From Pseudorhodobacter wandonensis (GTDB lineage Bacteria; Pseudomonadota; Alphaproteobacteria; Rhodobacterales; Rhodobacteraceae), in contig NZ_LGHT01000036.1 of the NCBI RefSeq assembly GCF_001202035.1, positions 186,001 to 250,000 on the forward strand: a stretch of DNA of 64,000 bases, written 5' to 3'. The notes under the pieces are model-generated. The model saw only the letters and a list, made by a program, of their open reading frames with translations, made no database searches and was not told the DNA's origin. Shown here piece after piece: positions 1 to 64,000 of the stretch. Both the position numbers and the translations under genes were made by a program. How positions within the stretch are numbered: the stretch's first letter is position 1; the number at the start of each line of letters is the position of its first letter.

Positions 1-369
1 GGCTGGCGCGTGATGCTGCGCGGCGTCAATCCAAACCGCCTGAAAGATTTGGATCGCTTTTTGTGGCAAGGCCCGGATGACGATTTTTTTCCGCACGGGC
101 TTGAGGGCGGGCCGCATGATACTGCGCAACCGATTTTGCTGGGGCGGGGCGCCATCACCAATGGTGCACAGGCACTTATGACGATTGAAGGTGCAGTAAT
201 TGACCCGGCCGAGACCACTCATCTGGAACGTGTCTTTGTGCTTTTCGATGGGCGCGACGAGGCGGCTGTGGCTGCCGCGCGTACCCAGTGGAAGGAGATC
301 ACAGCTGCCGGCCTTACTGCGCAATATTGGTCAGAGGCGTCAGGCCAGTGGGAAAAGAAGGCTGGTTGA
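1..369 (+). CDS. holC: DNA polymerase III subunit chi, 5'-truncated by window edge
   Basis: The chi subunit joins the clamp-loader/psi complex to SSB at the replication fork. The reading frame is open from the first base of the window, so the start lies upstream; about 122 C-terminal residues are visible, against roughly 150 in the family. The stretch after the frame entry (VNPNRLKDLDRFLW, then GRGAITNGAQALMTI and ERVFVLFDGRDEAAV) follows the HolC pattern, in which a FLW motif is followed by G..FLPHG and a late FDG..E segment. Family call is by recognition of these motifs; the missing N-terminus lowers certainty slightly. It is followed at once by a hairpin zone that probably ends its transcript. 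Confidence 0.85.
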   Translation, partial: GWRVMLRGVNPNRLKDLDRFLWQGPDDDFFPHGLEGGPHDTAQPILLGRGAITNGAQALMTIEGAVIDPAETTHLERVFVLFDGRDEAAVAAARTQWKEITAAGLTAQYWSEASGQWEKKAG

Positions 370-413
370 AACGCTATTTTTGTCGCCTCACCCCAAAAAC
401 AGGGAATGGGGGG

Positions 414-480
414 CAAGACTTGGGGGATTTCTACCGCCAAGTCTTGTCTCGCGTCGCCGCTTTCGGCGGCAGGGCCTTTT
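414..480. terminator. Two-hairpin convergent terminator zone after holC
   Basis: A perfect 10-bp inverted repeat (CAAGACTTGG at 414-423, CCAAGTCTTG at 437-446) is followed by a second short hairpin (GCCGC at 456-460, GCGGC at 466-470) and the run CCTTTT. The zone sits between two convergent genes and could serve both strands. Seen directly; the terminator function is inferred. Confidence 0.6.
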
Positions 481-694
481 AGAGATGGCCCGCAAAAATG
501 CGGCGAACTTCGTCGCTGCGGGTGGTGCCGCGTGCCTCAAGCTCTGCATCCGAGAGCGCGTTTAGCTTGTTGATCGCGTCCATGCGTGGGTGTGCTTCTG
601 CCACCAAGATCAAGAAATTCCAGACGCCGCGGAAAGGCCGTGCAAGAGTTGCTGCAAGTGAGAACTCTGATTTAGCAGTTGTGATAAAAGCCAT
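479..694 (-). CDS. DUF1127 domain small protein
   Basis: A 71-residue protein with the C-terminal DUF1127 signature: the segment LNALSDAELEARGTTRSDEV followed by RRIF is nearly the family consensus (L..LSD.EL...G..R..I). DUF1127 proteins of Rhodobacterales are small, basic and abundant, and some members act in post-transcriptional control or stress response; which role applies here cannot be told. No partner gene is adjacent: it stands alone between holC (convergent) and the capsule export genes. The N-terminal half carries a short hydrophobic stretch (WNFLILVAEA) that is probably part of a helix rather than a membrane span. A second shorter relative lies at the far end of the window. Confidence 0.85.
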   Translation of the reverse strand: MAFITTAKSEFSLAATLARPFRGVWNFLILVAEAHPRMDAINKLNALSDAELEARGTTRSDEVRRIFAGHL

Positions 695-831
695 TGGAAA
701 ACTCCATGTTTCGCTTGTTATGTCTAATCTGACATCAACTTAGTCCTTGATTGCCGATGATTATACCGACGATGCAGTATTGCCGCGTTGCAGCAAACGC
801 ATAGCTCTGGGCTGTTGGCAAAGTTGGAAAT

Positions 832-863
832 GCCGAGCAAAACCGCATCGGGTCTTGCTCGGC
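832..863 (-). terminator. Hairpin downstream of the capsule export pair
   Basis: GCCGAGCAA (832-840) pairs with TTGCTCGGC (855-863), a 9-bp perfect stem about 20 bases beyond the stop of the kpsE-like gene on the minus strand. There is no strong U tract, so it may be a transcript-end stabiliser rather than an efficient intrinsic terminator. Confidence 0.5.
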
Positions 864-883
864 TCATGGCAACATTGGCGTGA

Positions 884-2545
884 TCAGGCGGATACTTGTT
901 CGCGCAGAATGGCCGCAGTCATCGAGATCATCAAATAGATACCGGTGAAAATCAGCATCGCAACCAAAGTGCTTTCAAAGGCACGTGGATATGTCGGTTC
1001 ATCCGGCGGGATCGGTTTGACCGATAGCGACAAATAACGCGTTTGACGATTGGCTTCGGCGCGCGCAGTTTCCATTGATTGGATGGATTGGGCCAGCATC
1101 AGTTGCCGCGTCTGCACATCGGCCTGCGCCACGAGCAGCTCACTTTGCACTTGCGGCAAAGACTCGCCCCCCTCAGACCCTTCGGTTAATTTGCCACGCA
1201 ACCCTGCAATCTCGGATTCCAGCGCCTCGATACGGCGTTCCAACGGTTCCATTCGCGCCGCATTGGGTTGGGCGTTGGATCTCATTTGTTGCAGCGACAG
1301 CTTGTCTTGCGACAAGAGGGTCTCCAACTGCCCGATCTGCGCCGTAATCAACGACACTTCGACCTCAGACGACAGGACCTTGAACTTTTCCTGCAGCTCG
1401 ACCACACGCCGCTGCGACACCAACATCTTGGCCTGCGCATCTTCATAGCCTTCGCGCGCGCCGCGCATTTGATCCTCGCGCAAGCGTTGGGTCAGATGAT
1501 CGACTTGTCCTTCGGCAAAACCGATCAAGGCTTCGGCAAATTCGACCGATTTTTCGGGCGTCGTCGCAATGACCTCCATTTTCACCAAACCCTCGGTCGG
1601 GTCGTATGATATCTGGAAATTGCGCTCATACACTTTATAGGCCGCCTCTAGGCTGGCGTCAGGTTCCAGGCGTTGAATCGGGTCGATCTCGGGGCTGCTG
1701 TAATGGGCGCGGAAACCGTGCTCTTCATCAAGGCGGATCATGGCATCGCGCGACTGCAAATAGCCCTGCACCGCAATACTGTCTTGCGATGTCGCCATGG
1801 GCGAGCCTTGCAGCAATCCGCCTAAACCGCCCCCCACACCGGTCGGATTTTGCGATTGCTGGATAACGAATTCTGTTTCAGTTGCATAAAGCGGGGTGGC
1901 GACTTTGTAGTAGTACCAACCCGTCACTATTGTCGGCAATAAAATAAAGAATGCCAGTCGCAGCATCAAAAGCAGCGATTTGCGCCGCCTGCGTTTCGCC
2001 AGCTCGCGCTGGATTTTCATTATATCCGCGACGTGGTTCACCTCGGCCCGTGCCATTGTTGAAGGTACTTGGACGGGTTTGATGGTCTGCGGCAATTTGA
2101 CACCGTCCCCATCGGCGCGCTTTGCCAGATCACGCGAACCGACGGTCTGGATTGGCTGGCCATCGGGCGTTACAAGATCCAGCATGGTGGTGCGTTGAAA
2201 CGGGTCAATGCCCGCCGCACGCAATTGGCGCACCGCGTCGAAATCGGATGTTACCGCCAGGCCGTATTTTTGCGCCAGTTTGCGGGCCATGCGCAATTGT
2301 CGGCCGGTCAGACCTTCGTGCTTGATGGTGGTCAAAGTGTTTTCGACCGAAATCTGGGTCGGGGCTACTGTACCTACGGGACTCGCTGTCGGAAATTTGC
2401 CAGATCCGAAACCATCGTCATGGTTGTCAAACAACCCCGCATCGTTGTTTGCAGGCGTAGGCGTCTCAATCGGTGCGGAGGTATCAACCGGCGCAGGCGG
2501 AAATTCTGGCGGGCGAACGCGGAACCGTTTAGCTGTGAGCTTCAT
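884..2545 (-). CDS. Capsule polysaccharide export inner-membrane protein, KpsE/CtrB/BexC family
   Basis: A 553-residue polysaccharide co-polymerase-type protein that should span the periplasm and couple the KpsMT ABC exporter to the outer-membrane channel. The cytoplasmic N-terminus (1-185) is proline-rich and then holds a helical SAP-like segment (about 75-115); a membrane span lies near 191-212 after a RRRRK stop; a long periplasmic coiled coil (about 300-490, many Glu/Gln/Leu) follows, and a second span lies near the C-terminus (FESTLVAMLIFTGIYLMIS). The frame is open further upstream, but the ATG at 2545 gives a sensible N-terminus and a 17-bp overlap with kpsT, implying translational coupling. 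The long N-terminal extension is not present in the enterobacterial KpsE and is typical of Rhodobacterales members as I know them. Confidence 0.82.
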   Translation of the reverse strand: MKLTAKRFRVRPPEFPPAPVDTSAPIETPTPANNDAGLFDNHDDGFGSGKFPTASPVGTVAPTQISVENTLTTIKHEGLTGRQLRMARKLAQKYGLAVTSDFDAVRQLRAAGIDPFQRTTMLDLVTPDGQPIQTVGSRDLAKRADGDGVKLPQTIKPVQVPSTMARAEVNHVADIMKIQRELAKRRRRKSLLLMLRLAFFILLPTIVTGWYYYKVATPLYATETEFVIQQSQNPTGVGGGLGGLLQGSPMATSQDSIAVQGYLQSRDAMIRLDEEHGFRAHYSSPEIDPIQRLEPDASLEAAYKVYERNFQISYDPTEGLVKMEVIATTPEKSVEFAEALIGFAEGQVDHLTQRLREDQMRGAREGYEDAQAKMLVSQRRVVELQEKFKVLSSEVEVSLITAQIGQLETLLSQDKLSLQQMRSNAQPNAARMEPLERRIEALESEIAGLRGKLTEGSEGGESLPQVQSELLVAQADVQTRQLMLAQSIQSMETARAEANRQTRYLSLSVKPIPPDEPTYPRAFESTLVAMLIFTGIYLMISMTAAILREQVSA

Positions 2546-3188
2546 AATCATACAAACGTTTCGCCTCTTCGAGAGTTTCGAACATATAGAGCTTACCATT
2601 ACGCAGCACAGCCGCAGAGCGACAGAATTTCTCAAGCGTTGCGGCCTGATGCGACACAACGATGATTGTAGCATTTTCCAGCCGTTGGCGCAGAATGGCG
2701 CCGGCTTTGTTGTTGAACTCGACATCGCCGGTCGAGGGCATCCCCTCGTCGATCAGGTAAAAGTCAAATTCCAGCGCAAGCATCAGCGCAAAAGAAAACC
2801 GTGACCGCATACCCGAAGAATATGTGCCGACAGGCATGTCGAAATATTCGTTGATACCCGCCAACCAGCGGCAAAAGCTTTCCATATAGTCTGGGTCAAG
2901 CCCGTAAAGCCGCGCAATATAACGGGCGTTTTCGGTGCCGGTGTGTTTGTTCATCACGCCGCCCATAAACCCCAGCGGGAAAGAAATCCGCGATGTGCGT
3001 ATGATTTTGCCTTCGTCCGGCTTTTCAAGCCCGGCCATCATATTGATGATCGTCGTTTTTCCCGTGCCATTGGGCGCGAGGATGCCAAGTGAATTGCCTT
3101 TTTCAACTGTGAACGACGCCTGATCCAGAATGACCTTGCGTGTCTTGCCTGTCCAAAAGGATTTACTCACATTTTCAAACGCGATCAT
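2529..3188 (-). CDS. kpsT: Capsule/polysaccharide ABC exporter ATPase, KpsT family
   Basis: A 219-residue ATPase of the ABC-2 type that energises export of capsular polysaccharide through KpsM. The start at 3188 (MIAFENVSKSF) has GGAAG eight bases upstream and matches the usual N-terminus; a longer open frame upstream is unlikely. Seen motifs: Walker A GILAPNGTGKTT, signature YSSGMRSRF, Walker B FYLIDEGMPSTGD and H-loop VVSHQ. The first glycine of the Walker A consensus (GxxGxGKT) is an alanine here. The usual membrane partner KpsM is not in the neighbourhood, so it must be encoded elsewhere. First gene of a two-gene unit with the kpsE-like gene. Confidence 0.88.
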   Translation of the reverse strand: MIAFENVSKSFWTGKTRKVILDQASFTVEKGNSLGILAPNGTGKTTIINMMAGLEKPDEGKIIRTSRISFPLGFMGGVMNKHTGTENARYIARLYGLDPDYMESFCRWLAGINEYFDMPVGTYSSGMRSRFSFALMLALEFDFYLIDEGMPSTGDVEFNNKAGAILRQRLENATIIVVSHQAATLEKFCRSAAVLRNGKLYMFETLEEAKRLYDYEAHS

Positions 3189-3355
3189 TGATCTGCTTCC
3201 AGTCGATGCCTCTTGTTCCCGGTATCTTCCGAGATACAGACTTATAGTTATCAATCCCTATGTCGCAGCCAAAAATATTGCCTAAATTCTTGGCTTATCA
3301 GAGATAGTCCGACAATCTGGCAGCATTATGTCGGTCCGGCCTGAAATCGGCAAGG

Positions 3356-4666
3356 TTATTGCTGCACCGGTTTTGCGCCGCTCCGGTGGCGGGGCGGCAA
3401 GGCATGCGACAGCAGCACCAGCGCGGGGCCGGCCAATATGCTAAGGCCAAGCCCAAGCCGTGCGGCCTCTTGCATCGCCCCACCCGGCAGGGCGGTTTCT
3501 AGCGCGACCAAAGGCAGGGTAAACCCGATCGCCATCAGCCCTGCAATATAGCTGATCTCGCTGAATGTAAGCCGGTTTGGCAAAGGGTAACGCAGGGCCT
3601 TCAGAATGGCCACCGCCAGCAAAACGCCCAAAGGCTTACCCACCCACAAAGCCCCCAGCATGATCCAGGTTGTTGGGCTGAATGCGCCCAGATCCAGCGC
3701 GCCATGCGTAAGGCCGAACAAGAACAGGATCACCGTGACAGGTCCCATCAGAAAGTGGGATAGCCGGTTCAGCGGGTCGGTCAGATATTCTTCTGCCTCG
3801 GCAAACAGACCAAAGCTATGGTCTCCATGCATCATCGCAGGCAGCAAAGGCAAAAAGGCAAGCGTCGGCGGGAATCCTGCGGCCGAAACCCCGACCCAAG
3901 AGATAAAGCCAAGGATCAACCAATGTCTCAATTTGCCCGCGCGCTGGCGACTACGCTCGGATATCGTCAGGCTCAGTTGGGGGCGTGTCAGCTTCAGGTA
4001 GCCATAGGCCGCCGCACCCAACGGCAAAAGTAGCCACAAAACCCGAATGTTATTGCTTGCAGGCGCAGCCAATCCACTGGTCAGCAGCCCCAATAAGCCG
4101 TCTAGAATGCACATGAACAGCAGTACTTGCAACGCCGCATGGCCTTTGCCAAAGATCAAGCGGCCAAAGAAAAAGGCCAAAACCATATCGCTGCCAAACG
4201 GCATCACCCAACCCGTTGCATCCACGGCCTCTTCGGCGATCTCGAAAAAAGCCGTCAGGATTTGCCAGGTTACGGCCGACATGACCATCCCGCCCAGTAC
4301 CATTGCCAGTGGGGCGATTGCCAGTTTGCCGCGCAAACCACCATGTTCCAGTACAAAGGCTTCCCAGATCTCTTTGGCAATCAGCAATACAAACATCGGC
4401 AGCAGCAACGAGGAAACGAATGTTGCCAGGTTAAAGCCGGGATAAAACAGCCGCAGACGATACAGCGGTGCGCTGTCAAACGGGTGCCATTCGATTGTGT
4501 CGTAATAGCTGCCGGGGTCGATATTCACGACGAGTGTGGCAATCGCCGCACCGGCCAGCAGGGCCTTGGCGTAATGCTGCAAATGGGGGGAGGATGGGGT
4601 CACGGTGGCGGCAGCCTTGTGATAAACAAGTTGGGTTAAGAGAAGGTCTCTTTTTATGCCTCCCAT
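3356..4666 (-). CDS. Divergent NhaA-family Na+/H+ antiporter
   Basis: A polytopic membrane protein of 436 residues with about 11-12 hydrophobic spans. The segment GWVMPFGSDMVLAFFFGRLI lines up with the NhaA motif around transport residue D133 (P-A-A-T-D-I-A-F-A in E. coli), and FMCILDGLLGLL lines up with the IIDDLGAI segment holding the D163-D164 ion-binding pair; only the first acidic residue is kept, the second is glycine. The role of pH and sodium homeostasis is therefore inferred from the fold, and the ion coupling may differ. The start is uncertain: ATG at 4666 or GTG at 4603 (VTPSSPHLQH) are both possible. It is transcribed divergently from the SseB-like gene and precedes the kps pair in the same orientation, separated by a 167-bp gap. 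Confidence 0.72.
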   Translation of the reverse strand: MGGIKRDLLLTQLVYHKAAATVTPSSPHLQHYAKALLAGAAIATLVVNIDPGSYYDTIEWHPFDSAPLYRLRLFYPGFNLATFVSSLLLPMFVLLIAKEIWEAFVLEHGGLRGKLAIAPLAMVLGGMVMSAVTWQILTAFFEIAEEAVDATGWVMPFGSDMVLAFFFGRLIFGKGHAALQVLLFMCILDGLLGLLTSGLAAPASNNIRVLWLLLPLGAAAYGYLKLTRPQLSLTISERSRQRAGKLRHWLILGFISWVGVSAAGFPPTLAFLPLLPAMMHGDHSFGLFAEAEEYLTDPLNRLSHFLMGPVTVILFLFGLTHGALDLGAFSPTTWIMLGALWVGKPLGVLLAVAILKALRYPLPNRLTFSEISYIAGLMAIGFTLPLVALETALPGGAMQEAARLGLGLSILAGPALVLLSHALPPRHRSGAKPVQQ

Positions 4667-4781
4667 TTACGCGCTGCAATGAATCTTATCTGAAAATGCG
4701 ACAACTGTGCTGTGCTTGCACCTTGTCCCGCCGATGCGGCCCGCTTATTGCAGTCGTGACCAAGGCAACAAGGGGAATAAT

Positions 4782-5579
4782 ATGGCTGAAGTAGCAAGCA
4801 AGGGGCTGGATGCAGCCTTTGCCGCCATGATGGCTAAACCCGAAGATGACTCGGCCCGTCTGCGCTATTACGCGCGGCTGGCCGATGGCATGCTGTACCT
4901 GATGTTAGAGCAAGAGGCCGATGTGGGTGCCGTGCAGCCTGTCATGGTTGATATCGACGATGTGCAAGTCGTTCTGGCCTATTCATCCGAAGAGCGCTTG
5001 GCTGCGACAACAGACACGCCCGTCCCCTATGCCGAACTGCCAGGCCGGGTAATCGCTGCGCAACTGGCGGGGCAGGGTGTGGCGCTTGGCATTAATCTTG
5101 GCACCGGAGAGGGCGAGTTTCTCGTTCCGCCCGAGGCGCTGGATTGGCTGGCGCAGACGCTTGAAAACAAACCCCAAGATGTCTCGGCCCGCCCTGTTGC
5201 CTTTGATGCGCCGCGTGGCTTGCCTGACAGTTTGATGCAGGCGCTTGATGCCAAACTGGCGCGGGCAGGCGGGTTGGCACAAACGGCAATGCTGGTTGCC
5301 GTGCGCTATGATGATGGACGCCAAGGGCATATGCTGGCCTTTATAGGCGCGGCGCCAGGTGCCGAACCCGCGCTGACGCGGGCCGCGAGTGAAGCGCTGA
5401 CCTTTTCAGGGGTTGAAGCAGGCGAGATGGACGTGACTTTTCTTGCGTCTGACCTGCCTGTGGTAGAACGAATGGCTCGCGTGGCCTTGCGATTTGATCT
5501 GCCAGAGCCTGCCGCCAGCGCGCCAAATGCCCCCGCCGCCCCGGGAATGGACCCATCAAAGCCCCCAAATCTACGTTAA
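4782..5579 (+). CDS. SseB-family protein
   Basis: A 265-residue soluble protein. The N-terminal part (residues about 10-130) has the SseB-N pattern: MLYLML.......VQPVMVDIDDVQVVLAYSSEERL, then PGRVIAAQLAGQGVALGINLG; the C-terminal half repeats a related fold (AMLVAVRYDDGRQGHMLAFIGA). Biochemical function of the family is poorly defined; E. coli SseB was linked to serine sensitivity only loosely. The ATG at 4782 is chosen because AAGGGGAA lies at ribosome-binding distance and the encoded start suits the family; an open frame reaches further upstream to 4707. Tail is Ala/Pro-rich. Lies just before the ribosomal operon but separated by a 150-bp AT-rich gap with its own promoter. Confidence 0.75.
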   Translation: MAEVASKGLDAAFAAMMAKPEDDSARLRYYARLADGMLYLMLEQEADVGAVQPVMVDIDDVQVVLAYSSEERLAATTDTPVPYAELPGRVIAAQLAGQGVALGINLGTGEGEFLVPPEALDWLAQTLENKPQDVSARPVAFDAPRGLPDSLMQALDAKLARAGGLAQTAMLVAVRYDDGRQGHMLAFIGAAPGAEPALTRAASEALTFSGVEAGEMDVTFLASDLPVVERMARVALRFDLPEPAASAPNAPAAPGMDPSKPPNLR

Positions 5580-5647
5580 ATGTGGGGTATTATTATACCT
5601 ATTTATTAACCTATTGTTTTTACTTAATAAATAGTCGCACAAGCCGC

Positions 5648-5676
5648 TTGACGGCGCGGCAGCATTGCACGATATA
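5648..5676 (+). promoter_or_regulatory. Predicted sigma-70 promoter of rplM-rpsI
   Basis: TTGACG (5648-5653), an exact 17-bp spacer and GATATA (5671-5676), followed about 50 bases later by rplM. It lies in a gap whose first half is markedly AT-rich compared with its surroundings, as often upstream of strong promoters. Read from the sequence; activity is inferred. Confidence 0.6.
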
Positions 5677-5729
5677 GCGCCATCCGAGAGATTGGGGGCC
5701 TTTCCCCACAACACTTTAAAGGGTGTAAC

Positions 5730-6194
5730 ATGAAAACCTTTACCGCAACGCCTGCGGATATTACCAAGAAATGGATCTTGATCGATGCCGAAGGTATCGT
5801 TCTGGGCCGTTTGGCTACCATCGTAGCAAATATCCTGCGCGGCAAAAACAAGCCTACCTTCACACCGCACATGGACATGGGCGACAATGTTATCGTGATC
5901 AACGCTGACAAAGTCCAAATGACCGGCAACAAGCGCGCAGACAAGCGTTACTACTGGCACACTGGCCACCCGGGCGGCATCAAGTTCCGCACGGCTGCGC
6001 AAGTGCTGGACGGTGCGCACCCAGAGCGCGTTGTGACCAAAGCTGTTGAGCGTATGATCACCCGCAACTCGTTGGGCGCACAGCAGATGACAAACCTGCG
6101 CGTTTACGCAGGCGCCGAGCATCCGCATGAAGCACAATCGCCAACCGTTCTTGACGTTGCAGCGATGAACCCCAAGAACACGCGGAGCGCATAA
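5730..6194 (+). CDS. rplM: 50S ribosomal protein L13
   Basis: A 154-residue protein with the full L13 pattern: [21 protein letters not shown] near the start, the [12 protein letters not shown] segment, and [14 protein letters not shown] at the end. L13 is an early-assembling protein of the large subunit. AAGGGTGTAAC precedes the ATG at 5730. It is followed after two bases by rpsI, forming the standard L13-S9 operon with a promoter about 50 bp upstream of rplM and a terminator after rpsI. L13 of some bacteria represses its own operon through the mRNA leader; the 50-base leader here is short and no such element was recognised. Confidence 0.98.
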
Positions 6195-6196
6195 GC

Positions 6197-6682
6197 ATGT
6201 CCGATATCAAATCCCTCGACGATCTGAAGTCGGCTGTGGCTGACACTCCTGCGGCGGCACCTGCTGCTGTTGTGCGTGAACCAATGCGCGACAAGCTGGG
6301 CCGTGCCTATGCAACCGGCAAGCGTAAAGATGCGGTTGCCCGCGTCTGGATCAAGCCAGGTTCCGGCAAGGTCACTGTAAACGGCAAAGATATGCCTGTT
6401 TATTTCGCCCGCCCTGTGTTGCAGATGATCCTGCGCCAGCCGTTCACTGTTGCTGGCGTTGAAGGCCAGTTCGACGTGATGGCAACGGTTGCTGGTGGTG
6501 GTCTTTCGGGCCAAGCTGGCGCTGTAAAGCACGGTGTATCGAAAGCATTGCAGCTTTACGATCCAACCCTGCGCGCCGCATTGAAAGCCGCTGGCTTCTT
6601 GACCCGCGACAGCCGTGTTGTTGAACGTAAGAAATACGGTAAAGCAAAAGCACGTAAGAGCTTCCAGTTCTCCAAGCGCTAA
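6197..6682 (+). CDS. rpsI: 30S ribosomal protein S9
   Basis: A 161-residue S9. The conserved core runs from [20 protein letters not shown] to the end and closes with the basic tail [14 protein letters not shown], which reaches into the P-site of the ribosome. The first 35 residues (acidic, Ala/Pro-rich) are an extension seen in alphaproteobacterial S9 and absent from the E. coli protein. The gene starts two bases after the stop of rplM and is followed by a strong terminator at 6713-6742. Confidence 0.98.
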
Positions 6683-6712
6683 CTACGAACGAGTATATTG
6701 CTCAACAAAAAC

Positions 6713-6742
6713 AAAGGGTTCGCATTTTGCGAGCCCTTTTTT
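6713..6742 (+). terminator. Intrinsic terminator of rplM-rpsI
   Basis: AGGGTTCGCA pairs with TGCGAGCCCT (one G-T pair) across a TTT loop and runs straight into six T residues. A textbook Rho-independent terminator 30 bases after rpsI. Confidence 0.9.
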
Positions 6743-7056
6743 CATGCATAGCAGCTTTGTAGCAGCGCACTGATATCATTGACGTATTGGTTTAGCGAAA
6801 TTAGCATATCGATAGCGTTTTATGCATGTTTGAAGCAGTAGCCCGGCATGCATCTTCAAAACAAAGCTAACTGAACAAATTGGTGAAAGCTTGGTTGTAG
6901 CCGAGCTGGATCAGCGCGAGATTGTTGCCGCGACATGTGCGGGCAACGTGCCTGACACAAATATTCTGGCCTAACCAAACAACACAGCCGTGCACTTGCA
7001 AGTCAAAGATTGGCGCACTGGTTCTATTCGCTTTAAAGCGAGTCGCGGCGGCGGTC
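6743..7056. other. Intergenic stretch with no clear gene
   Basis: No start-bearing gene is recognised. A 46-codon open frame on the plus strand (6834-6974) lacks a start and ends EQIGESLVVAELDQREIVAA...NILA-stop; the VVAELDQREI segment recalls the C-terminal strand-helix of carbon-nitrogen hydrolases, so this may be the tail of a lost nitrilase-like gene. The rest, including the repeated TGCATG-type words around 6743-6850, gives nothing I can name. Confidence 0.4.
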
Positions 7057-7827
7057 TTATCGCGCCGCACCGCCATGCATCATCTTTTCTATATTTCTGG
7101 CTGTTTTTAATAGCGCGACTTCGACAACCTTTCTGGTTTGTTCATACCGCGTCGTAGGGATCGGCACAGAAATGGCATGGAGGTCATTTGCCCAATCCCG
7201 GAAGGCCAGCCCAATCGCGCAAATACCGGATGTATGGTCATCCAGATCATACGCAAGTCCAGTTTGCCGGATTTGGGCAAGCTCGGCTTGTAGCGCGCCA
7301 ATGTCGCCATCAACGCCATTGCGGTCCCATTCATTCAGAATAAGCTTTGTGGCTTGATCTTCGGGCAGTTGCGCAAGGCAGGCGCGGCCGTTGGCGGTGG
7401 TTGTCAGGGGAAAAACCTCACCTACAGACGATACTGTGCGCAGACGGTGCGTGCCCGGAACCTGATCCAAAAAGATCATGCCAGCCCCCCGAAGCACCGA
7501 AAGATCGGCCGTTTCGCCGGTTTTCTGCGTAAGCTCGGTCAGCAAAAGGCGGCAATGCTCGACGATGTTATACTGCGCGGCCTCTGCCAGTGCGTGCAAT
7601 TCTGGGCCAAGCCGCAGACCGCCGCCGTTAGAGTCGCTGATAACCAGCCGCTCGGCCTGCAGAGCCGCGACGATTCGCTGCACAGTCGAGCGGGCCAATC
7701 CAACGCGTTCGGCAATCTGACCCAAGCTCATTCCTGACTGTGAATCGCGCAATGCCCTTAGGATTGTCGCGGCCCGCGCTATGACCTGAATACCGTTCCG
7801 GTCTGTTTTATCTTCTTTTTCAATCAT
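7057..7827 (-). CDS. IclR-family transcriptional regulator
   Basis: A 256-residue DNA-binding regulator. Residues about 13-70 form the winged helix-turn-helix (ILRALRDSQSGMSLGQIAER then GLARSTVQRIVAAL), and residues about 80-250 the IclR effector-binding GAF-like domain (ETADLSVLRGAGMIFLDQV, NGRACLAQLPE, GICAIGLAFRD). The ATG at 7827 gives the usual N-terminus; an in-frame ATG at 7872 lies further up. It is transcribed away from the catabolic cluster that begins at 8047, and the shared gap holds two near-identical ACCGC-type palindromes likely to be its operator. Family members respond to small aromatic or short-chain acids; the effector here should be the pathway substrate or an intermediate. 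Confidence 0.9.
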   Translation of the reverse strand: MIEKEDKTDRNGIQVIARAATILRALRDSQSGMSLGQIAERVGLARSTVQRIVAALQAERLVISDSNGGGLRLGPELHALAEAAQYNIVEHCRLLLTELTQKTGETADLSVLRGAGMIFLDQVPGTHRLRTVSSVGEVFPLTTTANGRACLAQLPEDQATKLILNEWDRNGVDGDIGALQAELAQIRQTGLAYDLDDHTSGICAIGLAFRDWANDLHAISVPIPTTRYEQTRKVVEVALLKTARNIEKMMHGGAAR

Positions 7828-7888
7828 TTGGGTTTTGTGTTCCGGTGCAGGTAATTGCGTTGAACAAAGCATAGATTATTTTATCAAT

Positions 7889-7967
7889 ACCGCAATGCGA
7901 TACAGCAGCACCGATTCTAGAAAAAAGATATTGACCGCGATGCGGTGCATGCATACCGTAATATGAG
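7889..7967. promoter_or_regulatory. Palindromic operator pair in the iclR/cyclase divergent gap
   Basis: ACCGCAATGCGAT (7889-7901) and ACCGCGATGCGGT (7934-7946) match at 11 of 13 positions; the second is a perfect inverted repeat ACCGC-GAT-GCGGT. Centres are 45 bp apart. A weaker partial copy starts ACCG at 7955. The second copy overlaps TTGACC (7931-7936), a possible -35 element for the rightward cluster, so binding could repress or tune transcription. Motif seen directly; assignment to the IclR protein is inferred from position. Confidence 0.55.
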
Positions 7968-8046
7968 ACAGGTGGAGGAAATCCTGACATTATTCAGCAA
8001 CCCTTAATCAACACCGGCGTTCCGGTGAGCGGAGGAGATTTGTCCT

Positions 8047-8883
8047 ATGGTTAAAGTTCGCGGCATCGAGTTTCAGGGGAACCTGGACAACGACATGGGG
8101 TTGGAGTTTTACAACCTCAGCCATCGTTTCGGGTTTCAAAACCCCAACTGGCCCTATTTTCAGGATACCAAAATTGAACGTATCCACTACATGGCCAAGT
8201 CGGGTGTGCTGAGCCAGCGCATCACCACCACGATGCACGCCACCACCCATATCGACGCGCCAGCGCATGTTGTGCAAGGCACGCCATTCATCGACGAGGT
8301 TCCGCTGCCGCACTTCTTTGGCACAGGGATTGTCGTGTCCTTGCCCAAAAATAAATGGGAACCGATTACCGGCGAAGACCTTGAAAAGGCTTGTGGCCAT
8401 GTGATCCGCAAAGGCGATGTGCTGATCATCAATACCGGCTGGCACCATGATTATGAGGACGGCGATTACTTTGCCTATTGCCCCGGCTTTGTGGCCTCGG
8501 CTGGCGAATGGATGGTGGCAAAGGGCGTCAAAGTTGTTGGGCATGACACCCAGGCGAACGACCACCCGCTGGCCACCGCGATTGGCCCGCAGCGCAATGG
8601 GCCGCTGCTGCCGCATCTGGAAAAAGAATACAAAGAATGGTCGGGCGGCCGCGACTGGAAAGACGATTTCCCTGATTGGGAACCGGTTCACCAGATCCTG
8701 TTCAAGAACGGCATTCTGGGCATTGAAAACGTCGGCGGCGATTTGGATGCTGTCACCGGCAAGCGTTGCACATTTGCGTTCTTTCCATGGAACTGGGACC
8801 GCGGTGATGGCTGCATCATCCGCCTCGTCGCGATGATCGACAAAAGCCAGAATTTCCGCATCGACGACGGCGCTGCATTCTAA
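8047..8883 (+). CDS. Cyclase-family metal-dependent hydrolase (kynurenine formamidase/isatin hydrolase superfamily)
   Basis: A 278-residue enzyme of the cyclase superfamily, which hydrolyses amides or lactam/lactone rings at a divalent metal. Residues 64-74 read HATTHIDAPAH, the metal-binding signature HxxTHxDxPxH, with Thr in place of the more usual Gly at the third position. Later segments IRKGDVLIINTGWH and GVKVVGHDTQANDHPL also fit the family. AGGAG lies upstream of the ATG at 8047. It is the first gene of the IclR-flanked cluster, so it may carry out the entry hydrolysis; alternatively it may act on a later ring or amide. Substrate cannot be read from the sequence. Kynurenine formamidase proper is about 210 residues; this longer form belongs to the wider family. 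Confidence 0.82.
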   Translation: MVKVRGIEFQGNLDNDMGLEFYNLSHRFGFQNPNWPYFQDTKIERIHYMAKSGVLSQRITTTMHATTHIDAPAHVVQGTPFIDEVPLPHFFGTGIVVSLPKNKWEPITGEDLEKACGHVIRKGDVLIINTGWHHDYEDGDYFAYCPGFVASAGEWMVAKGVKVVGHDTQANDHPLATAIGPQRNGPLLPHLEKEYKEWSGGRDWKDDFPDWEPVHQILFKNGILGIENVGGDLDAVTGKRCTFAFFPWNWDRGDGCIIRLVAMIDKSQNFRIDDGAAF

Positions 8884-8945
8884 GCCATATTCGGCGCGCG
8901 GCTTGTCGTCGCGCGCCGCCACCGCATGTTCCTGGGGAGGAGTCT

Positions 8946-9296
8946 ATGCATATTAAGCGGTTTGACGACGCGCAGCCCTATGTTGCACCGAACCATTTCG
9001 GCTGCCACGGTTTGCGGCTGCAAGGGTTTGAGGCAGGCGGCCCGACCAACCAATGGGTTGGGTTCAGCCAGTTCTTGCCCGCGGGCGGTGCTGGACCAGA
9101 CGCGACAACTTTCGAAAAAGTCTATGTCGTGCTGGAAGGTGAAATGACTGTCATCATTGACGGCACTGAAACGATTCTGCGCCGCTACGACAGCTGCACC
9201 ATTCCAGCGCACGAAGTTCGGAAACTAGAAAACCGCACCAACCATACCTGCAAAATGCTGGTCGTAATTCCATACCCACCTGAGGCAAAGCCATGA
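8946..9296 (+). CDS. Small cupin-domain protein
   Basis: A 116-residue single-domain cupin. The core reads FEKVYVVLEGEMTVIIDGTE with the second motif DSCTIPAHEVRKLEN; typical metal-binding histidines of cupin motif 1 are missing (no HxH before the EG turn), although His occurs in motif 2. It may be an isomerase, a dioxygenase-like enzyme or a binding protein. The start has GGGGAGGAG just upstream. Its stop overlaps the next start (ATGA), so it is translationally coupled to the SDR gene and belongs to the cluster. Confidence 0.78.
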   Translation: MHIKRFDDAQPYVAPNHFGCHGLRLQGFEAGGPTNQWVGFSQFLPAGGAGPDATTFEKVYVVLEGEMTVIIDGTETILRRYDSCTIPAHEVRKLENRTNHTCKMLVVIPYPPEAKP

Positions 9297-10102
9297 CCAT
9301 AAGCAATCCTGCGATGATGTTTGATGTCTCGGGCCAAACGGCGCTGATTACCGGTGCCTCTGGGGCCTTCGGGATGGTTGCCGCGCGAATTTTTGCGGGG
9401 GCAGGGTGCAACTTGGTACTGGCCGCTGGCAACCAGACCGCGTTGGATGAAATCGCCACCGAATGCCGCGGCATGGGGGCCAATGTGATGCCTGTAAATA
9501 CCCGCCCCAGTGATGAGGGGGCCTGCAACGCCTTGGTTGCCGAGGCGGTGAAGGCCTATGGCGGGTTGGATATTTTGGTCGTCGCCTCGGGGATGAACAA
9601 AGTCGCGTTGATCAACGACATGGCGCCTGAAACCTTTACCTCGGTGATGGATTCCAATGTAACGCAAAGCTGGCTTTTGGCCCGCGCGGCAGCTGGGCAA
9701 ATGAAGGCCCAAGTGGCCGCAGGCACGCATTCGGGTGGTAAAATCGTGCTGGTATCATCCGCGCGCGGGCTTTTGGGGCATCCTGCGGGTTACACTGCCT
9801 ATTGCGCCTCCAAGGCGGCGACTGATGGGTTGGTCAAGGCGCTTGGATGCGAGCTTGGGCCAACCGGCATTACGGTGAACGCAATCGCGCCAACCGTGTT
9901 TCGTTCGCCGCTAACCGCATGGATGTTTGAGGATAATGAAAAGGCCAATGCCGTGCGCGCAGGTTTTCTTGCCCGCGTGCCAAAGGGGCGATTGGGAGAG
10001 CCAGAGGACCTTGCAGGCCCCTTGCTGTTCCTCGCGTCCAAAGCATCCGATTTCTACACAGGCCATATTCTTTATGCCGATGGCGGCTATACGGCGGGAT
10101 GA
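9293..10102 (+). CDS. Short-chain dehydrogenase/reductase
   Basis: A 269-residue classical SDR. Cofactor motif TGASGAFG lies near residues 17-24, the catalytic serine in ILVSSARG-like context (KIVLVSSARGLLG) and the Tyr-Lys pair in AYCASK; the C-terminus ILYADGGYTAG is the usual SDR end. It should oxidise or reduce a secondary alcohol or ketone using NAD(P). It overlaps the cupin stop by four bases and is followed after three bases by the hydroxyacyl dehydrogenase gene, giving two different oxidoreductases in series, probably for two oxidation steps of one substrate. Substrate unknown. Confidence 0.9.
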   Translation: MTISNPAMMFDVSGQTALITGASGAFGMVAARIFAGAGCNLVLAAGNQTALDEIATECRGMGANVMPVNTRPSDEGACNALVAEAVKAYGGLDILVVASGMNKVALINDMAPETFTSVMDSNVTQSWLLARAAAGQMKAQVAAGTHSGGKIVLVSSARGLLGHPAGYTAYCASKAATDGLVKALGCELGPTGITVNAIAPTVFRSPLTAWMFEDNEKANAVRAGFLARVPKGRLGEPEDLAGPLLFLASKASDFYTGHILYADGGYTAG

Positions 10103-10105
10103 ACC

Positions 10106-11035
10106 ATGACAGCTAAGAACCGACAAATCGCCGTGATTGGTGCTGGACTGATGGGCCACGGCATCGCGCTGACGCTGGCCCGCGCAGGCCAATATGTGGC
10201 AATCACCGACCCGATCGCCGAAGCCCGCGCCTCGGTGGCGGGCCGTATCCGGGACAGCATGGTCGCAATGGGTATCAATGAGACCGAAATCGCGCGCGCG
10301 CTGAAAAAGATCGAGATTTTTGACACCACGGCCGGTGCGGTTTCCAAAGCCGAAGTGGTGTTTGAGGCGGCGCCGGAAAAGCTTGACCTCAAGCGCAAGG
10401 TTTTTGCCGAAATCGAGGCCCACGCGCCGCCGACCTGTATCCTTGCATCCAATACCTCGGTCATGCCGATCACGCAGATCATGGGCGATTTGCGGCTGAA
10501 AAACCGTGCGCTTGGCACGCATTGGTGGAACCCCCCGCATCTTATTCCGCTGGTCGAGGTGGTGAAAACCGAATGGACGGACGCCGCTGTGGCGGCGGAT
10601 ATGATGGATCTTTTGGCCGATGCGGGCAAAACGCCGGTGCTGGTGGCCAAGGATGTGCCGGGCTTCATCGGCAATCGTTTGCAACATGCGCTGTGGCGCG
10701 AGGCGATCAGCCTTGTCGAAAACGGCATTTGCGATGCCGAGGCCGTGGATACGGTGATTAAGGCCAGCTTTGGCCGCAGGCTGTCGGTACTGGGGCCGTT
10801 GGAAAACGCCGATCTGGTGGGGACAGACCTAACCTTGGATATCCACGAAAACGTGCTCTTTGATCTGGAAAGCCGCAAAGGCTCGTCGCCTTATCTGCAA
10901 AAACTGGTGGCCAACGGCAAGCTTGGCATGAAATCGGGCGAGGGGTTTCGAACCTGGACGCCGGCCGAGGCAAATGAAGTGCGGGCGCGTGTCTCGCGGC
11001 ATCTGAAACGGCTGGACGGAATTCTGTTAGACTGA
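10106..11035 (+). CDS. 3-hydroxyacyl-CoA dehydrogenase-family protein, possibly acting on a free beta-hydroxy acid
   Basis: A 309-residue NAD-dependent dehydrogenase. IGAGLMG at residues 11-17 is the dinucleotide-binding turn; H139 in THWWNPP and E151 in IPLVEVV form the catalytic His-Glu pair of the family; the C-terminal helical domain is complete (DVPGFIGNRLQHALWREA). The family includes beta-hydroxyacyl-CoA dehydrogenases, L-carnitine dehydrogenase and lambda-crystallin-type gulonate dehydrogenases, the last two of which use free acids. Since the cluster has no CoA ligase and has a BKACE gene, oxidation of a free beta-hydroxy acid to a beta-keto acid is the more economical reading. That is inference; CoA-bound substrates are not excluded. 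Confidence 0.85.
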   Translation: MTAKNRQIAVIGAGLMGHGIALTLARAGQYVAITDPIAEARASVAGRIRDSMVAMGINETEIARALKKIEIFDTTAGAVSKAEVVFEAAPEKLDLKRKVFAEIEAHAPPTCILASNTSVMPITQIMGDLRLKNRALGTHWWNPPHLIPLVEVVKTEWTDAAVAADMMDLLADAGKTPVLVAKDVPGFIGNRLQHALWREAISLVENGICDAEAVDTVIKASFGRRLSVLGPLENADLVGTDLTLDIHENVLFDLESRKGSSPYLQKLVANGKLGMKSGEGFRTWTPAEANEVRARVSRHLKRLDGILLD

Positions 11036-11083
11036 ACGAAACGCTTGGCAGGGAGGCCGGGCAAAAATTGGGAGGATTAAGCT

Positions 11084-12352
11084 ATGAAGACCACGACATC
11101 TCGGCGCGGCTTTATGATGGCGGGGGCTGCCAGTCTGGCGGCTCCGGCATTGCTGCGCGCGACACGTGCTTATGCTGCAACACCGACCCTGCGGATTGGG
11201 CATGTCAGCCCGCGCACCGGCCCCTTGGCCGCGTTTGGCGAGGCAGATGATTATGTGCTGGGTGCGATTCAGAAGGCCTTTGCCGGTGGCATCGAAAACA
11301 ACGGCAAGACCTGGAATATCGAAATCATTTCCAAAGACAGCCAATCGAACCCCAACCGTGCCGCCGAAGTGGCAGCCGACCTGATCCTGAGCGATGAGGT
11401 GGATATCATCGTCGCCGCCTCGACGCCGGACACCGTTAATCCGGTTTCCGATCAGGCCGAAATCAACGAAATTCCCTGCATCACCACTGATTGCCCATGG
11501 CAGCCTTATTTCTTTGGCCGCAATGGCGTGCCGGGGGTTGGCTTTCAATCCACCTACCATTTCTTTTGGGGGCTAGAGGATTGGATCGCCGCAACGCTGG
11601 ATATGTGGTCCAAGGCCGATGTCGGGAAAAACGTGGCAGGCATGTTCCCGAATGATGCTGACGGGAATGCCTTTGGCGATGCGCAGAATGGTCTGCCTCC
11701 GGCAATGACTGCGGCGGGCTATACGATCACGGATTCCGGTCGCTATCAGCCGCTGTCGGATGATTTTTCCAATCAGATTGCGGCGTTCAAGGCTGCAGGC
11801 TGCACCATTGTCACCGGCAACATGATCGCACCGGACTTTGCAACCTTCTGGGCACAGGCGGCACAGCAAGGCTTCGCTCCGAAAATTGTGACCGTCGGCA
11901 AGGCGCTTTTGTTCCCTTCGGTAATTGAAAGCCTGGGCGACCGTGGCGACGGCTTGTCAACCGAGGTTTGGTGGTCGCCAAGCCACCCTTACGCGTCCTC
12001 GCTGACTGGCGCGTCTTCGCGGGAATTGGCCGAAGGCTTTTCCGCAGCAACAGGTCGCCCTTGGACGCAACCTATTGGCTTTAAACACGCATTGTTCGAA
12101 GTCGCAGCCGATACTATTCGCCGGGCGGCCGATCTCGAAGATTCCGCTGCCATCGTTGCAGCCATTGCGGCCACCAATCTGAATACGATTGTCGGCCCGG
12201 TTGATTGGTCGAATGGGCCGATCAATAACGTCACCAAAACGCCACTGGTTGCCGGCCAATGGCAGAAAGACGGGGACGCATTTGATCTGAAAATCGTGGC
12301 AAACGCCGCCGCGCCAGAAATCCCGACGACGGGCGAACTTAAGCTGCTGTAA
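11084..12352 (+). CDS. Liv-type ABC transporter substrate-binding protein with Tat signal
   Basis: A 422-residue periplasmic binding protein of the branched-chain amino acid/amide/aromatic acid class (type I fold). The leader carries a twin-arginine motif (SRRGFMMAG, residues 6-14) and a likely cleavage after RAYA near residue 30, so it is probably exported folded. The mature protein begins TLRIGHVSPRTGPLAAFGEA, typical of LivK-like proteins. GGGAGG precedes the ATG. It starts 48 bases after the hydroxyacyl dehydrogenase and is followed by the two ATPases and two permeases of the same importer. LivK relatives bind many ligands, so the substrate should be judged from the catabolic genes, not from the family. 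Confidence 0.92.
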   Translation: MKTTTSRRGFMMAGAASLAAPALLRATRAYAATPTLRIGHVSPRTGPLAAFGEADDYVLGAIQKAFAGGIENNGKTWNIEIISKDSQSNPNRAAEVAADLILSDEVDIIVAASTPDTVNPVSDQAEINEIPCITTDCPWQPYFFGRNGVPGVGFQSTYHFFWGLEDWIAATLDMWSKADVGKNVAGMFPNDADGNAFGDAQNGLPPAMTAAGYTITDSGRYQPLSDDFSNQIAAFKAAGCTIVTGNMIAPDFATFWAQAAQQGFAPKIVTVGKALLFPSVIESLGDRGDGLSTEVWWSPSHPYASSLTGASSRELAEGFSAATGRPWTQPIGFKHALFEVAADTIRRAADLEDSAAIVAAIAATNLNTIVGPVDWSNGPINNVTKTPLVAGQWQKDGDAFDLKIVANAAAPEIPTTGELKLL

Positions 12353-12432
12353 CAGCCGATGGGGCGCGCGCGTGACCATAGCGTACGCCCCAAACCAAGC
12401 CGCATTGTGCATGATCTGAAGGGGCTGCCAAC

Positions 12433-13161
12433 ATGACAGCATTTTTACAAATTGATCGCCTCACCAAATCCTTCGGGTCCATCAGTGTCGCGGATGACCT
12501 GAGTTATGAGCTGCGTAAAGGCGAGGCTTTGGGCGTAATCGGGCCGAATGGCGCGGGCAAAACGTCGATGTTCAACCTGATCACTGGGACGTTGTCGCCA
12601 AACTCCGGGCGCGTGCTGTTTGACGGGCACGATGTGACACGTCTGGGCGCGGCCGCGCGGTGCCGGGCCGGAATGGCGCGCAGTTTTCAGGTACCGCAGC
12701 CGTTTTCTGGCATGACCGTTTTTGAAAACGCTATGGTTGCCGCGACCCAAGCAGCGGGCCTGCGTGGCAAGGCGGCAGAGCGGTTGTGCCTGGAAGTGTT
12801 GGAGCAGACGCAGATGTTGCCCAAGGCCAATGCATTGGCGGGCGGACTGACCCTGCTGGAGCGAAAACGTTTGGAACTGACGCGCGCGCTTTGTGCCAAG
12901 CCAAAGCTGCTGATGCTGGACGAAATTGCCGGCGGATTGACCGAAGGTGAATGCCGGTCACTCGTTCAGACGATCAAGGACATCCATGCCTCGGGCGTAT
13001 CGATCATCTGGATTGAACATGTCGTGCATGCGCTTTTGGCTGTGGTGGACCGGCTGATCGTTATCGATTTTGGCAAAAAGATCGCCGAGGGCGAGCCTAA
13101 GGCGATTATGGCCAGCCCGCAGGTGCAGGAAATCTATTTGGGGATTGAAGCTGATGCCTGA
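12433..13161 (+). CDS. Liv-type ABC transporter ATPase (LivG-like)
   Basis: A 242-residue ATPase of the branched-chain amino acid transporter class. Walker A is GPNGAGKTS, Walker [12 protein letters not shown], and the H-loop [10 protein letters not shown]. The ABC signature is degenerate: [15 protein letters not shown] stands where LSGGQ-like residues are expected, as in many LivG proteins. It pairs with LivF as a heterodimer on the cytoplasmic face of the LivHM permease. The stop overlaps the livF-like start by eight bases. Confidence 0.92.
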
Positions 13162-13861
13162 ACCCTTGTTGCAGATTGCCGGGCTGAATGCCCATTACCG
13201 CGATTTTCAGGCGCTATACGGTCTCGATATGACGGTGGCCGCGGGCGAAGTGCTGGCGATCATCGGCGCAAATGGCGCGGGCAAAACCACATTCATGCGG
13301 TCGATATCGGGGCTGATCGCGAATGGCAGCGGTCAGGTCAAATACCAAGGCCGTGATATCAGCGGGCTGCGGGCGGATGAGGTTGCGGCCCTTGGAATTG
13401 CGCTGGTGCCAGAAGGTCGGCAGTTGTTCCGCTCGTTGTCGGTCGAGGAGAATCTGATTATCGGTGGGCAGACCGGCCGGAAAGGGCCATGGAATCTGGC
13501 GGCGGTTTTCGCGCTGTTCCCCATATTGAAAGAGCGCCGCGCCGTGCCTGCGACCTCGCTGTCGGGTGGGCAGCAGCAGATGGTTGCCATTGGCCGCGCA
13601 TTGATGGCGAACCCGGATCTGATCTTGTTTGATGAAATCAGTCTCGGGCTTGCCCCGATCATCATCAGGGATATTTACGCGGCCTTGCCCGGTATTATCG
13701 GTGAAGGCATGAGCGCGATGATCGTCGAGCAAGATATCAGCAAGGCTCTGTCTGTCTCAGACCGGCTCTATTGTCTGCAAGAGGGACGCATCTCGCTTGA
13801 AGGTGCTTCTGGCGCCGTGTCGCGCGCCGATATTTCACGCGCTTATTTTGGAATGGAATGA
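13154..13861 (+). CDS. Liv-type ABC transporter ATPase (LivF-like)
   Basis: A 235-residue ATPase with Walker A GANGAGKTT, canonical signature LSGGQQQM, Walker B LILFDEISLGL and a LivF-type end. The ATG at 13154 ([15 protein letters not shown]) is preferred over an upstream in-frame start because it overlaps the LivG-like stop by only eight bases and gives the normal N-terminus. With the previous gene it forms the ATPase dimer of the importer; the stop overlaps the next start (ATGA). Confidence 0.92.
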   Translation: MPEPLLQIAGLNAHYRDFQALYGLDMTVAAGEVLAIIGANGAGKTTFMRSISGLIANGSGQVKYQGRDISGLRADEVAALGIALVPEGRQLFRSLSVEENLIIGGQTGRKGPWNLAAVFALFPILKERRAVPATSLSGGQQQMVAIGRALMANPDLILFDEISLGLAPIIIRDIYAALPGIIGEGMSAMIVEQDISKALSVSDRLYCLQEGRISLEGASGAVSRADISRAYFGME

Positions 13862-14727
13862 CCATGGAATGGGTAAATGCGATTGTGCAAGGAACCTTGC
13901 TGGGCGGGCTTTACGCATTGTTTGCAGCAGGGCTGTCGCTGATCTTTGGCGTCATGCGGTTGGTAAACATTGCCCATGGGGATCTGATTGTCATGGCGGC
14001 CTATCTGGGGCTGACTGTGGTGTCGGTTCTGGGCATCCATCCTTTGCTGGCGCTGGTGCTTGTGGTGCCGCTGATGGCGGGGTTTGGCTATGTTCTGCAA
14101 CGGGCAGTGTTGAACCGGACGCTGGGCGATGACCTGTTGCCGCCGCTTTTGGTGACTTTTGGTCTGTCTGTCATCTTGCAGAACGGCTTGCTAGAGGTCT
14201 ATAGCGCCGATCCGCAAAAGATAAACGCAGGCGTGCTTGAAACCGCCAGCGTTTCGGTGGCCGGCCTGTCACTTGGTGTGCTGCCCTTGCTGACTTTCGC
14301 AGTTGCTTTGGCAGTGATCTGGGGGTTGCAATGGGTGTTTTACCACACCGCCCTTGGTCGGGCCTTTCGGGCTGTTTCTGATAATCAGGATATTGCGCAA
14401 TTGATGGGGCTTAACCGCCGCCACATCTTTGGGTTGGCCATGGCGTTGGCGCTGGGTGTGACGGCCATCGCAGGCATATTGCTGGGCATCCGTACAAGTT
14501 TCGATCCGTCGATCGGTGGCGGGCGGCTGATCTTTGGCTTTGAGGCCGTGATTATCGGCGGGCTGGGCAATCTTTGGGGAACCCTCGCCGGTGGTGTTAT
14601 CTTGGGCGTGGCCCAGACGATTGGCGCCAAAATAGATCCCGGCTGGCAGCTTTTGGCAGGGCATATCGCCTTCCTTGTCATCCTTGCCATCCGCCCGAAT
14701 GGCCTTTTCCCGAGGATTTCAGCATGA
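13858..14727 (+). CDS. Liv-type ABC transporter permease (LivH-like)
   Basis: A 289-residue inner-membrane permease with about eight hydrophobic spans. The first span carries GTLLGGLYALFAAGLSLIFG and is followed by MRLVNIAHGDLIVMAAY, the LivH hallmark; the GLGNLWGTLAGGVILG segment near the C-terminus is equally typical. Two in-frame ATGs (13858 and 13864) are possible; the first overlaps the previous stop. Forms the channel with the LivM-like permease downstream, to which it is coupled by an ATGA overlap. Confidence 0.92.
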   Translation: MTMEWVNAIVQGTLLGGLYALFAAGLSLIFGVMRLVNIAHGDLIVMAAYLGLTVVSVLGIHPLLALVLVVPLMAGFGYVLQRAVLNRTLGDDLLPPLLVTFGLSVILQNGLLEVYSADPQKINAGVLETASVSVAGLSLGVLPLLTFAVALAVIWGLQWVFYHTALGRAFRAVSDNQDIAQLMGLNRRHIFGLAMALALGVTAIAGILLGIRTSFDPSIGGGRLIFGFEAVIIGGLGNLWGTLAGGVILGVAQTIGAKIDPGWQLLAGHIAFLVILAIRPNGLFPRISA

Positions 14728-15767
14728 GCGCCCCCGTCAACAAAAACCGCACCCACCATGTGACGCGCAGTTCTGCGGCAGCGCAGATTGCAGGTGCTTT
14801 CGGTGCCATCGCGCTGATCATCCTGATTGCGGCGCCTTGGTGGGCAGGCAGCGCAAATCTGCGCCTGATGGGAGAGGTGTGCCTCTATCTCGCCCTCGCC
14901 AGCCTGTGGAATTTTATGGCCGGATATGCGGGCCTGGTATCTGTAGGGCAGCAGGCCTATGTCGGTTTTGGCGGCTATCTGCTGTTTGCTCTGACGATCT
15001 TTGGCGGGCTGCCGCCGCTTGCAGCCATTGCTGCTGCGGGCGCACTTGGGGCGTTGATTGCCATTCCGACAGCGCTGCTGATTTTCCGTCTGCGTGGGGC
15101 CTATTTCGCGATTGGCACCTGGGTGATTGCCGAGGTGTTTCGCCTGTCTTTCGCGCAGATGTCATCTTTGGGCGGTGGCTCTGGGTCATCCTTGCCGGTC
15201 AATGTCGTGCGGTCGCTGGCCGCATCGAAAGATGGGCGTGAATTCCTCAGCTATTGGCTGGCGCTTGGTGCTGCGGTTCTGGTGATTGCGGCCGTCTATT
15301 TTTATCTGCGCTCGCGCAATGGTCTGGCCCTGACCGCAATTCGCGACAATGAGCTGGCTGCCGGATCGCTTGGCATTGACATCTGGCGCATGAAATTCGC
15401 CGTCTATGTGGTAACTGCGGCGCTGACATCCGCGGTCGGGGCGCTGATCTTTCTGCAAAAACTGCGCATTTCTCCGGACGCGGCGTTCAGTGTGAACGAC
15501 TGGACCGCCTTTGTGATTTTCATCGTGGTGATTGGCGGCATCGGCACAATCGAAGGGCCGATCATCGGGACGCTGGTATTTTTCCTGCTGCGCGAAACGC
15601 TTGCCGATCTGGGCACGGCCTACCTGATCATTCTGGGGGTTGTGGCGATTGTCGTCATGCTGAAGGCGCCCAAGGGTCTTTGGGGCCTGATCCGCGCACG
15701 GTTCAGTCTGAATTTGTTTCCACTAGGGTACCGCGTCTTGCGCCGCCCTGAAAAGAAAGGCGCCTAA
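14724..15767 (+). CDS. Liv-type ABC transporter permease (LivM-like)
   Basis: A 347-residue permease with 8-10 hydrophobic spans. LivM-type landmarks are ALASLWNFMAGYAGLVSVGQ, LRGAYFAIGTWVIAEVFRL, and the cytoplasmic loop RSRNGLALTAIRDNELAA that contacts the ATPases, followed by GGIGTIEGPIIGTLVF. The start at 14724 overlaps the LivH-like stop by four bases; a longer in-frame opening upstream lies wholly within livH and is rejected. The next gene starts two bases after its stop, so the importer is embedded in the middle of the catabolic operon. Confidence 0.92.
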   Translation: MSAPVNKNRTHHVTRSSAAAQIAGAFGAIALIILIAAPWWAGSANLRLMGEVCLYLALASLWNFMAGYAGLVSVGQQAYVGFGGYLLFALTIFGGLPPLAAIAAAGALGALIAIPTALLIFRLRGAYFAIGTWVIAEVFRLSFAQMSSLGGGSGSSLPVNVVRSLAASKDGREFLSYWLALGAAVLVIAAVYFYLRSRNGLALTAIRDNELAAGSLGIDIWRMKFAVYVVTAALTSAVGALIFLQKLRISPDAAFSVNDWTAFVIFIVVIGGIGTIEGPIIGTLVFFLLRETLADLGTAYLIILGVVAIVVMLKAPKGLWGLIRARFSLNLFPLGYRVLRRPEKKGA

Positions 15768-15769
15768 CC

Positions 15770-16708
15770 ATGGCCAAGCAAAAGAAAACCATCATTACTT
15801 GCGCAATTACCGGTGCCATTCACACGCCCACAATGTCTGATGCGCTGCCCTATACGCCTGATGATATTGCCGAACATGCGGTTGCTGCCGCCGAGGCAGG
15901 CGCGTCTATCCTGCATCTGCATGCCCGCCGCGCCCATGATGGTGGGGTGTCGGTCAACACTGATGATTTCGCGGCCTTTCTGCCACGAATCAAGCAGGCG
16001 ACCGATGCGGTTTTGAACATCTCCACAGGGGGCAGCCTGACCCTTTCGATTGCTGACCGTGTAAAGCCCGCCACCACTTTTTCGCCCGAGATGTGTTCCA
16101 TGAACATGGGCTCGATGAACTTTTCCTTTCACCCGCTGGCGAACCGCTACAAAGACGAGGATTGGAAGTTTGATTGGGAAAAGGATTACGTCAAGAATTC
16201 TGACGGCAATATTTTCCGCAATACTTTCCGCGACATCAAGGAAGCCGCTGATACGCTTGCTCCGCATGACATCAAGTTCGAGCATGAATGCTATGATGTA
16301 GGTCACTTGTATAACCTCAAGTTTTGTATGGATATCGGCCTGTTCAAGGCTCCCATTTTTATACAATTCATCTTTGGCATTTTGGGCGGAATTGGCCCCG
16401 AAGTGGACAACCTGATCTTTATGAAACGCACAGCCGACCGCTTGTTCGGTGATGACTACCGTTGGTCGGTTCTGGGGGCAGGCGGCGCGCAGATGACGCT
16501 TGCCACCACCGCCAGTCAAATGGGCGGCAACGTGCGAGTCGGGTTGGAAGACAGCCTGTTCATCGCACGCGGTAAGCTGGCCACCAGCAACGCGCAACAG
16601 GTCGCCAAAATCCGCCGCATCGTTGAAGATCTCGGCTGTGAAATCGCATCCCCCGATGAAGCCCGTGAAATGCTGGACCTCAAGGGCGGCGACAGGGTGA
16701 ATTTTTAG
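15770..16708 (+). CDS. Beta-keto acid cleavage enzyme (BKACE, DUF849; Kce-like)
   Basis: A 312-residue TIM-barrel enzyme of the DUF849/BKACE family, which condenses a beta-keto acid with acetyl-CoA and splits it into acetoacetate and a new acyl-CoA. The start CAITGAIHTPTMSD, the HLHAR motif (H49 and H51) and NVRVGLEDS (E260) match the zinc-binding positions described for Kce; EHECYDVGHLY (about 171-181) is also characteristic. It directly follows the permease gene and fits downstream of the two dehydrogenases: the beta-keto acid they could make is its kind of substrate. BKACE subfamilies differ in substrate by a few pocket residues, so specificity cannot be called here. Confidence 0.9.
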   Translation: MAKQKKTIITCAITGAIHTPTMSDALPYTPDDIAEHAVAAAEAGASILHLHARRAHDGGVSVNTDDFAAFLPRIKQATDAVLNISTGGSLTLSIADRVKPATTFSPEMCSMNMGSMNFSFHPLANRYKDEDWKFDWEKDYVKNSDGNIFRNTFRDIKEAADTLAPHDIKFEHECYDVGHLYNLKFCMDIGLFKAPIFIQFIFGILGGIGPEVDNLIFMKRTADRLFGDDYRWSVLGAGGAQMTLATTASQMGGNVRVGLEDSLFIARGKLATSNAQQVAKIRRIVEDLGCEIASPDEAREMLDLKGGDRVNF

Positions 16709-16723
16709 GCCAAGGAACCGCAC

Positions 16724-17548
16724 ATGCCGGAAATAGACCCCAAAGACCAATCGCTGAAAACCTTGCAGGGCCTGCACCTGTGGCACGCCCCGATGTCGAG
16801 CTGTTCACAACGGGTGCGGATCGTGCTTGCAGAAACCGGGCAAGGATTTGAAAGCCATCTGGTCGATCTTGAAAAAGATGAACATGCGACCGAGGCTTAT
16901 CAGGCTATTCACCCCAAAGGGCTGGTTCCGGCGCTGGTCGATGATGGCCATTTGATTATCGAGTCCATCGACATCATCCAGCATCTCGCAGGAGAGGTTT
17001 CTGACCTTGCAGTCACCAGTACGCCCGAACTGCTCGATCTGGCCGACAAGGCCCAACTGGACCTGAAACTGCTGACATTCGAGTTTCTGTTCCGTGCAGC
17101 GCCGCCGCCGCCAAAGGAAGCCGCAGAGGCCTTTCAACGTGCGCATAAAAATGAATGGCTAAAGCAGTTTCGGTTGGATTTCGCAGCCGGTTTTGCCAAG
17201 GAACGGATTGATGAGGCGGTCACGCGCACGGATGCCGGTTTTCGGCACCTGAACAGCTTGCTGGCTGACGGGCGTCCTTACCTGTCAGGTGATGTTTTCT
17301 CTCTCAGCGATATTGCCTGGATGCCGAACATGCACCGTTTCAACCTGATGGGCTGGCCATTCGAGCGGACACCGCATTTGCAAAAATGGTTTGAGCGTGT
17401 CTCCAAACGCCCCAGCTATCAGCAAGGGTTGTTGAGTTTTCAGAACGAACATGTGGCCGGGGCGTTTGCCGCATATACCGCCAAACGCCGCAGGGAAGGC
17501 ACCGATATCAGTACGTTTGGCAGTCTGGTTACCGGCCCAGCCAATTAG
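16724..17548 (+). CDS. Glutathione S-transferase family protein
   Basis: A 274-residue GST: thioredoxin-like N-terminal domain (about 13-90) with SSCSQRVR as the likely catalytic turn (Ser with a nearby Cys) and IIESIDIIQHLA as the glutathione gamma-glutamyl contact (ES motif), then an all-helical domain with SLSDIAWMPNMHR. The longer C-terminal domain and sequence feel closer to etherase/dehalogenase-like GSTs than to housekeeping forms. As last gene of the cluster it may open a ring, remove a leaving group or break an ether bond in the substrate. This is inference; GSTs are often only loosely tied to their operon. Confidence 0.85.
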   Translation: MPEIDPKDQSLKTLQGLHLWHAPMSSCSQRVRIVLAETGQGFESHLVDLEKDEHATEAYQAIHPKGLVPALVDDGHLIIESIDIIQHLAGEVSDLAVTSTPELLDLADKAQLDLKLLTFEFLFRAAPPPPKEAAEAFQRAHKNEWLKQFRLDFAAGFAKERIDEAVTRTDAGFRHLNSLLADGRPYLSGDVFSLSDIAWMPNMHRFNLMGWPFERTPHLQKWFERVSKRPSYQQGLLSFQNEHVAGAFAAYTAKRRREGTDISTFGSLVTGPAN

Positions 17549-17619
17549 ACACGGCTGGGGTTTGTAGGCCAGGTTTCAACCCGTCTACTTGCCCAGACAG
17601 GCCAGCGACATCTCCAAAA

Positions 17620-17645
17620 AAAGGCCCGGCGCGCGTTGGGCCTTT
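17620..17645. terminator. Terminator between the catabolic cluster and dnaE2
   Basis: AAAGGCCC (17620-17627) and GGGCCTTT (17638-17645) form an 8-bp perfect stem, preceded by a run of A and ending in T on the plus strand. The placement between convergent genes suits a bidirectional terminator for the cluster and for dnaE2. Confidence 0.75.
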
Positions 17646-17674
17646 GCATTCTGGATGTGTTCTTTGACAGGCTT

Positions 17675-20600
17675 TCAATGGAAATCGCGGCTGGGAAACA
17701 GCTTTTTCGCCTGCTCGCGTGGGTGACGTGCTGATGACCTTATACTGCCCCCGACAGGGCGTTTTGTTTCATCTGCACGGCCGTCATTGGCATCGATCAT
17801 CACGGGGCGACCAAGGGTGGCCAGCAGGTGCGAGACATCCTCGACACTCTCGGCAATCAGGTGCGTTGTTGGTCCATCGTGCTGCACGCGCCCTGTCACG
17901 CGGACCAACCGTCCCGCGATAACGGCTTTGCGAAAGGCGTGATAGACCTGCTTCCAGACGATCACATTGGCGGTGCCGGATTCGTCCTCCAGCGTCAGGA
18001 AGATCACCCCCGCTGCCGTGCCGGGGCGTTGGCGGGTGATGACAAGACCCGTGATCGTAGCGCGGCCTTTTGTATTGGTAAGACGGTCATGCGGTAAGCT
18101 TTCCGGCAGGCGCGGCCGCAGCAGTTCCATCGGGTGGGCGCGCAAGGACAGGCGCAGCGACAGGTAATCCTCAATCACCTCTTGGCCCAGCGTCATTTGC
18201 GGCAAGCTGACGGTTGGCTCGTTTTCGCCTTCGCCATCAGTGCCGAACAGCGGCAGAGGCGCGGGGGCTTTCAGCGCCTTCGCGGCCCATAGCGCATCGC
18301 GGCGGGTGAGGCCAAGGGCGGCAAAGGCATCCGCTTCGGCCAGCCGTTCCAGCGTGTCGGGCGGGATGCCAGCACGCCGCCACAGGCTTTCAACATCAGG
18401 GTAGCCATTGGCGCGGGCGGCGGTAATCCACGCGGCGTCCTCGGCGCGTAAGCCTTTGATTTGGCGAAAGCCAAGGCGCAGGGCAAGGCTGCCATCGGGG
18501 CGGGGTTCCAGCGTGCAATCCCAATCGGAATGGTTCACCGAAATGGGCCGCACCTCGACGCCCCTATCGCGGGCGTCACGCACCAGTTGCGCGGGGGCAT
18601 AAAACCCCATCGGCTGGCTGTTCAACAACGCGCAGGTGAACACGGCCTGATGATGGCATTTCAACCACGCGGAAATATAGACGAGGCGCGCAAAACTGGC
18701 GGCGTGACTTTCGGGGAAACCGTAGCTGCCAAATCCTTCGATCTGCGCGAAACAGCGGGTCGCGAAATCCGCATCATACCCCCGCGCCAACATCCCCGAG
18801 ATGAAACGGTCGCGGAACCCGCCGATGGTGCCCATGCGTTTGAAGGTGGCGAGGCTGCGGCGCAAACGGTCGGCCTCGGACGGGGTAAACCCTGCGGCGA
18901 CCACGGCGATTTGCATCGCTTGTTCTTGGAACAACGGCACGCCATAGGTGCGGCCCAACACCTCCATCATCGCGGGGCCAAGGTCTTCAACCGGTTCGCG
19001 GCCCATGCGGCGGTTGATGAACGGATGGACCATACCGCCTTGGATCGGGCCGGGGCGGATGATCGCGACCTCGCAAACGAGGTCATAAAACTTGCGCGGG
19101 CGCATGCGGGGCAGAAAGTTCAACTGCGCGCGGCTTTCGACCTGAAACACCCCGATGGCATCGGCACGGCAGAGCATATCATAGACGGGCGGATTTTCCG
19201 GCGGCACATTGGCCAGCGTCAGATTTTGGCCGCGATGCTGGGCCAACAGGCCGAACGCCTTGCGGATGCAGGTGAGCATGCCAAGCGCCAGAATATCGAC
19301 CTTGAGCAAGCCCAAAGCGTCGATATCATCCTTATCCCACTCAATAATCGTGCGGTCATCCATCGCGGCGTTTTCAATCGGGCAGAGCTCATCCAAACGC
19401 CCGTGCGTGATGACAAAGCCGCCGACATGCTGCGACAGATGGCGGGGAAAACCGATGATTTCACCAATCAATTTGGTCGCCAGCATGACGCGGCTGTCAG
19501 CAGGATTCAGCCCCGCATCACGCATCCGGTCCGCATCTGGGGCGGCAGCGGACCAGCCCCAGATTTGCCCCGACAACCGCGCGACCACGTCTTGCGACAG
19601 GCCCATGACCTTGCCCACCTCGCGGATCGCCGCGCGGCTGCGAAAATGGATGACCGTGGCGGTCAGGCCCGCGCGTTCGCGGCCGTAACGCTCGTAAATC
19701 CACTGGATCACCTCTTCGCGGCGCTCATGCTCGAAATCCACGTCGATATCCGGCGGCTCGCCGCGTTCTTTGCTGATAAAACGTTCAAAGATCAGGGTGA
19801 TGGATTCGGGCGGCACCTCGGTGATGCCCAAAAGGTAGCAGACCACCGAATTGGCGGCGGACCCGCGGCCTTGGCACAGGATGCCTTTGGAGCGTGCGAA
19901 TTGCACGATGTCATGCACGGTCAGGAAATAGGGAGCGTATTCCACCTCGCGGATCAGGGTCAGTTCCTTTTCCACGCGGTGGATGATTTTGGGCGGCGGT
20001 CCAGCGGGATAGCGCCAGTTCAGCCCCGCGCGGGTCAGGCGTTCAAGGCGGTCTTGTGCGGGTTCGCCGTCTTTCGCCTCATCGGGGTATTGATAGCGCA
20101 GCTCATTCAGCTGAAAGGCGCAGCGGTCGGCAATCTCGACCGTGCGGCGCAGGGCGGCGGGGTGCCGGTGAAACAGGCGGGCCATCTCGGCCCCGGTTTT
20201 CAGGCGGCGCTCGCCATTTGCAAGGCGGTTGGTGCCGATGTTGTCGATGGTGCAGCCCAGCCGCAGGCAGGTCAGCACATCGGCCAAAGGGCGGCGGGCG
20301 GCGCGGTGCATCAACGCATCACCGACCGCGACCATCGGCAGGTTGGTGTTTTGCGCCAGCATCGCCAACTGATCAAGGCGGGTTTGGTCGCGCCCGTCAT
20401 AGCGCGGGGCGGCGCCCAGAAAGCACTGGCTGGGAAATGCGCGGGCCACGGCCAGCAGGTCACTGCGGGGGCAGGTGGCCTCCAGCGGGTCGGGTGGCAG
20501 GGCGATCAGGATCATGCCTGCGCCCCATTCGCCCAGATCGGCGCGGGTCAGGTGGCATTCGCCTTTGGGCGCGCGGCGTTTGCCAAGCGAGAGAAGCCGC

Positions 20601-21022
20601 GTCAGGCGCGACCAAGCGGCGATATCGGTCGGCAAGGCCAGCCATTCCACACCCGAGTCGGTCAGCACCAGCCGCGCGCCAGCGATCAGTTTTGGCAGGG
20701 GGGCGTCTGGCTGTAATGGGGCATCGGTCGCGCCGCTGAAACGCGGCACAGTCTGGCGGCTGGAATGATCGGTCACCTGCTGCGACCGGATGGCAGGGCC
20801 GCCCTGTGCTGCGCCACTTTGCGCCGCCTCATCGCGCAGGCGGGCCAGTTCTTTCAACGCCGAGAATGCCCGCACCACACCCGCCACCGAGTTGCGGTCG
20901 GTGATGGCGATGGCGGACAGGCCAAGCTCGGCGGCGCGGGTGATCAATTCCTCGGGGTGCGAGGCGCCTTGCAGGAAAGTGAAGTTGGAGGTGGTGCAGA
21001 GCTCGGCATAGGCGTGGGTCAT
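17675..21022 (-). CDS. dnaE2: Error-prone DNA polymerase DnaE2
   Basis: A 1115-residue C-family polymerase for translesion synthesis in the SOS response. Order: PHP domain at the N-terminus (YAELCTTSNFTFLQGASHPE), polymerase core with CQGRGSAANSVVCYLLG and catalytic aspartates in PPDIDVDFEHERREE, helix-hairpin-helix region, and a C-terminal OB domain (ATITGLVITRQRPGTAAGVI). The PHP domain holds an extra Gln/Ser/Pro-rich stretch of about 40 residues near 68-110. DnaE2 of this type lacks its own clamp-binding motif and relies on ImuB. The ATG overlaps the imuB stop by four bases (ATGA), so it is the last gene of the LexA-controlled yedK-imuA-imuB-dnaE2 unit. Confidence 0.95.
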   Translation of the reverse strand: MTHAYAELCTTSNFTFLQGASHPEELITRAAELGLSAIAITDRNSVAGVVRAFSALKELARLRDEAAQSGAAQGGPAIRSQQVTDHSSRQTVPRFSGATDAPLQPDAPLPKLIAGARLVLTDSGVEWLALPTDIAAWSRLTRLLSLGKRRAPKGECHLTRADLGEWGAGMILIALPPDPLEATCPRSDLLAVARAFPSQCFLGAAPRYDGRDQTRLDQLAMLAQNTNLPMVAVGDALMHRAARRPLADVLTCLRLGCTIDNIGTNRLANGERRLKTGAEMARLFHRHPAALRRTVEIADRCAFQLNELRYQYPDEAKDGEPAQDRLERLTRAGLNWRYPAGPPPKIIHRVEKELTLIREVEYAPYFLTVHDIVQFARSKGILCQGRGSAANSVVCYLLGITEVPPESITLIFERFISKERGEPPDIDVDFEHERREEVIQWIYERYGRERAGLTATVIHFRSRAAIREVGKVMGLSQDVVARLSGQIWGWSAAAPDADRMRDAGLNPADSRVMLATKLIGEIIGFPRHLSQHVGGFVITHGRLDELCPIENAAMDDRTIIEWDKDDIDALGLLKVDILALGMLTCIRKAFGLLAQHRGQNLTLANVPPENPPVYDMLCRADAIGVFQVESRAQLNFLPRMRPRKFYDLVCEVAIIRPGPIQGGMVHPFINRRMGREPVEDLGPAMMEVLGRTYGVPLFQEQAMQIAVVAAGFTPSEADRLRRSLATFKRMGTIGGFRDRFISGMLARGYDADFATRCFAQIEGFGSYGFPESHAASFARLVYISAWLKCHHQAVFTCALLNSQPMGFYAPAQLVRDARDRGVEVRPISVNHSDWDCTLEPRPDGSLALRLGFRQIKGLRAEDAAWITAARANGYPDVESLWRRAGIPPDTLERLAEADAFAALGLTRRDALWAAKALKAPAPLPLFGTDGEGENEPTVSLPQMTLGQEVIEDYLSLRLSLRAHPMELLRPRLPESLPHDRLTNTKGRATITGLVITRQRPGTAAGVIFLTLEDESGTANVIVWKQVYHAFRKAVIAGRLVRVTGRVQHDGPTTHLIAESVEDVSHLLATLGRPVMIDANDGRADETKRPVGGSIRSSARHPREQAKKLFPSRDFH

Positions 21023-22575
21023 GCGAACTCGCCCTGCACATACCAGTTTTTGCCCCCTGCAGGTGCGGGCCAGTTTTTACCCCCTGCGGGGGCGGGCCAG
21101 TTTTTACCCTCTGTAGGGGCGGGCCAATCGGCGCTATGCGCTTGCGGCGTCACGAACAACCACAGGCGCGGGCCTTCTTGGGTTTCCACCCGCCAGTAAT
21201 CGCGCAAACCGCTGCGCCATGCGGGGTCATCAAACCACCATTCCGGCGTGATGCGTTCAGGCCCCATGGCGCGCAGGGTGGTAAACCGCATCCGCCGCCA
21301 GCGGAAATGGTTGGGCGGGTGGCCCGAGGCGGTGGTGACAGGTTCCGGCGCGAACAGGGTGATCGGGCGGCTGGGGCCCTTGTGACGGGGCTGGGTTTGC
21401 GGAGCGCTATAGGCGGCGGGGGCGATGATCTGGCTGCGCTCGGGGATCAGGCTGTCGGCAGGCAGCAGCCGCAGCACGCGGTCAAACCCGATGCGATTGC
21501 CGAGGGATGAGAGAAGATCGGCCAGCGCATCCTCATGCCGCACCGTTGAGCCACCGATCTGTTCAGGTGCCAGCGGTTCCACCACAGGGGCAGTCAGCCG
21601 CACGGCATCAATGCCAAAGCCTGCGTCGATATCGTCCACACCTTTGGCAAAAAGTGCTGCAATGCGGGTGGGGTCGCGCATCGGGCGGGCAAGGCCGATT
21701 TCCACCAGCACCACGCCGCGATCCACGCGGCGGAGTTCCAGTCGCACACGGCGCGCGCCCATACGGGTGGCGGCCAGCTTGGCGCACAGCCGATCGAGCA
21801 AACGTTCCAAGCCCGCCATCACGTCTGATTGCAAGCCAATCGGATCGGGCAAGGTCATCCGCACGCCGAAATGCGGGGCGTCAGGTTCGGCGGCAACGGG
21901 TTCGGCATGCTGCCCCAAAGCCTGATCGAGCCGCATCACCAAGCCTTGGCCAAAGCGGCGGGCCAGCGGCGCGCGGGGTAAGGGGAGGAGGTCACGAATG
22001 CGCGTCAAGCCAACCCGAGCCAACCCTGCTGCCGTATCATGATCAATGCGCAGCGCGGTGATCGGCAGGCGGCCAAGCCCCTGTTGCAACTGCCCGTCAG
22101 GGATAATCCCACCACCATGGCGGGCGAGCGCATGCGCCGCGCCGCGTGTGCCGGCAATGGCGCTGGTGGCGGCCAAACCAGCGCGTTCCAGCCGTGCTTG
22201 CAGGTCGTCACGCAGATCGGCCTCGCCGCCGAACAAATGCGGCACGCCGGAAATATCGGCCATCAACCCGTCCGGCCCATCGCTGGCCACCATCGGCGCA
22301 TAGCGGCTGGCCCAGCGGCGCAAGCTGGCCAAGGCTGCGGCCTCCCGCGCCAGATCGGCTGGGCGGGTGGCAAGATCGGGGCAAATCGCGCGGGCATCGG
22401 CCAGCGCCATGCCGCGCGACAGGCCAAGTGCCATGGCCGACGGATTAACGCAATGCAGATGATCGGAATTACCCGACCGCAGGGTCAGGGCAAATGGCCC
22501 CTCAACGGGCCTGTCCCGCAGGCTGGTGTCGCTCGCCAGCCGCGGAAACCATATGGAAAGCAGTCGTCGCGCCAT
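21019..22575 (-). CDS. imuB: ImuB, catalytically inactive Y-family polymerase of the mutasome
   Basis: A 518-residue Y-family-like protein that bridges ImuA, DnaE2 and the beta clamp during mutagenic repair. It starts MARRLLSIWFPRLASD: the N-terminal strand carries no DxD as active Y polymerases do, consistent with a loss of catalysis known for ImuB. The little-finger-like region spans about 230-340. The C-terminal tail ends in WYVQGEFA preceded by three near-identical 9-residue repeats (WPAP-x-x-GKN), encoded by 27-bp tandem repeats at 21043-21123. It overlaps imuA by 74 bp at its 5' end and dnaE2 by 4 bp at its 3' end. Confidence 0.93.
   Translation of the reverse strand: MARRLLSIWFPRLASDTSLRDRPVEGPFALTLRSGNSDHLHCVNPSAMALGLSRGMALADARAICPDLATRPADLAREAAALASLRRWASRYAPMVASDGPDGLMADISGVPHLFGGEADLRDDLQARLERAGLAATSAIAGTRGAAHALARHGGGIIPDGQLQQGLGRLPITALRIDHDTAAGLARVGLTRIRDLLPLPRAPLARRFGQGLVMRLDQALGQHAEPVAAEPDAPHFGVRMTLPDPIGLQSDVMAGLERLLDRLCAKLAATRMGARRVRLELRRVDRGVVLVEIGLARPMRDPTRIAALFAKGVDDIDAGFGIDAVRLTAPVVEPLAPEQIGGSTVRHEDALADLLSSLGNRIGFDRVLRLLPADSLIPERSQIIAPAAYSAPQTQPRHKGPSRPITLFAPEPVTTASGHPPNHFRWRRMRFTTLRAMGPERITPEWWFDDPAWRSGLRDYWRVETQEGPRLWLFVTPQAHSADWPAPTEGKNWPAPAGGKNWPAPAGGKNWYVQGEFA
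21043..21123 (-). repeat. 27-bp in-frame tandem repeat, three units, in imuB 3' end
   Basis: Units 21043-21069, 21070-21096 and 21097-21123 differ at only a few positions. Each encodes the nine residues WPAP[AT][GE]GKN in imuB. The length is a multiple of three, so unit gain or loss would leave the frame intact. Confidence 0.95.
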
Positions 22576-23086
22576 TCCAGTTTACAACCCAATTCCCTAA
22601 AGTTCCTCTTTTGTTCTTTTTAAGAGTCCAGCGATGCAGAGTCGAGTCTGCATCGCTGGCCTGCGGTTCACAATGCCAACGGCTCTCGGTCGCATTGCTG
22701 CCCGCATCGGTCTGGATCAGCATCAGACCCGTGGTGCCGCCCGCCTCCGCGGCGAGTTGAAAACGCCTGCCAGCGGTCAGGGACAGCGGCTGCGACGGCT
22801 CGGCAATCACCAAGCCAACTGGGGCCGCGCGCAGGGTTTCTTCAACGCACCAGAGCAGGTCGGTCTCATTTGTCGGGCGCAGCAAGTGCAGCCGTTCGCC
22901 CACGCCCTGCGGCAACCCGCGCAGCATTAGTATCTCGGGCATATGGGCAGGAATTATCCAGATCAACGGCCCAACGTGGCGCGCGGCTTGAAAACCCGCA
23001 AAGGCGCGGCGGCCACGGCCCTCGGCCTCATGCACGCGTCGTTTCAAAAGGGAGAAGGGATCGCCCGAAGAGGTTTCAAACCGCAT
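22502..23086 (-). CDS. imuA: ImuA-family mutasome protein
   Basis: A 194-residue RecA-fold-like protein of the SOS mutasome, shorter than the roughly 230-residue typical form. The core reads GPLIWIIPAH, then LHLLRPTNETDLLWCVEETL, APVGLVIAEP and GLMLIQTDAG, matching the ImuA pattern used with ImuB in Rhodobacterales; no Walker A is present. The start at 23086 (MRFETSSGDPF) overlaps the yedK stop by 11 bp; an in-frame ATG at 23125 would lie deeper within yedK. ImuA binds ImuB and tunes RecA. The 3' end overlaps imuB by 74 bp, an unusually long overlap. Confidence 0.85.
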   Translation of the reverse strand: MRFETSSGDPFSLLKRRVHEAEGRGRRAFAGFQAARHVGPLIWIIPAHMPEILMLRGLPQGVGERLHLLRPTNETDLLWCVEETLRAAPVGLVIAEPSQPLSLTAGRRFQLAAEAGGTTGLMLIQTDAGSNATESRWHCEPQASDADSTLHRWTLKKNKRGTLGNWVVNWNGATTAFHMVSAAGERHQPAGQAR

Positions 23087-23756
23087 CGACGCGCCCGCCT
23101 TCGGCAACGATCTGCAACATGCCATCGGGCAGGGGGCGTTGTAATTGCAACGCTTCGGTCGTGGGGGCGGTCAGCCAACGCCGCCATTCTTCAGGCCGCG
23201 TCAAAATCACCGGCATGGCTTTGGGGTGAATCGGCGCCACCTCGGCATTGGGCGGGCAGGTGAGGAAGCCAAAGAGATCGGCCGTCACCTCGCCTTCCTT
23301 CAACTTGCGCACCGAGGTCCATTCGGTGTGCAGCCCAGCGAAAAACGCCAACGGGCGGTCCGGCCCAAGAGCAAACCAGATGGGATGGTTGCGCGGGCTG
23401 CCTGCGCGGGTATCGATTTCGGAAAAGCTGGTGAAAGGCACGAGGCAGCGGTTCTCTACCCCCAGCCAGCGCCGCCAGTGGGACGAGGCGGTATTGCGGA
23501 TATTCGTGACACCGGGATCGGTGCGCTTGCCTTTCAGAAAAACATCCGGCGTGGGCATCCCCCAGCGGGCCTTGGCCATTTGCCAGCCGGTCTGCGCCCC
23601 CTTCCGGATGATCGGCGCGGCATAATCGGGGTAGATGCCGGTTTGCGCGGGAAGGTTGCCGGCTAGATCCTCCAGCGTCTCATCCCCGATCAGCACATCA
23701 TCAAACACATTCCGCATCGCATCCTGGCTTTTGGTCTGGGAATAGAGGTTGCACAT
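23076..23756 (-). CDS. yedK: SOS response-associated peptidase family protein (SRAP/YedK/HMCES)
   Basis: A 226-residue SRAP protein, which forms a stable thiazolidine crosslink with abasic sites in single-stranded DNA through Cys2. MCNLYS at the start supplies that Cys once Met is removed; the conserved ENRCLVPFTSFSE segment and the HPKAMPVIL motif supply the Glu and His positions of the active site. The start at 23756 is dictated by the need for Cys at position 2, although the frame is open upstream. The LexA box sits 34 bp upstream. It heads the imuA-imuB-dnaE2 operon, tying abasic-site shielding to error-prone synthesis. Confidence 0.93.
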   Translation of the reverse strand: MCNLYSQTKSQDAMRNVFDDVLIGDETLEDLAGNLPAQTGIYPDYAAPIIRKGAQTGWQMAKARWGMPTPDVFLKGKRTDPGVTNIRNTASSHWRRWLGVENRCLVPFTSFSEIDTRAGSPRNHPIWFALGPDRPLAFFAGLHTEWTSVRKLKEGEVTADLFGFLTCPPNAEVAPIHPKAMPVILTRPEEWRRWLTAPTTEALQLQRPLPDGMLQIVAEGGRVDAV

Positions 23757-23789
23757 GGGGATGTCCGGAATCGTGGGTGGGCTTGTCTG

Positions 23790-23804
23790 GAACTTTACAG
23801 GAAC
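23790..23804 (-). promoter_or_regulatory. LexA box of the yedK-imuAB-dnaE2 operon
   Basis: On the minus strand the sequence is GTTC-CTGTAAA-GTTC, an exact match to the alphaproteobacterial LexA consensus GTTC-N7-GTTC, 34 bp before the yedK start codon. Confidence 0.88.
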
Positions 23805-24215
23805 ATGCTTGGAAAATAAATGGCTCCGTTTGCGGCAAAAACTCCCGAAACAAGATATGCTGTGCAACGTGAGGGGTGAGCTTTGGCCCATTCAGAGCGT
23901 GATGGAAAATTAAATTCAGCTTTTCCGAGCAGTTTTTTGTGGGCGGCATCGGACGGATTTTTAGGCGCCAGAACCTCGATGAACAGATCGAAAATGAGAC
24001 GAAGATTCTGGTCTGTATCCGCTTGAAAACCCTGGGCTATGGACGATTTAAACCTGTTGGCAAAATGAACCGCAGGGGCGGCAGGATGCCATCTCTCTGG
24101 GGCCGTCAAAGCCCCGCAGCCTTTCAGTCAATGTGCTGGAGCATGCCATCAGGGGGTATTCGATGCAGTGACCTTCACCGAAAGCGGCGAATACACCTGT
24201 CTTTCGTTGGTCGAA
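23805..24215. other. Intergenic stretch upstream of yedK without a recognised gene
   Basis: Holds the upstream promoter region of the SOS operon and a weak hairpin (GGGGC/GCCCC at 24099-24115). A 104-codon open frame on the minus strand (23795-24109) encodes an unrecognised product and ends inside the LexA box; base usage gives no strong coding signal, so I do not call it a gene. Confidence 0.5.
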
Positions 24216-24836
24216 TTACGCTTTGGCGACGCGGGGGCGGGCGGTCTTTGGAACGGGCAGTGCTATTTCATCGAACGGCATTGCCAGTTGCGCCTCGGCA
24301 TGCAGCACAACCATAGCTGCCGCGCGCGCATCTTCGCCTGCGTCGTGATGGTGAAAATGCAAATTTAATACCAGTTTCAGATTGGCCAGACCATGCCCGC
24401 CGTTGCCTTTCAGCTCGGGCCAAGCGCGCCGGGCGATCCTGACGCTGTCGCTCCAGTTTAGGGGCGGCGGCTCAAGGCCCAAAAAACGATGCGCGGCGTT
24501 GATGGCCTGTTTGTCAAAGTTGCTGTGCTGAATGAGTTGATGCCGGGCGAGCAGCGGCAACAAGATCTCAAACGCCTCGGCAAAGGGCAGGGCGTCCGCC
24601 ACATGGTCCGGCCCGATCCCGTGCAGCCGTATATTGAACGGGTCGAAATGGGTGCGCGGATTGACCAGCATCGAGAATGTCTGGATGCCATTGTCGGGCC
24701 CCACACAGGCGAGGCCGATCTGGCAGATGCTGGCGGCATCGCTGCACGCCGTCTCGACATCCAGTGCGATAAACCGAAAATCCCCTTCGGGGACGTGGCT
24801 TATATGTTGAAAGTCTGGGCGGAAAGAGGGGGGCAT
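24216..24836 (-). CDS. DnaQ-like 3'-5' exonuclease
   Basis: A 206-residue DEDD-family exonuclease resembling the epsilon proofreading domain. Motif Exo I is ALDVETA (D26, E28), Exo II lies in QHSNFDKQAI and Exo III in HHDAGEDARAA, the HxAxxD arrangement of the DEDDh group. The protein has no further domain, so it is a stand-alone exonuclease of unknown partner rather than the replicative epsilon. It is oriented like the SOS operon just downstream of it but is separated from it by 459 bp and has no LexA box visible in front of it; an indirect repair link is possible only. Confidence 0.88.
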   Translation of the reverse strand: MPPSFRPDFQHISHVPEGDFRFIALDVETACSDAASICQIGLACVGPDNGIQTFSMLVNPRTHFDPFNIRLHGIGPDHVADALPFAEAFEILLPLLARHQLIQHSNFDKQAINAAHRFLGLEPPPLNWSDSVRIARRAWPELKGNGGHGLANLKLVLNLHFHHHDAGEDARAAAMVVLHAEAQLAMPFDEIALPVPKTARPRVAKA

Positions 24837-25094
24837 GTCTGGAATTGTCAGGCTCTACGGGTTTATGGGATTCGTGCTGGTTTTCGGCATTCGGTTTTGA
24901 TGAGTCAGTTTCTCATAACACTCAACGCCGGTGGGGCAAACGCGTTTCGGATTGGGTAAGCTGGCCTTGTCTAGATGGGTCAATGTGGCTTTTCTTATGG
25001 CCGACCCAATAATGGATGACATGGCTGCGATCAGCAGCGCCCCATCAATCGGCAATAAGGCGGTCTTCCAAAGAAGGGCCACCACCGACGATGT

Positions 25095-25466
25095 TCAGCA
25101 AAAAGTCGATGATGGGGTGCGCGCCAGGGCGGTTCTTGGCAACTGCCATGTGCCGTTGTCTAACGCGTCTTGAATGCCTTTAAGGGCATATTCAGCGACA
25201 TGTTTGAATTTGCGGGTTTGGGCGGGAAGCTTGTTTTTTATGCGTGCCTGCGTTTCGTAAAGCAACTCCCACGCTCGCTCTACCGCTTCGTCTAAATCAT
25301 CAGTCTTTGTGCTCTTTACGATGCGTTTGCCGTTATCCAGCGTCAGCCGCGCGTACCAATTCTCGCTACCCTGCCGCTTATCCAGCTTCAGTTTCTTGTG
25401 CACATTGACTGTTGTTATGCCGTAGCTCATCGCCGCTTTTTTCGCTAAGTGCCTGTTGCTGAACAC
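25095..25466 (-). pseudogene. Truncated tyrosine-integrase remnant (N-terminal arm-binding part)
   Basis: Residues about 13-110 (HKKLKLDKRQGSENWYARL then YETQARIKNKLPAQTRKFKH) match the N-terminal arm- and core-binding region of phage/island integrases. The frame then ends after about 15 unrelated residues, and the whole catalytic domain with its Arg-His-Arg-Tyr residues is missing, so it cannot recombine. The likely start is 25430 (MSYGITTVNVH). It points away from tRNA-Cys at 25592-25665, 126 bp away, the classical position of an integrase next to its attachment site, so it is the leftover of an element that once sat at this tRNA. Confidence 0.8.
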
Positions 25467-25511
25467 TATACGGCAAAACGAGACAAAATGCAGTATAAAC
25501 TACGCACGGAC

Positions 25512-25531
25512 TGTGTACGAGTTGTGTACGA
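25512..25531. repeat. Direct repeats TGTGTACGA between integrase remnant and tRNA-Cys
   Basis: TGTGTACGA at 25512-25520 and again at 25523-25531, 11 bp apart, that is one helical turn. Such short phased repeats next to an integrase gene look like arm-type binding sites. Seen directly; role inferred. Confidence 0.5.
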
Positions 25532-25551
25532 AGTTGGGAAAGCTAGATGTT

Positions 25552-25584
25552 GTGGTTTTTCAGGAAATAATTAGCAAAAACCAC
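25552..25584 (-). terminator. Hairpin downstream of tRNA-Cys
   Basis: GTGGTTTTT (25552-25560) pairs with AAAAACCAC (25576-25584), a perfect 9-bp stem starting eight bases past the tRNA 3' end on the minus strand, with a T run in the stem. A probable terminator of the tRNA transcript. Confidence 0.55.
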
Positions 25585-25591
25585 AAGATAC

Positions 25592-25665
25592 TGGAGGCGG
25601 GTACCGGAATCGAACCGGTCTACTCGGATTTGCAATCCGGTGCATAGCCTGCCTGCCCACCCGCC
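25592..25665 (-). tRNA. tRNA-Cys (GCA)
   Basis: On the minus strand the acceptor stem GGCGGGT pairs with ACCCGCC, followed by the discriminator U and an encoded CCA (25592-25594). The anticodon arm reads CCGGA-TTGCAAA-TCCGA-like, with anticodon GCA; the T arm ACCGG-TTCGATT-CCGGT is perfect. The tRNA lies at the attachment end of an integrase remnant. Confidence 0.95.
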
Positions 25666-25775
25666 TCAGTGCGGCATTGATTAGTCACGCCTGCGTACGG
25701 CGTCAAGTCCAATCGGGCAAGAATTAGGGTGCAAACGCGGAAAATTGATCGCCGCGCTGCAATTTCAAAAACAGC

Positions 25776-26417
25776 CTAGCTGCGGAAAAAGCGGCTTTCC
25801 TTGATTTGTTCCCATGCCCAAACCACCTCTTGCAGGCGCTCTTCGTCTGAGCGGTCACCACCGTTCATATCCGGATGAAGATCTTTCACCAAGCTTTTGT
25901 ATTGCTTGCGGATTTCCGGTTTTGTCCAGCTGTCGCGCGCGTCCAGAATTTCCAGCGCTTTGCGCTCGGCCGAAGGCAGTTTGCGTGTCGCTGCAGCAGG
26001 GTTTACCTTGCCGGGGTTCTGCGTCCCTTTCTCACCCAATATCGCCATCGGGTCGTTCACACCAAGGCGCGACCACACATGGCCCTCATCCGAGCGCTTG
26101 TTGAATCCTTTATCCTCGCCGCGAACCCAAACCCGGTCCTTATCGGCAAAGGCTGCCAGTTCTTCTTCGGTGCTGCCCTGAAAGAAATTCCATTTAAGGT
26201 TGTATTCGCGAACGTGATCCTTACAAAACCACAAAAACGCGTCCAGATGGTCCGGGCTTTTGGGCGCGCGGTACAGACCGGGTTCGTCGCAGCCACCAAA
26301 TTCGCAAGTCTTGGTAGAGGTCTCAAACGCGCCCGACATCCCGCGGCGTCCGGTCTTGCGTTTCTTCTTGTCTGAAGAAACGCGCATATCGAATTCAAAT
26401 GGTGGACGTGTCGCCAT
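25776..26417 (-). CDS. J-domain (DnaJ-like) protein
   Basis: A 213-residue protein with a C-terminal J domain: residues about 155-205 hold KPEIRKQYKSLVKDLHPDMNGG with the HPD tripeptide that stimulates Hsp70 ATPase. The N-terminal two thirds (CEFGGCDEPGLYRAPKS, FLWFCKDHVREYN) contain paired Cys/His positions that may bind a metal. This arrangement, with an N-terminal Cys-rich domain and a C-terminal J domain, is that of a family found in alphaproteobacteria; its client is unknown. The ATG at 26417 (MATRPPFEFD) is taken; the frame is open to 26498 but that would run into the bolA promoter region. Divergent from bolA with 73 bp between starts. Confidence 0.85.
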   Translation of the reverse strand: MATRPPFEFDMRVSSDKKKRKTGRRGMSGAFETSTKTCEFGGCDEPGLYRAPKSPDHLDAFLWFCKDHVREYNLKWNFFQGSTEEELAAFADKDRVWVRGEDKGFNKRSDEGHVWSRLGVNDPMAILGEKGTQNPGKVNPAAATRKLPSAERKALEILDARDSWTKPEIRKQYKSLVKDLHPDMNGGDRSDEERLQEVVWAWEQIKESRFFRS

Positions 26418-26490
26418 GTTACTTGCCTTTCCGACTCGAAGGCGAGAGTTTAGACTATTGGCCAAAGGATTGAAGGGGGTTGACATAAAT

Positions 26491-26745
26491 ATGAGCATGT
26501 CGGACGAGATAAAACATAAATTGGCAGAAGCCTTTGCACCCGACTATCTGGTCGTGACAAATGACAGCCATCGCCACGCAGGTCATTCAGGCGATGACGG
26601 CAGCGGCGAAACGCATTTCAACGTCAAAATCCGTGCGGATGCTTTGGCCCAGATGAACCGCGTTGCCCGCCACCGCGCCATTCATGCGGCCCTTGGCCCG
26701 AATATTATTGCGCGCATCCACGCCCTTGCACTGGATGTTGGCTAA
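26491..26745 (+). CDS. bolA: BolA family protein
   Basis: An 84-residue BolA-type protein (ATG at 26491; a second ATG at 26497). Residues about 20-80 carry the KH-like fold with the signature NDSHRHAGHSG...ETHFNVKI and a late HRAIHAALG. BolA proteins pair with monothiol glutaredoxins (GrxD) through the conserved His to handle iron-sulfur clusters and also affect cell morphology. GGGGG lies upstream at ribosome-binding distance. It is divergent from the J-domain gene. Confidence 0.93.
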   Translation: MSMSDEIKHKLAEAFAPDYLVVTNDSHRHAGHSGDDGSGETHFNVKIRADALAQMNRVARHRAIHAALGPNIIARIHALALDVG

Positions 26746-26868
26746 CCTAACCCTCTGGTATTTCATCTTTCTACAAATGCCCCACCGCTGTAGCCCATTG
26801 TGGCGACAGTGGTTCAAGCCCAATGGAAGGCGGGGGTATGAAACCCCTGCCTTCTGCCTTAACCCCGC

Positions 26869-28251
26869 TCAGCGCGTCAGACGGTCCAGCACCCGCGCCC
26901 ATGACCGGATGCCTTTGTGAAAGCTCTCCATGTCATATTTTTCATTCGGCGAATGGATCTGGTCGTCGTCTTTGCCAAAGCCGATCAGCATCGCATCCAT
27001 GTCCAGATAGGTCTTGAAATATCCTGCGATCGGAATCGACCCGCCGCATCCCACATAGGCCGCCGCCACACCCCATTCATCGGTTAGCGCCGCGCGGGAT
27101 GCTTCAAAGGCGGGGTGGGTAATGCTCATCTGGCCCGCAGGGCTGTTGCCATGGCCTTTGAATTCCACCCTGCAATCTGCGGGCAGGGCATCGGTCACAT
27201 AGCCGCGAAATGCCTCGCGAATGGCAAAGGGGTCTTGGGTGCCAACAAGGCGAAAGCTGATTTTGGCATGGGCCTCGGCTGGCAGCACAGTTTTAAAGCC
27301 ATCGCCCGTATAGCCGCCCCAAATGCCGTTCACTTCGCAGGTTGGGCGCGACCAAATCATTTCCAGCGGCGTGCGATCAGACTCTCCAGCCGGCACCGAC
27401 AGGCCGACATCGCCAAGGAAGCGCGCGTGATCAAAGGCAAGGCCTTGCCACTGCGCCCGCATGTCATCTGACAATTCCGGAACGCCGTCATAAAACCCCG
27501 GCAGGGTGATGCGGCCATTGTCGTCATGCAGGCCTGCGATAATGCCCGACAGCACCCGAATGGGGTTTATCGCCACACCACCATACATGCCAGAATGCAG
27601 GTCTTTGCTGGGGCCATGGATGGTCAGCTCTTCGCCCAGCAGCCCGCGCAGCATGGTCACGATGGCAGGGGTTTTCGATTCGAACAGGCCGGTATCACAA
27701 ATCAGTGCCACGTCGGCGCGCAGCTCATCAGCGTTTTCCTTCATAAAGGGAATCAACGATGGCGAGCCTGATTCTTCCTCGCCCTCAAGGAAAATCGTCA
27801 GGCGGCAGGGCAGGGTGCCATGTTCCGCCTTCCACGCGCGGCAAGCCTCAAGAAAGGTCATCAGCTGGCCTTTGTCATCCGATGCGCCGCGACCACGGAT
27901 CACCTGGCCCGCAGGGGTTTCCTCAATCTGCGGGTCAAAGGGGTCACGCGACCACAGCGCCAGCGGGTCAACCGGCTGCACATCATAATGCCCGTAAAAC
28001 AGCAAATGCGGGCCTGCGACCTCGGGCGCGTCAAAATGCGCAACCACCATCGGATGGCCGGGGGTAGGGCGCTTTGACGCCTCAAACCCCAATGATTGCA
28101 AATCCTCGACCAACCAGTCAGCGGCACGGTCACAATCGGCCTTAAAGGCCGGATCGGTTGAAATGGACGGAATGCGCAACAGGTCCAGCAAACGTTCAGT
28201 GGCCTGTGGCATCGCAGCGTCGATCCGGTCAAGGATGGCATCAATCGACAT
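26869..28251 (-). CDS. M20-family dipeptidase/metallopeptidase
   Basis: A 460-residue zinc peptidase of the M20 family (PepV/CNDP-like). Metal and catalytic motifs are visible in order: LLFYGHYDVQPVDP (first His-Asp pair), GASDDKGQL (bridging Asp), EGEEESGSPS (catalytic Glu and metal Glu), and a His near the end of the dimerisation lid. It probably cleaves dipeptides in the cytoplasm; deacylase activity on N-acyl amino acids is an alternative for the family. The start at 28251 has GGAG nine bases upstream; an upstream in-frame ATG at 28290 has none. Single-gene unit, divergent from the next hypothetical gene. Confidence 0.93.
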   Translation of the reverse strand: MSIDAILDRIDAAMPQATERLLDLLRIPSISTDPAFKADCDRAADWLVEDLQSLGFEASKRPTPGHPMVVAHFDAPEVAGPHLLFYGHYDVQPVDPLALWSRDPFDPQIEETPAGQVIRGRGASDDKGQLMTFLEACRAWKAEHGTLPCRLTIFLEGEEESGSPSLIPFMKENADELRADVALICDTGLFESKTPAIVTMLRGLLGEELTIHGPSKDLHSGMYGGVAINPIRVLSGIIAGLHDDNGRITLPGFYDGVPELSDDMRAQWQGLAFDHARFLGDVGLSVPAGESDRTPLEMIWSRPTCEVNGIWGGYTGDGFKTVLPAEAHAKISFRLVGTQDPFAIREAFRGYVTDALPADCRVEFKGHGNSPAGQMSITHPAFEASRAALTDEWGVAAAYVGCGGSIPIAGYFKTYLDMDAMLIGFGKDDDQIHSPNEKYDMESFHKGIRSWARVLDRLTR

Positions 28252-28368
28252 GGGGTTCTCCAATTTGTGATTTTGCCCGCACAGTATCACTCATTCCGCC
28301 TCTGTCCAGCGCCGCAAAAAGCAGCTAAAAGCGCCGCCAGAAAATAGCACCGGACCAAACAGGAGCGC

Positions 28369-28986
28369 ATGAATATGGACAGACATCAAACGCGTTGGCA
28401 AAGCCTCTGGCTGGGTGGCATGGTTTTGGCAGGCCTGTCAGCGGTTGTATCGGGCGCCGCATTGGCCGACCCGATTTCGGGCAAAGATGCGATGGCGATG
28501 ATGTTCGCGCCGCAGGGCGCCGAGGTTGAAATGCAGCCGGTTGACGGGCTAACCCCTGAAAACGCAGCTTTGTTGGGACAAGTCGTGAAAGATTATGCCT
28601 ATTACGCGGCAGTTGCGATCGTTCCCGATGCCGATCTTTTGAAATCCGAAGCGACGATGCTGGTTGCCAATCATCACAGCGCCGAGGCCGCCGCCGCAGC
28701 AGCCCTTGAAGGGTGCAACAAGGCCAACACAACCGCAACGCCTTGCGTGGTTGCCGCAATCGTGCGCCCCGAAAAATGGGAGCCGCGCGCCTTACAGCTA
28801 TCGGTAGAAGGCACCGTCGCCTTGCAAAACGACTATGGCAAACGCGGTGAACGCGCGATGGCGACCAGCCCCCAGACCGGTTATTTCGAAATTGCTCAGG
28901 GTCCGGGCGCACAACAAAAGGCACTGCAAGGCTGTGCAGACAAAGGGGCCAGCGATTGCCAAGTTGTCGTGGCCGACGCGGAATAG
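28369..28986 (+). CDS. Secreted protein of unknown function with repeated cysteine motif
   Basis: A 205-residue protein with a signal peptide (hydrophobic stretch about residues 14-30, cleavage near ALA-DP). Two similar segments carry paired cysteines: AALEGCNKANTTATPCVVAA (about 113-132) and ALQGCADKGASDCQVVVAD (near the C-terminus). The spacing C-x8/9-C followed by VV recalls DUF4189-type repeats, with a disulfide likely in the periplasm. I do not recognise a named family. It lies upstream of hemA in the same orientation, separated by 161 bp with an FNR-type box in the gap, so it is probably not co-transcribed. Start may be 28369 or the ATG at 28375. Confidence 0.7.
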   Translation: MNMDRHQTRWQSLWLGGMVLAGLSAVVSGAALADPISGKDAMAMMFAPQGAEVEMQPVDGLTPENAALLGQVVKDYAYYAAVAIVPDADLLKSEATMLVANHHSAEAAAAAALEGCNKANTTATPCVVAAIVRPEKWEPRALQLSVEGTVALQNDYGKRGERAMATSPQTGYFEIAQGPGAQQKALQGCADKGASDCQVVVADAE

Positions 28987-29039
28987 TGACAGAAATCAAA
29001 AAAGGGGGGCGTCAAAATGCCCTCTATCAGATATAGAGT

Positions 29040-29053
29040 TTGATGAATATCAA
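29040..29053 (+). promoter_or_regulatory. FNR/FnrL-type box upstream of hemA
   Basis: TTGAT-GAAT-ATCAA, a perfect match to the FNR/CRP-type dyad TTGAT-N4-ATCAA, 95 bp upstream of the hemA start. In Rhodobacter an FnrL site upstream of hemA is established, giving oxygen-responsive heme and tetrapyrrole synthesis. Confidence 0.85.
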
Positions 29054-29147
29054 GGCGCCACCGGCGAATCTGTTGCAGATTGGTCAAAACCTGCCCTTTC
29101 CCGCTATTTTTGCGGGCTAATAAACTGCAGGCCGCTTGGAGACAGTT

Positions 29148-30371
29148 ATGAACTATGATGCCGCACTCGACACCGCCCTGAACCGTTTGCACGAAGAAGG
29201 GCGCTATCGCACCTTTATCGATATCGAACGGCGCAAAGGGGCATATCCTTCTGCTGTATGGCGCAAAAAGGACGGGTCCGAAAAGGACATTACAGTATGG
29301 TGCGGCAATGACTATCTGGGCATGGGGCAACAGCCCGAGGTCTTGGCCGCGATGAAAGAGGCGCTTGACGCCACAGGCGCAGGCTCGGGCGGGACGCGCA
29401 ATATTTCCGGCACGACTGTCTATCACATCCGGCTCGAGGCCGAGCTGGCCGATCTGCACCAGAAAGAGGCGGCTTTGGTGTTTACCAGCGCCTATAATGC
29501 CAATGACGCCACGCTCTCGACGCTGCCAAAGCTGTTTCCCGGCCTGATCATCTATTCCGACGCATTGAACCACGCCTCGATGATTGAAGGCGTGCGCCGC
29601 AACGGTGGCGCCAAGCGGATTTTCCGCCACAATGACGTGGCCCATCTGCGTGAATTGATGGCCGCCGATGACCCGGCCGCGCCAAAACTGATCGCCTTCG
29701 AATCGATCTATTCGATGGATGGCGATTTTGGCCCGATCAAGGAAATCTGCGATCTTGCTGACGAGTTTGGCGCGTTGACCTATATTGATGAGGTGCACGC
29801 CGTTGGCATGTACGGCCCGCGCGGGGCTGGGATTGCCGAGCGTGACGGGCTGATGCACCGGCTTGATATCATCAACGGCACCTTGGCCAAAGCTTATGGC
29901 GTGGCCGGCGGCTATATCGCCGCCAGCGCCAAGATGTGTGACGCGGTGCGCTCTTATGCGCCTGGCTTCATCTTTTCGTCGTCGATGCCGCCTGCGGTTG
30001 CTGCGGGGGCTGCTGCCTCTGTGCGCTATCTGAAAACCGCGCAACACTTGCGCGACGCCCAGCAATTGCACGCCCGCATCCTGAAAGATCGTTTAAAATC
30101 AATCGGTTTGCCATTGATCGACCACGGCAGCCATATTGTACCTGTGCATGTCGGCAACCCTGTTCATTGCAAGGCGCTTTCGGACATGTTGCTCGAACGA
30201 TTCGGCATCTATGTGCAGCCGATCAACTTTCCAACAGTACCGCGCGGCACTGAACGCCTGCGCTTCACGCCTTCTCCTGTTCACGATGCATCACAAATTG
30301 ACACACTTGTGCGCGCAATGGATATGCTTTGGCAGCAATGTGCGCTGAATCGCGCCGAGAAATCGGCCTAA
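29148..30371 (+). CDS. hemA: 5-aminolevulinate synthase
   Basis: A 407-residue PLP enzyme joining glycine and succinyl-CoA to 5-aminolevulinate, the first step of tetrapyrrole synthesis by the alphaproteobacterial (Shemin) route. K248 in NGTLAKAYG is the PLP-binding lysine, in the same place as in Rhodobacter [21 protein letters not shown] and the N-terminal [10 protein letters not shown] are typical. The ATG at 29148 ([14 protein letters not shown]) is chosen; a TTG 12 bases upstream is in frame but unlikely. The FNR box upstream implies induction under low oxygen. It uses the C4 pathway, so a glutamyl-tRNA reductase is not expected. Confidence 0.97.
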
Positions 30372-30486
30372 GCGTTTCTGCAGGTGCATATATGATTGCG
30401 TTGTGGTAACTTACCCCCAATACGAAAGTATCGAGTCGTACTAAACGACTTCGGCAAAGACTTGGGGCATGGACGGGGCGTAGTGT

Positions 30487-31692
30487 ATGATTGGCTGGAG
30501 GGCAGCACCTTCAACAACCGAAGACGACAAGCCCAAAGGGTTTGACGATTTTGAGTTGCGCTTAGGGGATCTAATGCGCGGCGAACGCGCGACTCTGGGC
30601 AAATCCCTGCTTGACGTTCAGCGAGAGCTGAAGGTCAAAGCTACATATATTGCAGCCATCGAAAACTGTGACGTTTCGGCCTTTGAAACCCAAGGGTTCG
30701 TGGCTGGTTATGTCCGCTCTTACGCGCGTTATCTGGGCATGGATCCCGATTGGGCCTATGCCAAGTTTTGCCGCGAAGCAAACTTTACTGTGGCGCATGG
30801 TATGTCGGCCGCCGCTTCGTCGGCGCAGATTTCCAAAGCGCGCAACAAAACACCAGATTATGGCGACCCGCTGGCAAACCCGAATGCAACGTTTGTGCCG
30901 CGCGTCGAATCCGCGTTTTCGCGGATCGAACCGGGTGCCGTTGGCTCTTTGCTGGTGCTTCTCGGCCTGATCGGTGGCTTGGGCTATGGCGGTTGGTCGG
31001 TGTTGCAAGAGGTGCAGCGCGTGCAACTCGCGCCTGTTGATCAGGCCCCGCAGGTGATTGCCGAAATCGACCCCTTGGGCAACGTTCAGGCCGCAGCGCC
31101 ATTGGTCCGCTCGGCCCCCGAAATGACGGCCGAGGCTGACACGGTTTCACGGCTGGCCGCCAATACCGCTGTGCCTGCGCGCTCTGACCGTCTGTACCGC
31201 CCCGAGGCGCTGGAAGTCCCCGTTTTGACGTCGCGCGATGGTCCGATCGCATCCATCGATCCCGCACGCAACTCTGATCCGGTCGTCGAAGAGCAGGTCG
31301 TTGCCACGGCCGAGGCAAATTCCGAAGTGCAAGTCGTCGCATCCGATCCCAACCGCGTAGAGCTTTTGGCTGTGCGCCCGTCTTGGGTGCGTGTGTCTTC
31401 GGCTGATGGCACTGTGTTGTTTGAAAAAATCCTCGATTCCTGTGAACGCTACAGCGTTCCTTTGCTCGAAGATGCACCGGTTTTGCGCAGTGGCAACTCT
31501 GGCGCGGTTTATTTTACCGTTAACGGTAAAACCTTCGGTCCCTCGGCACCTGGCGCGCAAGTGGTCAAAAATGTCGTGCTGACTGCCGATGCCGTGCAGG
31601 CGAAATACTCTGTGGTTGAAACCGGGCAAGCCGTTGCCGTGGCCGATGCCGACAACGCCTTGGTGCTCTGCCCCTCCAGCCCGTCTTTGTGA
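30487..31692 (+). CDS. RodZ-like helix-turn-helix membrane protein (DUF4115)
   Basis: A 401-residue bitopic protein. Residues about 25-105 form a HTH_25-type domain (RGERATLGKSLLDVQRELKV, then GFVAGYVRSYARYLGMDPDW), a membrane span lies near 157-180 (LLVLLGLIGGLGYGGWSVL), and a long Ala/Val/Pro-rich periplasmic linker leads to a DUF4115 domain at the end (VRVSSADGTVLFEKILDSCE, VYFTVNGKTFGP). RodZ links MreB to the elongation machinery and shapes rod cells; the fit is good but the protein is longer than E. coli RodZ (337). It is followed after 73 bp by ispG, the arrangement common in proteobacteria. Confidence 0.85.
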   Translation: MIGWRAAPSTTEDDKPKGFDDFELRLGDLMRGERATLGKSLLDVQRELKVKATYIAAIENCDVSAFETQGFVAGYVRSYARYLGMDPDWAYAKFCREANFTVAHGMSAAASSAQISKARNKTPDYGDPLANPNATFVPRVESAFSRIEPGAVGSLLVLLGLIGGLGYGGWSVLQEVQRVQLAPVDQAPQVIAEIDPLGNVQAAAPLVRSAPEMTAEADTVSRLAANTAVPARSDRLYRPEALEVPVLTSRDGPIASIDPARNSDPVVEEQVVATAEANSEVQVVASDPNRVELLAVRPSWVRVSSADGTVLFEKILDSCERYSVPLLEDAPVLRSGNSGAVYFTVNGKTFGPSAPGAQVVKNVVLTADAVQAKYSVVETGQAVAVADADNALVLCPSSPSL

Positions 31693-31765
31693 TCGCTTCA
31701 GGCGTTGTGCTTTGGCTGTTTTCGGCCTAGCTATGGCCGGGTAACATTCATTGCACGGGCACAAA

Positions 31766-32893
31766 ATGACGCATAATCCCATCCGCCCTTGGCGCAATAT
31801 TGCGCGCCGCAAGTCGCGCCAGATTATGGTTGGCAAAGTCGCCGTAGGCGGGGATGCCCCGATCTCGGTGCAAACCATGACCAACACCCTGACGACAGAT
31901 ATCAAGGCAACCATCGAACAGGTGCAACGTGCCGCCGCCGCCGGTGCCGATATCGTCCGCGTGTCGGCCCCCGACCGCGAAAGTGCACTTGCCCTGCGCG
32001 AAATTTGCCACGAGTCGCCGGTCCCGATCGTCGCCGACATCCATTTCCACTACAAACGCGCGATTGAGGCGGCCGAGGCTGGCGCCGCTTGCCTGCGCAT
32101 CAATCCCGGCAATATCGGCGATGCCACCCGCGTGCGAGAAGTGATCAAAGCCGCCAAAGACCATGGCTGCTCGATCCGCATCGGCGTGAACGCGGGCAGT
32201 CTGGAACGCCATCTTCTTGATAAATATGGTGAACCTTGTCCCGATGCGATGGTAGAAAGCGGTCTCGACCATATCAAGATTCTGCAAGACAATGATTTCC
32301 ACGAATATAAGATCAGCGTCAAAGCATCCGATGTATTCATGGCCGCCGCCGCTTACCAGCAATTGGCCGATGTCACTGATGCCCCGATCCACCTCGGCAT
32401 CACCGAAGCGGGCGGCCTGCAATCAGGCACCGTGAAATCCGCCATCGGTCTTGGCAATCTGCTCTGGTCCGGCATCGGCGACACCATCCGTGTCTCGCTC
32501 TCGGCCGATCCGGTCGAAGAGGTGAAAGTTGGCTTTGAAATCCTCAAATCTCTCGGCCTGCGCCACCGCGGCGTCACCATCATTTCCTGCCCGTCCTGCG
32601 CCCGCCAAGGCTTTGACGTTATCAAAACCGTCACCGAACTGGAAACCCGCCTCGCGCATGTCACCACCTCGATGAGCCTCAGCATCATCGGCTGCGTGGT
32701 CAACGGCCCGGGTGAGGCGTTGATGACAGATATCGGCTTTACCGGCGGCGGTGCGGGTTCTGGCATGGTCTATCTTGCGGGCAAACAAAGCCACAAACTC
32801 GGCAATGAAGCGATGGTCGATCACATTGTCGAACAGGTGGAAAAACGGGCGGCCCAAATTGAGGCAGCAGCGGCAGAAAACGCAGCCGAATAG
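31766..32893 (+). CDS. ispG: 4-hydroxy-3-methylbut-2-en-1-yl diphosphate synthase (flavodoxin)
   Basis: A 375-residue iron-sulfur enzyme of the non-mevalonate isoprenoid pathway, reducing MEcPP to HMBPP. The TIM-barrel half starts [20 protein letters not shown]; the [4Fe-4S] cysteines are in [13 protein letters not shown] (two Cys) and [12 protein letters not shown] (third Cys), with the GPGEA Glu acting at the cluster. The ATG at 31766 (MTHNPIRPW) is taken; an in-frame TTG at 31751 has no support. It sits next to the rodZ-like gene, and its end converges with dsbA. Confidence 0.97.
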
Positions 32894-32924
32894 GCGCAAT
32901 CACGCTGCCCGCATTCTTTTCGGC

Positions 32925-32967
32925 ATAAATATCCCACAGGGGGTCCGGGGGACGTGAAGTCCCCCGG
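32925..32967. repeat. Dispersed intergenic element: ATAAATATCC box plus GC hairpin, copy 1
   Basis: ATAAATATCCCACAGGGGG (32925-32943) is followed by a strong hairpin CCGGGGGAC (32945-32953) / GTCCCCCGG (32959-32967). It lies between the convergent ends of ispG and the DsbA-like gene and may act as a bidirectional terminator. The same word, one base shorter, recurs at 59298-59316 with a different hairpin behind it. Confidence 0.7.
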
Positions 32968-32987
32968 CGCCGGCCACTAAACCAGCC

Positions 32988-33731
32988 TCAGCCTTTGCGC
33001 TGGCCGTCAACAATCTGGCGCATTCCGTCCAGCGGCACATAGCCTCGCACCAATGTCTCATCGATCACAAAGGTTGGTGTGCCGTTCACTTCCAGCCGCT
33101 GCGCCAATGCGCGGTTGGCCTCGATCACCGATGTCACCTCTGGCGCATTCATCCGCGCCACAATCGCAGCCATATCCTTGACGCCAACCTCTGCCCCAAG
33201 CGCGGCAAGGCTTTCATCCGTCACATCACCCTTCATCACCATCAACGCATTATGCGCCTTTTCATAGGTCTCGGCGCCCTCAACCTGCAACACCGCAATG
33301 GCAAAGCGTGCCGCCAATTCCGATTGCGGCCCAAGGATCGGGAACTCCTTGACAACAAAGCGGATATTCCCGTCTGATGAGATCAGCTCCGACACTTCCT
33401 CAAAGGCCTTTTTGCAATAGCCGCAGCGGTAATCCATGAATTCCACCAACGTGATATCGCCATCAGGGTTGCCCCCGACCCAGCTTGCCGGATCATTCAT
33501 GATCTCATCCGCATTGGTTGCCAGCAGGGCAACATCATTTGCCGCCGCATCCGCATTGCGGCGCTCTTCCAATACGCCGATCGCTTCCATCAGCACCTCG
33601 GGGTTCTCCATCAGATAGGCCCGCACCTCGGCGCGAAAATCGGTGCGCTCGGCATCCGTCATCTTGCTTTGGGCAAGCACTGGGCTGGCAAGTGCCAAGG
33701 CAAGGGCTGTCGTGGCGATCAGTTTCTTCAT
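32988..33731 (-). CDS. DsbA-family thiol-disulfide oxidoreductase, periplasmic
   Basis: A 247-residue exported thioredoxin-fold protein. The signal peptide ends SPVLAQS near residue 21; a helical segment (about 25-80, ending NDPASWVGGN) precedes the thioredoxin domain with MDYRCGYCKKAFEEV, the CxxC site CGYC, and the cis-proline loop NGTPTFVI. This layout, with the extra N-terminal helix region, is that of ScsC/DsbA-like com1 proteins rather than E. coli DsbA. It should act in oxidative folding or isomerisation in the periplasm. Read leftwards and convergent with ispG; divergent from the aminotransferase gene. Confidence 0.92.
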   Translation of the reverse strand: MKKLIATTALALALASPVLAQSKMTDAERTDFRAEVRAYLMENPEVLMEAIGVLEERRNADAAANDVALLATNADEIMNDPASWVGGNPDGDITLVEFMDYRCGYCKKAFEEVSELISSDGNIRFVVKEFPILGPQSELAARFAIAVLQVEGAETYEKAHNALMVMKGDVTDESLAALGAEVGVKDMAAIVARMNAPEVTSVIEANRALAQRLEVNGTPTFVIDETLVRGYVPLDGMRQIVDGQRKG

Positions 33732-33855
33732 TCAAATTCTCCATTCCCGCGGGGCATGCGCACCGGCAGAGTTGACCTTTTCCCCCTCATGCCTGATTGC
33801 AGGGGGGCAGGGCAAGCCAATTGCCAGTAACGCGGTGCAGCATAGGGGCGCATAG

Positions 33856-35007
33856 ATGCAAGTATCAAGACGTGGGGCTGTCGATCCCTTTATTGTGATG
33901 GATGTGATGGAATCCGCCCGCGCCTTTGAGGCCGCAGGCCGCAGTATTATCCATATGGAGGTCGGCCAACCCGGCACCGGCGCCCCCCAAGGTGCACGTG
34001 ATGCGCTGGCGCATGCGATGGACCAAGGCGCGCTTGGCTATACGGTGGCGCTTGGCTTGCCGGAATTGCGTGCAGGCATCGCGGCACTTTATCAAAAATG
34101 GTACGGCATCACCCTTGATCCGGCCCGCGTGGTCGTTACCTCGGGGTCATCTGCTGCGTTCCTTCTGGCCTTTACCGCACTGTTCGATGCGGGCGACAGG
34201 GTCGGCTTGGGCGAACCGGGCTATCCGTCTTACCGCCAAATCCTCAAGGCGCTGTCGCTTACGCCTGTCGGCATCCCTGCCAGCACCGCCAATCGTTTGC
34301 AGCCCACGCCCGCCGATATGGCAGGCATTGATATGGCAGGCATGATCGTGGCCAGCCCGGGCAATCCGTCCGGCACCATGCTTGACCGCGCAGCCCTGAC
34401 GGCGTTGATGGACCATTGCGCCGCCCATAACATCGCCTTTATCTCGGACGAGATTTACCACGGCCTGCATTACGGCGACCGCGCGGTTTCGGCTTTGGAA
34501 ATCAGTGACGAAGCTTACGTCATCAACTCTTTTTCCAAGTATTTCAGCATGACCGGTTGGCGCGTCGGCTGGATGGTCGTGCCTGAAACCCATGTGCGCC
34601 TGATCGAACGCTTGGCGCAAAACATGTTCATCTGCCCGCCCCATGCCAGCCAGATCGCGGCACTTGCAGCACTCGATTGCATCCCCGAGCTTGAGGCTAA
34701 CCGAGCCGTCTATGCCGCCAACCGCCAGCTTATGCTCGACGGTTTGCCTGCCGCCGGTTTTGCCAAAATCGCCCCGCCCGATGGCGCGTTCTACATTTAC
34801 GCCGATGTGTCCGATCTTACCACCGACAGCTTGAAACTTGCCGCCGATATTTTGGAAGGCGCAGGGGTCGCGGTGACACCGGGTCTGGATTTTGATCCCG
34901 TTCGTGGCGCGCAGACCCTGCGGTTTTCTTATGCCCGCAGTACCGCTGAAATCACCGAGGGCCTTGCACGGCTTACCGCCTTTATGGCCCGATATACGAA
35001 GCTGTGA
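33856..35007 (+). CDS. Class I/II PLP-dependent aminotransferase
   Basis: A 383-residue fold-type I aminotransferase. Motifs: MEVGQPGTGAPQGARDAL at the start, GYTVALGLPELR, SPGNPSGTM for the PLP Asn, ISDEIYHGLHY, and SFSKYFSMTGWRVGW with the PLP-binding lysine. It resembles aspartate/aromatic or valine-pyruvate-type members, but specificity cannot be told. It is alone between the divergent DsbA-like gene and the amidase gene, 73 bp ahead of the latter in the same direction. Confidence 0.92.
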   Translation: MQVSRRGAVDPFIVMDVMESARAFEAAGRSIIHMEVGQPGTGAPQGARDALAHAMDQGALGYTVALGLPELRAGIAALYQKWYGITLDPARVVVTSGSSAAFLLAFTALFDAGDRVGLGEPGYPSYRQILKALSLTPVGIPASTANRLQPTPADMAGIDMAGMIVASPGNPSGTMLDRAALTALMDHCAAHNIAFISDEIYHGLHYGDRAVSALEISDEAYVINSFSKYFSMTGWRVGWMVVPETHVRLIERLAQNMFICPPHASQIAALAALDCIPELEANRAVYAANRQLMLDGLPAAGFAKIAPPDGAFYIYADVSDLTTDSLKLAADILEGAGVAVTPGLDFDPVRGAQTLRFSYARSTAEITEGLARLTAFMARYTKL

Positions 35008-35080
35008 ATTTACATTCAGGCGCAGTAACGCAATAAGCAGATAGAACAAACAGGTGGACCATAGGGCCAAATCTGGAACC

Positions 35081-36286
35081 ATGCGGGCAATTCTAACCTT
35101 TCTTGCGGCGCTCTATCTGGCGATTGCTCCGGCCTCGGCGCAAGAGCTGTCGGCGCTGGCCCGCCTTGCACCTGAAACCTCGAAAATCGGGGATGTCGGC
35201 AAGGGCGTCTCGGTCGGCCTTTCGCTGTCGCAATCTGTCCCGTGGCGGGTGCGCGTGCTGGACAATCCGCCGCGGCTTATTCTTGACACCCGTGAGGTGG
35301 ATTGGTCGCAGATCGCCGCTGTACCGCGCAGCGGTGGCCGCGTGCTCGACTTGCGGGCAGGGGTGTTTCGCCCGGGCTGGTCGCGCTTGGTGCTGGAACT
35401 CGCGGGTCCGCTTGGGGTTACCTCTGCGGGTATGGAAACCACCGCCGATGGCGCCAAAATCAACCTGACGCTTTCCCCCGTCGCGCCCGATGTCTTTGCG
35501 CAAATGGCTGCCAGACCCGAACCCGAAGGTTGGGCCTTACCCAAACCGGCCGATCTCCCCGGCATCTTGCCGCGTGGCACCGGTCCCTTGGTTGTGGTGC
35601 TTGATCCGGGGCACGGCGGCATCGACCCGGGTGCCGAAAGCCAAGGCCTGCGCGAGGCAAATCTGGTGCTGACCTTTGCCCGTGAATTCAAAGAGGCCTT
35701 GCAACGCAGCGGCAATTTTCTGGTCATCCTGACCCGCGATGACGATGTGTTCATTCCGCTTGAAACGCGGATTTCCACGGCGCGCGCGGCAGGGGCAGAT
35801 GTGTTTATCTCGCTTCATGCCGATGCTTTGGCCGAAGGCAATGCGTCAGGGGCTACGCTTTACACCTTGGCCGATGACGCCACCGATATGGCCGCCCAGG
35901 CCCTGGCCGAACGCCACGACCGCGACGATCTGTTGGCTGGCGTCGATCTGACCGATCAAGATGACGTGATTGCCCATGTGCTGATGGATATGGCCCGTAC
36001 CCAGACCGCACCGCGCGTTGATCGCTTGGCCAAAGCTCTGGAAACCGCAATCAAGGCCGAAGGCTTGCGCATGCATCGCAAACCGATCCAGTCGGGCGGC
36101 TTCTCGGTGTTGAAATCACCCGATATTCCGTCAATTCTGATCGAACTGGGCTTTCTGTCTTCACCACGCGATCTGGCACATCTGACCGATCCGGCGTGGC
36201 GGGCGCAAATGATCGGTGCCTTGCAAACCGGATTAACCGCTTGGACTAATGCCGAGGCTACGAATGACGCGGTGAAACGGCCGTAA
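35081..36286 (+). CDS. N-acetylmuramoyl-L-alanine amidase (AmiC-like, AMIN plus Amidase_3)
   Basis: A 401-residue exported peptidoglycan hydrolase that frees daughter cells by cutting the stem peptide from MurNAc. Signal peptide ends near PASAQE (residue about 22). The AMIN domain (about 40-150, WRVRVLDNPPRLILDTR, GWSRLVLELAGPLGV) targets septal wall; the Amidase_3 domain (about 180-395) has VVLDPGHGGIDPGA (zinc His), REANLVL (zinc Glu), FISLHADA (zinc His) and PSILIELGFLS (catalytic Glu). ATG at 35081 (MRAILTF) is chosen; an in-frame GTG lies at 35054. Followed by PBP1A in the same direction, which has its own promoter. Confidence 0.94.
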   Translation: MRAILTFLAALYLAIAPASAQELSALARLAPETSKIGDVGKGVSVGLSLSQSVPWRVRVLDNPPRLILDTREVDWSQIAAVPRSGGRVLDLRAGVFRPGWSRLVLELAGPLGVTSAGMETTADGAKINLTLSPVAPDVFAQMAARPEPEGWALPKPADLPGILPRGTGPLVVVLDPGHGGIDPGAESQGLREANLVLTFAREFKEALQRSGNFLVILTRDDDVFIPLETRISTARAAGADVFISLHADALAEGNASGATLYTLADDATDMAAQALAERHDRDDLLAGVDLTDQDDVIAHVLMDMARTQTAPRVDRLAKALETAIKAEGLRMHRKPIQSGGFSVLKSPDIPSILIELGFLSSPRDLAHLTDPAWRAQMIGALQTGLTAWTNAEATNDAVKRP

Positions 36287-36333
36287 ACCCCCATGAATTG
36301 CGCGAAATCACGCCATGATAATGTGGACAGCTT

Positions 36334-36362
36334 TTGACGCCCCCCCAGATGCTGTATATAGG
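36334..36362 (+). promoter_or_regulatory. Predicted sigma-70 promoter of the PBP1A gene
   Basis: TTGACG (36334-36339), a 17-bp spacer and TATAGG (36357-36362). Transcription would start near 36369, which excludes upstream candidate starts of the PBP1A frame and leaves a TTG at 36391 as the first usable start. Confidence 0.6.
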
Positions 36363-36390
36363 GGGGCTTGGAAAATATAGGGAATATGCC

Positions 36391-38946
36391 TTGCTCAGGT
36401 TTATCGGTTCATTCTTTGGTGGCATTTTCACTTTGGTGACGATGGGGGCGTTCTTTGTGGCGCTTTCGATTGGTGCCATTTTCTTTATGTATAGCCGTGA
36501 CTTGCCCAGCCACGAAAGCCTTGCACAATACGCACCGCCCACCATCAGCCGGATCTATTCGGGCGAAGGCAAGATGATGGACGAATTCGCCAAGGAACGG
36601 CGCATTTTTGTCAGCTCGGACGAAATTCCCGAACTGGTGAAACACGCGTTTATCAGCGCCGAAGACAAGAATTTCTACACCCACCACGGGTATGACGCAC
36701 GCGGCATCGCCGCGGCAGTGATCGAGGCGGTTAAATCGCGCGGCCAAAACGTGCGCGGGGCCTCTACGATCACCCAGCAGGTGATGAAAAACTTCCTTTT
36801 GGGCGGCGAACGCAAGGCCGAGCGCAAGATCAAGGAAATCATTTTAGCCACGCGGATTGAGGAAACCCTCAGCAAGGAAAAAATCCTTGAACTTTACCTG
36901 AACGAGATTTTCCTCGGTCAGAACTCCTATGGTGTGGCCGCAGCGGCGCAGACCTATTTCAACAAGACCCTTAGCCAACTCGCCCCGCATGAGGCGGCGA
37001 TGCTGGCATCGATGCCGCAAGCACCGGGTAAATACCACCCCGTCACCGCCAAAGAGCGCGTGACCGAGCGTCGCAACTACGTGCTGCGCGAGATGTGGCA
37101 AAACGGCTATATCGACGAGGCGACCTATCTTTCCGAAAAAGAACTGCCGCTGAAATCGGTGCAAAACGGCGATTATCCGGCGTTTCGCGATGCCTTGCCA
37201 CCGCGCGATTATTTCACCGATGAAATCCGCCGCCAGCTTTCCGGCACCTTTGGCGAGGATGAGTTTTTCTCGGGTGGCCTGACCATTCGCGCAACCGTAG
37301 ACCCGGAACTGCAAACCGAAGCCGCCAAGGCACTGCAAGAAGGGCTTGAAAAATTTGACCGCAGCCTGGGGGTATGGGTCGGCACACGCAAAACCATCGA
37401 CCCGTCGCAGCTTGGCTCCGAGGCAAGCTGGCGCGAGGCTTTGGCCGCAGTCGATATCGCCCGCGATATTGACGGGTGGAAACCGGCGGTCGTGCTAGAG
37501 GTCGGCAAATCCTCGGCCCGCATCGGAATTGAAGGCGTGGCCGAAGATGCAGACGGCCATTTCATCCCGCCAGAAGACGTTACATGGGCCCGCAAGCGCC
37601 AAGCTGACGGCCGTCTTGGCAAAAAGGCCCAAGTCGCGGGCGATTTGTTGACGGTTGGGGATGTTGTATTCGTGCGCGCCGTAACCAATGACAGCGATGG
37701 CAGCTTTGTCCGCTGGTCGCTGCGTCAGGTTCCCGAGGTCGAAGGCGCTTTTATGGCGATGGACGTCGACTCTGGCCGCGTCTTGGCCATGCAGGGCGGG
37801 TTTTCCTATCAGCATTCGGTGTTCAACCGCGCGACACAGGCACAGCGCCAGCCCGGTTCCAGCTTTAAGCCCTTTGTCTATGCTGCGGCGCTGGATAGCG
37901 GCTTTACCCCCGCCACCATCGTGGTCGACGCACCGATTGAGGTGGACACACCGCAAGGTATCTGGCGGCCGCGCAACTCGTCCAACAAGTTCTACGGCCC
38001 GACACCTGTGCGCACTGGCATTGAACAATCGCGAAACCTGATGACTGTCCGTATCGCCGAAGAAATTGGTATGGATGTGGTCGCAGGCTATGCCGAACGC
38101 TTTGGTGTGTACGACCGGATGGGGCAGTTTCTGGCCAACTCTCTGGGGTCGCAAGAAACCACTTTGTTCAAAATGGTCGCCGCCTATGCGATGTTTGCCA
38201 ATGGCGGCGAACGCGTAGAGCCAACGCTGGTTGACCGTGTCCAGGACCGCTATGGCAAAACCATCTATCGCCATGACCAGCGTATTTGCGATGATTGCAA
38301 ACTGGCCGCACTTGAACCAAGCGAACTGCCCAGAATCAATTCCAGCCGCGAACGCGTGATGGACGCAATCACCGCCTATCAGCTGACCTCGATGATGGAA
38401 GGTGTTGTCCTGCGCGGCACGGCCAAGGGCATCAACCTGCCCGTGCCAATCGCGGGTAAAACCGGTACCACGAATGACGCCAAAGACGTGTGGTTCATCG
38501 GCTTTTCGTCGAATATGGCGGCGGGCTGCTACATCGGCTATGACAATCCGCGCAGCATGGGCAAGGCCTATGGTGGCACGGTTTGCGGCCCTGTGTTCGA
38601 ACGCTTTATGCGCAAAGCGGTGGCAAAATACGGCGGAACCAAATTCAAAGTACCACCGGGCGGTTATTTCATGAAAATCGACCGGTTCACCGGCGCGCCA
38701 CTGCCTGAAGATGCCACCGGCGATAACGTGATTTCGGAATATTTCCGCGAAGGCGAAGACCCGCTGAACAGCTTTGGCATGATGGTTGATGGCGGCTTTG
38801 GTATGGGCGCCAACCTGCCGCTATTTGCGCCGGGCGAAACCGAAGACGGGCCAGGCGGCAGCACAGTCACCACCGCCAGCGGCAAAACGAAAGTCCTGCC
38901 GAAAAAGGCCGATTACGGCACACTCAGTTCCGGCGGGCTCTACTAG
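36391..38946 (+). CDS. mrcA: Penicillin-binding protein 1A, bifunctional
   Basis: An 851-residue class A PBP making and crosslinking peptidoglycan. One N-terminal membrane span (FGGIFTLVTMGAFFVALSIG), glycosyltransferase GT51 domain with SAEDKNFYTHHG (catalytic Glu) and RGASTITQQVMKNF, then an OB-like insert typical of Gram-negative PBP1A and a transpeptidase domain with SSFK (in PGSSFKPF), SRN (in EQSRNLMT) and KTGTT. The start is unusual: TTG at 36391 with a GGGAA ribosome site, chosen because the predicted promoter at 36334-36362 would otherwise lie inside the gene; ATG at 36349 is less likely. Follows the amidase gene, matching the order in other Rhodobacterales. Confidence 0.93.
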   Translation: MLRFIGSFFGGIFTLVTMGAFFVALSIGAIFFMYSRDLPSHESLAQYAPPTISRIYSGEGKMMDEFAKERRIFVSSDEIPELVKHAFISAEDKNFYTHHGYDARGIAAAVIEAVKSRGQNVRGASTITQQVMKNFLLGGERKAERKIKEIILATRIEETLSKEKILELYLNEIFLGQNSYGVAAAAQTYFNKTLSQLAPHEAAMLASMPQAPGKYHPVTAKERVTERRNYVLREMWQNGYIDEATYLSEKELPLKSVQNGDYPAFRDALPPRDYFTDEIRRQLSGTFGEDEFFSGGLTIRATVDPELQTEAAKALQEGLEKFDRSLGVWVGTRKTIDPSQLGSEASWREALAAVDIARDIDGWKPAVVLEVGKSSARIGIEGVAEDADGHFIPPEDVTWARKRQADGRLGKKAQVAGDLLTVGDVVFVRAVTNDSDGSFVRWSLRQVPEVEGAFMAMDVDSGRVLAMQGGFSYQHSVFNRATQAQRQPGSSFKPFVYAAALDSGFTPATIVVDAPIEVDTPQGIWRPRNSSNKFYGPTPVRTGIEQSRNLMTVRIAEEIGMDVVAGYAERFGVYDRMGQFLANSLGSQETTLFKMVAAYAMFANGGERVEPTLVDRVQDRYGKTIYRHDQRICDDCKLAALEPSELPRINSSRERVMDAITAYQLTSMMEGVVLRGTAKGINLPVPIAGKTGTTNDAKDVWFIGFSSNMAAGCYIGYDNPRSMGKAYGGTVCGPVFERFMRKAVAKYGGTKFKVPPGGYFMKIDRFTGAPLPEDATGDNVISEYFREGEDPLNSFGMMVDGGFGMGANLPLFAPGETEDGPGGSTVTTASGKTKVLPKKADYGTLSSGGLY

Positions 38947-38959
38947 GGTCTACCCGCGC

Positions 38960-38995
38960 GTCTCTGGCCCCGCAACCTTTGCGCGGCCCAGAGAC
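38960..38995 (+). terminator. Hairpin after the PBP1A gene
   Basis: GTCTCTGG (38960-38967) pairs with CCAGAGAC (38988-38995), with an inner CGC/GCG pair. No T tract follows, so termination would be weak. Confidence 0.5.
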
Positions 38996-39089
38996 GTGTC
39001 GGTGCCTGCTCTTGCCCAAACTGGGCCAAAGCGTTATTACCCAGCCAAAACCAAGCCTTCGCCCAAACAAGCCTTCAAGGATACAAGCC

Positions 39090-40217
39090 ATGCGCGCCGA
39101 AACCCAAACCAATGTGGAAACGATCCGCAAATCGCTGACCTTGCTTGGCCAACGCATGGATCTGGAAACCGCGCCGCACCGGCTTGAAGAATTCAACGCC
39201 ATGATCGAAAACCCCGATCTGTGGAATGATCCTGCCAAGGCGCAAAAGCTGATGCGCGAACGCCAATCCGTGCTGGACCAGCTGTCCACCTATAATCTGA
39301 TCGACACCGGCCTGCGTGACAACGTCGAGCTGATCGAGATGGGCGAGGCCGAAGGCGACACCGAAATCGTGACCGAAGCTGAAACCGCGCTAAAAGAACT
39401 GCTGGAACTGGCCCGCGCCAAGGAACTTGAGGCGCTGCTGAACGGCGAGGCCGATGGCAACGACACCTTCCTTGAGGTGAACGCAGGCGCAGGCGGCACC
39501 GAAAGCTGCGACTGGGCCTCGATGCTGGCACGCATGTACGTCCGTTGGGCCGAGAAAAAGGGCTATAAGGTTGAACTGCAATCCATGTCGGATGGCGAAG
39601 AGGCGGGTATCAAATCGGCCGCCTACAAAATTTCCGGCCCCAATGCCTATGGCTGGCTAAAGTCGGAATCGGGTGTTCACCGCCTTGTGCGCATCAGCCC
39701 CTATGACAGTGCTGCACGTCGGCACACGTCGTTTTCGTCGGTTTGGGTTTATCCGGTTGTTGATGACAATATCGAAATCGACATCCCCGACAAAGACATC
39801 CGCATCGATACCTACCGGTCTTCGGGCGCGGGCGGCCAGCACGTCAACACCACCGACTCGGCGGTGCGTATCACCCACTTGCCGACCAATATCGTTGTCA
39901 CCTCATCGATGAAATCGCAGCACCAGAACCGCGAAATCGCGATGAACGCATTGCGTTCGCGCCTCTATCAGATGGAGCTGGATAAACGCAACGCCGCCAT
40001 CAACGCTGCCCATGAAAGCAAAGGCGATGCAGGCTGGGGTAACCAGATCCGGTCCTATGTGTTGCAGCCCTATCAGATGGTCAAAGACCTGCGCACCGGG
40101 GTTGAGACCTCGGACAGCCAAGGCGTGCTCGACGGCGATCTCGATAAATTCATGGCCGCCACCTTGGCAATGGATGTATCAGGCAAGTCGCGGGCCGAGG
40201 CGAACGCCGACGATTGA
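39090..40217 (+). CDS. prfB: Peptide chain release factor 2
   Basis: A 375-residue class I release factor reading UAA/UGA. GAGGQHVN carries the GGQ loop that triggers peptide release; the codon-recognition tripeptide position reads SPY (in VRISPYDSAARRHTSF) instead of the SPF of E. coli. The frame is uninterrupted from the ATG at 39090, so the programmed +1 frameshift that autoregulates E. coli prfB is absent. The ATG is supported by the normal N-terminus MRAETQTNVETI. Preceded by a hairpin after PBP1A. Confidence 0.95.
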   Translation: MRAETQTNVETIRKSLTLLGQRMDLETAPHRLEEFNAMIENPDLWNDPAKAQKLMRERQSVLDQLSTYNLIDTGLRDNVELIEMGEAEGDTEIVTEAETALKELLELARAKELEALLNGEADGNDTFLEVNAGAGGTESCDWASMLARMYVRWAEKKGYKVELQSMSDGEEAGIKSAAYKISGPNAYGWLKSESGVHRLVRISPYDSAARRHTSFSSVWVYPVVDDNIEIDIPDKDIRIDTYRSSGAGGQHVNTTDSAVRITHLPTNIVVTSSMKSQHQNREIAMNALRSRLYQMELDKRNAAINAAHESKGDAGWGNQIRSYVLQPYQMVKDLRTGVETSDSQGVLDGDLDKFMAATLAMDVSGKSRAEANADD

Positions 40218-40389
40218 GGCGCCGCACGCCTGCTTGACTGCAACAATTTGCACTGAAAACGATGCCGTGTTGCCGCAATAAATGCGCATCACTAGGGGCG
40301 CATATTTTTGAATATCAAAGTTTGAAATACATCTTTGTGCCATCCGCCCCATTGGTTAGGCTTTGCCCAATCATAAGGGAGAGAGCCGT

Positions 40390-41163
40390 ATGTCGCACAA
40401 AGCAGAACAAGCCGCACAACGGCCAGAAGTGCTTATTCTGGAACTGGATGACCTGAGGGCCGCACTTAGGGCAGGGTGGCAAGATTTTCGCACCGCCCCG
40501 CAGTTTGGCCTGTTTTTCGCGGCGGTCTATGTCGCGGGCGGCTGGCTAATCCTTTACGCGCTGACCGCGACTGGCCAGATCTGGTGGACACTGCCCGCCG
40601 CTGCAGGCTTTCCCATCCTCGGCCCCTTTATCGCCTGCGGCATGTATGAGGTCAGCCGCAGGCTTGAAAAACACGAATCCCTTAGCTGGACTGCCATTCT
40701 CGGCGTGATCGCACGGCAAAAAGACCGCCAGATTCCGTCAATCGCGGCGGTGGTGGTCGTGTTCTTTCTGTTTTGGAATTTTCTGGCGCATATGATCTTT
40801 GCGCTGTTTCTCGGGCTGCAAGCCATGACCAATATCAGCAGCTCGTTTCAGGTCTTTACCACGCCGAACGGGCTGATGATGCTGTTCATCGGTACAATCG
40901 TCGGCGCGATTTTTTCTGGCGTCTTGTTCTCGCTTACCGTTGTCAGCCTGCCACTGCTGTTGGACCGCGAGATCGATTTCGTCACCGCGATGATTACCTC
41001 GGTGTCAGTCGTGCTGACCAATCCGAAAATCATGGTTCTCTGGGGGGGGCTTATTGCGGCTGCGCTGTTTTTGGGAATAGCGCTGGGGTTCTTGGGCCTG
41101 TTTGTCGTGCTGCCCTTGTTCGGGCATGCGACCTGGCATCTTTACCGGCGCGCCCTTGCCTGA
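40390..41163 (+). CDS. DUF2189 integral membrane protein
   Basis: A 257-residue membrane protein with about six hydrophobic spans. The N-terminal part (LRAALRAGWQDFRTAPQFGL then GGWLILYALTATGQIWW and GFPILGPFIACGMYEVSRRL) is the DUF2189 signature, found near cytochrome c oxidase genes in some Rhodobacterales; no such genes are near here. The ATG at 40390 has GGAGAGAG upstream; an in-frame ATG lies at 40363. Function unknown. It converges on the bactofilin gene with a shared terminator. Confidence 0.88.
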   Translation: MSHKAEQAAQRPEVLILELDDLRAALRAGWQDFRTAPQFGLFFAAVYVAGGWLILYALTATGQIWWTLPAAAGFPILGPFIACGMYEVSRRLEKHESLSWTAILGVIARQKDRQIPSIAAVVVVFFLFWNFLAHMIFALFLGLQAMTNISSSFQVFTTPNGLMMLFIGTIVGAIFSGVLFSLTVVSLPLLLDREIDFVTAMITSVSVVLTNPKIMVLWGGLIAAALFLGIALGFLGLFVVLPLFGHATWHLYRRALA

Positions 41164-41169
41164 ATGAAA

Positions 41170-41195
41170 AACGGGCACCCGCAAGGATGCCCGTT
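41170..41195. terminator. Bidirectional terminator between DUF2189 gene and bactofilin
   Basis: AACGGGCA (41170-41177) pairs perfectly with TGCCCGTT (41188-41195), preceded by an A run and seven bases beyond the DUF2189 stop; suits convergent genes. Confidence 0.75.
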
Positions 41196-41219
41196 CAAAT
41201 CCGTCACCAAAGCGGTGTA

Positions 41220-41729
41220 TCAGCTTTCGCTGCTTGGCTTGGCGGAAGGTGCCGGGGATGTTGCGGTTGGCGCTGCGGTGGTGCGGCCATTGGCCAGCGG
41301 ATCATCCTGACGTTGAACCGAACCTTCGAAATGCGCACCCGATTCGATTGCGATGGTTTTGTGGATGATGTCACCCTCAACCCGCGCGGTCGATGTCAGA
41401 CGCACTTTCAGTCCGCGGACGCGGCCAATAACGCGGCCATTCACCACGATATCATCCGCGACGATTTCACCGCGAATCGTTGCGGTTTCACCAACCGTCA
41501 ACAAATGCGCGCGAATATCGCCTTCGACAGTACCTTCAACCTGAATGTCACCGGTGGTGCGCAGGTTGCCCGTAATGGTCAGGTCTGACGAAAGAACCGA
41601 AGCCGCAGGCTTGGTCTTTGGCGCAGAAGAGGTAAAGTCCATAGAACTCCTCGCGGTTGGCTCTGATGGCCGGTTTTTGTCTGCCTCGGCTTTTGGGCCG
41701 GGTTCGTTGATTTTGCTTTTAGAAAACAT
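41220..41729 (-). CDS. Bactofilin-family cytoskeletal protein
   Basis: A 169-residue protein that should polymerise without nucleotides into filaments at the membrane. The core (about 40-145) is a beta-helix of short repeats such as GNLRTTGDIQVEGTVEGDIR and ATIRGEIVADDIVVNGRVIG; both ends are disordered, rich in Ser/Pro/Lys. Bactofilins recruit peptidoglycan enzymes. Its start overlaps the stop of the M23 endopeptidase gene by 11 bp, so the two are co-translated, and functional pairing at the cell wall is likely. Confidence 0.93.
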   Translation of the reverse strand: MFSKSKINEPGPKAEADKNRPSEPTARSSMDFTSSAPKTKPAASVLSSDLTITGNLRTTGDIQVEGTVEGDIRAHLLTVGETATIRGEIVADDIVVNGRVIGRVRGLKVRLTSTARVEGDIIHKTIAIESGAHFEGSVQRQDDPLANGRTTAAPTATSPAPSAKPSSES

Positions 41730-43059
41730 CTGTCGCTGCCTTGATAAAGGTCATCGGGTTAACAGGTTTGCCCCCGATCCGAACCTCGTAGTGAAGATGA
41801 GTGCCGGTAGACCGGCCTGAGTTCCCCATATCACCGATACGGTCGCCGCGCGAGACCCTTTGTCCCACTTTTACGCGGATATTTGATTGATGGGCATAAC
41901 GGGTCTCGATTCCGAAGTCGTGTTTGATCGTAACCAAGCGCCCATAACCGCTTTGCCAGCCCGCGTGGGTAACCACCCCGTCAGCCGTGGCATAGATCGG
42001 GCTGCCATAGGCGCCGGCAAAATCGGTGCCTGCGTGCATGCGTGTGCCTGCGCCCTTTGGGTCACGGCGATAGCCAAAGCCCGAGGTAAAGCGAAAGGCG
42101 GTTTTGATCGGAATCGCAAAGGGTGCTTTTGCCGCCGCCAGTTGGTACAGGTTCATCCGGTCAAGCCCCTGCAAAATCGCATTGGCGCGGATTTCGTCAT
42201 TGCTCAGAACTTGGTTCTTGGTCGACAGCGAGAAGGGTGACAAAGGCCCGCCTTGGCCCGAATACCCCCGCTTGACCGATTTCAACAGCGTATCGGGCGA
42301 CAAACCTGCCGAGCGGAACATCTTGTCCAGCGGCTCCATCGAAATGGTCATCGCTTCTTCCAGCTTAGAGAAAATCACGTCATTCTTGGCTTCCATTGCC
42401 CGCTTTTCGGCGGCCAATGCATCTGTTTCATTCTTGGCAGCCAGCGCGGCCACTGCCATGCTGTCGCGCTGCTCTGCGGTGCCGCTTAGCGCGCTCGATA
42501 ATATCTCAACGGTTTTTGCCGCATCGTCGGCGCGGCCCTCGCCTGTACGGACAGAGCCGGTCTCGGCCTGCAAAGAGGCGGTCAGCGCTGCGTTCTCGCC
42601 GCGTGCCTCGTCCCGTTCCTTGATTGTGCGGCGCAGTGTGTTCTGGATCACCTCAATGCCGGTTTCCATTTCGCGGCGGCCATCTTCGGATGACAAAAGC
42701 CGCCCCTGCATGTCGCTGACTTCTTTCAGTGCAAGGTTAAAACGTTCTTGCGCCCGTGCGGCTTCTTCGGCCCGCAAATCGCGGTCGGCTGATAGCGCGT
42801 TCAACCGCGCCTCATACAAGCTTTGCTGGCGTTGCGCTTGGTCGCGCCCCGATCCGGCCGAAATTGATTCCATCAACAGAATTGATGTCGCAAGAATCGT
42901 CCAGCCCAGAAACAAGGCTGCACCGGTAACCGCCACCGCCTGCGTCAACGGCGGAAGCCGGATGTAGCGCGTATCGGAATCGGATTTCAAAAACAGTCTC
43001 TGTTCCGGGAAGTATCGCCCTACAAACCCATTAATCCGATAAGATAGTCGCTTCAGCAC
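41719..43059 (-). CDS. M23 (LytM) peptidoglycan endopeptidase, membrane anchored with coiled coil
   Basis: A 446-residue zinc endopeptidase. Membrane anchor near residues 36-60 (TQAVAVTGAALFLGWTILA), coiled coil about 75-200 (ARAQERFNLALKEVSDM and so on), M23 domain at about 325-440 with zinc ligands in MHAGTDFAG (H and D) and THLHYEVR (HxH). The ATG upstream (43206) gives an implausible N-terminus; GTG at 43059 has GGAA eight bases ahead and is preferred. Paired with bactofilin: the 11-bp overlap suggests it is steered by the bactofilin scaffold, as CcmA with Csd proteins in Helicobacter or bactofilin-M23 pairs elsewhere. Confidence 0.9.
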   Translation of the reverse strand: MLKRLSYRINGFVGRYFPEQRLFLKSDSDTRYIRLPPLTQAVAVTGAALFLGWTILATSILLMESISAGSGRDQAQRQQSLYEARLNALSADRDLRAEEAARAQERFNLALKEVSDMQGRLLSSEDGRREMETGIEVIQNTLRRTIKERDEARGENAALTASLQAETGSVRTGEGRADDAAKTVEILSSALSGTAEQRDSMAVAALAAKNETDALAAEKRAMEAKNDVIFSKLEEAMTISMEPLDKMFRSAGLSPDTLLKSVKRGYSGQGGPLSPFSLSTKNQVLSNDEIRANAILQGLDRMNLYQLAAAKAPFAIPIKTAFRFTSGFGYRRDPKGAGTRMHAGTDFAGAYGSPIYATADGVVTHAGWQSGYGRLVTIKHDFGIETRYAHQSNIRVKVGQRVSRGDRIGDMGNSGRSTGTHLHYEVRIGGKPVNPMTFIKAATDVF

Positions 43060-43235
43060 TGAACAATTCCGGTCTTGTTTCCCCACACGATGCCGCCACC
43101 CGAAAAAAATTCGGGCCACAAGACATCCCGGCATGGATACAAAGCCAGGTCCAAGCGTGCAAGAAATTTGACCCGCCCTGCCAAAACCAAGCGGAAATCC
43201 GAGCAAAACAGGCAGAAAGCCGCCGATAAACCGGA

Positions 43236-44087
43236 TTACTCCGGCTTACCGACATAGCTTTCCATGCTGTCGTCCCGCTCGGTCAGGGGCCAGTAAAAAT
43301 CGGGGGGAATCCCTGCCTCGGCGCGTTTTTCCTCATTGAATGGCGGTTTTAGCACGCCATGAAAATAGCGCCGCACAAGGCTGTGAAAGGCATCTTTCGG
43401 GTCCAACCCGTCGCGCCCGCACAGCCAGTTGAACCATTTGGACCCATAGGCCACATGGCTGACCTCTTCGGCATAGATGGTTTTCAGCGCGGCAATCGGC
43501 TCTGCCTCACCGGCCTTTTCAAACACCTCGATCATACCCGGCGTCACATCCAGCCCCCGCGCCTCCAGCACCATTGGCACCACAGCCAAACGGCCAAACA
43601 GGTCGGTCGCGGTGTCTTCGGCGGCGCGCCACATGCCTTCATGCGCGGGCAGGGCGCCGTAATGACTGCCCATTCCCTCCAGGCAATCGCACATCAGGTT
43701 GAAATGCTTGGCCTCATCATCGGCGGCGCTGACCCAATCGTCATAAAACCCCAAGGGCATCGGCACATCTGTAAACCGCGCGATAATATCCCAATGCAGA
43801 TCAACGGCGTTCAGCTCAATATGCGCCACCGCATGCAGCAGCGCGATGCGGCCTGTGGGTGATCCGGGTCTGCGCCGCGGCATATCGCGGGGCGACAGCA
43901 GTTCCGGCGCATCCGGGCGGGCAGGGCGCATCGGTGGCAAGGCTTGCCCGACCGGCAAAGGCGTGCCCGCCTTGCGTGCGGCCTGCCAAGTTGCAGCATG
44001 TTGCCGGCCAAGCGCGGTTTTGCGACGGCCATCGGCGGTGGTTAGCACCTCAACCGCCATCTCGGCCAGCGTTGGGGCCTCCGTCAC
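43236..44087 (-). CDS. Ferritin-like domain protein (DUF455)
   Basis: A 283-residue ferritin-fold protein. Iron-binding Glu/His positions appear in HIELNAVDLHWDII, DDEAKHFNLMCDCLEG and IYAEEVSHVAYG, three ExxH-like segments of a di-iron four-helix bundle. DUF455 relatives lie near tRNA-modification or lipid genes, and the enzyme reaction is unknown; distant kin of the tRNA hydroxylase MiaE class. Its start overlaps the stop of the peroxiredoxin gene by four bases, so both form one unit, suggesting oxidant defence. Confidence 0.88.
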   Translation of the reverse strand: MTEAPTLAEMAVEVLTTADGRRKTALGRQHAATWQAARKAGTPLPVGQALPPMRPARPDAPELLSPRDMPRRRPGSPTGRIALLHAVAHIELNAVDLHWDIIARFTDVPMPLGFYDDWVSAADDEAKHFNLMCDCLEGMGSHYGALPAHEGMWRAAEDTATDLFGRLAVVPMVLEARGLDVTPGMIEVFEKAGEAEPIAALKTIYAEEVSHVAYGSKWFNWLCGRDGLDPKDAFHSLVRRYFHGVLKPPFNEEKRAEAGIPPDFYWPLTERDDSMESYVGKPE

Positions 44088-44548
44088 GCTTTTGCCGTTG
44101 CGGCTGCCAGTACTTCCTCGGCGTGGCCCTTGGCCTTGACCTTACGCCAGACTTGCTGCACCCGACCATCGCCGCCAATCAGGAACGTCGCGCGCTCTAT
44201 CCCCATATAGGTTTTGCCATACATCTGCTTTTCAACCCAGACACCATAATCCTCAACCGTTTTTCCGTCTTCATCCGCGCCAAGGATCACACCCAACCCG
44301 TGTTTGGCGACGAATTTATCATGTGATTTGACGCTGTCTTTGGAAATGCCGATAACTGTGACGCCCGCCGCTGCAAATTCGGCGGTCATTGCGGTGAAAT
44401 CCTTGGCCTCAATCGTGCAGCCGCTGGTATCATCCTTGGGGTAAAAGTACACAACCACGCGGCCGGGCCGCAGGTTGGACAGTGTAACAGTCTCGCCACC
44501 ATCGCGTGGCAGTGTGAAATCGGGGGCCATATCGCCAATGTCGGGCAT
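44084..44548 (-). CDS. bcp: Peroxiredoxin, BCP/PrxQ type
   Basis: A 154-residue thiol peroxidase. PKDDTSGCTIEAKDF holds the peroxidatic Cys in the Thr/Ser-x-x-Cys context; the resolving Cys five residues later in many BCPs is a Lys here (GCTIEAKD), so it works with a Cys elsewhere or as a 1-Cys enzyme. The start at 44548 (MPDIGDMAPDFTLPRDGG) is the normal N-terminus; an upstream in-frame ATG at 44629 lies in the promoter gap to the AsmA-like gene. Coupled to the ferritin-like gene by an ATGA overlap. Confidence 0.94.
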   Translation of the reverse strand: MPDIGDMAPDFTLPRDGGETVTLSNLRPGRVVVYFYPKDDTSGCTIEAKDFTAMTAEFAAAGVTVIGISKDSVKSHDKFVAKHGLGVILGADEDGKTVEDYGVWVEKQMYGKTYMGIERATFLIGGDGRVQQVWRKVKAKGHAEEVLAAATAKA

Positions 44549-44673
44549 TGTATCAATCCTTCTTGCAACACGCGGCTTTGTGTTTGGGTTGCCTTTGGGC
44601 TTAGATAAAGGCAATCCCCCCCAACACAAGCCTTTTCAGGGCAAACATGCAAATCGCAATGGGCAGTTGATTT

Positions 44674-47600
44674 ATGGATGATCCGAAGCCGGATCCTATC
44701 GGCCCGCCAGTTGCAGATGGGCGGCCACCTGAACCGCCACTGGTGCTGACCGCACCTATCCTGGCCGATTCCGATGCAGAAGGGCCAGATGGGCCGCCAC
44801 TTGGCATCAAACCTGCCCGCATCAAACGCTATCACCGGCCGCACCGGTTTGGCACCTATTGGCTGGTGCCTGCGGTGCTATTCCTTTCGCTAGCCCTACT
44901 ATTTGCAGGGCTTGCACTGTCAGAGAAAAATATTCGCATTCCGGTTTGGGCGGTGGTCGAGGCAGAACAGCGCGTCAACCGAACCTTGCAGGAAATCACG
45001 GGCGACGCCACCTCGCTGTCGATTGGCAGCGCTGTGTTTGTGGTTGATAAAGATTGGGTCCCACGCCTGCGCCTCGAAGATATCCGCCTGATCGAAGCGA
45101 ATGGCGCGACGTTGCTATCCTTGCCCGAGCTGCGCGTGGCGATCGATCCGGGCTCGCTTGTCACTGGCAAAATCCGCCTGCGCAGCTTGCGGCTGATCGG
45201 TGCCAATATCAATCTGCGCAGGCTAGAGGACGGGCAGTTTGACATCGCGCTGAACTTGAACATGAAGCCGCGCCCCATCGTCGGCCTGTCGGACGTGCTG
45301 TATACACTTGTCACCTTGTCCAACCACTCGGCGCTGTCCAGCCTGCGTGTGATCGAGGCGCAGGCCCTTACCCTGACCATCGACGACCGCAAATTGGGCC
45401 GCGTCTGGGAATTGGGCGACGGCCGTTTGCAAATGACCAACCGCCCCGATCAGCTTGCGGCAGAACTGGGCGTCTCGGTCAGCGGCGGGGTCAGCGACTC
45501 TGGAACCGCGGTTGTTACCCTGATTGCGGCCAAGCCGGATGCCAGCGCCAGTATCTCTGTATCCGTAGACCGCGTTGCCGCCGCCGATATCGCGGTACAG
45601 GCAGCCCCTTTGGCATGGCTTGGCGTGCTGGATGCGCCCATCTCTGGCCAGTTCACCACCACGCTGGCGCAAAACGGCGGCTTGGCCGCGATTGAAGCCT
45701 CGCTGACTTTGGGGGCAGGGGCGCTGCAACCCACACCGCAAACCGAACCTGTGCCGTTTGAAGCGGCGTCGCTGTTCTTTGGCTATGACCCCGGCCGTGA
45801 ACGGCTTGACCTGCGCGAAGCCACAGTGACCAGCAAGGAAATCTCGCTCAAAGCGTCCGGCCACGCCTATATGCCGGGGGTAAGCAGCCGGATGCCGACG
45901 GAAATCCTGTCCCAGATCCAAATCGACAACCTGCAAATCGACCCCCCCGGTGCGCTAGAAGGGCCGGTGCTGTTTGAACAAGGCGCGCTGGATTACCGTG
46001 TGCGGCTACAGCCTTTCGGTATCGATATTGGTCAGGCCACGCTGACCCACCAAGGCCAGCATCTTGTCGCCTCGGGGCGGGTGGATGCCGGGCCTGATGG
46101 CTGGACCGTCGGGGTCAATGCCCAGCTTGACCAGATCGACCGCGACCGGTTGATGGCAATCTGGCCGTCTATGATCGTGCCCAAAACCCGCCTGTGGGTT
46201 TCGGAAAATGTGCAATCGGGCAGCCTGTCGAACGTGCGCGCAGGCTTTCGGCTTGCCCCCAAGGCAGATCCACTGTTTTCCCTTGGCTATGATTTCACCG
46301 GTGCTGATGTGCGGTATTTGAAATCTCTGCCACCGATAGAGGGTGGGCGCGGTTATTCGGTCGTCCAGGGCAAATCCTATACGATGGTGCTGGAACAAGG
46401 CCATGTCACCGCGAAAACGGGTGGGCAAATAGATGCCGCAGGCACCGTATTTTCCGTTCAGGACGTGACGCAAAAACCGGCGCAAGCCAAAATCGCGCTC
46501 AGGGCCAAGGGCGGCATGACGGCGGCGCTGTCGATCCTTGATGAGGCACCGTTCAACTTTATGACCAAAGCAAACTTGCCCGTCGACCTCGGGCAAGGTC
46601 AGGCCGATGTCACCGCGACCATACACACACCCCTGCGCAAAGGGGTGAAAATTCAGGATGTCGATTTTGATGTCAAAGGCATCGTGACCGGCGTTTCATC
46701 TGACCGGCTGGTACCGGGCCGCGTCATGCGCGCCGATCGCCTAAACCTGCGCGTCACACCAAAGGGGATGGAAATCGGCGGCAAAGGCTTTTTGCAAGAT
46801 GTGCCTTTCGATGGCAGCTTTACCAAACAGTTCGGCCCCGAATTCAAAGGCCTATCGCAAGTCAAAGGCAGTGCCGAGCTCAGCCCGAAAGCCGCCGCAA
46901 ATTTTGGTATCAACCTGCCTGATGGCTTGCTGGGCGGCAAAGGCAAGGCGCAGGTCACGGTAGATCTGAACCAAGGCACAAGCCCGCGTCTGGCGCTGCG
47001 GTCCGATTTGTCGGGGGTGTCGATGGAAATCCCCTCGCTTGGCTGGTCAAAACCTGCATCTGGCACGGGCCAGCTTGCCGTTGATGTCACCTTGGGCAAA
47101 CCCGCCGCCGTTGATGCGATCACGCTTGACGCAGCAGGCCTGAAAGCCAGCGGCGCGATCAGCTTGAATCCCGATGGCAGCATGAACGAGGCGCGGTTTT
47201 CTTCGGTCAAGCTTGGCACTTGGATGGATGTCGCGGCCACGTTGACCGGGCGGGGCAAAGACCAAACACCCGCCATTGCCGTCACGGGGGGGCGCGTTGA
47301 TCTGCGCGGCTTGCCCTTAGGCGGCCCCGGCGCAGCGGGCAGCACAACTTCCGGCCCTACGATCTCGCTTGCGCTTGACCAGTTGACCGTCGCCCAAGGC
47401 CTTGACCTTACAGCGTTTCGCAGCAACATCACCCCCAACGCAGGCGGGGTGCTGGGCGAATTCAGCGGCCGTGTCAACGGGCAGAAATCTGTCGCGGGCA
47501 TTCTTGCCCCTACGCCATCAGGCACCGCCGTGCGCCTGCAATCGGATGACGCCGGCGCGGTATTTTCCGCCGCCAAAATCTTTCCCAATGCCCAAGGCGG

Positions 47601-48102
47601 CGCGATGGATCTGATCTTGAACCCCACCGGCACCAAGGGCAGCTATGACGGCAAGCTGACCATGGGCGATATCCGCATCCGGAAAACCCCAACGGTGGCT
47701 GGCTTGATAAACGCCATTTCCGTCGTCGGTCTGCTTGATCAGCTGAACGGCTCTGGCATCTTGTTCAACACGGTCGAGGCCAGCTTCCAACTTGGCCCGC
47801 AGGCGGTCGCAATCACCCAAGGCTCGGCGGTTGGCAACTCGTTAGGGGTATCACTGACGGGGCTTTATGTGTTTAACGGCGCGCGGCTTGATCTGCGCGG
47901 TGTGGTCTCGCCGGTGTATTTCCTGAACGCGATCGGCTCGCTGTTCACCAATAATAACGAGGGGCTTTTCGGCTTTAACTATTCAATCACCGGTACCGCC
48001 AAAGAACCGTCTGTCTCGGTGAACCCTCTGTCAATTCTTACCCCCGGAACGTTCCGCGACATCTTTCGCAGCGATCCCCCAAAACTGGAGCCAAGCGAGT
48101 GA
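44674..48102 (+). CDS. Giant AsmA-like/YhdP-type protein (DUF3971)
   Basis: A 1142-residue membrane-anchored protein. After a Pro-rich cytoplasmic start (about 1-55) there is one span ([20 protein letters not shown]), then a long periplasmic beta-rich rod with an AsmA/DUF3971 N-terminal segment ([20 protein letters not shown]), repeated sheet units, and a C-terminal AsmA-like portion ([40 protein letters not shown]). Such bridges are thought to move phospholipids from the inner to the outer membrane (YhdP, TamB, AsmA group). It has no partner gene nearby; it is coupled to queA by a four-base overlap, probably only for expression. The ATG at 44674 follows AGTTGATTT without a strong ribosome site. 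Confidence 0.85.
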
Positions 48103-49157
48103 AGCTTGACGATTTCGACTTTGATTTGCCTGAAACCCTGATCGCAACGCGCCCCGCGCGGCCCCGTACTGCTGCCAGGCTGCTGGTCGTCCAAGGCGAT
48201 GCACTGTCTGATTTGCATGTGTCCGATTTGCCCGGCCAGCTGCGCGCAGGCGACCGCTTGGTGCTAAACAATACCCGCGTTATTCCCGCACGGCTGATCG
48301 GCCAACGCCACCGCGACAGCGCCCAAGGCCCGGTTTCCGCCAAAATCGAAATTACCCTGATGGAACCTCACGCCGCAGGCGGCTGGCGGGCACTGGCAAA
48401 GCCCTTGCGCAAACTGTTGGTGGGCGAAGATATCCTTTTCGCAGGCGGGCTGACCGCCACCGTGGCCGAGAAAACCGAAACCGACCTGCGCCTAGCCTTT
48501 AACCATGAGGGCAAAGCGTTTGAAACAGCGCTTCTGGCTGCAGGCACCATGCCGCTGCCGCCCTATATCGCCGCCAAACGCGCGCCCGATGCCCAAGACA
48601 ATGACGATTATCAAACCGTATTCGCCCGCACCCCCGGCGCCGTTGCCGCCCCCACAGCGTCACTGCATTTCGATGCCGCGCTGCTGGCCCAGCTTGCCGC
48701 GATGGGCGTAGAAACCACCGAAGTTACGCTGCATGTCGGCGCCGGCACCTTTCTGCCCGTCAAGGTCGAGGACGTTACCACCCATAAAATGCACGCCGAA
48801 TGGGGCGAGGTCACACCCCAAGCCGCCGCCGAAATTGCCGCAACCCGTGCCGCAGGCGGGCGTATCATTCCGGTTGGCACAACGGCCCTGCGCCTGATCG
48901 AATCTGCGGCCCGCGCCACAGGCAAAGTAGAACCTTGGGTGGGCGAGACCGATATCTTCATCTATCCTGGTTTCAAATTCCAAACCACCGACGCGCTGAT
49001 GACCAATTTTCATCTGCCAAAATCGACACTTCTGATGCTGGTCGCGGCACTTATGGGCCAGAAACGGATGCAAGCCGCCTATGCCCACGCTGTCACAGAA
49101 AATTATAGATTCTTCTCTTACGGTGACGCATCTTTGCTGATACCTGACAGCGCTTGA
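48099..49157 (+). CDS. queA: S-adenosylmethionine:tRNA ribosyltransferase-isomerase
   Basis: A 352-residue enzyme that adds the epoxy-cyclopentane unit from SAM to preQ1 in tRNA wobble position 34. Starts with GTG at 48099 ([20 protein letters not shown]), overlapping the previous stop by four bases. Family landmarks: [47 protein letters not shown], and [19 protein letters not shown] with [14 protein letters not shown]. The tgt partner is not in the window. Standard length. Confidence 0.97.
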
Positions 49158-49208
49158 CCGACAGGATTTGTCGTTAAATTGCTGCCCCGGGCGGAAAGGT
49201 TGGACCAG

Positions 49209-50474
49209 ATGCTAACAGTATTGCGAAACTCTTGGGCGCTGCTTTTGGGCATGATGCTCTTGATGCTTGGCAACGGGATGCAGGGCACGCTGCTCGGTAT
49301 TCGCGGCGGGCAAGAAAACATGTCCACCTTCCAACTGTCGATCGTCATGTCCTGTTACTTCCTCGGCTTTCTCTTTGGCTCGCGGATGGTGCCCGATATG
49401 ATCCGCCGCGTCGGCCATGTGCGGGTGTTTGCAGCACTCGGGTCGATGATTTCGGCTGTGCTGATCCTGTATGCTGTCGCCCCGAACTGGATTGCTTGGT
49501 CCCTGATGCGCGTCGTCATCGGTTTTTCGTTCGCGGGGGTCTATATCACCGCCGAAAGCTGGCTGAATGACGCGTCGAGCAATGAAAACCGCGGGCAGGC
49601 GCTGTCGCTATACCTGATCGTGCAAATGATCGGCATCATCGCCGCCCAAGGCCTGCTGAACCTTGGCGATCCGGGCGGGTTTATCCTGTTTATCATCCCC
49701 TCGGTGCTGGTCTCTATCGCCTTTACACCGATCCTGTTGTCTGTGGCCCAAGCGCCGGCCTTTGCCTCGACCAAACCGCTTAGCTTTAAGCGGCTTTATC
49801 AAACCTCGCCTTTGGGCTGCGTGGGCATGTTCTTGCTGGGCGGCATTTTCTCGGCGCAATTCGGTATGGCTGCGGTGTGGGGCACCCAAGCAGGGCTTTC
49901 GGTAAAGGAAATCTCGATCTTTGTTGCAGGCATCTATGTCGGCGGCATGGTTTTCCAATACCCGATCGGCTGGCTGTCGGATCGTATCGACCGGCGTAAG
50001 GTGATCCTGGGCGTGTCGGCGATGGGTGCGCTGGGGCTGTTGATACCGGTGTTTTGGGATGTTCCGTTCTGGGTGCTGTGCGGGGTAGGGGCGCTTGGTG
50101 GCGCAGTGTCGAACCCGCTCTACTCCCTGCTGCTTGCCTATGTGAACGACTATCTGGACCGTACAGATATGGCTGCCGCTTCGGCAGGGCTGCTGTTCAT
50201 TAACGGGCTTGGCGCGATCAGTGGCCCAGTCATCACAGGCTGGATCATGGGTGTGTTTGGCCCGTCCGGGTTTTTCCTCTTTATGGCGCTGCTGTTTGCG
50301 GCGCTTGCGGGTTACGGCCTCTGGCGCATGACGCAGCGCAAACATGTCGCTGATCCGACCTCCAGCTTTACCGCTGTGTCGCCCTCGGGCACGCTGGTCG
50401 CGCTAGAGGTCGCAATGACCGAAGCTGATGGCGAAGGCCCCGAAGGCCACAGCCACGCCGCGCCCAAGCCATAA
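49209..50474 (+). CDS. MFS transporter
   Basis: A 421-residue membrane protein with 12 spans and MFS loop motifs (GSRMVPDMIRRVGHVR between spans 2 and 3; GWLSDRIDRRKVI between 8 and 9). Similar in layout to the YcaD/YfcJ-type group of uncharacterised MFS proteins. C-terminal tail (about 380-421) is soluble, Thr/Glu-rich. ATG at 49209 (MLTVLRNSW) follows GGAAAGGTTGG; an upstream in-frame start at 49179 is unlikely. Follows queA by 50 bp. Substrate unknown. Confidence 0.88.
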   Translation: MLTVLRNSWALLLGMMLLMLGNGMQGTLLGIRGGQENMSTFQLSIVMSCYFLGFLFGSRMVPDMIRRVGHVRVFAALGSMISAVLILYAVAPNWIAWSLMRVVIGFSFAGVYITAESWLNDASSNENRGQALSLYLIVQMIGIIAAQGLLNLGDPGGFILFIIPSVLVSIAFTPILLSVAQAPAFASTKPLSFKRLYQTSPLGCVGMFLLGGIFSAQFGMAAVWGTQAGLSVKEISIFVAGIYVGGMVFQYPIGWLSDRIDRRKVILGVSAMGALGLLIPVFWDVPFWVLCGVGALGGAVSNPLYSLLLAYVNDYLDRTDMAAASAGLLFINGLGAISGPVITGWIMGVFGPSGFFLFMALLFAALAGYGLWRMTQRKHVADPTSSFTAVSPSGTLVALEVAMTEADGEGPEGHSHAAPKP

Positions 50475-50562
50475 GCGCTCGCGTGTTCAATGCCCGTTCT
50501 GGGGCATTGAAACCACGGTATAAACCTGCCACGCTGACCTGAATGGAAAGCGAGGCAGGACC

Positions 50563-51138
50563 ATGTCTGATCCCGTAACAGTGTTGGAATACTGGCTGGA
50601 AACCATCGGCCCAAAAGGCTGGTATGAGGTAAACCCCGAGGTTGACGCGCAAATCACCGATCAGTTCGGCGCGCTGTGGCAAGCCGCCCTTGACGGCGGG
50701 CTGGAGCATTGGGTCAATGGCGCCACGGGGTGCTTGGCCTATCTGATCGTCACCGACCAATTCCCCCGCAACATGTTTCGCGGTCAGGCCCGCGCCTTTG
50801 CCACCGACCCGCTTGCGCGCGATGCAGCCCGCCACGCCCTTGCGCAAAACTGGGATCAAGACGCACCCACCCCTGCGCGCCAGTTCTTTTTCTTGCCGTT
50901 CGAACATTCCGAGGATTTGACCGATCAGGCCCTCGCCGTTGACTGCTTTCAAACCCGCATGGACAGTGCCGAGAACGCGCTTCATGCCCGCGCGCATCAG
51001 GCAATCATCCAGCGCTTCGGCCGCTTTCCCTTTCGCAACGTGGCCTTGGGTCGCGCCTCAACCCCCGAGGAAGAGGCCTTTATGGCCGAAGGGGGCTACG
51101 GCGCGATTGTCAGGGCTTTGCAGCAAGATCAGGTTTAG
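50563..51138 (+). CDS. DUF924 family protein
   Basis: A 191-residue protein of the DUF924 (TPR-like) family. Signature pieces: VLEYWLETIGPKGWYEVNPEVD (start), IVTDQFPRNMFRGQARAF and REFFFLPFEHSED-like FFFLPFEHSED, then the ending helix AIIQRFGRFPFRN. The fold is a helical repeat; the function is unknown. Lies between the MFS gene and lpdA, in the same orientation, with 88-94 bp gaps on either side. Start at the ATG at 50563 is preceded by GGCAGGACC. Confidence 0.9.
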   Translation: MSDPVTVLEYWLETIGPKGWYEVNPEVDAQITDQFGALWQAALDGGLEHWVNGATGCLAYLIVTDQFPRNMFRGQARAFATDPLARDAARHALAQNWDQDAPTPARQFFFLPFEHSEDLTDQALAVDCFQTRMDSAENALHARAHQAIIQRFGRFPFRNVALGRASTPEEEAFMAEGGYGAIVRALQQDQV

Positions 51139-51232
51139 CTATGCGCTGATTGCATAGGCCAAGGGCGGCGGTAATGTTGCTCGCGTTCTAAAACTGGTTT
51201 AATGCCAAACTACTTTTTCGGAGGAGAAAATC

Positions 51233-52627
51233 ATGGCAGCCAAGAATTTCGATGTCGTCGTTATCGGCGCAGGGCCGGGGGGCTATGTGGCCGCCATTCG
51301 TGCCGCACAATTGGGTAAATCGGTCGCAATTGTCGAACGCGAAAACCTGGGCGGCATCTGCCTGAACTGGGGCTGCATCCCGACCAAGGCGCTCTTGCGC
51401 TCGGCCGAGGTATTCCACCTGATGCGCCGCGCCAAAGAATTCGGCCTGTCTGCCACCGGTCTTTCCTATGATCTTGACGCCGTTGTTGCCCGTTCGCGCG
51501 GTGTTGCCAAACAACTGTCGGGCGGCATCGGCCATTTGATGAAGAAAAATAAAGTGACGGTGTTTATGGGCGAGGCCACGCTGCCCGCCAAGGGCAAAGT
51601 CAGCGTCAAAACCGACAAAGGCACCGAGGATCTGACCGCCCCTGCGATCATCCTTGCCACTGGCGCGCGCGCCCGCACCTTGCCGGGGCTAGAGGCCGAT
51701 GGCGATCTGGTCTGGACCTATCGCCACGCGCTGCAACCCAAGCGGATGCCGAAAAAACTGCTCGTGATCGGTTCCGGCGCGATTGGCATCGAATTTGCCA
51801 GCTTTTTCAACACGCTGGGCGCCGATACCACAGTGGTCGAGGTGATGGACCGCGTGCTGCCGGTTGAGGATGCTGAAATCAGCGCCTTTGCGAAAAAGGC
51901 ATTCGTCAAACAAGGCATGAAAATCCTTGAAAAGACCACCGTCAAGAAACTGGACAAAGCCGCCGGCAAGGTCACCGCGCATCTGGAATCCAACGGCAAG
52001 ACCGAGACGATGGAATTTGACACCGTGATTTCCGCTGTCGGCATTGTCGGCAATGTTGAAAACCTTGGGCTGGAGGCCCTTGGCGTGAAAATCGACCGCA
52101 CGCATGTTGTCACAGATGAGTTCTGCCGCACCGGCGTTGACGGCCTCTATGCCATTGGTGACATCGCCGGCGCCCCATGGCTTGCCCACAAAGCAAGCCA
52201 CGAAGGCGTAATGGTGGCCGAGCTTATCGCAGGCAAACACCCGCACCCGATCAAGCCAAACTCGATTGCCGGCTGCACCTATTGCCACCCGCAAGTGGCA
52301 TCCGTGGGCCTGACCGAGGCAAAGGCCAAAGAAGCAGGTATCGCGATCAAAGTTGGCCGTTTCCCCTTTATCGGCAACGGCAAAGCGATTGCGCTGGGTG
52401 AGGCCGAGGGCATGATCAAAACCATCTTTGACGCCAAAACCGGCGAGCTGTTGGGCGCCCATATGATCGGCGCCGAAGTGACCGAGTTGATCCAGGGCTA
52501 TGTGATCGGCCGTCAGCTGGAAACCACCGAAGAAGACCTGATGCACACGGTTTTCCCGCATCCGACCCTGTCGGAAATGATGCATGAGGCGGTTCTGGAC
52601 GCCTATGGCCAAGTGATCCACATGTAA
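51233..52627 (+). CDS. lpdA: Dihydrolipoyl dehydrogenase
   Basis: A 464-residue flavoprotein (E3) reoxidising dihydrolipoamide in pyruvate, 2-oxoglutarate or branched-chain complexes. FAD-binding VIGAGPGGYVAAIRAAQLG, redox-active disulfide in GGICLNWGCIPTK, NAD motif VIGSGAIGIEFASFF, and the catalytic His-Glu pair in HPTLSEMMHEAV. No acyltransferase or dehydrogenase partner is adjacent, so it may serve several complexes. GGAGGAG precedes the ATG. The next small gene starts in the stop codon (TAATG). Confidence 0.97.
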   Translation: MAAKNFDVVVIGAGPGGYVAAIRAAQLGKSVAIVERENLGGICLNWGCIPTKALLRSAEVFHLMRRAKEFGLSATGLSYDLDAVVARSRGVAKQLSGGIGHLMKKNKVTVFMGEATLPAKGKVSVKTDKGTEDLTAPAIILATGARARTLPGLEADGDLVWTYRHALQPKRMPKKLLVIGSGAIGIEFASFFNTLGADTTVVEVMDRVLPVEDAEISAFAKKAFVKQGMKILEKTTVKKLDKAAGKVTAHLESNGKTETMEFDTVISAVGIVGNVENLGLEALGVKIDRTHVVTDEFCRTGVDGLYAIGDIAGAPWLAHKASHEGVMVAELIAGKHPHPIKPNSIAGCTYCHPQVASVGLTEAKAKEAGIAIKVGRFPFIGNGKAIALGEAEGMIKTIFDAKTGELLGAHMIGAEVTELIQGYVIGRQLETTEEDLMHTVFPHPTLSEMMHEAVLDAYGQVIHM

Positions 52628-52845
52628 TGAACGCAGCCCTACGCCAACATGCCATCGCCGTCTGTGATGCCAAAATCGCCCAAAAGGGCGAAGGCGTAGG
52701 GCTGTCATTCTATGCATTTTTTGCCAACAAAAACACCGATCCCGTGGGGTTGATGCAAGCTGCCGAATGGTGGATCAAAACCCATCAGCTTGATCATTTC
52801 GAAAAGGCTGTAAAAATCCGCGAAATGATCGCAAGCGGGGCCTGA
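52627..52845 (+). CDS. Small conserved protein, DUF6500-like
   Basis: A 72-residue acidic protein with no membrane span (IAVCDAKIAQKGEGVGLSFY, AEWWIKTHQLDHFEKAVKIR). I recall this as a Rhodobacteraceae-conserved small protein of the DUF6500 type, with no function known. Its start overlaps the lpdA stop by one base, so it is co-expressed with lpdA and may be a modulator of it, though nothing in the sequence proves that. Confidence 0.7.
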   Translation: MNAALRQHAIAVCDAKIAQKGEGVGLSFYAFFANKNTDPVGLMQAAEWWIKTHQLDHFEKAVKIREMIASGA

Positions 52846-52959
52846 TGCTAAATAATGCGGTTTTTTAGATCATCCTGATCCTCTGGGGCGTGGTCATTCG
52901 CTGCCTGCAAACGCGCCGCTGCCGGTTTCGGGCCTACAAATTCCAACAGAATCGCATTT

Positions 52960-52974
52960 GTTCACCAATCGTTC
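52960..52974 (+). promoter_or_regulatory. LexA box upstream of uvrA
   Basis: GTTC-ACCAATC-GTTC, an exact match to the alphaproteobacterial LexA consensus, 66 bp before the uvrA start codon. Confidence 0.87.
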
Positions 52975-53039
52975 ACGTTTTCTGATTGGAGACTCAGACA
53001 AAACCCCCTATCTATACGGCGTGGAAATTGGGGGCGATC

Positions 53040-55892
53040 ATGGCCGAGCAGAAATTTATCGAAGTACGCGGCGCACGGGAACATAACCTGAAAGGCGTCG
53101 ATGTCGATATTCCGCGCGATCAGCTTGTGGTCATCACCGGCCTGTCCGGCTCGGGCAAATCCAGCCTTGCCTTTGATACAATCTATGCCGAGGGCCAGCG
53201 CCGTTATGTCGAAAGCCTGTCGGCCTATGCCCGCCAATTCCTTGATATGATGGGAAAACCCGATGTCGACCATATCTCGGGCCTGTCGCCCGCGATTTCG
53301 ATCGAGCAAAAAACCACCTCGAAAAACCCGCGTTCCACCGTGGGCACCGTGACCGAGATTTACGATTATCTGCGCCTGTTATTCGCCCGTACCGGCACCC
53401 CCTATAGCCCGACCACCGGCAAGCCGATCACCGCGCAGCAGGTGCAGGACATGGTTGATATCATCATGGCGATGGAGGATGGCACCCGCGCCTATCTGCT
53501 GGCCCCGATCATCCGCGACCGCAAAGGCGAATATAAGAAAGAGTTTCTGGAACTGCGCAAACAGGGGTTCCAGCGCGTCAAAGTCGATGGCCAGTTCTAT
53601 GAGCTGGAAGACGCCCCCACGCTGGATAAAAAATTCCGCCATGACATTGACGTGGTGGTTGACCGGATTGTGGTTAAGGAAGGCATTGAAACCCGCCTTG
53701 CCGACAGCCTGCGCACTGCCTTGAACCTTGCCGATGGCATCGCCATTCTGGAACTGGCAAACGAGGAGGCCACGCGCACCACGTTTTCCGAAAAATTCGC
53801 CTGTCCGGTTTCGGGCTTCACCATCCCCGAAATTGAACCCCGTCTGTTTTCCTTTAACGCCCCCTTTGGCGCTTGCCCCGTGTGCGATGGCTTGGGGGTT
53901 GAGCTGTTCTTTGACGAACGCCTCGTCGTGCCAGATCATAACCTGACACTGGCCCAAGGCGCGCTGGCCCCTTGGGCTAAATCGAAAAGCCCCTATTTCA
54001 TCCAAACCATTGATGCCATTGCCAAACATTACGAATTTGACAAAAAGGCCAAATGGAAAGACCTGCCCGAAAAGGCGCGTGAGGTGTTTCTGCGCGGCTC
54101 GGGCGAGGAAGAAATCAACTTCCGCTATGACGAAGGTGGCCGGATTTATCAGGTGTCCCGCGTGTTCGAAGGCGTCATTCCCAATATGGAGCGCCGCTTT
54201 CGCGAAACCGACAGCAACTGGGTGCGTGAGGAGTTCGAGCGTTACCAGAACAACCGCAACTGCGGCGCTTGCGGCGGTTTCCGCCTGCGACCTGAGGCCT
54301 TGGCCGTAAAAATCGCCGGCCTGCACGCGGGCCAAGTGGTGCAAATGTCGATCTCCGAGGCGCATGACTGGATTTCCGGCGTGCCTGCGCATCTGACCAA
54401 TCAGAAAAACGAAATTGCCCGCGCGATTTTGAAAGAAATCCGCGAACGGCTTGGGTTCTTGGTGAATGTTGGGCTGAATTACCTGTCGCTCTCGCGCAAT
54501 GCGGGCACGCTTTCGGGCGGCGAAAGCCAGCGTATCCGGTTGGCCAGCCAGATCGGTTCGGGCCTGACCGGCGTGCTTTACGTGCTGGATGAACCGTCAA
54601 TCGGGTTGCACCAACGCGACAATGACCGCCTTCTGACCACGCTGAAAAACCTGCGCGACCAAGGCAATTCGGTGCTAGTCGTCGAACATGACGAAGACGC
54701 AATTCGTGAGGCGGATTATGTTTTTGACATGGGGCCCGGCGCGGGTGTGCATGGCGGCACTGTAGTCTCGCATGGCACACCTGCGCAGGTGATGGCCGAC
54801 CCCGCCAGCCTGACAGGGCAGTATTTGCAAGGCACCCGCGCGATTGAAATTCCAAAGACCCGCCGCAAAGGCTCGGGCAAAAAGGTCACGGTGGTGGGCG
54901 CCACAGGCAACAACCTGCAAAACGTTACGGCTGATTTCCCTTTGGGTAAATTCGTCTGCGTCACAGGCGTTTCGGGAGGCGGCAAATCAACGCTGACCAT
55001 TGAAACCCTGTTCAAAACCGCCGCCACCCGCCTCAATGGTGCGCGCGAAACGCCTGCGCCTTGCGAAACCATCAAAGGCTTTGAACACCTTGATAAGGTT
55101 ATCGATATTGACCAACGCCCCATCGGTCGCACACCCCGTTCCAACCCCGCTACCTATACCGGCGCCTTTACCCCGATCCGTGACTGGTTTGCGGGTCTGC
55201 CCGAATCCAAGGCGCGCGGCTATGCGCCGGGGCGGTTCAGCTTTAACGTCAAAGGTGGGCGCTGTGAGGCCTGCCAAGGTGACGGCCTGATCAAGATTGA
55301 AATGCACTTTCTGCCCGATGTCTATGTGCAATGCGAAACCTGCAAAGGCAAACGCTACAACCGCGAGACATTGGAAATTAAGTTCAAAAACAATAGCATC
55401 GCAGATGTTCTTGATATGACGGTTGAAGATGCGCAAAGCTTTTTCCAAGCCGTGCCGAGCATCCGCGAAAAGATGGATGCGCTGGTGCGCGTGGGCCTTG
55501 GTTATATCAGCGTCGGCCAATCCGCGACCACCCTGTCAGGCGGCGAGGCGCAGCGCGTCAAACTGTCCAAAGAACTCGCCCGCCGCGCCACAGGTCGCAC
55601 GCTGTATATTCTCGATGAACCCACCACCGGCTTGCATTTCGAAGATGTGAAAAAGCTGCTCGAGGTGCTGCATGAACTCGTCGATCAAGGAAACACCGTG
55701 ATCGTGATCGAGCATAACCTCGATGTCGTTAAAACCGCCGATTGGGTCATCGACATCGGCCCCGAAGGCGGTGATGGCGGCGGCAAGATCGTCGCAACCG
55801 GCACCCCCGAACAGGTGGCCGAGGTCGAGGCCAGCCACACAGGCCGCTATCTGCGCGCAATGCTAAAGCCGCGCAAAGTGGCGGCCGAATAG
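53040..55892 (+). CDS. uvrA: Excinuclease ABC subunit A
   Basis: A 950-residue damage-recognition ATPase of nucleotide excision repair. Two ABC modules: first Walker [10 protein letters not shown] near the start, signature [11 protein letters not shown], second Walker [11 protein letters not shown], second signature [11 protein letters not shown]. Zinc modules: CPVCDGLG with the linked NCGACGGF region, and CEACQGDG with CETCKGKR in the C-terminal half. The ATG at 53040 ([15 protein letters not shown]) is the standard start; an upstream TTG is in frame. LexA box at 52960-52974 indicates SOS induction. Confidence 0.98.
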
Positions 55893-55904
55893 CCAAAGGC
55901 CAAG

Positions 55905-55926
55905 GCCCGACCAACCCGTCGGGCCG
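55905..55926. terminator. Bidirectional terminator between uvrA and DUF2892
   Basis: GGCCCGAC (55905-55912) pairs perfectly with GTCGGGCC (55919-55926) with a six-base loop, 12 bases beyond the uvrA stop and before the convergent small gene. Confidence 0.75.
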
Positions 55927-55941
55927 CTGCTTGTGCCAGCT

Positions 55942-56151
55942 TTACCCTTTTTTCATCGGGCAGCTTGAAAACCCAAAGACTGAATAGAGCGGGCAGGTTT
56001 TCATCAGACCTGTAAACAACGCGATCAAGCCCAGCACCACCAGAACCCAGCGATAGCCAAACCCCGGCATCAGGAAAAACGCAGCCAGCAAAGCCACACC
56101 AATTGCGATACGGACGACGCGGTCAATCCCGCCAACATTTGTTCCAAACAT
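55942..56151 (-). CDS. DUF2892 small membrane protein (YgaP-like transmembrane domain)
   Basis: A 69-residue protein with two hydrophobic spans: MFGTNVGGIDRVVRIAIGVA (start) then IALLAAFFLMPG and VLVVLGLIALFTGLMKTCPL. The order N-terminal basic/hydrophobic pair followed by CPLYSVFGFSSCP matches DUF2892, which often rides with rhodanese-type sulfurtransferases or sulfide metabolism. The two cysteines at the end are part of the family pattern. No rhodanese is adjacent. Single gene read leftwards. Confidence 0.88.
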   Translation of the reverse strand: MFGTNVGGIDRVVRIAIGVALLAAFFLMPGFGYRWVLVVLGLIALFTGLMKTCPLYSVFGFSSCPMKKG

Positions 56152-56234
56152 GTCATTCTCCTAGCGAAAGGGGCGGTTGCCCATCCGCTAAGTATAAGAC
56201 ATATTCCGATATTTGAAATTGATCTGTATCAGCC

Positions 56235-57110
56235 TTATGCCTCGCGATGGCGCTTTTCAAACCTCGGCAGCATGGCGCTAAAATCGCGGCCCTTGCCGTC
56301 TTCAACCTCGACAAACCGCGCGTATAGCGCCGCCGCCAACTGCCCCATCGGCGTATCGGCATCGGCCGCCTCGGCCGCTTGCTGCGACAGGCGCAAATCC
56401 TTTAACATCAGTTCCGCAGCAAAGCCTGGCGCATAGCCGTTGTCAGCCGGGCTTTTGGGGCCGATTCCGGGGGCAGGGCAATAGGCGTTCATCGTCCAGG
56501 AATAGCCCGACGAAGTGCTGACCACATCAAACATCTTTTGCCGGTCCAGCCCCAATTTATCTGCCAAAGCAAAGGCTTCGCAGGTGGCAATCATCGTCAC
56601 GCCCAAAATCATGTTGTTGCAGATCTTGGCCGATTGTCCGGCCCCCGCCGCGCCACAATGCACCGCCTTTTGGCCCATGATGTCAAACAGCGGGCGCACA
56701 GTGGCAAAGGCCGCATCCGGCCCACCCACCATGAACGTCAGCGTGCCCGCCGTGGCCCCGCCAACACCACCCGAAACCGGCGCATCCAGCGCAGCCAATC
56801 CCAAAGCTTCGGCCTGCTCGGCCACCGCGCGCGCACTATCCACATCGACGGTCGAACAATCACACAGTACTGAACCCGCCGCCATCGCTGGCAGCACCTC
56901 GGCCGCCACGCTGCGCAAAATCGCCCCGTTCGGCAGCATGGTAATCACCACCTCGGCCCCGTGTGCCGCCTCAGCCGCCGAGGCCACTGTTGTCACGCCC
57001 GCAGGCATTGGCGCCGTCAGGTCATATCCCGCAACAGCATGCCCGGCCGCTGCCAGATTGGCCGCCATCGGCCCCCCCATATTGCCCAGCCCGATAAATC
57101 CGATCTTCAT
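56235..57110 (-). CDS. mmsB: 3-hydroxyisobutyrate dehydrogenase
   Basis: A 291-residue NAD-dependent dehydrogenase oxidising 3-hydroxyisobutyrate to methylmalonate semialdehyde in valine breakdown. GLGNMGGPMAANLAAAGH is the Rossmann turn; DAPVSGGVGGATAGTLTFMVG is the substrate-loop motif; the catalytic Lys lies in GAGQSAKICNNM. Start at 57110 overlaps the previous stop by four bases. Last gene in the four-gene valine set. Confidence 0.95.
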   Translation of the reverse strand: MKIGFIGLGNMGGPMAANLAAAGHAVAGYDLTAPMPAGVTTVASAAEAAHGAEVVITMLPNGAILRSVAAEVLPAMAAGSVLCDCSTVDVDSARAVAEQAEALGLAALDAPVSGGVGGATAGTLTFMVGGPDAAFATVRPLFDIMGQKAVHCGAAGAGQSAKICNNMILGVTMIATCEAFALADKLGLDRQKMFDVVSTSSGYSWTMNAYCPAPGIGPKSPADNGYAPGFAAELMLKDLRLSQQAAEAADADTPMGQLAAALYARFVEVEDGKGRDFSAMLPRFEKRHREA

Positions 57111-58147
57111 GCCTCATCCTCCACTGTCCAGGCCTGCGCCCCCAATGGCGCCAACATCGCCGCAACTGCCGCAGCGCTGACGCTTTCGATACTGTCATGC
57201 AACCATTTCGGTTGCCGGTCCTTGTCAATCACAGCCGCCCGAATACCTTCCAGAAAATCGCCCCATTCCTGCGCCCGATGGGTGAACCGGTACTCCAATT
57301 CCAGCGCGCGGGGCAGGGTAGGGTTGTCACCCAAGCGGTGCTGCATCTCAATCGCCGCACAGGCCGCCAGCGGCGATACCCGCCCCAACACCCGCAGCGC
57401 CGCCTGCGCAAAATCGCTGTTGTCATTGCGCAAAGACCTGACAATATCGCCCAAAGTCTCGCCGCCGAAATGCGCATCAATCTGCGCCTGTTGCTGCGCC
57501 AAAACGCCTGCGGGCGGCGTGACGGCAAACCGCTCCAGCGCGGCCACGCCTTCGGTTCGCAAGGCTACAATCATCGCAGGCCACACCGCCTCGGGCACAA
57601 ACGCATCGGCAAAGCCCGCATAAATCGCATCTGCAGCCCCCATCCGCATACCGGTGCTGCCCAGATACTCGCCCAGCCGCCCCGGCCCCAGTGCCAGCAG
57701 CCAGGACCCGCCAACATCCGGCACCAATCCAATCCCGCATTCCGGCATCGCAATCTGGCTGCTTTCCCCAACAATCCGGTGACTCGCATGGCATCCCACA
57801 CCCACACCGCCGCCCATGGTGAACCCCTGCATCAGGCTGACCACCGGTTTGGGGTAACCCGCAATCCGCAGGTTCATCCGGTATTCCTTGCGCCAGAAAT
57901 CCTGCCCATGGGCAAAATTCCCGGCCTTTCCCTCGGCATAAAGCCGGGCAATATCGCCCCCCGCACAAAAGGCGCGCTCGCCCGCCGCATCGATGACCAC
58001 CAGATCGACAGCCTCATCCGCGGCCCATGCCACCAGCGCCGCATCCAGCGCCACGCACATCGGCTCGCTCAGCGCATTCAGCGCCTCGGGCCGGTTCAAC
58101 GTCACTCGCCCACAGCGCCCCTCAACCCGGATCAAAATATCGCTCAT
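57107..58147 (-). CDS. 3-hydroxyisobutyryl-CoA hydrolase (enoyl-CoA hydratase superfamily)
   Basis: A 346-residue crotonase-fold enzyme, longer than ordinary enoyl-CoA hydratases (about 260) because of the C-terminal domain typical of HIBCH. Oxyanion-hole segments: ERAFCAGGDIARL and MQGFTMGGGVGVGCHAS; catalytic acidic residues in MPECGIGLVPDVGGS. It frees 3-hydroxyisobutyrate from its CoA ester, giving the substrate of MmsB. Overlaps acyl-CoA dehydrogenase stop and mmsB start by four bases each, so it is tightly coupled. Confidence 0.92.
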   Translation of the reverse strand: MSDILIRVEGRCGRVTLNRPEALNALSEPMCVALDAALVAWAADEAVDLVVIDAAGERAFCAGGDIARLYAEGKAGNFAHGQDFWRKEYRMNLRIAGYPKPVVSLMQGFTMGGGVGVGCHASHRIVGESSQIAMPECGIGLVPDVGGSWLLALGPGRLGEYLGSTGMRMGAADAIYAGFADAFVPEAVWPAMIVALRTEGVAALERFAVTPPAGVLAQQQAQIDAHFGGETLGDIVRSLRNDNSDFAQAALRVLGRVSPLAACAAIEMQHRLGDNPTLPRALELEYRFTHRAQEWGDFLEGIRAAVIDKDRQPKWLHDSIESVSAAAVAAMLAPLGAQAWTVEDEA

Positions 58148-59274
58148 CTGGCGGCCAACATCTGGCGGGCAATAATCACACGCATAATCTCATTCGTGCC
58201 TTCCAAAATCTGATGCACACGCAAGTCGCGCACGATTTTCTCAATCCCGTAATCGGCCAAATAGCCATAGCCGCCATGCATCTGCAAACAACCATTGGCA
58301 ACGTCAAAACACACATCGGTCACGTAAAGCTTTGCCATCGCACAAAATTTCGTGGCCTCAGCCGACTTTGCATCCAGCAACGCCGCCGCATGGCGCAAAA
58401 ATACCCGTGCGGTTTGCAGCTTTACTTCCATATCGGCCAGCCGAAACTGCAAGGCCTGAAACCGGTCGATCGTCTGGCCAAAAGCCTGCCGCTCGCCCAT
58501 ATAGGCCAGCGTTGCATCCAGCGCCGCCTGCGCCCCGCCCAAAGCACAGGCCGCAATGTTCAATCGCCCACCGTCCAATCCCGCCATCGCATAGGCAAAA
58601 CCGCGACCTTCTTCGCCCAAAAGGTTCGCATGCGGCACCACACAGCCATCCATCTGCACCGCACGGGTCGGCTGCGACCGCCAGCCCATCTTGTCTTCAA
58701 GCCCGCCAAAGGAAAGCCCCGCGGTGCCATCCTCGACAATCACCGCCGAAATCGCATCGCCCATGCGGCACATCACGATATAGGCATCCGAATAGCCGCC
58801 CCCCGAGATGAACGCCTTGCTGCCCGTCAGTGCAAACCCGTCATCGCCGCGCACAGCCCGCGTTTTCAATGCCGCCGCATCCGACCCCGATCCGGGCTCG
58901 GTCAAACAATAGGAAAAAATCGTCTCCATCGTGCAAACACTCGGCAACCACCGCGCCTTGGCTTGCGCATCGCCAAAGTGGTCAATCATCCCGCCGCACA
59001 TGTTATGGATCGATAGAAACGCCGCCACCGAAGGGCAGGCCATGGCCAGTGCCTCAAACACCAACACCCCGTCAAGCCGCGATAGGCCTGATCCGCCATG
59101 CTCTTCCGACACATAGATCCCGCCCAAGCCCAAAGCCGCAACTTCGGGCCAAAGGCTTTTGGGTATCTCGCCGGCCTGTTCCCAAGCCCGCGCAAAAGGC
59201 GCGATCTTCTCGGCCCCGAACCCTTGGGCCATCTCGAAAATGGCCCGCTGTTCCTCGCTCAAAAAAACACTCAA
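58144..59274 (-). CDS. Acyl-CoA dehydrogenase, probably isobutyryl-CoA
   Basis: A 376-residue flavoprotein of the ACAD family. Signatures: YCLTEPGSGSDAAALKT (flavin loop), QAFGQTIDRFQALQFRLADM, and the catalytic region LEGTNEIMRVIIARQ with the base glutamate. Its neighbours (HIBCH, MmsB, MmsA) fix it to valine catabolism, so isobutyryl-CoA is the likely substrate. The start is TTG at 59274 (MSVFLSEEQRAIF), preceded by GAGGGGCAGG; the shorter alternative TTG starts seven codons later. 99 bp of non-coding sequence with a terminator-like element separate it from mmsA. Confidence 0.9.
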   Translation of the reverse strand: MSVFLSEEQRAIFEMAQGFGAEKIAPFARAWEQAGEIPKSLWPEVAALGLGGIYVSEEHGGSGLSRLDGVLVFEALAMACPSVAAFLSIHNMCGGMIDHFGDAQAKARWLPSVCTMETIFSYCLTEPGSGSDAAALKTRAVRGDDGFALTGSKAFISGGGYSDAYIVMCRMGDAISAVIVEDGTAGLSFGGLEDKMGWRSQPTRAVQMDGCVVPHANLLGEEGRGFAYAMAGLDGGRLNIAACALGGAQAALDATLAYMGERQAFGQTIDRFQALQFRLADMEVKLQTARVFLRHAAALLDAKSAEATKFCAMAKLYVTDVCFDVANGCLQMHGGYGYLADYGIEKIVRDLRVHQILEGTNEIMRVIIARQMLAAR

Positions 59275-59297
59275 AACCTGCCCCTCATCATCTATCT

Positions 59298-59358
59298 ATA
59301 AATATCCACAGGGGGGTGAATTGGCCATCAGGCCAAGAGGGGGGCGCGTGCGCCCCCC
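59298..59358. repeat. Dispersed intergenic element: ATAAATATCC box plus GC hairpins, copy 2
   Basis: ATAAATATCCACAGGGGGG (59298-59316), then a hairpin TTGGCC/GGCCAA (59321-59336) and a strong one GGGGGGCGC/GCGCCCCCC (59339-59358). The opening word matches copy 1 at 32925-32943 with one deletion. It sits between mmsA and acyl-CoA dehydrogenase, both read leftwards, and would be the terminator of mmsA. Confidence 0.7.
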
Positions 59359-59373
59359 TAGCTGCCGTTCAAC

Positions 59374-60873
59374 TTAATCCATCGCCTTAAAGTTAAACTC
59401 GCCACCTTCTTTAATCCCCGATGGCCAACGCGAGGTCACCGTCTTGGTCCGGGTATAGAACCGGAAGGCATCCGGCCCGTGCTGGTTCAAATCGCCAAAG
59501 CCCGACTTTTTCCAACCACCAAAGGTATGATAGGCCAGCGGCACCGGAATAGGCACGTTGATGCCCACCATCCCCACATTGATCCGCGCCGCGAAATCGC
59601 GTGCCGTATCGCCGTCACGGGTGAAAATCGCAGTACCATTGCCATATTCATGGTCCATGGCATAGCCAATCGCCTCTTCATAGGTCTTGGCCCGCACGGT
59701 CGACAAAACCGGACCAAAGATCTCTTTCTTATAGATGTCCATATCCGTGGTCACATGGTCAAACAGATGCGGCCCAACGAAATAGCCGTCCTCATACCCT
59801 TGCAGGCTAAAGCCACGCCCATCAACCACCAGTTTCGCACCCTGCGCGACACCAGATTCGACCAGCTTCAAGATGTTCGCCTTGGCCGCCGCTGTAACAA
59901 CCGGCCCATAGTCAATGTCATTGCCCGCCGTATAGGGGCCAACCTTCAGCTTCTCGATCCGCGGGATCAGCTTTTCGATCAACGCATCGGCCGTTGCTTC
60001 ACCCACAGGCACTGCAACCGAAATCGCCATGCAACGCTCGCCCGCCGCACCGTAACCCGCACCAATCAGCGCATCCGCTGCTTGGTCCAGATCGGCATCC
60101 GGCATAATGATCATGTGGTTTTTCGCACCGCCAAAGCACTGCACCCGCTTGCCGTTCGAACAGCCACGGCCATAGATATATTCGGCAATCGGGGTCGAGC
60201 CAACAAAGCCGATCGCTTGAACAACCTCGTTGTCCAAAATCGCATCCACCGATTCCTTATCGCCGTTGATCACCTGCAACACGCCATCCGGCAGGCCCGC
60301 TTCTTTGAACAACTCGGCCAGCATCAACGGCACCGAGGGGTCACGCTCGGATGGCTTCAAAATAAAGGCGTTACCACAGGCCAGCGCCGGGCCCATTTTC
60401 CACAGCGGAATCATCGCCGGAAAGTTAAAGGGTGTAATGCCCGCTGCGACGCCCAAAGGCTGACGCATCGAATACATGTCAATGCCGGGGCCGGCTGCAT
60501 CTGTAAACTCGCCCTTCAGCATTTGGGCGGCGTTGATGCAATACTCAATTACCTCCAGCCCGCGCTGCACATCGCCCTTGGCATCGGGAATGGTCTTGCC
60601 ATGCTCACGCGACAGCGCCTCGGCCAGCTTGTCCATATCGCGGTTGATCAGACCAACCATCGCCATCATCACGCGGCCACGCTTTTGCGGGTTGGTTGCA
60701 GCCCATGCCACTTGCGCCTTGGCAGCGTCATTCACCGCCGCATCCAGCTCGGCTTTGGATGCCAGCGGCACGCGTGCCTGCACTTCACCTGTTGCCGGGT
60801 TCATCACATCGGCAAACCGTCCCGATGTGCCTTTGACGTGCTTGCCGTTAATCCAGTGGGTAAGTTCCTGCAT
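59374..60873 (-). CDS. mmsA: Methylmalonate-semialdehyde dehydrogenase (CoA-acylating)
   Basis: A 499-residue aldehyde dehydrogenase converting methylmalonate semialdehyde to propionyl-CoA with loss of CO2 in valine (and pyrimidine) catabolism. ITPFNFPAMIPLWKMGPALA and FVGSTPIAEYIYGRG are cofactor-site motifs; the catalytic Cys is in GAAGERCMAIS. The start at 60873 (MQELTHWINGKHV) is the family N-terminus; a longer frame reaches 60957. Divergent from a LysR-type gene with palindromic operators in the 114-bp gap. Confidence 0.96.
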   Translation of the reverse strand: MQELTHWINGKHVKGTSGRFADVMNPATGEVQARVPLASKAELDAAVNDAAKAQVAWAATNPQKRGRVMMAMVGLINRDMDKLAEALSREHGKTIPDAKGDVQRGLEVIEYCINAAQMLKGEFTDAAGPGIDMYSMRQPLGVAAGITPFNFPAMIPLWKMGPALACGNAFILKPSERDPSVPLMLAELFKEAGLPDGVLQVINGDKESVDAILDNEVVQAIGFVGSTPIAEYIYGRGCSNGKRVQCFGGAKNHMIIMPDADLDQAADALIGAGYGAAGERCMAISVAVPVGEATADALIEKLIPRIEKLKVGPYTAGNDIDYGPVVTAAAKANILKLVESGVAQGAKLVVDGRGFSLQGYEDGYFVGPHLFDHVTTDMDIYKKEIFGPVLSTVRAKTYEEAIGYAMDHEYGNGTAIFTRDGDTARDFAARINVGMVGINVPIPVPLAYHTFGGWKKSGFGDLNQHGPDAFRFYTRTKTVTSRWPSGIKEGGEFNFKAMD

Positions 60874-60911
60874 GGCATCCTCCTGATATGAATTTGCCCT
60901 ACAGTAGCCTT

Positions 60912-60968
60912 GCAAATTTGCCCGATAAAGGGGCAATATTCCAAAAGGGTTTTGCAAAAATGCAAAAC
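60912..60968. promoter_or_regulatory. Palindromic operator cluster in the mmsA/lysR gap
   Basis: Three inverted repeats: GCAAATTTGC (60912-60921), TTGCCC/GGGCAA (60918-60923 and 60931-60936), and the perfect GTTTTGCA-AAAA-TGCAAAAC (60949-60968). LysR-type regulators bind T-N11-A dyads in such divergent gaps; the repeats are seen, the binding is inferred. Confidence 0.6.
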
Positions 60969-60987
60969 CGTGAAATGGGGGCCGGCG

Positions 60988-61890
60988 ATGGATTGGGATG
61001 ACTTGCGCATATTTCTGGCCGTCGCACGCGCCGAAAGCCTGTCACGCGCCGGCAAATCCTTGCGCATCGACCCCGCGACCGTGGGCCGCCGCATCGCAAG
61101 ACTTGAAACCACATTGTCCGCACGCCTGTTCACCAAAACCCCGCAAGGCTATGCCCTGACCGAACACGGCCACCGCCTGATGGACCCGGCACGCGCCGCC
61201 GAAACCGCCTTTGCAACGGCGCAGGACAGCCTGCATGCCGGTACCGAGGGGCTGACCGGCCAAATCCGAATCGGTGCACCCGACGGCAGCGCAAACTACC
61301 TGCTACCTCAAGTCCTCACCCAGATCAGCGCCGAAAATCCGGGGCTGGAAATCCAGCTTGTGGCCCTGCCGCGCGTGTTCAACCTGTCCAAACGCGAGGC
61401 CGATATGGCCATCGCCGTCTCGCGCCCCGAAACCGGCCGCCTGACCGTGCAAAAGCTAAGCGACTACCAGCTCCACCTCGCGGCCTCACGCAGCTATTTG
61501 GCGCAAAATCCGCCCATTACCTGCCGCGATGACCTAAAGGCGCATCGCATCATCGGCTATATCCCCGATATGATCTTTGACAAAGAGCTGGATTATCTTG
61601 GTGAATTCGGCACCACCGCGCCTGAGATTTCGTCCAATTCCGTCTCGGTCCAAACGCAGTTGATGCGGGCGGGGGCAGGGGTCGGCATGGTCCATGATTT
61701 CGTTCTGCCCTTTGCCCCCGAACTGGTGCGCGTCTTGCCCGAAACCGTGGCACTGACCCGCAGCTTTTGGCTGGTCCGTCACGCCGATGACGCGCAGATC
61801 GAGCGCCTGAACCGGTTTGCCGCCCTGCTGACCCAAGGCCTGCGCCGCGAATTGCAGCGCCTTGAGGCCCTAAGTCTAACGGCAGCCTAA
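60988..61890 (+). CDS. LysR-type transcriptional regulator
   Basis: A 300-residue LysR regulator. HTH in residues about 2-62 (MDWDDLRIFLAVARAESLSR, RIDPATVGRRIARLETTLSA), effector-binding domain after (GLTGQIRIGAPDGSANYLLP). ATG at 60988 has GGGGGCC upstream; the frame is open to 60910. It is divergent from mmsA and is the obvious regulator of the valine genes; the effector may be a valine intermediate. The effector domain resembles the group with a single C-terminal half, so exact ligand unknown. Confidence 0.93.
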   Translation: MDWDDLRIFLAVARAESLSRAGKSLRIDPATVGRRIARLETTLSARLFTKTPQGYALTEHGHRLMDPARAAETAFATAQDSLHAGTEGLTGQIRIGAPDGSANYLLPQVLTQISAENPGLEIQLVALPRVFNLSKREADMAIAVSRPETGRLTVQKLSDYQLHLAASRSYLAQNPPITCRDDLKAHRIIGYIPDMIFDKELDYLGEFGTTAPEISSNSVSVQTQLMRAGAGVGMVHDFVLPFAPELVRVLPETVALTRSFWLVRHADDAQIERLNRFAALLTQGLRRELQRLEALSLTAA

Positions 61891-61956
61891 CACAAAGACT
61901 TGACAGACAGCCCTTCGCAAGACGACCCTGAAACTATTGGTCAAATGGAGGTACCT

Positions 61957-62391
61957 ATGCTGGTTCAACAAATTCTGACATCAAAACCTGTTGGCGAAGT
62001 GTTCACACTTGCCCCCGGTGCCACGCTGAGTGAGGCCGCCGCTTTGTTGTCCGAAAAGCGGATCGGCGCGATTATCGTCTCAAAAGATGGCAAACACCCT
62101 GCAGGCATCCTGTCCGAGCGCGACATCGTGCGCGAACTCGGCAAACGCGGCGTTGCCTGCATGGCCGATAGTGTTGACAAAGTCATGACCGCCAAGCTGG
62201 TCGGCTGCGGCAAAGCCGACAGCGCCGATGACGTCATGCAAAAAATGACGGACGGCCGGTTTCGCCACATGCCGGTCATGGATGGCGATGAAATGATCGG
62301 CCTCATCTCAATCGGCGATGTGGTCAAAGCGCGGCTGTCCGAGCTGGCAATGGAAAAAGACGCGCTGGAAGGCATGATCAAAGGGTTCTGA
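61957..62391 (+). CDS. Paired CBS-domain protein
   Basis: A 144-residue protein of two CBS repeats (about 5-60 and 72-130): LVQQILTSKPVGEVFTLAPG and KVMTAKLVGCGKADSADDVM. CBS pairs bind adenine nucleotides and sense energy state. ATG at 61957 has GGAGG eight bases upstream; an in-frame upstream start at 61900 has none. Stand-alone CBS pair, common in alphaproteobacteria; partner unknown. Between the LysR gene and coaD, all rightwards. Confidence 0.93.
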   Translation: MLVQQILTSKPVGEVFTLAPGATLSEAAALLSEKRIGAIIVSKDGKHPAGILSERDIVRELGKRGVACMADSVDKVMTAKLVGCGKADSADDVMQKMTDGRFRHMPVMDGDEMIGLISIGDVVKARLSELAMEKDALEGMIKGF

Positions 62392-62518
62392 CCACCTGCG
62401 GGTTTTCGCCGAAACCTTAGAAATTTCGGCGAAAATTCGGGGCGCGCGGATTCCCGCAATAGGGCTTGCATTCCGCCGCGCAATAATGTTGCGTGTTTGT
62501 GCAATTATAGGAGCAGCC

Positions 62519-63013
62519 ATGCGCATCGGTCTTTACCCAGGAACCTTTGACCCGATCACCCTGGGGCATACCGACATCATTCAACGTGCGATGGGTCTTG
62601 TTGACAAACTGGTCATCGGTGTCGCCATCAACCGCGACAAAGGCCCTTTGTTCAGCCTTGAGGAGCGCGTGGCGATGGTAAAGGCCGAATGCGCCCCGAT
62701 CCTTGCCAAAACCGGTGGCGAGATTGTCGTTCACCCGTTCGAAAACCTGCTGATTGATTGCGCCCGCGATGTCGGCGCCTCGGTCATTGTGCGCGGCCTG
62801 CGCGCCGTTGCCGATTTTGAGTATGAGTTTCAAATGGTTGGCATGAACCGCGCAATGGACGCATCGATTGAAACGGTGTTCATGATGGCCGATGCGCGGC
62901 GTCAGGCGATTGCATCAAAGCTGGTCAAGGAAATTGCCCGGCTCGGTGGGGATGTCACGAAATTCGTGCCCCCCGCCGTAAATCTTGCTTTGATTGCGCG
63001 GTATAAATCGTAA
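62519..63013 (+). CDS. coaD: Phosphopantetheine adenylyltransferase
   Basis: A 164-residue enzyme making dephospho-CoA from 4'-phosphopantetheine and ATP. The nucleotidyltransferase motif is YPGTFDPITLGHTDII; RGLRAVADFEYEFQM and the C-terminal ASKLVKEIARLGGDVTKFVP are typical. The ATG at 62519 (MRIGLYPGTFDP) follows TAGGAGCAGCC; the upstream frame to 62486 is not used. Convergent with the following small gene, stops abutting. Confidence 0.97.
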   Translation: MRIGLYPGTFDPITLGHTDIIQRAMGLVDKLVIGVAINRDKGPLFSLEERVAMVKAECAPILAKTGGEIVVHPFENLLIDCARDVGASVIVRGLRAVADFEYEFQMVGMNRAMDASIETVFMMADARRQAIASKLVKEIARLGGDVTKFVPPAVNLALIARYKS

Positions 63014-63175
63014 TCAGTGCCAAACCGCATTGCGGGCGATTTTGTCTGCATCGCCGCGAAACAGGCCCAGATCCAGCGCTATATCCAGCGGCAGGCGGGC
63101 AATCTCGTTGCGGGTTTTGATATACATCGCATAGTTGGCGATTGCGGTTTTCACGCGATTGATAAGTGTGTTCAT
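63014..63175 (-). CDS. DUF1127-like small protein
   Basis: A 53-residue protein: NTLINRVKTAIANYAMYIKT then RNEIARLPLDIALDLGLFRG. The arrangement (hydrophobic/basic start, R-E-hydrophobic, L-x-x-L-D-I, closing basic residues) fits the DUF1127 pattern in its short form, known in Rhodobacterales as small regulatory or RNA-binding proteins. Start at 63175; the longer in-frame version (63259) lacks support. Convergent with coaD, no gap between stops. Confidence 0.75.
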   Translation of the reverse strand: MNTLINRVKTAIANYAMYIKTRNEIARLPLDIALDLGLFRGDADKIARNAVWH

Positions 63176-63302
63176 GATTTTTCTCTCACATCCATCTGAC
63201 GGTTGGCCCCATGCCAATCGTCCTGCCCCCAATATCGGGCATGATGGTTGCGCTAACAACGGTTAGCTTTGGCTTCCCGATATGCGTCTGATGCATATCT
63301 AT

Positions 63303-63926
63303 CTAAAATGCGGCGATCACGCCCAGCACGACAAAGCCTTTAAGTATCGCATCTACCGCCACAGCCGCCAAAATCATCCCCATCACACGGCTCACAATAG
63401 AGGCACCGGTGGCTCCGATTACCCGGTGAATAGGCGTGGCAAGCAGCAAGATCACCAGCGTAATTGCCAGCACCACCGCCATCAGCCCCGCCGTCATCGC
63501 CTGATGCGCGACTGAAAACCTGTCGTTATCGGTCAGAACCACCACCGCCAGCATCGCGCCGGGCGACGCAATCGACGGCATCGCCAGCGGATAGACGGCC
63601 GAGGCGTGATGATCCCATTCCGCCACCTCCGCCTCGGGTTTGGACGTGCCGAAAATCATCGACAGCGCAAACAACAGCAGCACCAAGCCGCCCGCAATTT
63701 GAAAAGACGGAAGCCCCAGCCCCAGCGCATCCAGCACCAATTGCCCAAACACCACAAAGGTCAGCAGAACCGCAAAGGCAATCAACACCGCCCGCACCGC
63801 CACCCTGCGCGCGGTCGCGGCCGAGGCCCCGAACGTCACCGCCAGAAACACGGGCAAAGTGCCAATCGGGTCAATCACCACCCAAAGTGTGATAAACTCT
63901 TGCAGCAAAGTGGTCGAAATCGCCAT
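63303..63926 (-). CDS. MarC-family integral membrane protein
   Basis: A 207-residue protein with six hydrophobic spans. MAISTTLLQEFITLWVVIDP then IGTLPVFLAVTFG is the MarC/YchE-type N-terminus, and YPLAMPSIASPGAMLAVVVL is the central conserved loop (in this family P-A-I-x-P-G). The name comes from an early link to multiple resistance which was not upheld; function unknown. Single gene read leftwards; the last 74 bases of the window hold nothing recognised. Confidence 0.92.
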   Translation of the reverse strand: MAISTTLLQEFITLWVVIDPIGTLPVFLAVTFGASAATARRVAVRAVLIAFAVLLTFVVFGQLVLDALGLGLPSFQIAGGLVLLLFALSMIFGTSKPEAEVAEWDHHASAVYPLAMPSIASPGAMLAVVVLTDNDRFSVAHQAMTAGLMAVVLAITLVILLLATPIHRVIGATGASIVSRVMGMILAAVAVDAILKGFVVLGVIAAF

Positions 63927-64000
63927 CGAAATTTCCTTGAACGGGGCAGGGCTTGTTACCCAACTTGGGGCCTACGCACCAGTATTACCAATAAAAAAGG

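Follow-up and report, generated by a model that had tools for sequence, protein, structure and literature searches.

The SRAP-imuA-imuB-dnaE2 cassette of Pseudorhodobacter wandonensis, found in a 64,000-nucleotide stretch of DNA (hereafter the window), very probably comprises two nested SOS transcription units, one spanning all four genes and the other limited to imuB-dnaE2. An outer LexA-box promoter ahead of SRAP (P1) would transcribe all four genes, and an inner LexA-box promoter (P2), lying in the 3' coding letters of imuA, would transcribe imuB and dnaE2 only. LexA is predicted to occupy both promoters until damage occurs. After LexA cleavage, imuB and dnaE2 would be expressed from P1 and P2, and SRAP and imuA from P1 alone. 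The original prediction had assigned the four genes to one transcript, a claim not borne out at the sequence level, where a conserved, predicted LexA-box promoter is present within imuA. It had also named separate promoters as the finding that would speak against it. At the sequence level the imuA-embedded element is of this kind, because it could drive imuB-dnaE2 without SRAP and imuA.

Gene content and layout

All four genes are on the minus strand. The first encodes a SRAP protein (YedK/HMCES-like) of 226 aa with a Met-Cys start (23076..23756), whose match to the Pfam profile PF02586 scores 76 bits (cut-off 27.1). A search of the genome with the Pfam SRAP model missed this gene, and a protein search was used instead. 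An ImuA-like accessory gene of 194 aa follows (22502..23086). Its product matches NF033429 (ImuA) with an E value of 4e-10 and 39.8 bits, below the curated 150-bit cut-off and too weak for naming; the name imuA is used here on the basis of position, conserved synteny and this partial similarity. The imuB product (518 aa, 21019..22575) is Y-family-like, with IMS (51.7 bits) and IMS_C (28.9 bits) domains both above cut-off. The last gene, dnaE2 (17675..21022), encodes an error-prone DNA polymerase of 1115 aa that scores 1333.7 bits against NF004225 (cut-off 939). The predicted four-gene operon with overlaps of 11, 74, and 4 bp is confirmed by these coordinates.

LexA boxes

The operon has two exact LexA boxes, not the single one originally claimed. 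The box ahead of SRAP, GTTCCTGTAAAGTTC (GTTC-N7-GTTC; 23790..23804, minus strand), is 33 nt before the SRAP start. The second, GAACAAAAGAGGAAC on the coding strand, lies within imuA (22602..22616, minus strand), 26 nt before the imuB ATG. The E. coli-type box, CTGT-N8-ACAG, has no match in the window. A match to the bare 8-letter box says little by itself: the window has 5 such matches against a shuffle mean of 1.63, and the whole genome has 99, fewer than the 221 of the reversed control pattern. Both operon boxes owe their credibility to conservation across relatives. The mark of an alphaproteobacterial-type LexA regulon, a conserved GTTC-N7-GTTC at a promoter, is present in these two predicted boxes.

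Conservation was followed in 101 loci; the 100 places retrieved came nearly all from among the ImuB matches listed. Five loci without an ImuB N-terminal match (L154, L156, L157, L158, and L161) were dropped. The remaining 96 comprise 53 with an imuA-imuB overlap, 41 without an overlapping imuA, and two excluded from both sets, one with imuA mostly gone (L099) and one at a contig end with doubled pieces (L153). An exact upstream box is found in 12 of 15 SRAP-headed loci versus 0/39 control windows, or in 14/15 versus 5/39 when one mismatch is allowed. No exact box occurs between SRAP and imuA in these 15 loci. SRAP-less loci have an exact upstream box in just 3 of 38, and in the SRAP-less sister clade 34 of 35 imuA genes are without one in the 200 nt upstream. 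The embedded box is present in 14/15 SRAP-headed and 37/38 SRAP-less loci, the exceptions being L108 (SRAP-headed) and L144. The excluded L099 (genome G034), without most of imuA, is also without the box, and in L013, a same-genus relative with a broken imuB, the box is one letter off.

A promoter-like element within imuA

Toward imuB, the embedded element consists of a -35-like sequence, a TA-rich -10, and the LexA box, in that order. The -35-like sequence is GACTCGACTC (22639..22648, minus strand), its sole copy in the genome, and the -10-like hexamer is TAAAAA (22617..22622, minus strand), 17 nt from the TCGACT of the -35-like element. The textbook -35 is TTGACA, from which GACTCGACTC differs. 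TA is found at 17 nt from the -35-like element in 51 of 52 embedded loci.

The encoded segment of imuA is also conserved as protein (DST..W....KNK.GT), and the DNA letters were compared with codon redraws in which the amino acids are fixed. Among the 53 overlaps, the -35-like 10-mer is present in 46, the box in 51, and both in 46. In 2000 draws the means were 0.39, 1.52, and 0.01, respectively, and the maxima 4, 7, and 1. The excess of codon identity 5' of the imuB start concentrates on the codons of the -35, the -10, and the box. The elements of P2, their conservation, and codon-level selection on them are established.

The composite pattern GACTCGACTC-N8..38-GAACN7GAAC occurs in 102 of 248 family genomes (reversed control pattern, 0), and all 30 composite loci retrieved have an ImuB match directly downstream (in one case a weak one, at 23% identity). 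In a scan of public genomes, 63 of the 80 matches listed are before imuB, 14 are elsewhere, and 3 are too short; the family-genome and public-genome loci were both picked by the exact pattern, and the true frequency is therefore not measurable from them.

The element also precedes imuB in loci where imuB has no overlapping imuA. An exact box is near imuB in 35 of the 41 such loci and absent there in 6; two loci counted in this set, L155 and L163, show a weak imuA match farther upstream. In 33 of the 35, at least five of six letters of TCGACT are present at a fitting distance (control windows, 25/246). TA follows the TCGACT-like element at 17 or 18 nt in 32 of these 33, and the distance to the LexA box ranges from 25 to 44 nt. 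The steady -35/-10 spacing and the shifting position of the box make the arrangement resemble a promoter with a movable operator. In this G+C-rich DNA, sense frames of at least 100 codons span the element in 17/33 cases, and "intergenic" was dropped as a general label for the imuA-free copies. Judging by distribution, P2 seems to be the more general and the older component of the cassette: loci with SRAP and loci lacking it both carry P2, and it also precedes imuB where imuA does not overlap.

Distribution of SRAP

SRAP as the first imuAB-dnaE2 gene with a LexA box in front recurs in 15 of 248 genera sampled, a survey that rules out chance placement in a single strain. The description of the arrangement as obligately co-translated was too strong, as the SRAP/imuA overlap is exactly 11 bp in 11 of the 15 SRAP-headed loci. 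In the ImuA tree SRAP-headed loci fall in one well supported clade, where 17 of 21 rows are SRAP-headed and 4 have no SRAP in the sequence examined. No SRAP is present in the upstream sequence examined for the sister clade (35 imuA rows) or for the 41 loci without an overlapping imuA. Placing the SRAP label on the tree takes four changes, for example one gain and three losses, and well supported branches force only two of them. The SRAP-bearing clade is found on plasmids in several genera. The 11 plasmid records with an ImuA more than 60% identical also rank as the top 11 for SRAP, and in them the two genes are neighbors. Named plasmids share the layout, e.g., Dinoroseobacter shibae pDSHI03, with the same overlaps as in the window. 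Related SRAPs also occur without imu genes in the retrieved flanks, and a same-genus relative retains a full-length SRAP beside an imuB containing stops.

Alternative explanations

A single LexA-controlled promoter yielding one polycistronic SRAP-imuA-imuB-dnaE2 message, with the internal box due to chance or driven by the protein, would suit overlapping genes with a box in front, a protein-conserved imuA segment, and an exact box occurring 99 times in the genome. It is nonetheless highly improbable given that protein-keeping redraws give 1.5 boxes versus 51/53 observed, that the element recurs before imuB genes not overlapped by imuA, and that nearly all sister-clade imuA genes (34/35) have no exact box upstream. 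Slightly less improbable, yet still very unlikely, is that the embedded box serves as a roadblock or an operator tuning read-through and is not part of a sense promoter. It does lie inside a transcribed gene, where bound LexA would meet polymerase coming from P1. However, conserved together with it and oriented toward imuB are a -35-like element and, at a constant spacing of 17 nt, a TA-rich -10, and the pair is conserved also where imuA does not overlap.

GACTCGACTC might instead be a dedicated mutasome control site and not a plain -35: a tandem CcrM-type GANTC pair through which ImuB-DnaE2 SOS mutagenesis would be gated by LexA together with the methylation state of newly replicated DNA (an unknown factor with a single target being another option). 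The gate would reside entirely in imuA codons, while in the larger clade imuA itself would escape control by LexA. This we consider unlikely. The sequence is present once in six of nine relatives, which were picked as carriers, and 12 of 17 copies are at imuB by coordinate in ten genomes picked among known carriers. As a general SOS or CcrM-promoter signature it finds no support (17 copies in the ten genomes versus 26 of the reversed control), and its core CTCGACTC has 17 copies in the P. wandonensis genome versus 26 for the control. Where imuA does not overlap, the first GA is only partly kept (A in 20/33) and C occupies the free N position of the second GANTC in 33/33, which is why a -35-like element fits better. 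The original proposal that SRAP acts at the same lesions as the mutasome is compatible with two promoters, and such a functional link is possible though rather doubtful. SRAP heads the cassette in most of one ImuA group (17/21) and accompanies ImuA on all 11 plasmid records. Against this, SRAP is missing from the upstream sequence examined in the 35 sister-clade rows and the 41 no-overlap loci, its label needs four changes on the tree (two of them forced), related SRAPs occur with no imu genes in the retrieved flanks, and the same-genus relative keeps SRAP intact next to a broken imuB.

Relation to known systems

The general association of SRAP with ImuA, ImuB, and DnaE2 was already in print in 2013, with DUF159/SRAP genes described beside at least two of the genes imuA, imuB, and dnaE2 (Aravind 2013, PMC3765255). 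That paper proposed an autopeptidase, and the parts of it covered here do not mention a promoter inside imuA. The Caulobacter imuAB-dnaE2 genes are likewise SOS-controlled and alphaproteobacterial, but are described as one operon, with neither SRAP nor an embedded promoter mentioned in the portions covered (Galhardo 2005, via PMC1839093). In Caulobacteraceae and Hyphomonadaceae, GANTC conservation at SOS genes including imuA is attributed, in the text covered, to LexA-box overlap (PMC7987155); here, in contrast, the GACTC repeats lie clear of the LexA box, make up the -35-like element, and go with imuB. A four-gene mutagenic cassette on the 126-kb plasmid of D. shibae, Dshi_3995-3998, is called imuA-imuB-dnaE2-type, and the sections covered make no mention of an internal promoter (PMC9426580). 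It presumably corresponds to the SRAP-imuA-imuB-dnaE2 locus of pDSHI03. An internal imuB promoter is described in none of the literature passages covered.

Although the gene association is already known, the cassette does not look to be ruled by one switch. The layout suggests that control of the error-prone polymerase half is separate from that of its partner ImuA; what P2 yields, and how this would affect subunit amounts, we infer. If the P2 reading is true, imuB-dnaE2 would not necessarily be silenced by a polar deletion in SRAP or imuA, and an imuA clone would bring along a promoter for the next gene. The same letters would then serve as protein and promoter, a natural case amenable to a clean synonymous-recoding test. 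SRAP appears as a one-clade recruitment with apparent losses, which suits asking what it contributes.

Other features of the window and its products

A conserved hairpin around the -35 was considered and rejected: a perfect 13-bp inverted repeat is present in the window (z -6.6) but absent from three relatives (z 0.3 to 0.7). An island with tRNA-Cys direct repeats was also rejected, the longest word shared elsewhere in the window being 13 bp. The motif I aspartates usual for the N-terminus are not apparent in that of ImuB, MARRLLSIWFPRLA, and the catalytic carboxylates may be missing. In SRAP, Cys2, N-x-R, F-x-E, and the His of H-x-KAMPV are invariant across the 15 SRAP-headed loci, and the roles of these Cys, Asn, Arg, Glu, and His residues are presumably as in YedK. 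The sole solved chain found for SRAP is 2aeg_A; N-x-R, F-x-E, and the His align with it in an alignment that begins after the 2aeg_A N-terminus.

The cassette and its LexA boxes

All four cassette genes lie on the minus strand, in the order SRAP (23756-23076), imuA (23086-22502), imuB (22575-21019) and dnaE2 (21022-17675), and the overlaps claimed in the original prediction are borne out (11, 74 and 4 bp for SRAP/imuA, imuA/imuB and imuB/dnaE2, respectively). SRAP, ImuB and DnaE2 match their families over the curated cut-offs, and the active-site residues of SRAP are kept. Because the family match of ImuA is significant but scores far below the cut-off, the name imuA rests on position and partial similarity. 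As predicted, an exact LexA box (GTTC-N7-GTTC) is found ahead of SRAP, at 23790-23804. It is not, however, the single box of the operon: a second exact copy lies inside imuA, at 22602-22616. The 3.89-Mb genome contains 99 exact copies of the bare string, versus 221 of a reversed control pattern. Such strings are not rare, and both operon boxes therefore needed comparative support.

Among SRAP-headed loci, the exact box is present before SRAP in 12 of 15 and inside imuA in 14 of 15. For imuA loci without SRAP, the corresponding figures are 3 of 38 (before imuA) and 37 of 38 (embedded). In the sister clade, an exact box stands in the 200 nt ahead of imuA at one of 35 loci; allowing one mismatch gives 7 of 35, which is not above control windows (25 of 130). 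It is this same locus, L144, and no other in the clade, that lacks the embedded box. Since upstream boxes are nearly absent from the sister clade, the sole exact LexA box near the cassette start is inside imuA in most of the clade's loci examined. At four loci (L105, L115, L137 and L138), two LexA boxes overlap at the candidate embedded promoter, formed by three GAAC half-sites at a spacing of 7.

The 3' end of imuB carries a 27-bp unit repeated in tandem (21043-21126, 3.1 copies), which encodes GKNWPAPAG-like repeats followed by a conserved ending, W-x-x-QGEF(A/V); the linker at this position is shorter or different in seven relatives compared. About 460 bp upstream of SRAP, on the same strand, is a gene for a DnaQ-like exonuclease (RNase_T, 24216-24836). 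Farther out are a tRNA-Cys (25592-25665) and an adjoining short frame (25095-25466) with a weak DUF6538 match, below the cut-off, which is perhaps an integrase remnant. No direct repeat of the tRNA longer than 13 bp was found elsewhere in the window. The G+C content per 1-kb window is 0.59-0.68 across 18000-24000 versus 0.52-0.60 in surrounding windows.

A promoter-like element inside imuA

On the coding strand, the element reads GACTCGACTC, 16 further nt (17 from the TCGACT core), TAAAAA, the LexA box, 26 nt and imuB. This composite pattern is found in 102 of the 248 genomes of the family sample, and the backwards pattern in none. Of the loci with this pattern, 30 were retrieved, and in each an ImuB match directly follows the element (at only 23% identity in one case); imuA runs across the element in 17 of them, and no imuA match is found there in 13. 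Among the matches listed for a public species collection (80 loci), 63 are before imuB, 14 are not and three are too short; of the listed 63, imuA crosses the element in 35 and not in 28. One of the 14, L264, by reading of the sequence directly precedes a DnaE2-like frame. Of 52 loci in the embedded set, 51 have a TA step at a distance of 17 nt, most commonly as TATTAA, TATAAA or TATCAA.

In the window, a perfect 13-bp inverted repeat surrounds the -35-like element (22628-22659; hairpin z -6.6 as single-stranded DNA); it is absent from three relatives folded. Sites with GACTCGACTC and a LexA box also occur away from the imuB of the same genome (locus L233, and by genome and contig G032:C40:8175, G019:C11:12765, G142:C25:10803 and G069:C100:9439). 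In this second small set imuB is on other contigs (checked by tblastn for L233, whose site is ahead of a 410-aa frame).

The element can also be followed in 41 loci where no imuA overlaps imuB. An exact box lies within 120 nt of imuB in 35 of them and is missing from six. Upstream of the box, at least five of the six letters of TCGACT are found in 33 of the 35 loci versus 25 of 246 control windows. A TA step follows the -35-like core by 17 or 18 nt in 32 of the 33, against 0-6 at every other offset between 8 and 31 nt, while the spacing between core and LexA box varies freely (25 to 44 nt). The fixed core-TA spacing with a free box distance is the geometry of a predicted promoter with a movable operator. 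No imuA is detectable at the element in any of the 33 loci. A sense frame of at least 100 codons crosses it in 17, so that not all imuA-free copies can be called non-coding; long sense frames are frequent in G+C-rich DNA.

Codon use at the element

In a codon alignment of the 53 loci whose imuA overlaps imuB, same-codon identity upstream of the element exceeds expectation by a mean of 0.07 (sd 0.09, 123 columns). At the element, the excess is 0.80 for Ser TCG, 0.62 for Thr ACT, 0.66 for Gly GGA and 0.46-0.58 in the Asp, Leu, Lys, Asn and Lys columns. These columns are all upstream of the imuB start; those within the imuA-imuB overlap are also constrained, as expected from the overlap. When proteins were kept and codons redrawn 2000 times from imuA's own usage, the -35-like 10-mer, the box and both together appeared on average 0.39, 1.52 and 0.01 times, against 46, 51 and 46 observed among 53 rows that are related by descent and hence not independent trials. 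The end branches of the ImuA tree have a median of 0.42 changes per column, a divergence that makes common descent an unlikely sole cause of the shared codons. As judged from these alignments, selection demonstrably acts on the DNA letters of the embedded element and not on the protein alone.

Proposed control of the cassette

We propose two nested SOS units, in which a promoter before SRAP (P1) would serve all four genes and a second (P2), within the 3' coding part of imuA, would serve imuB-dnaE2. Sequence comparison establishes the element, its geometry, its conservation and the codon-level selection; from these we infer LexA binding, transcription from P2 and unequal amounts of ImuA versus ImuB-DnaE2. 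LexA at the inner box might possibly act as a roadblock instead, but this leaves the conservation of the -35 and -10 sequences unexplained. SRAP may shield abasic sites for the mutasome, as the original prediction suggested; its active-site residues are kept, but the cassette also occurs without it, and in a genome of the same genus (G007) a full-length SRAP persists beside an imuB with stops. The two-promoter layout, with one putative promoter hidden in imuA codons, is well supported at the sequence level. The predicted P2 would belong to the known class of LexA-controlled promoters.

This layout is the finding worth keeping, the gene association being already known. Aravind and colleagues reported the association of SRAP with ImuA/ImuB/DnaE2 (PMC3765255); SRAP-related proteins are also tied to UmuC-like polymerases in a polymerase survey of 2026 (PMC12926913). 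The alphaproteobacterial LexA core includes imuA-imuB-dnaE2, with no internal site mentioned in the available portion of that account (PMC3323433). LexA sites of GTTC and GAAC groups are predicted in D. shibae, in a report whose accessible text does not name the cassette (PMC6473078). GTTC-N7-GTTC is named as the alphaproteobacterial LexA box in PMC7987155, where a conserved GANTC at SOS genes of related families, including imuA, is ascribed to LexA-box overlap; unlike in those families, the GANTC in the window has no such overlap. PMC1839093 refers to the SOS-controlled imuA-imuB-dnaE2 operon of Caulobacter, and PMC9426580 to a mutagenic cassette on the 126-kb plasmid of D. shibae.

Distribution of SRAP-headed cassettes

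The arrangement is more than a chance placement in one strain: the SRAP-headed cassette recurs across the family sample of 248 genera (15 genomes, 17 loci). With a limit of E 1e-20, 211 of the 248 genomes have an ImuB match. The SRAPs nearest to that of the window are mostly directly before imuA-imuB. More distant SRAPs, with best-match identities of 51-66% to that of the window, have no imu match in flanks of up to 1.5 kb (14 of 14 loci; L049, L051-L063), and one with 82% identity stands alone, with no imu match (L038). In the ImuA tree (57 rows), SRAP-headed loci cluster in a single well supported group; 17 of its 21 rows have SRAP, and none of the 35 sister rows does. The SRAP label needs four changes on this tree, two of them forced by well supported branches. 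For the SRAP-less rows L005 and L007, the upstream sequence covered extends only about 1 kb from imuA. Across the loci, then, SRAP-less versions of the cassette are found as well.

Among plasmid records, which may partly duplicate genomes of the family sample, the 11 whose ImuA exceeds 60% identity and the 11 best SRAP records are the same set, and the two genes are adjacent by coordinate. The overlaps seen in the window (11, 74 and 4 bp) recur unchanged on D. shibae pDSHI03 and Gemmobacter fulvus p3; those annotated in Paracoccus aminophilus pAMI8 differ (17, 47 and 4). Three further plasmid SRAPs (53-62% identity) have no imu genes annotated nearby.

In a genome of the same genus (G007, locus L013), a full-length SRAP and an imuA are present but imuB has stops; the embedded LexA box there departs from the exact pattern by one letter. 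Genome G000 has a remnant of a second SRAP gene (C31:298384-298639; L034 2418-2640), in pieces of 53% and 59% identity in different frames and with one stop; it sits 5'-terminally in a longer frame, which by its sequence reads like a fumarylacetoacetate hydrolase.
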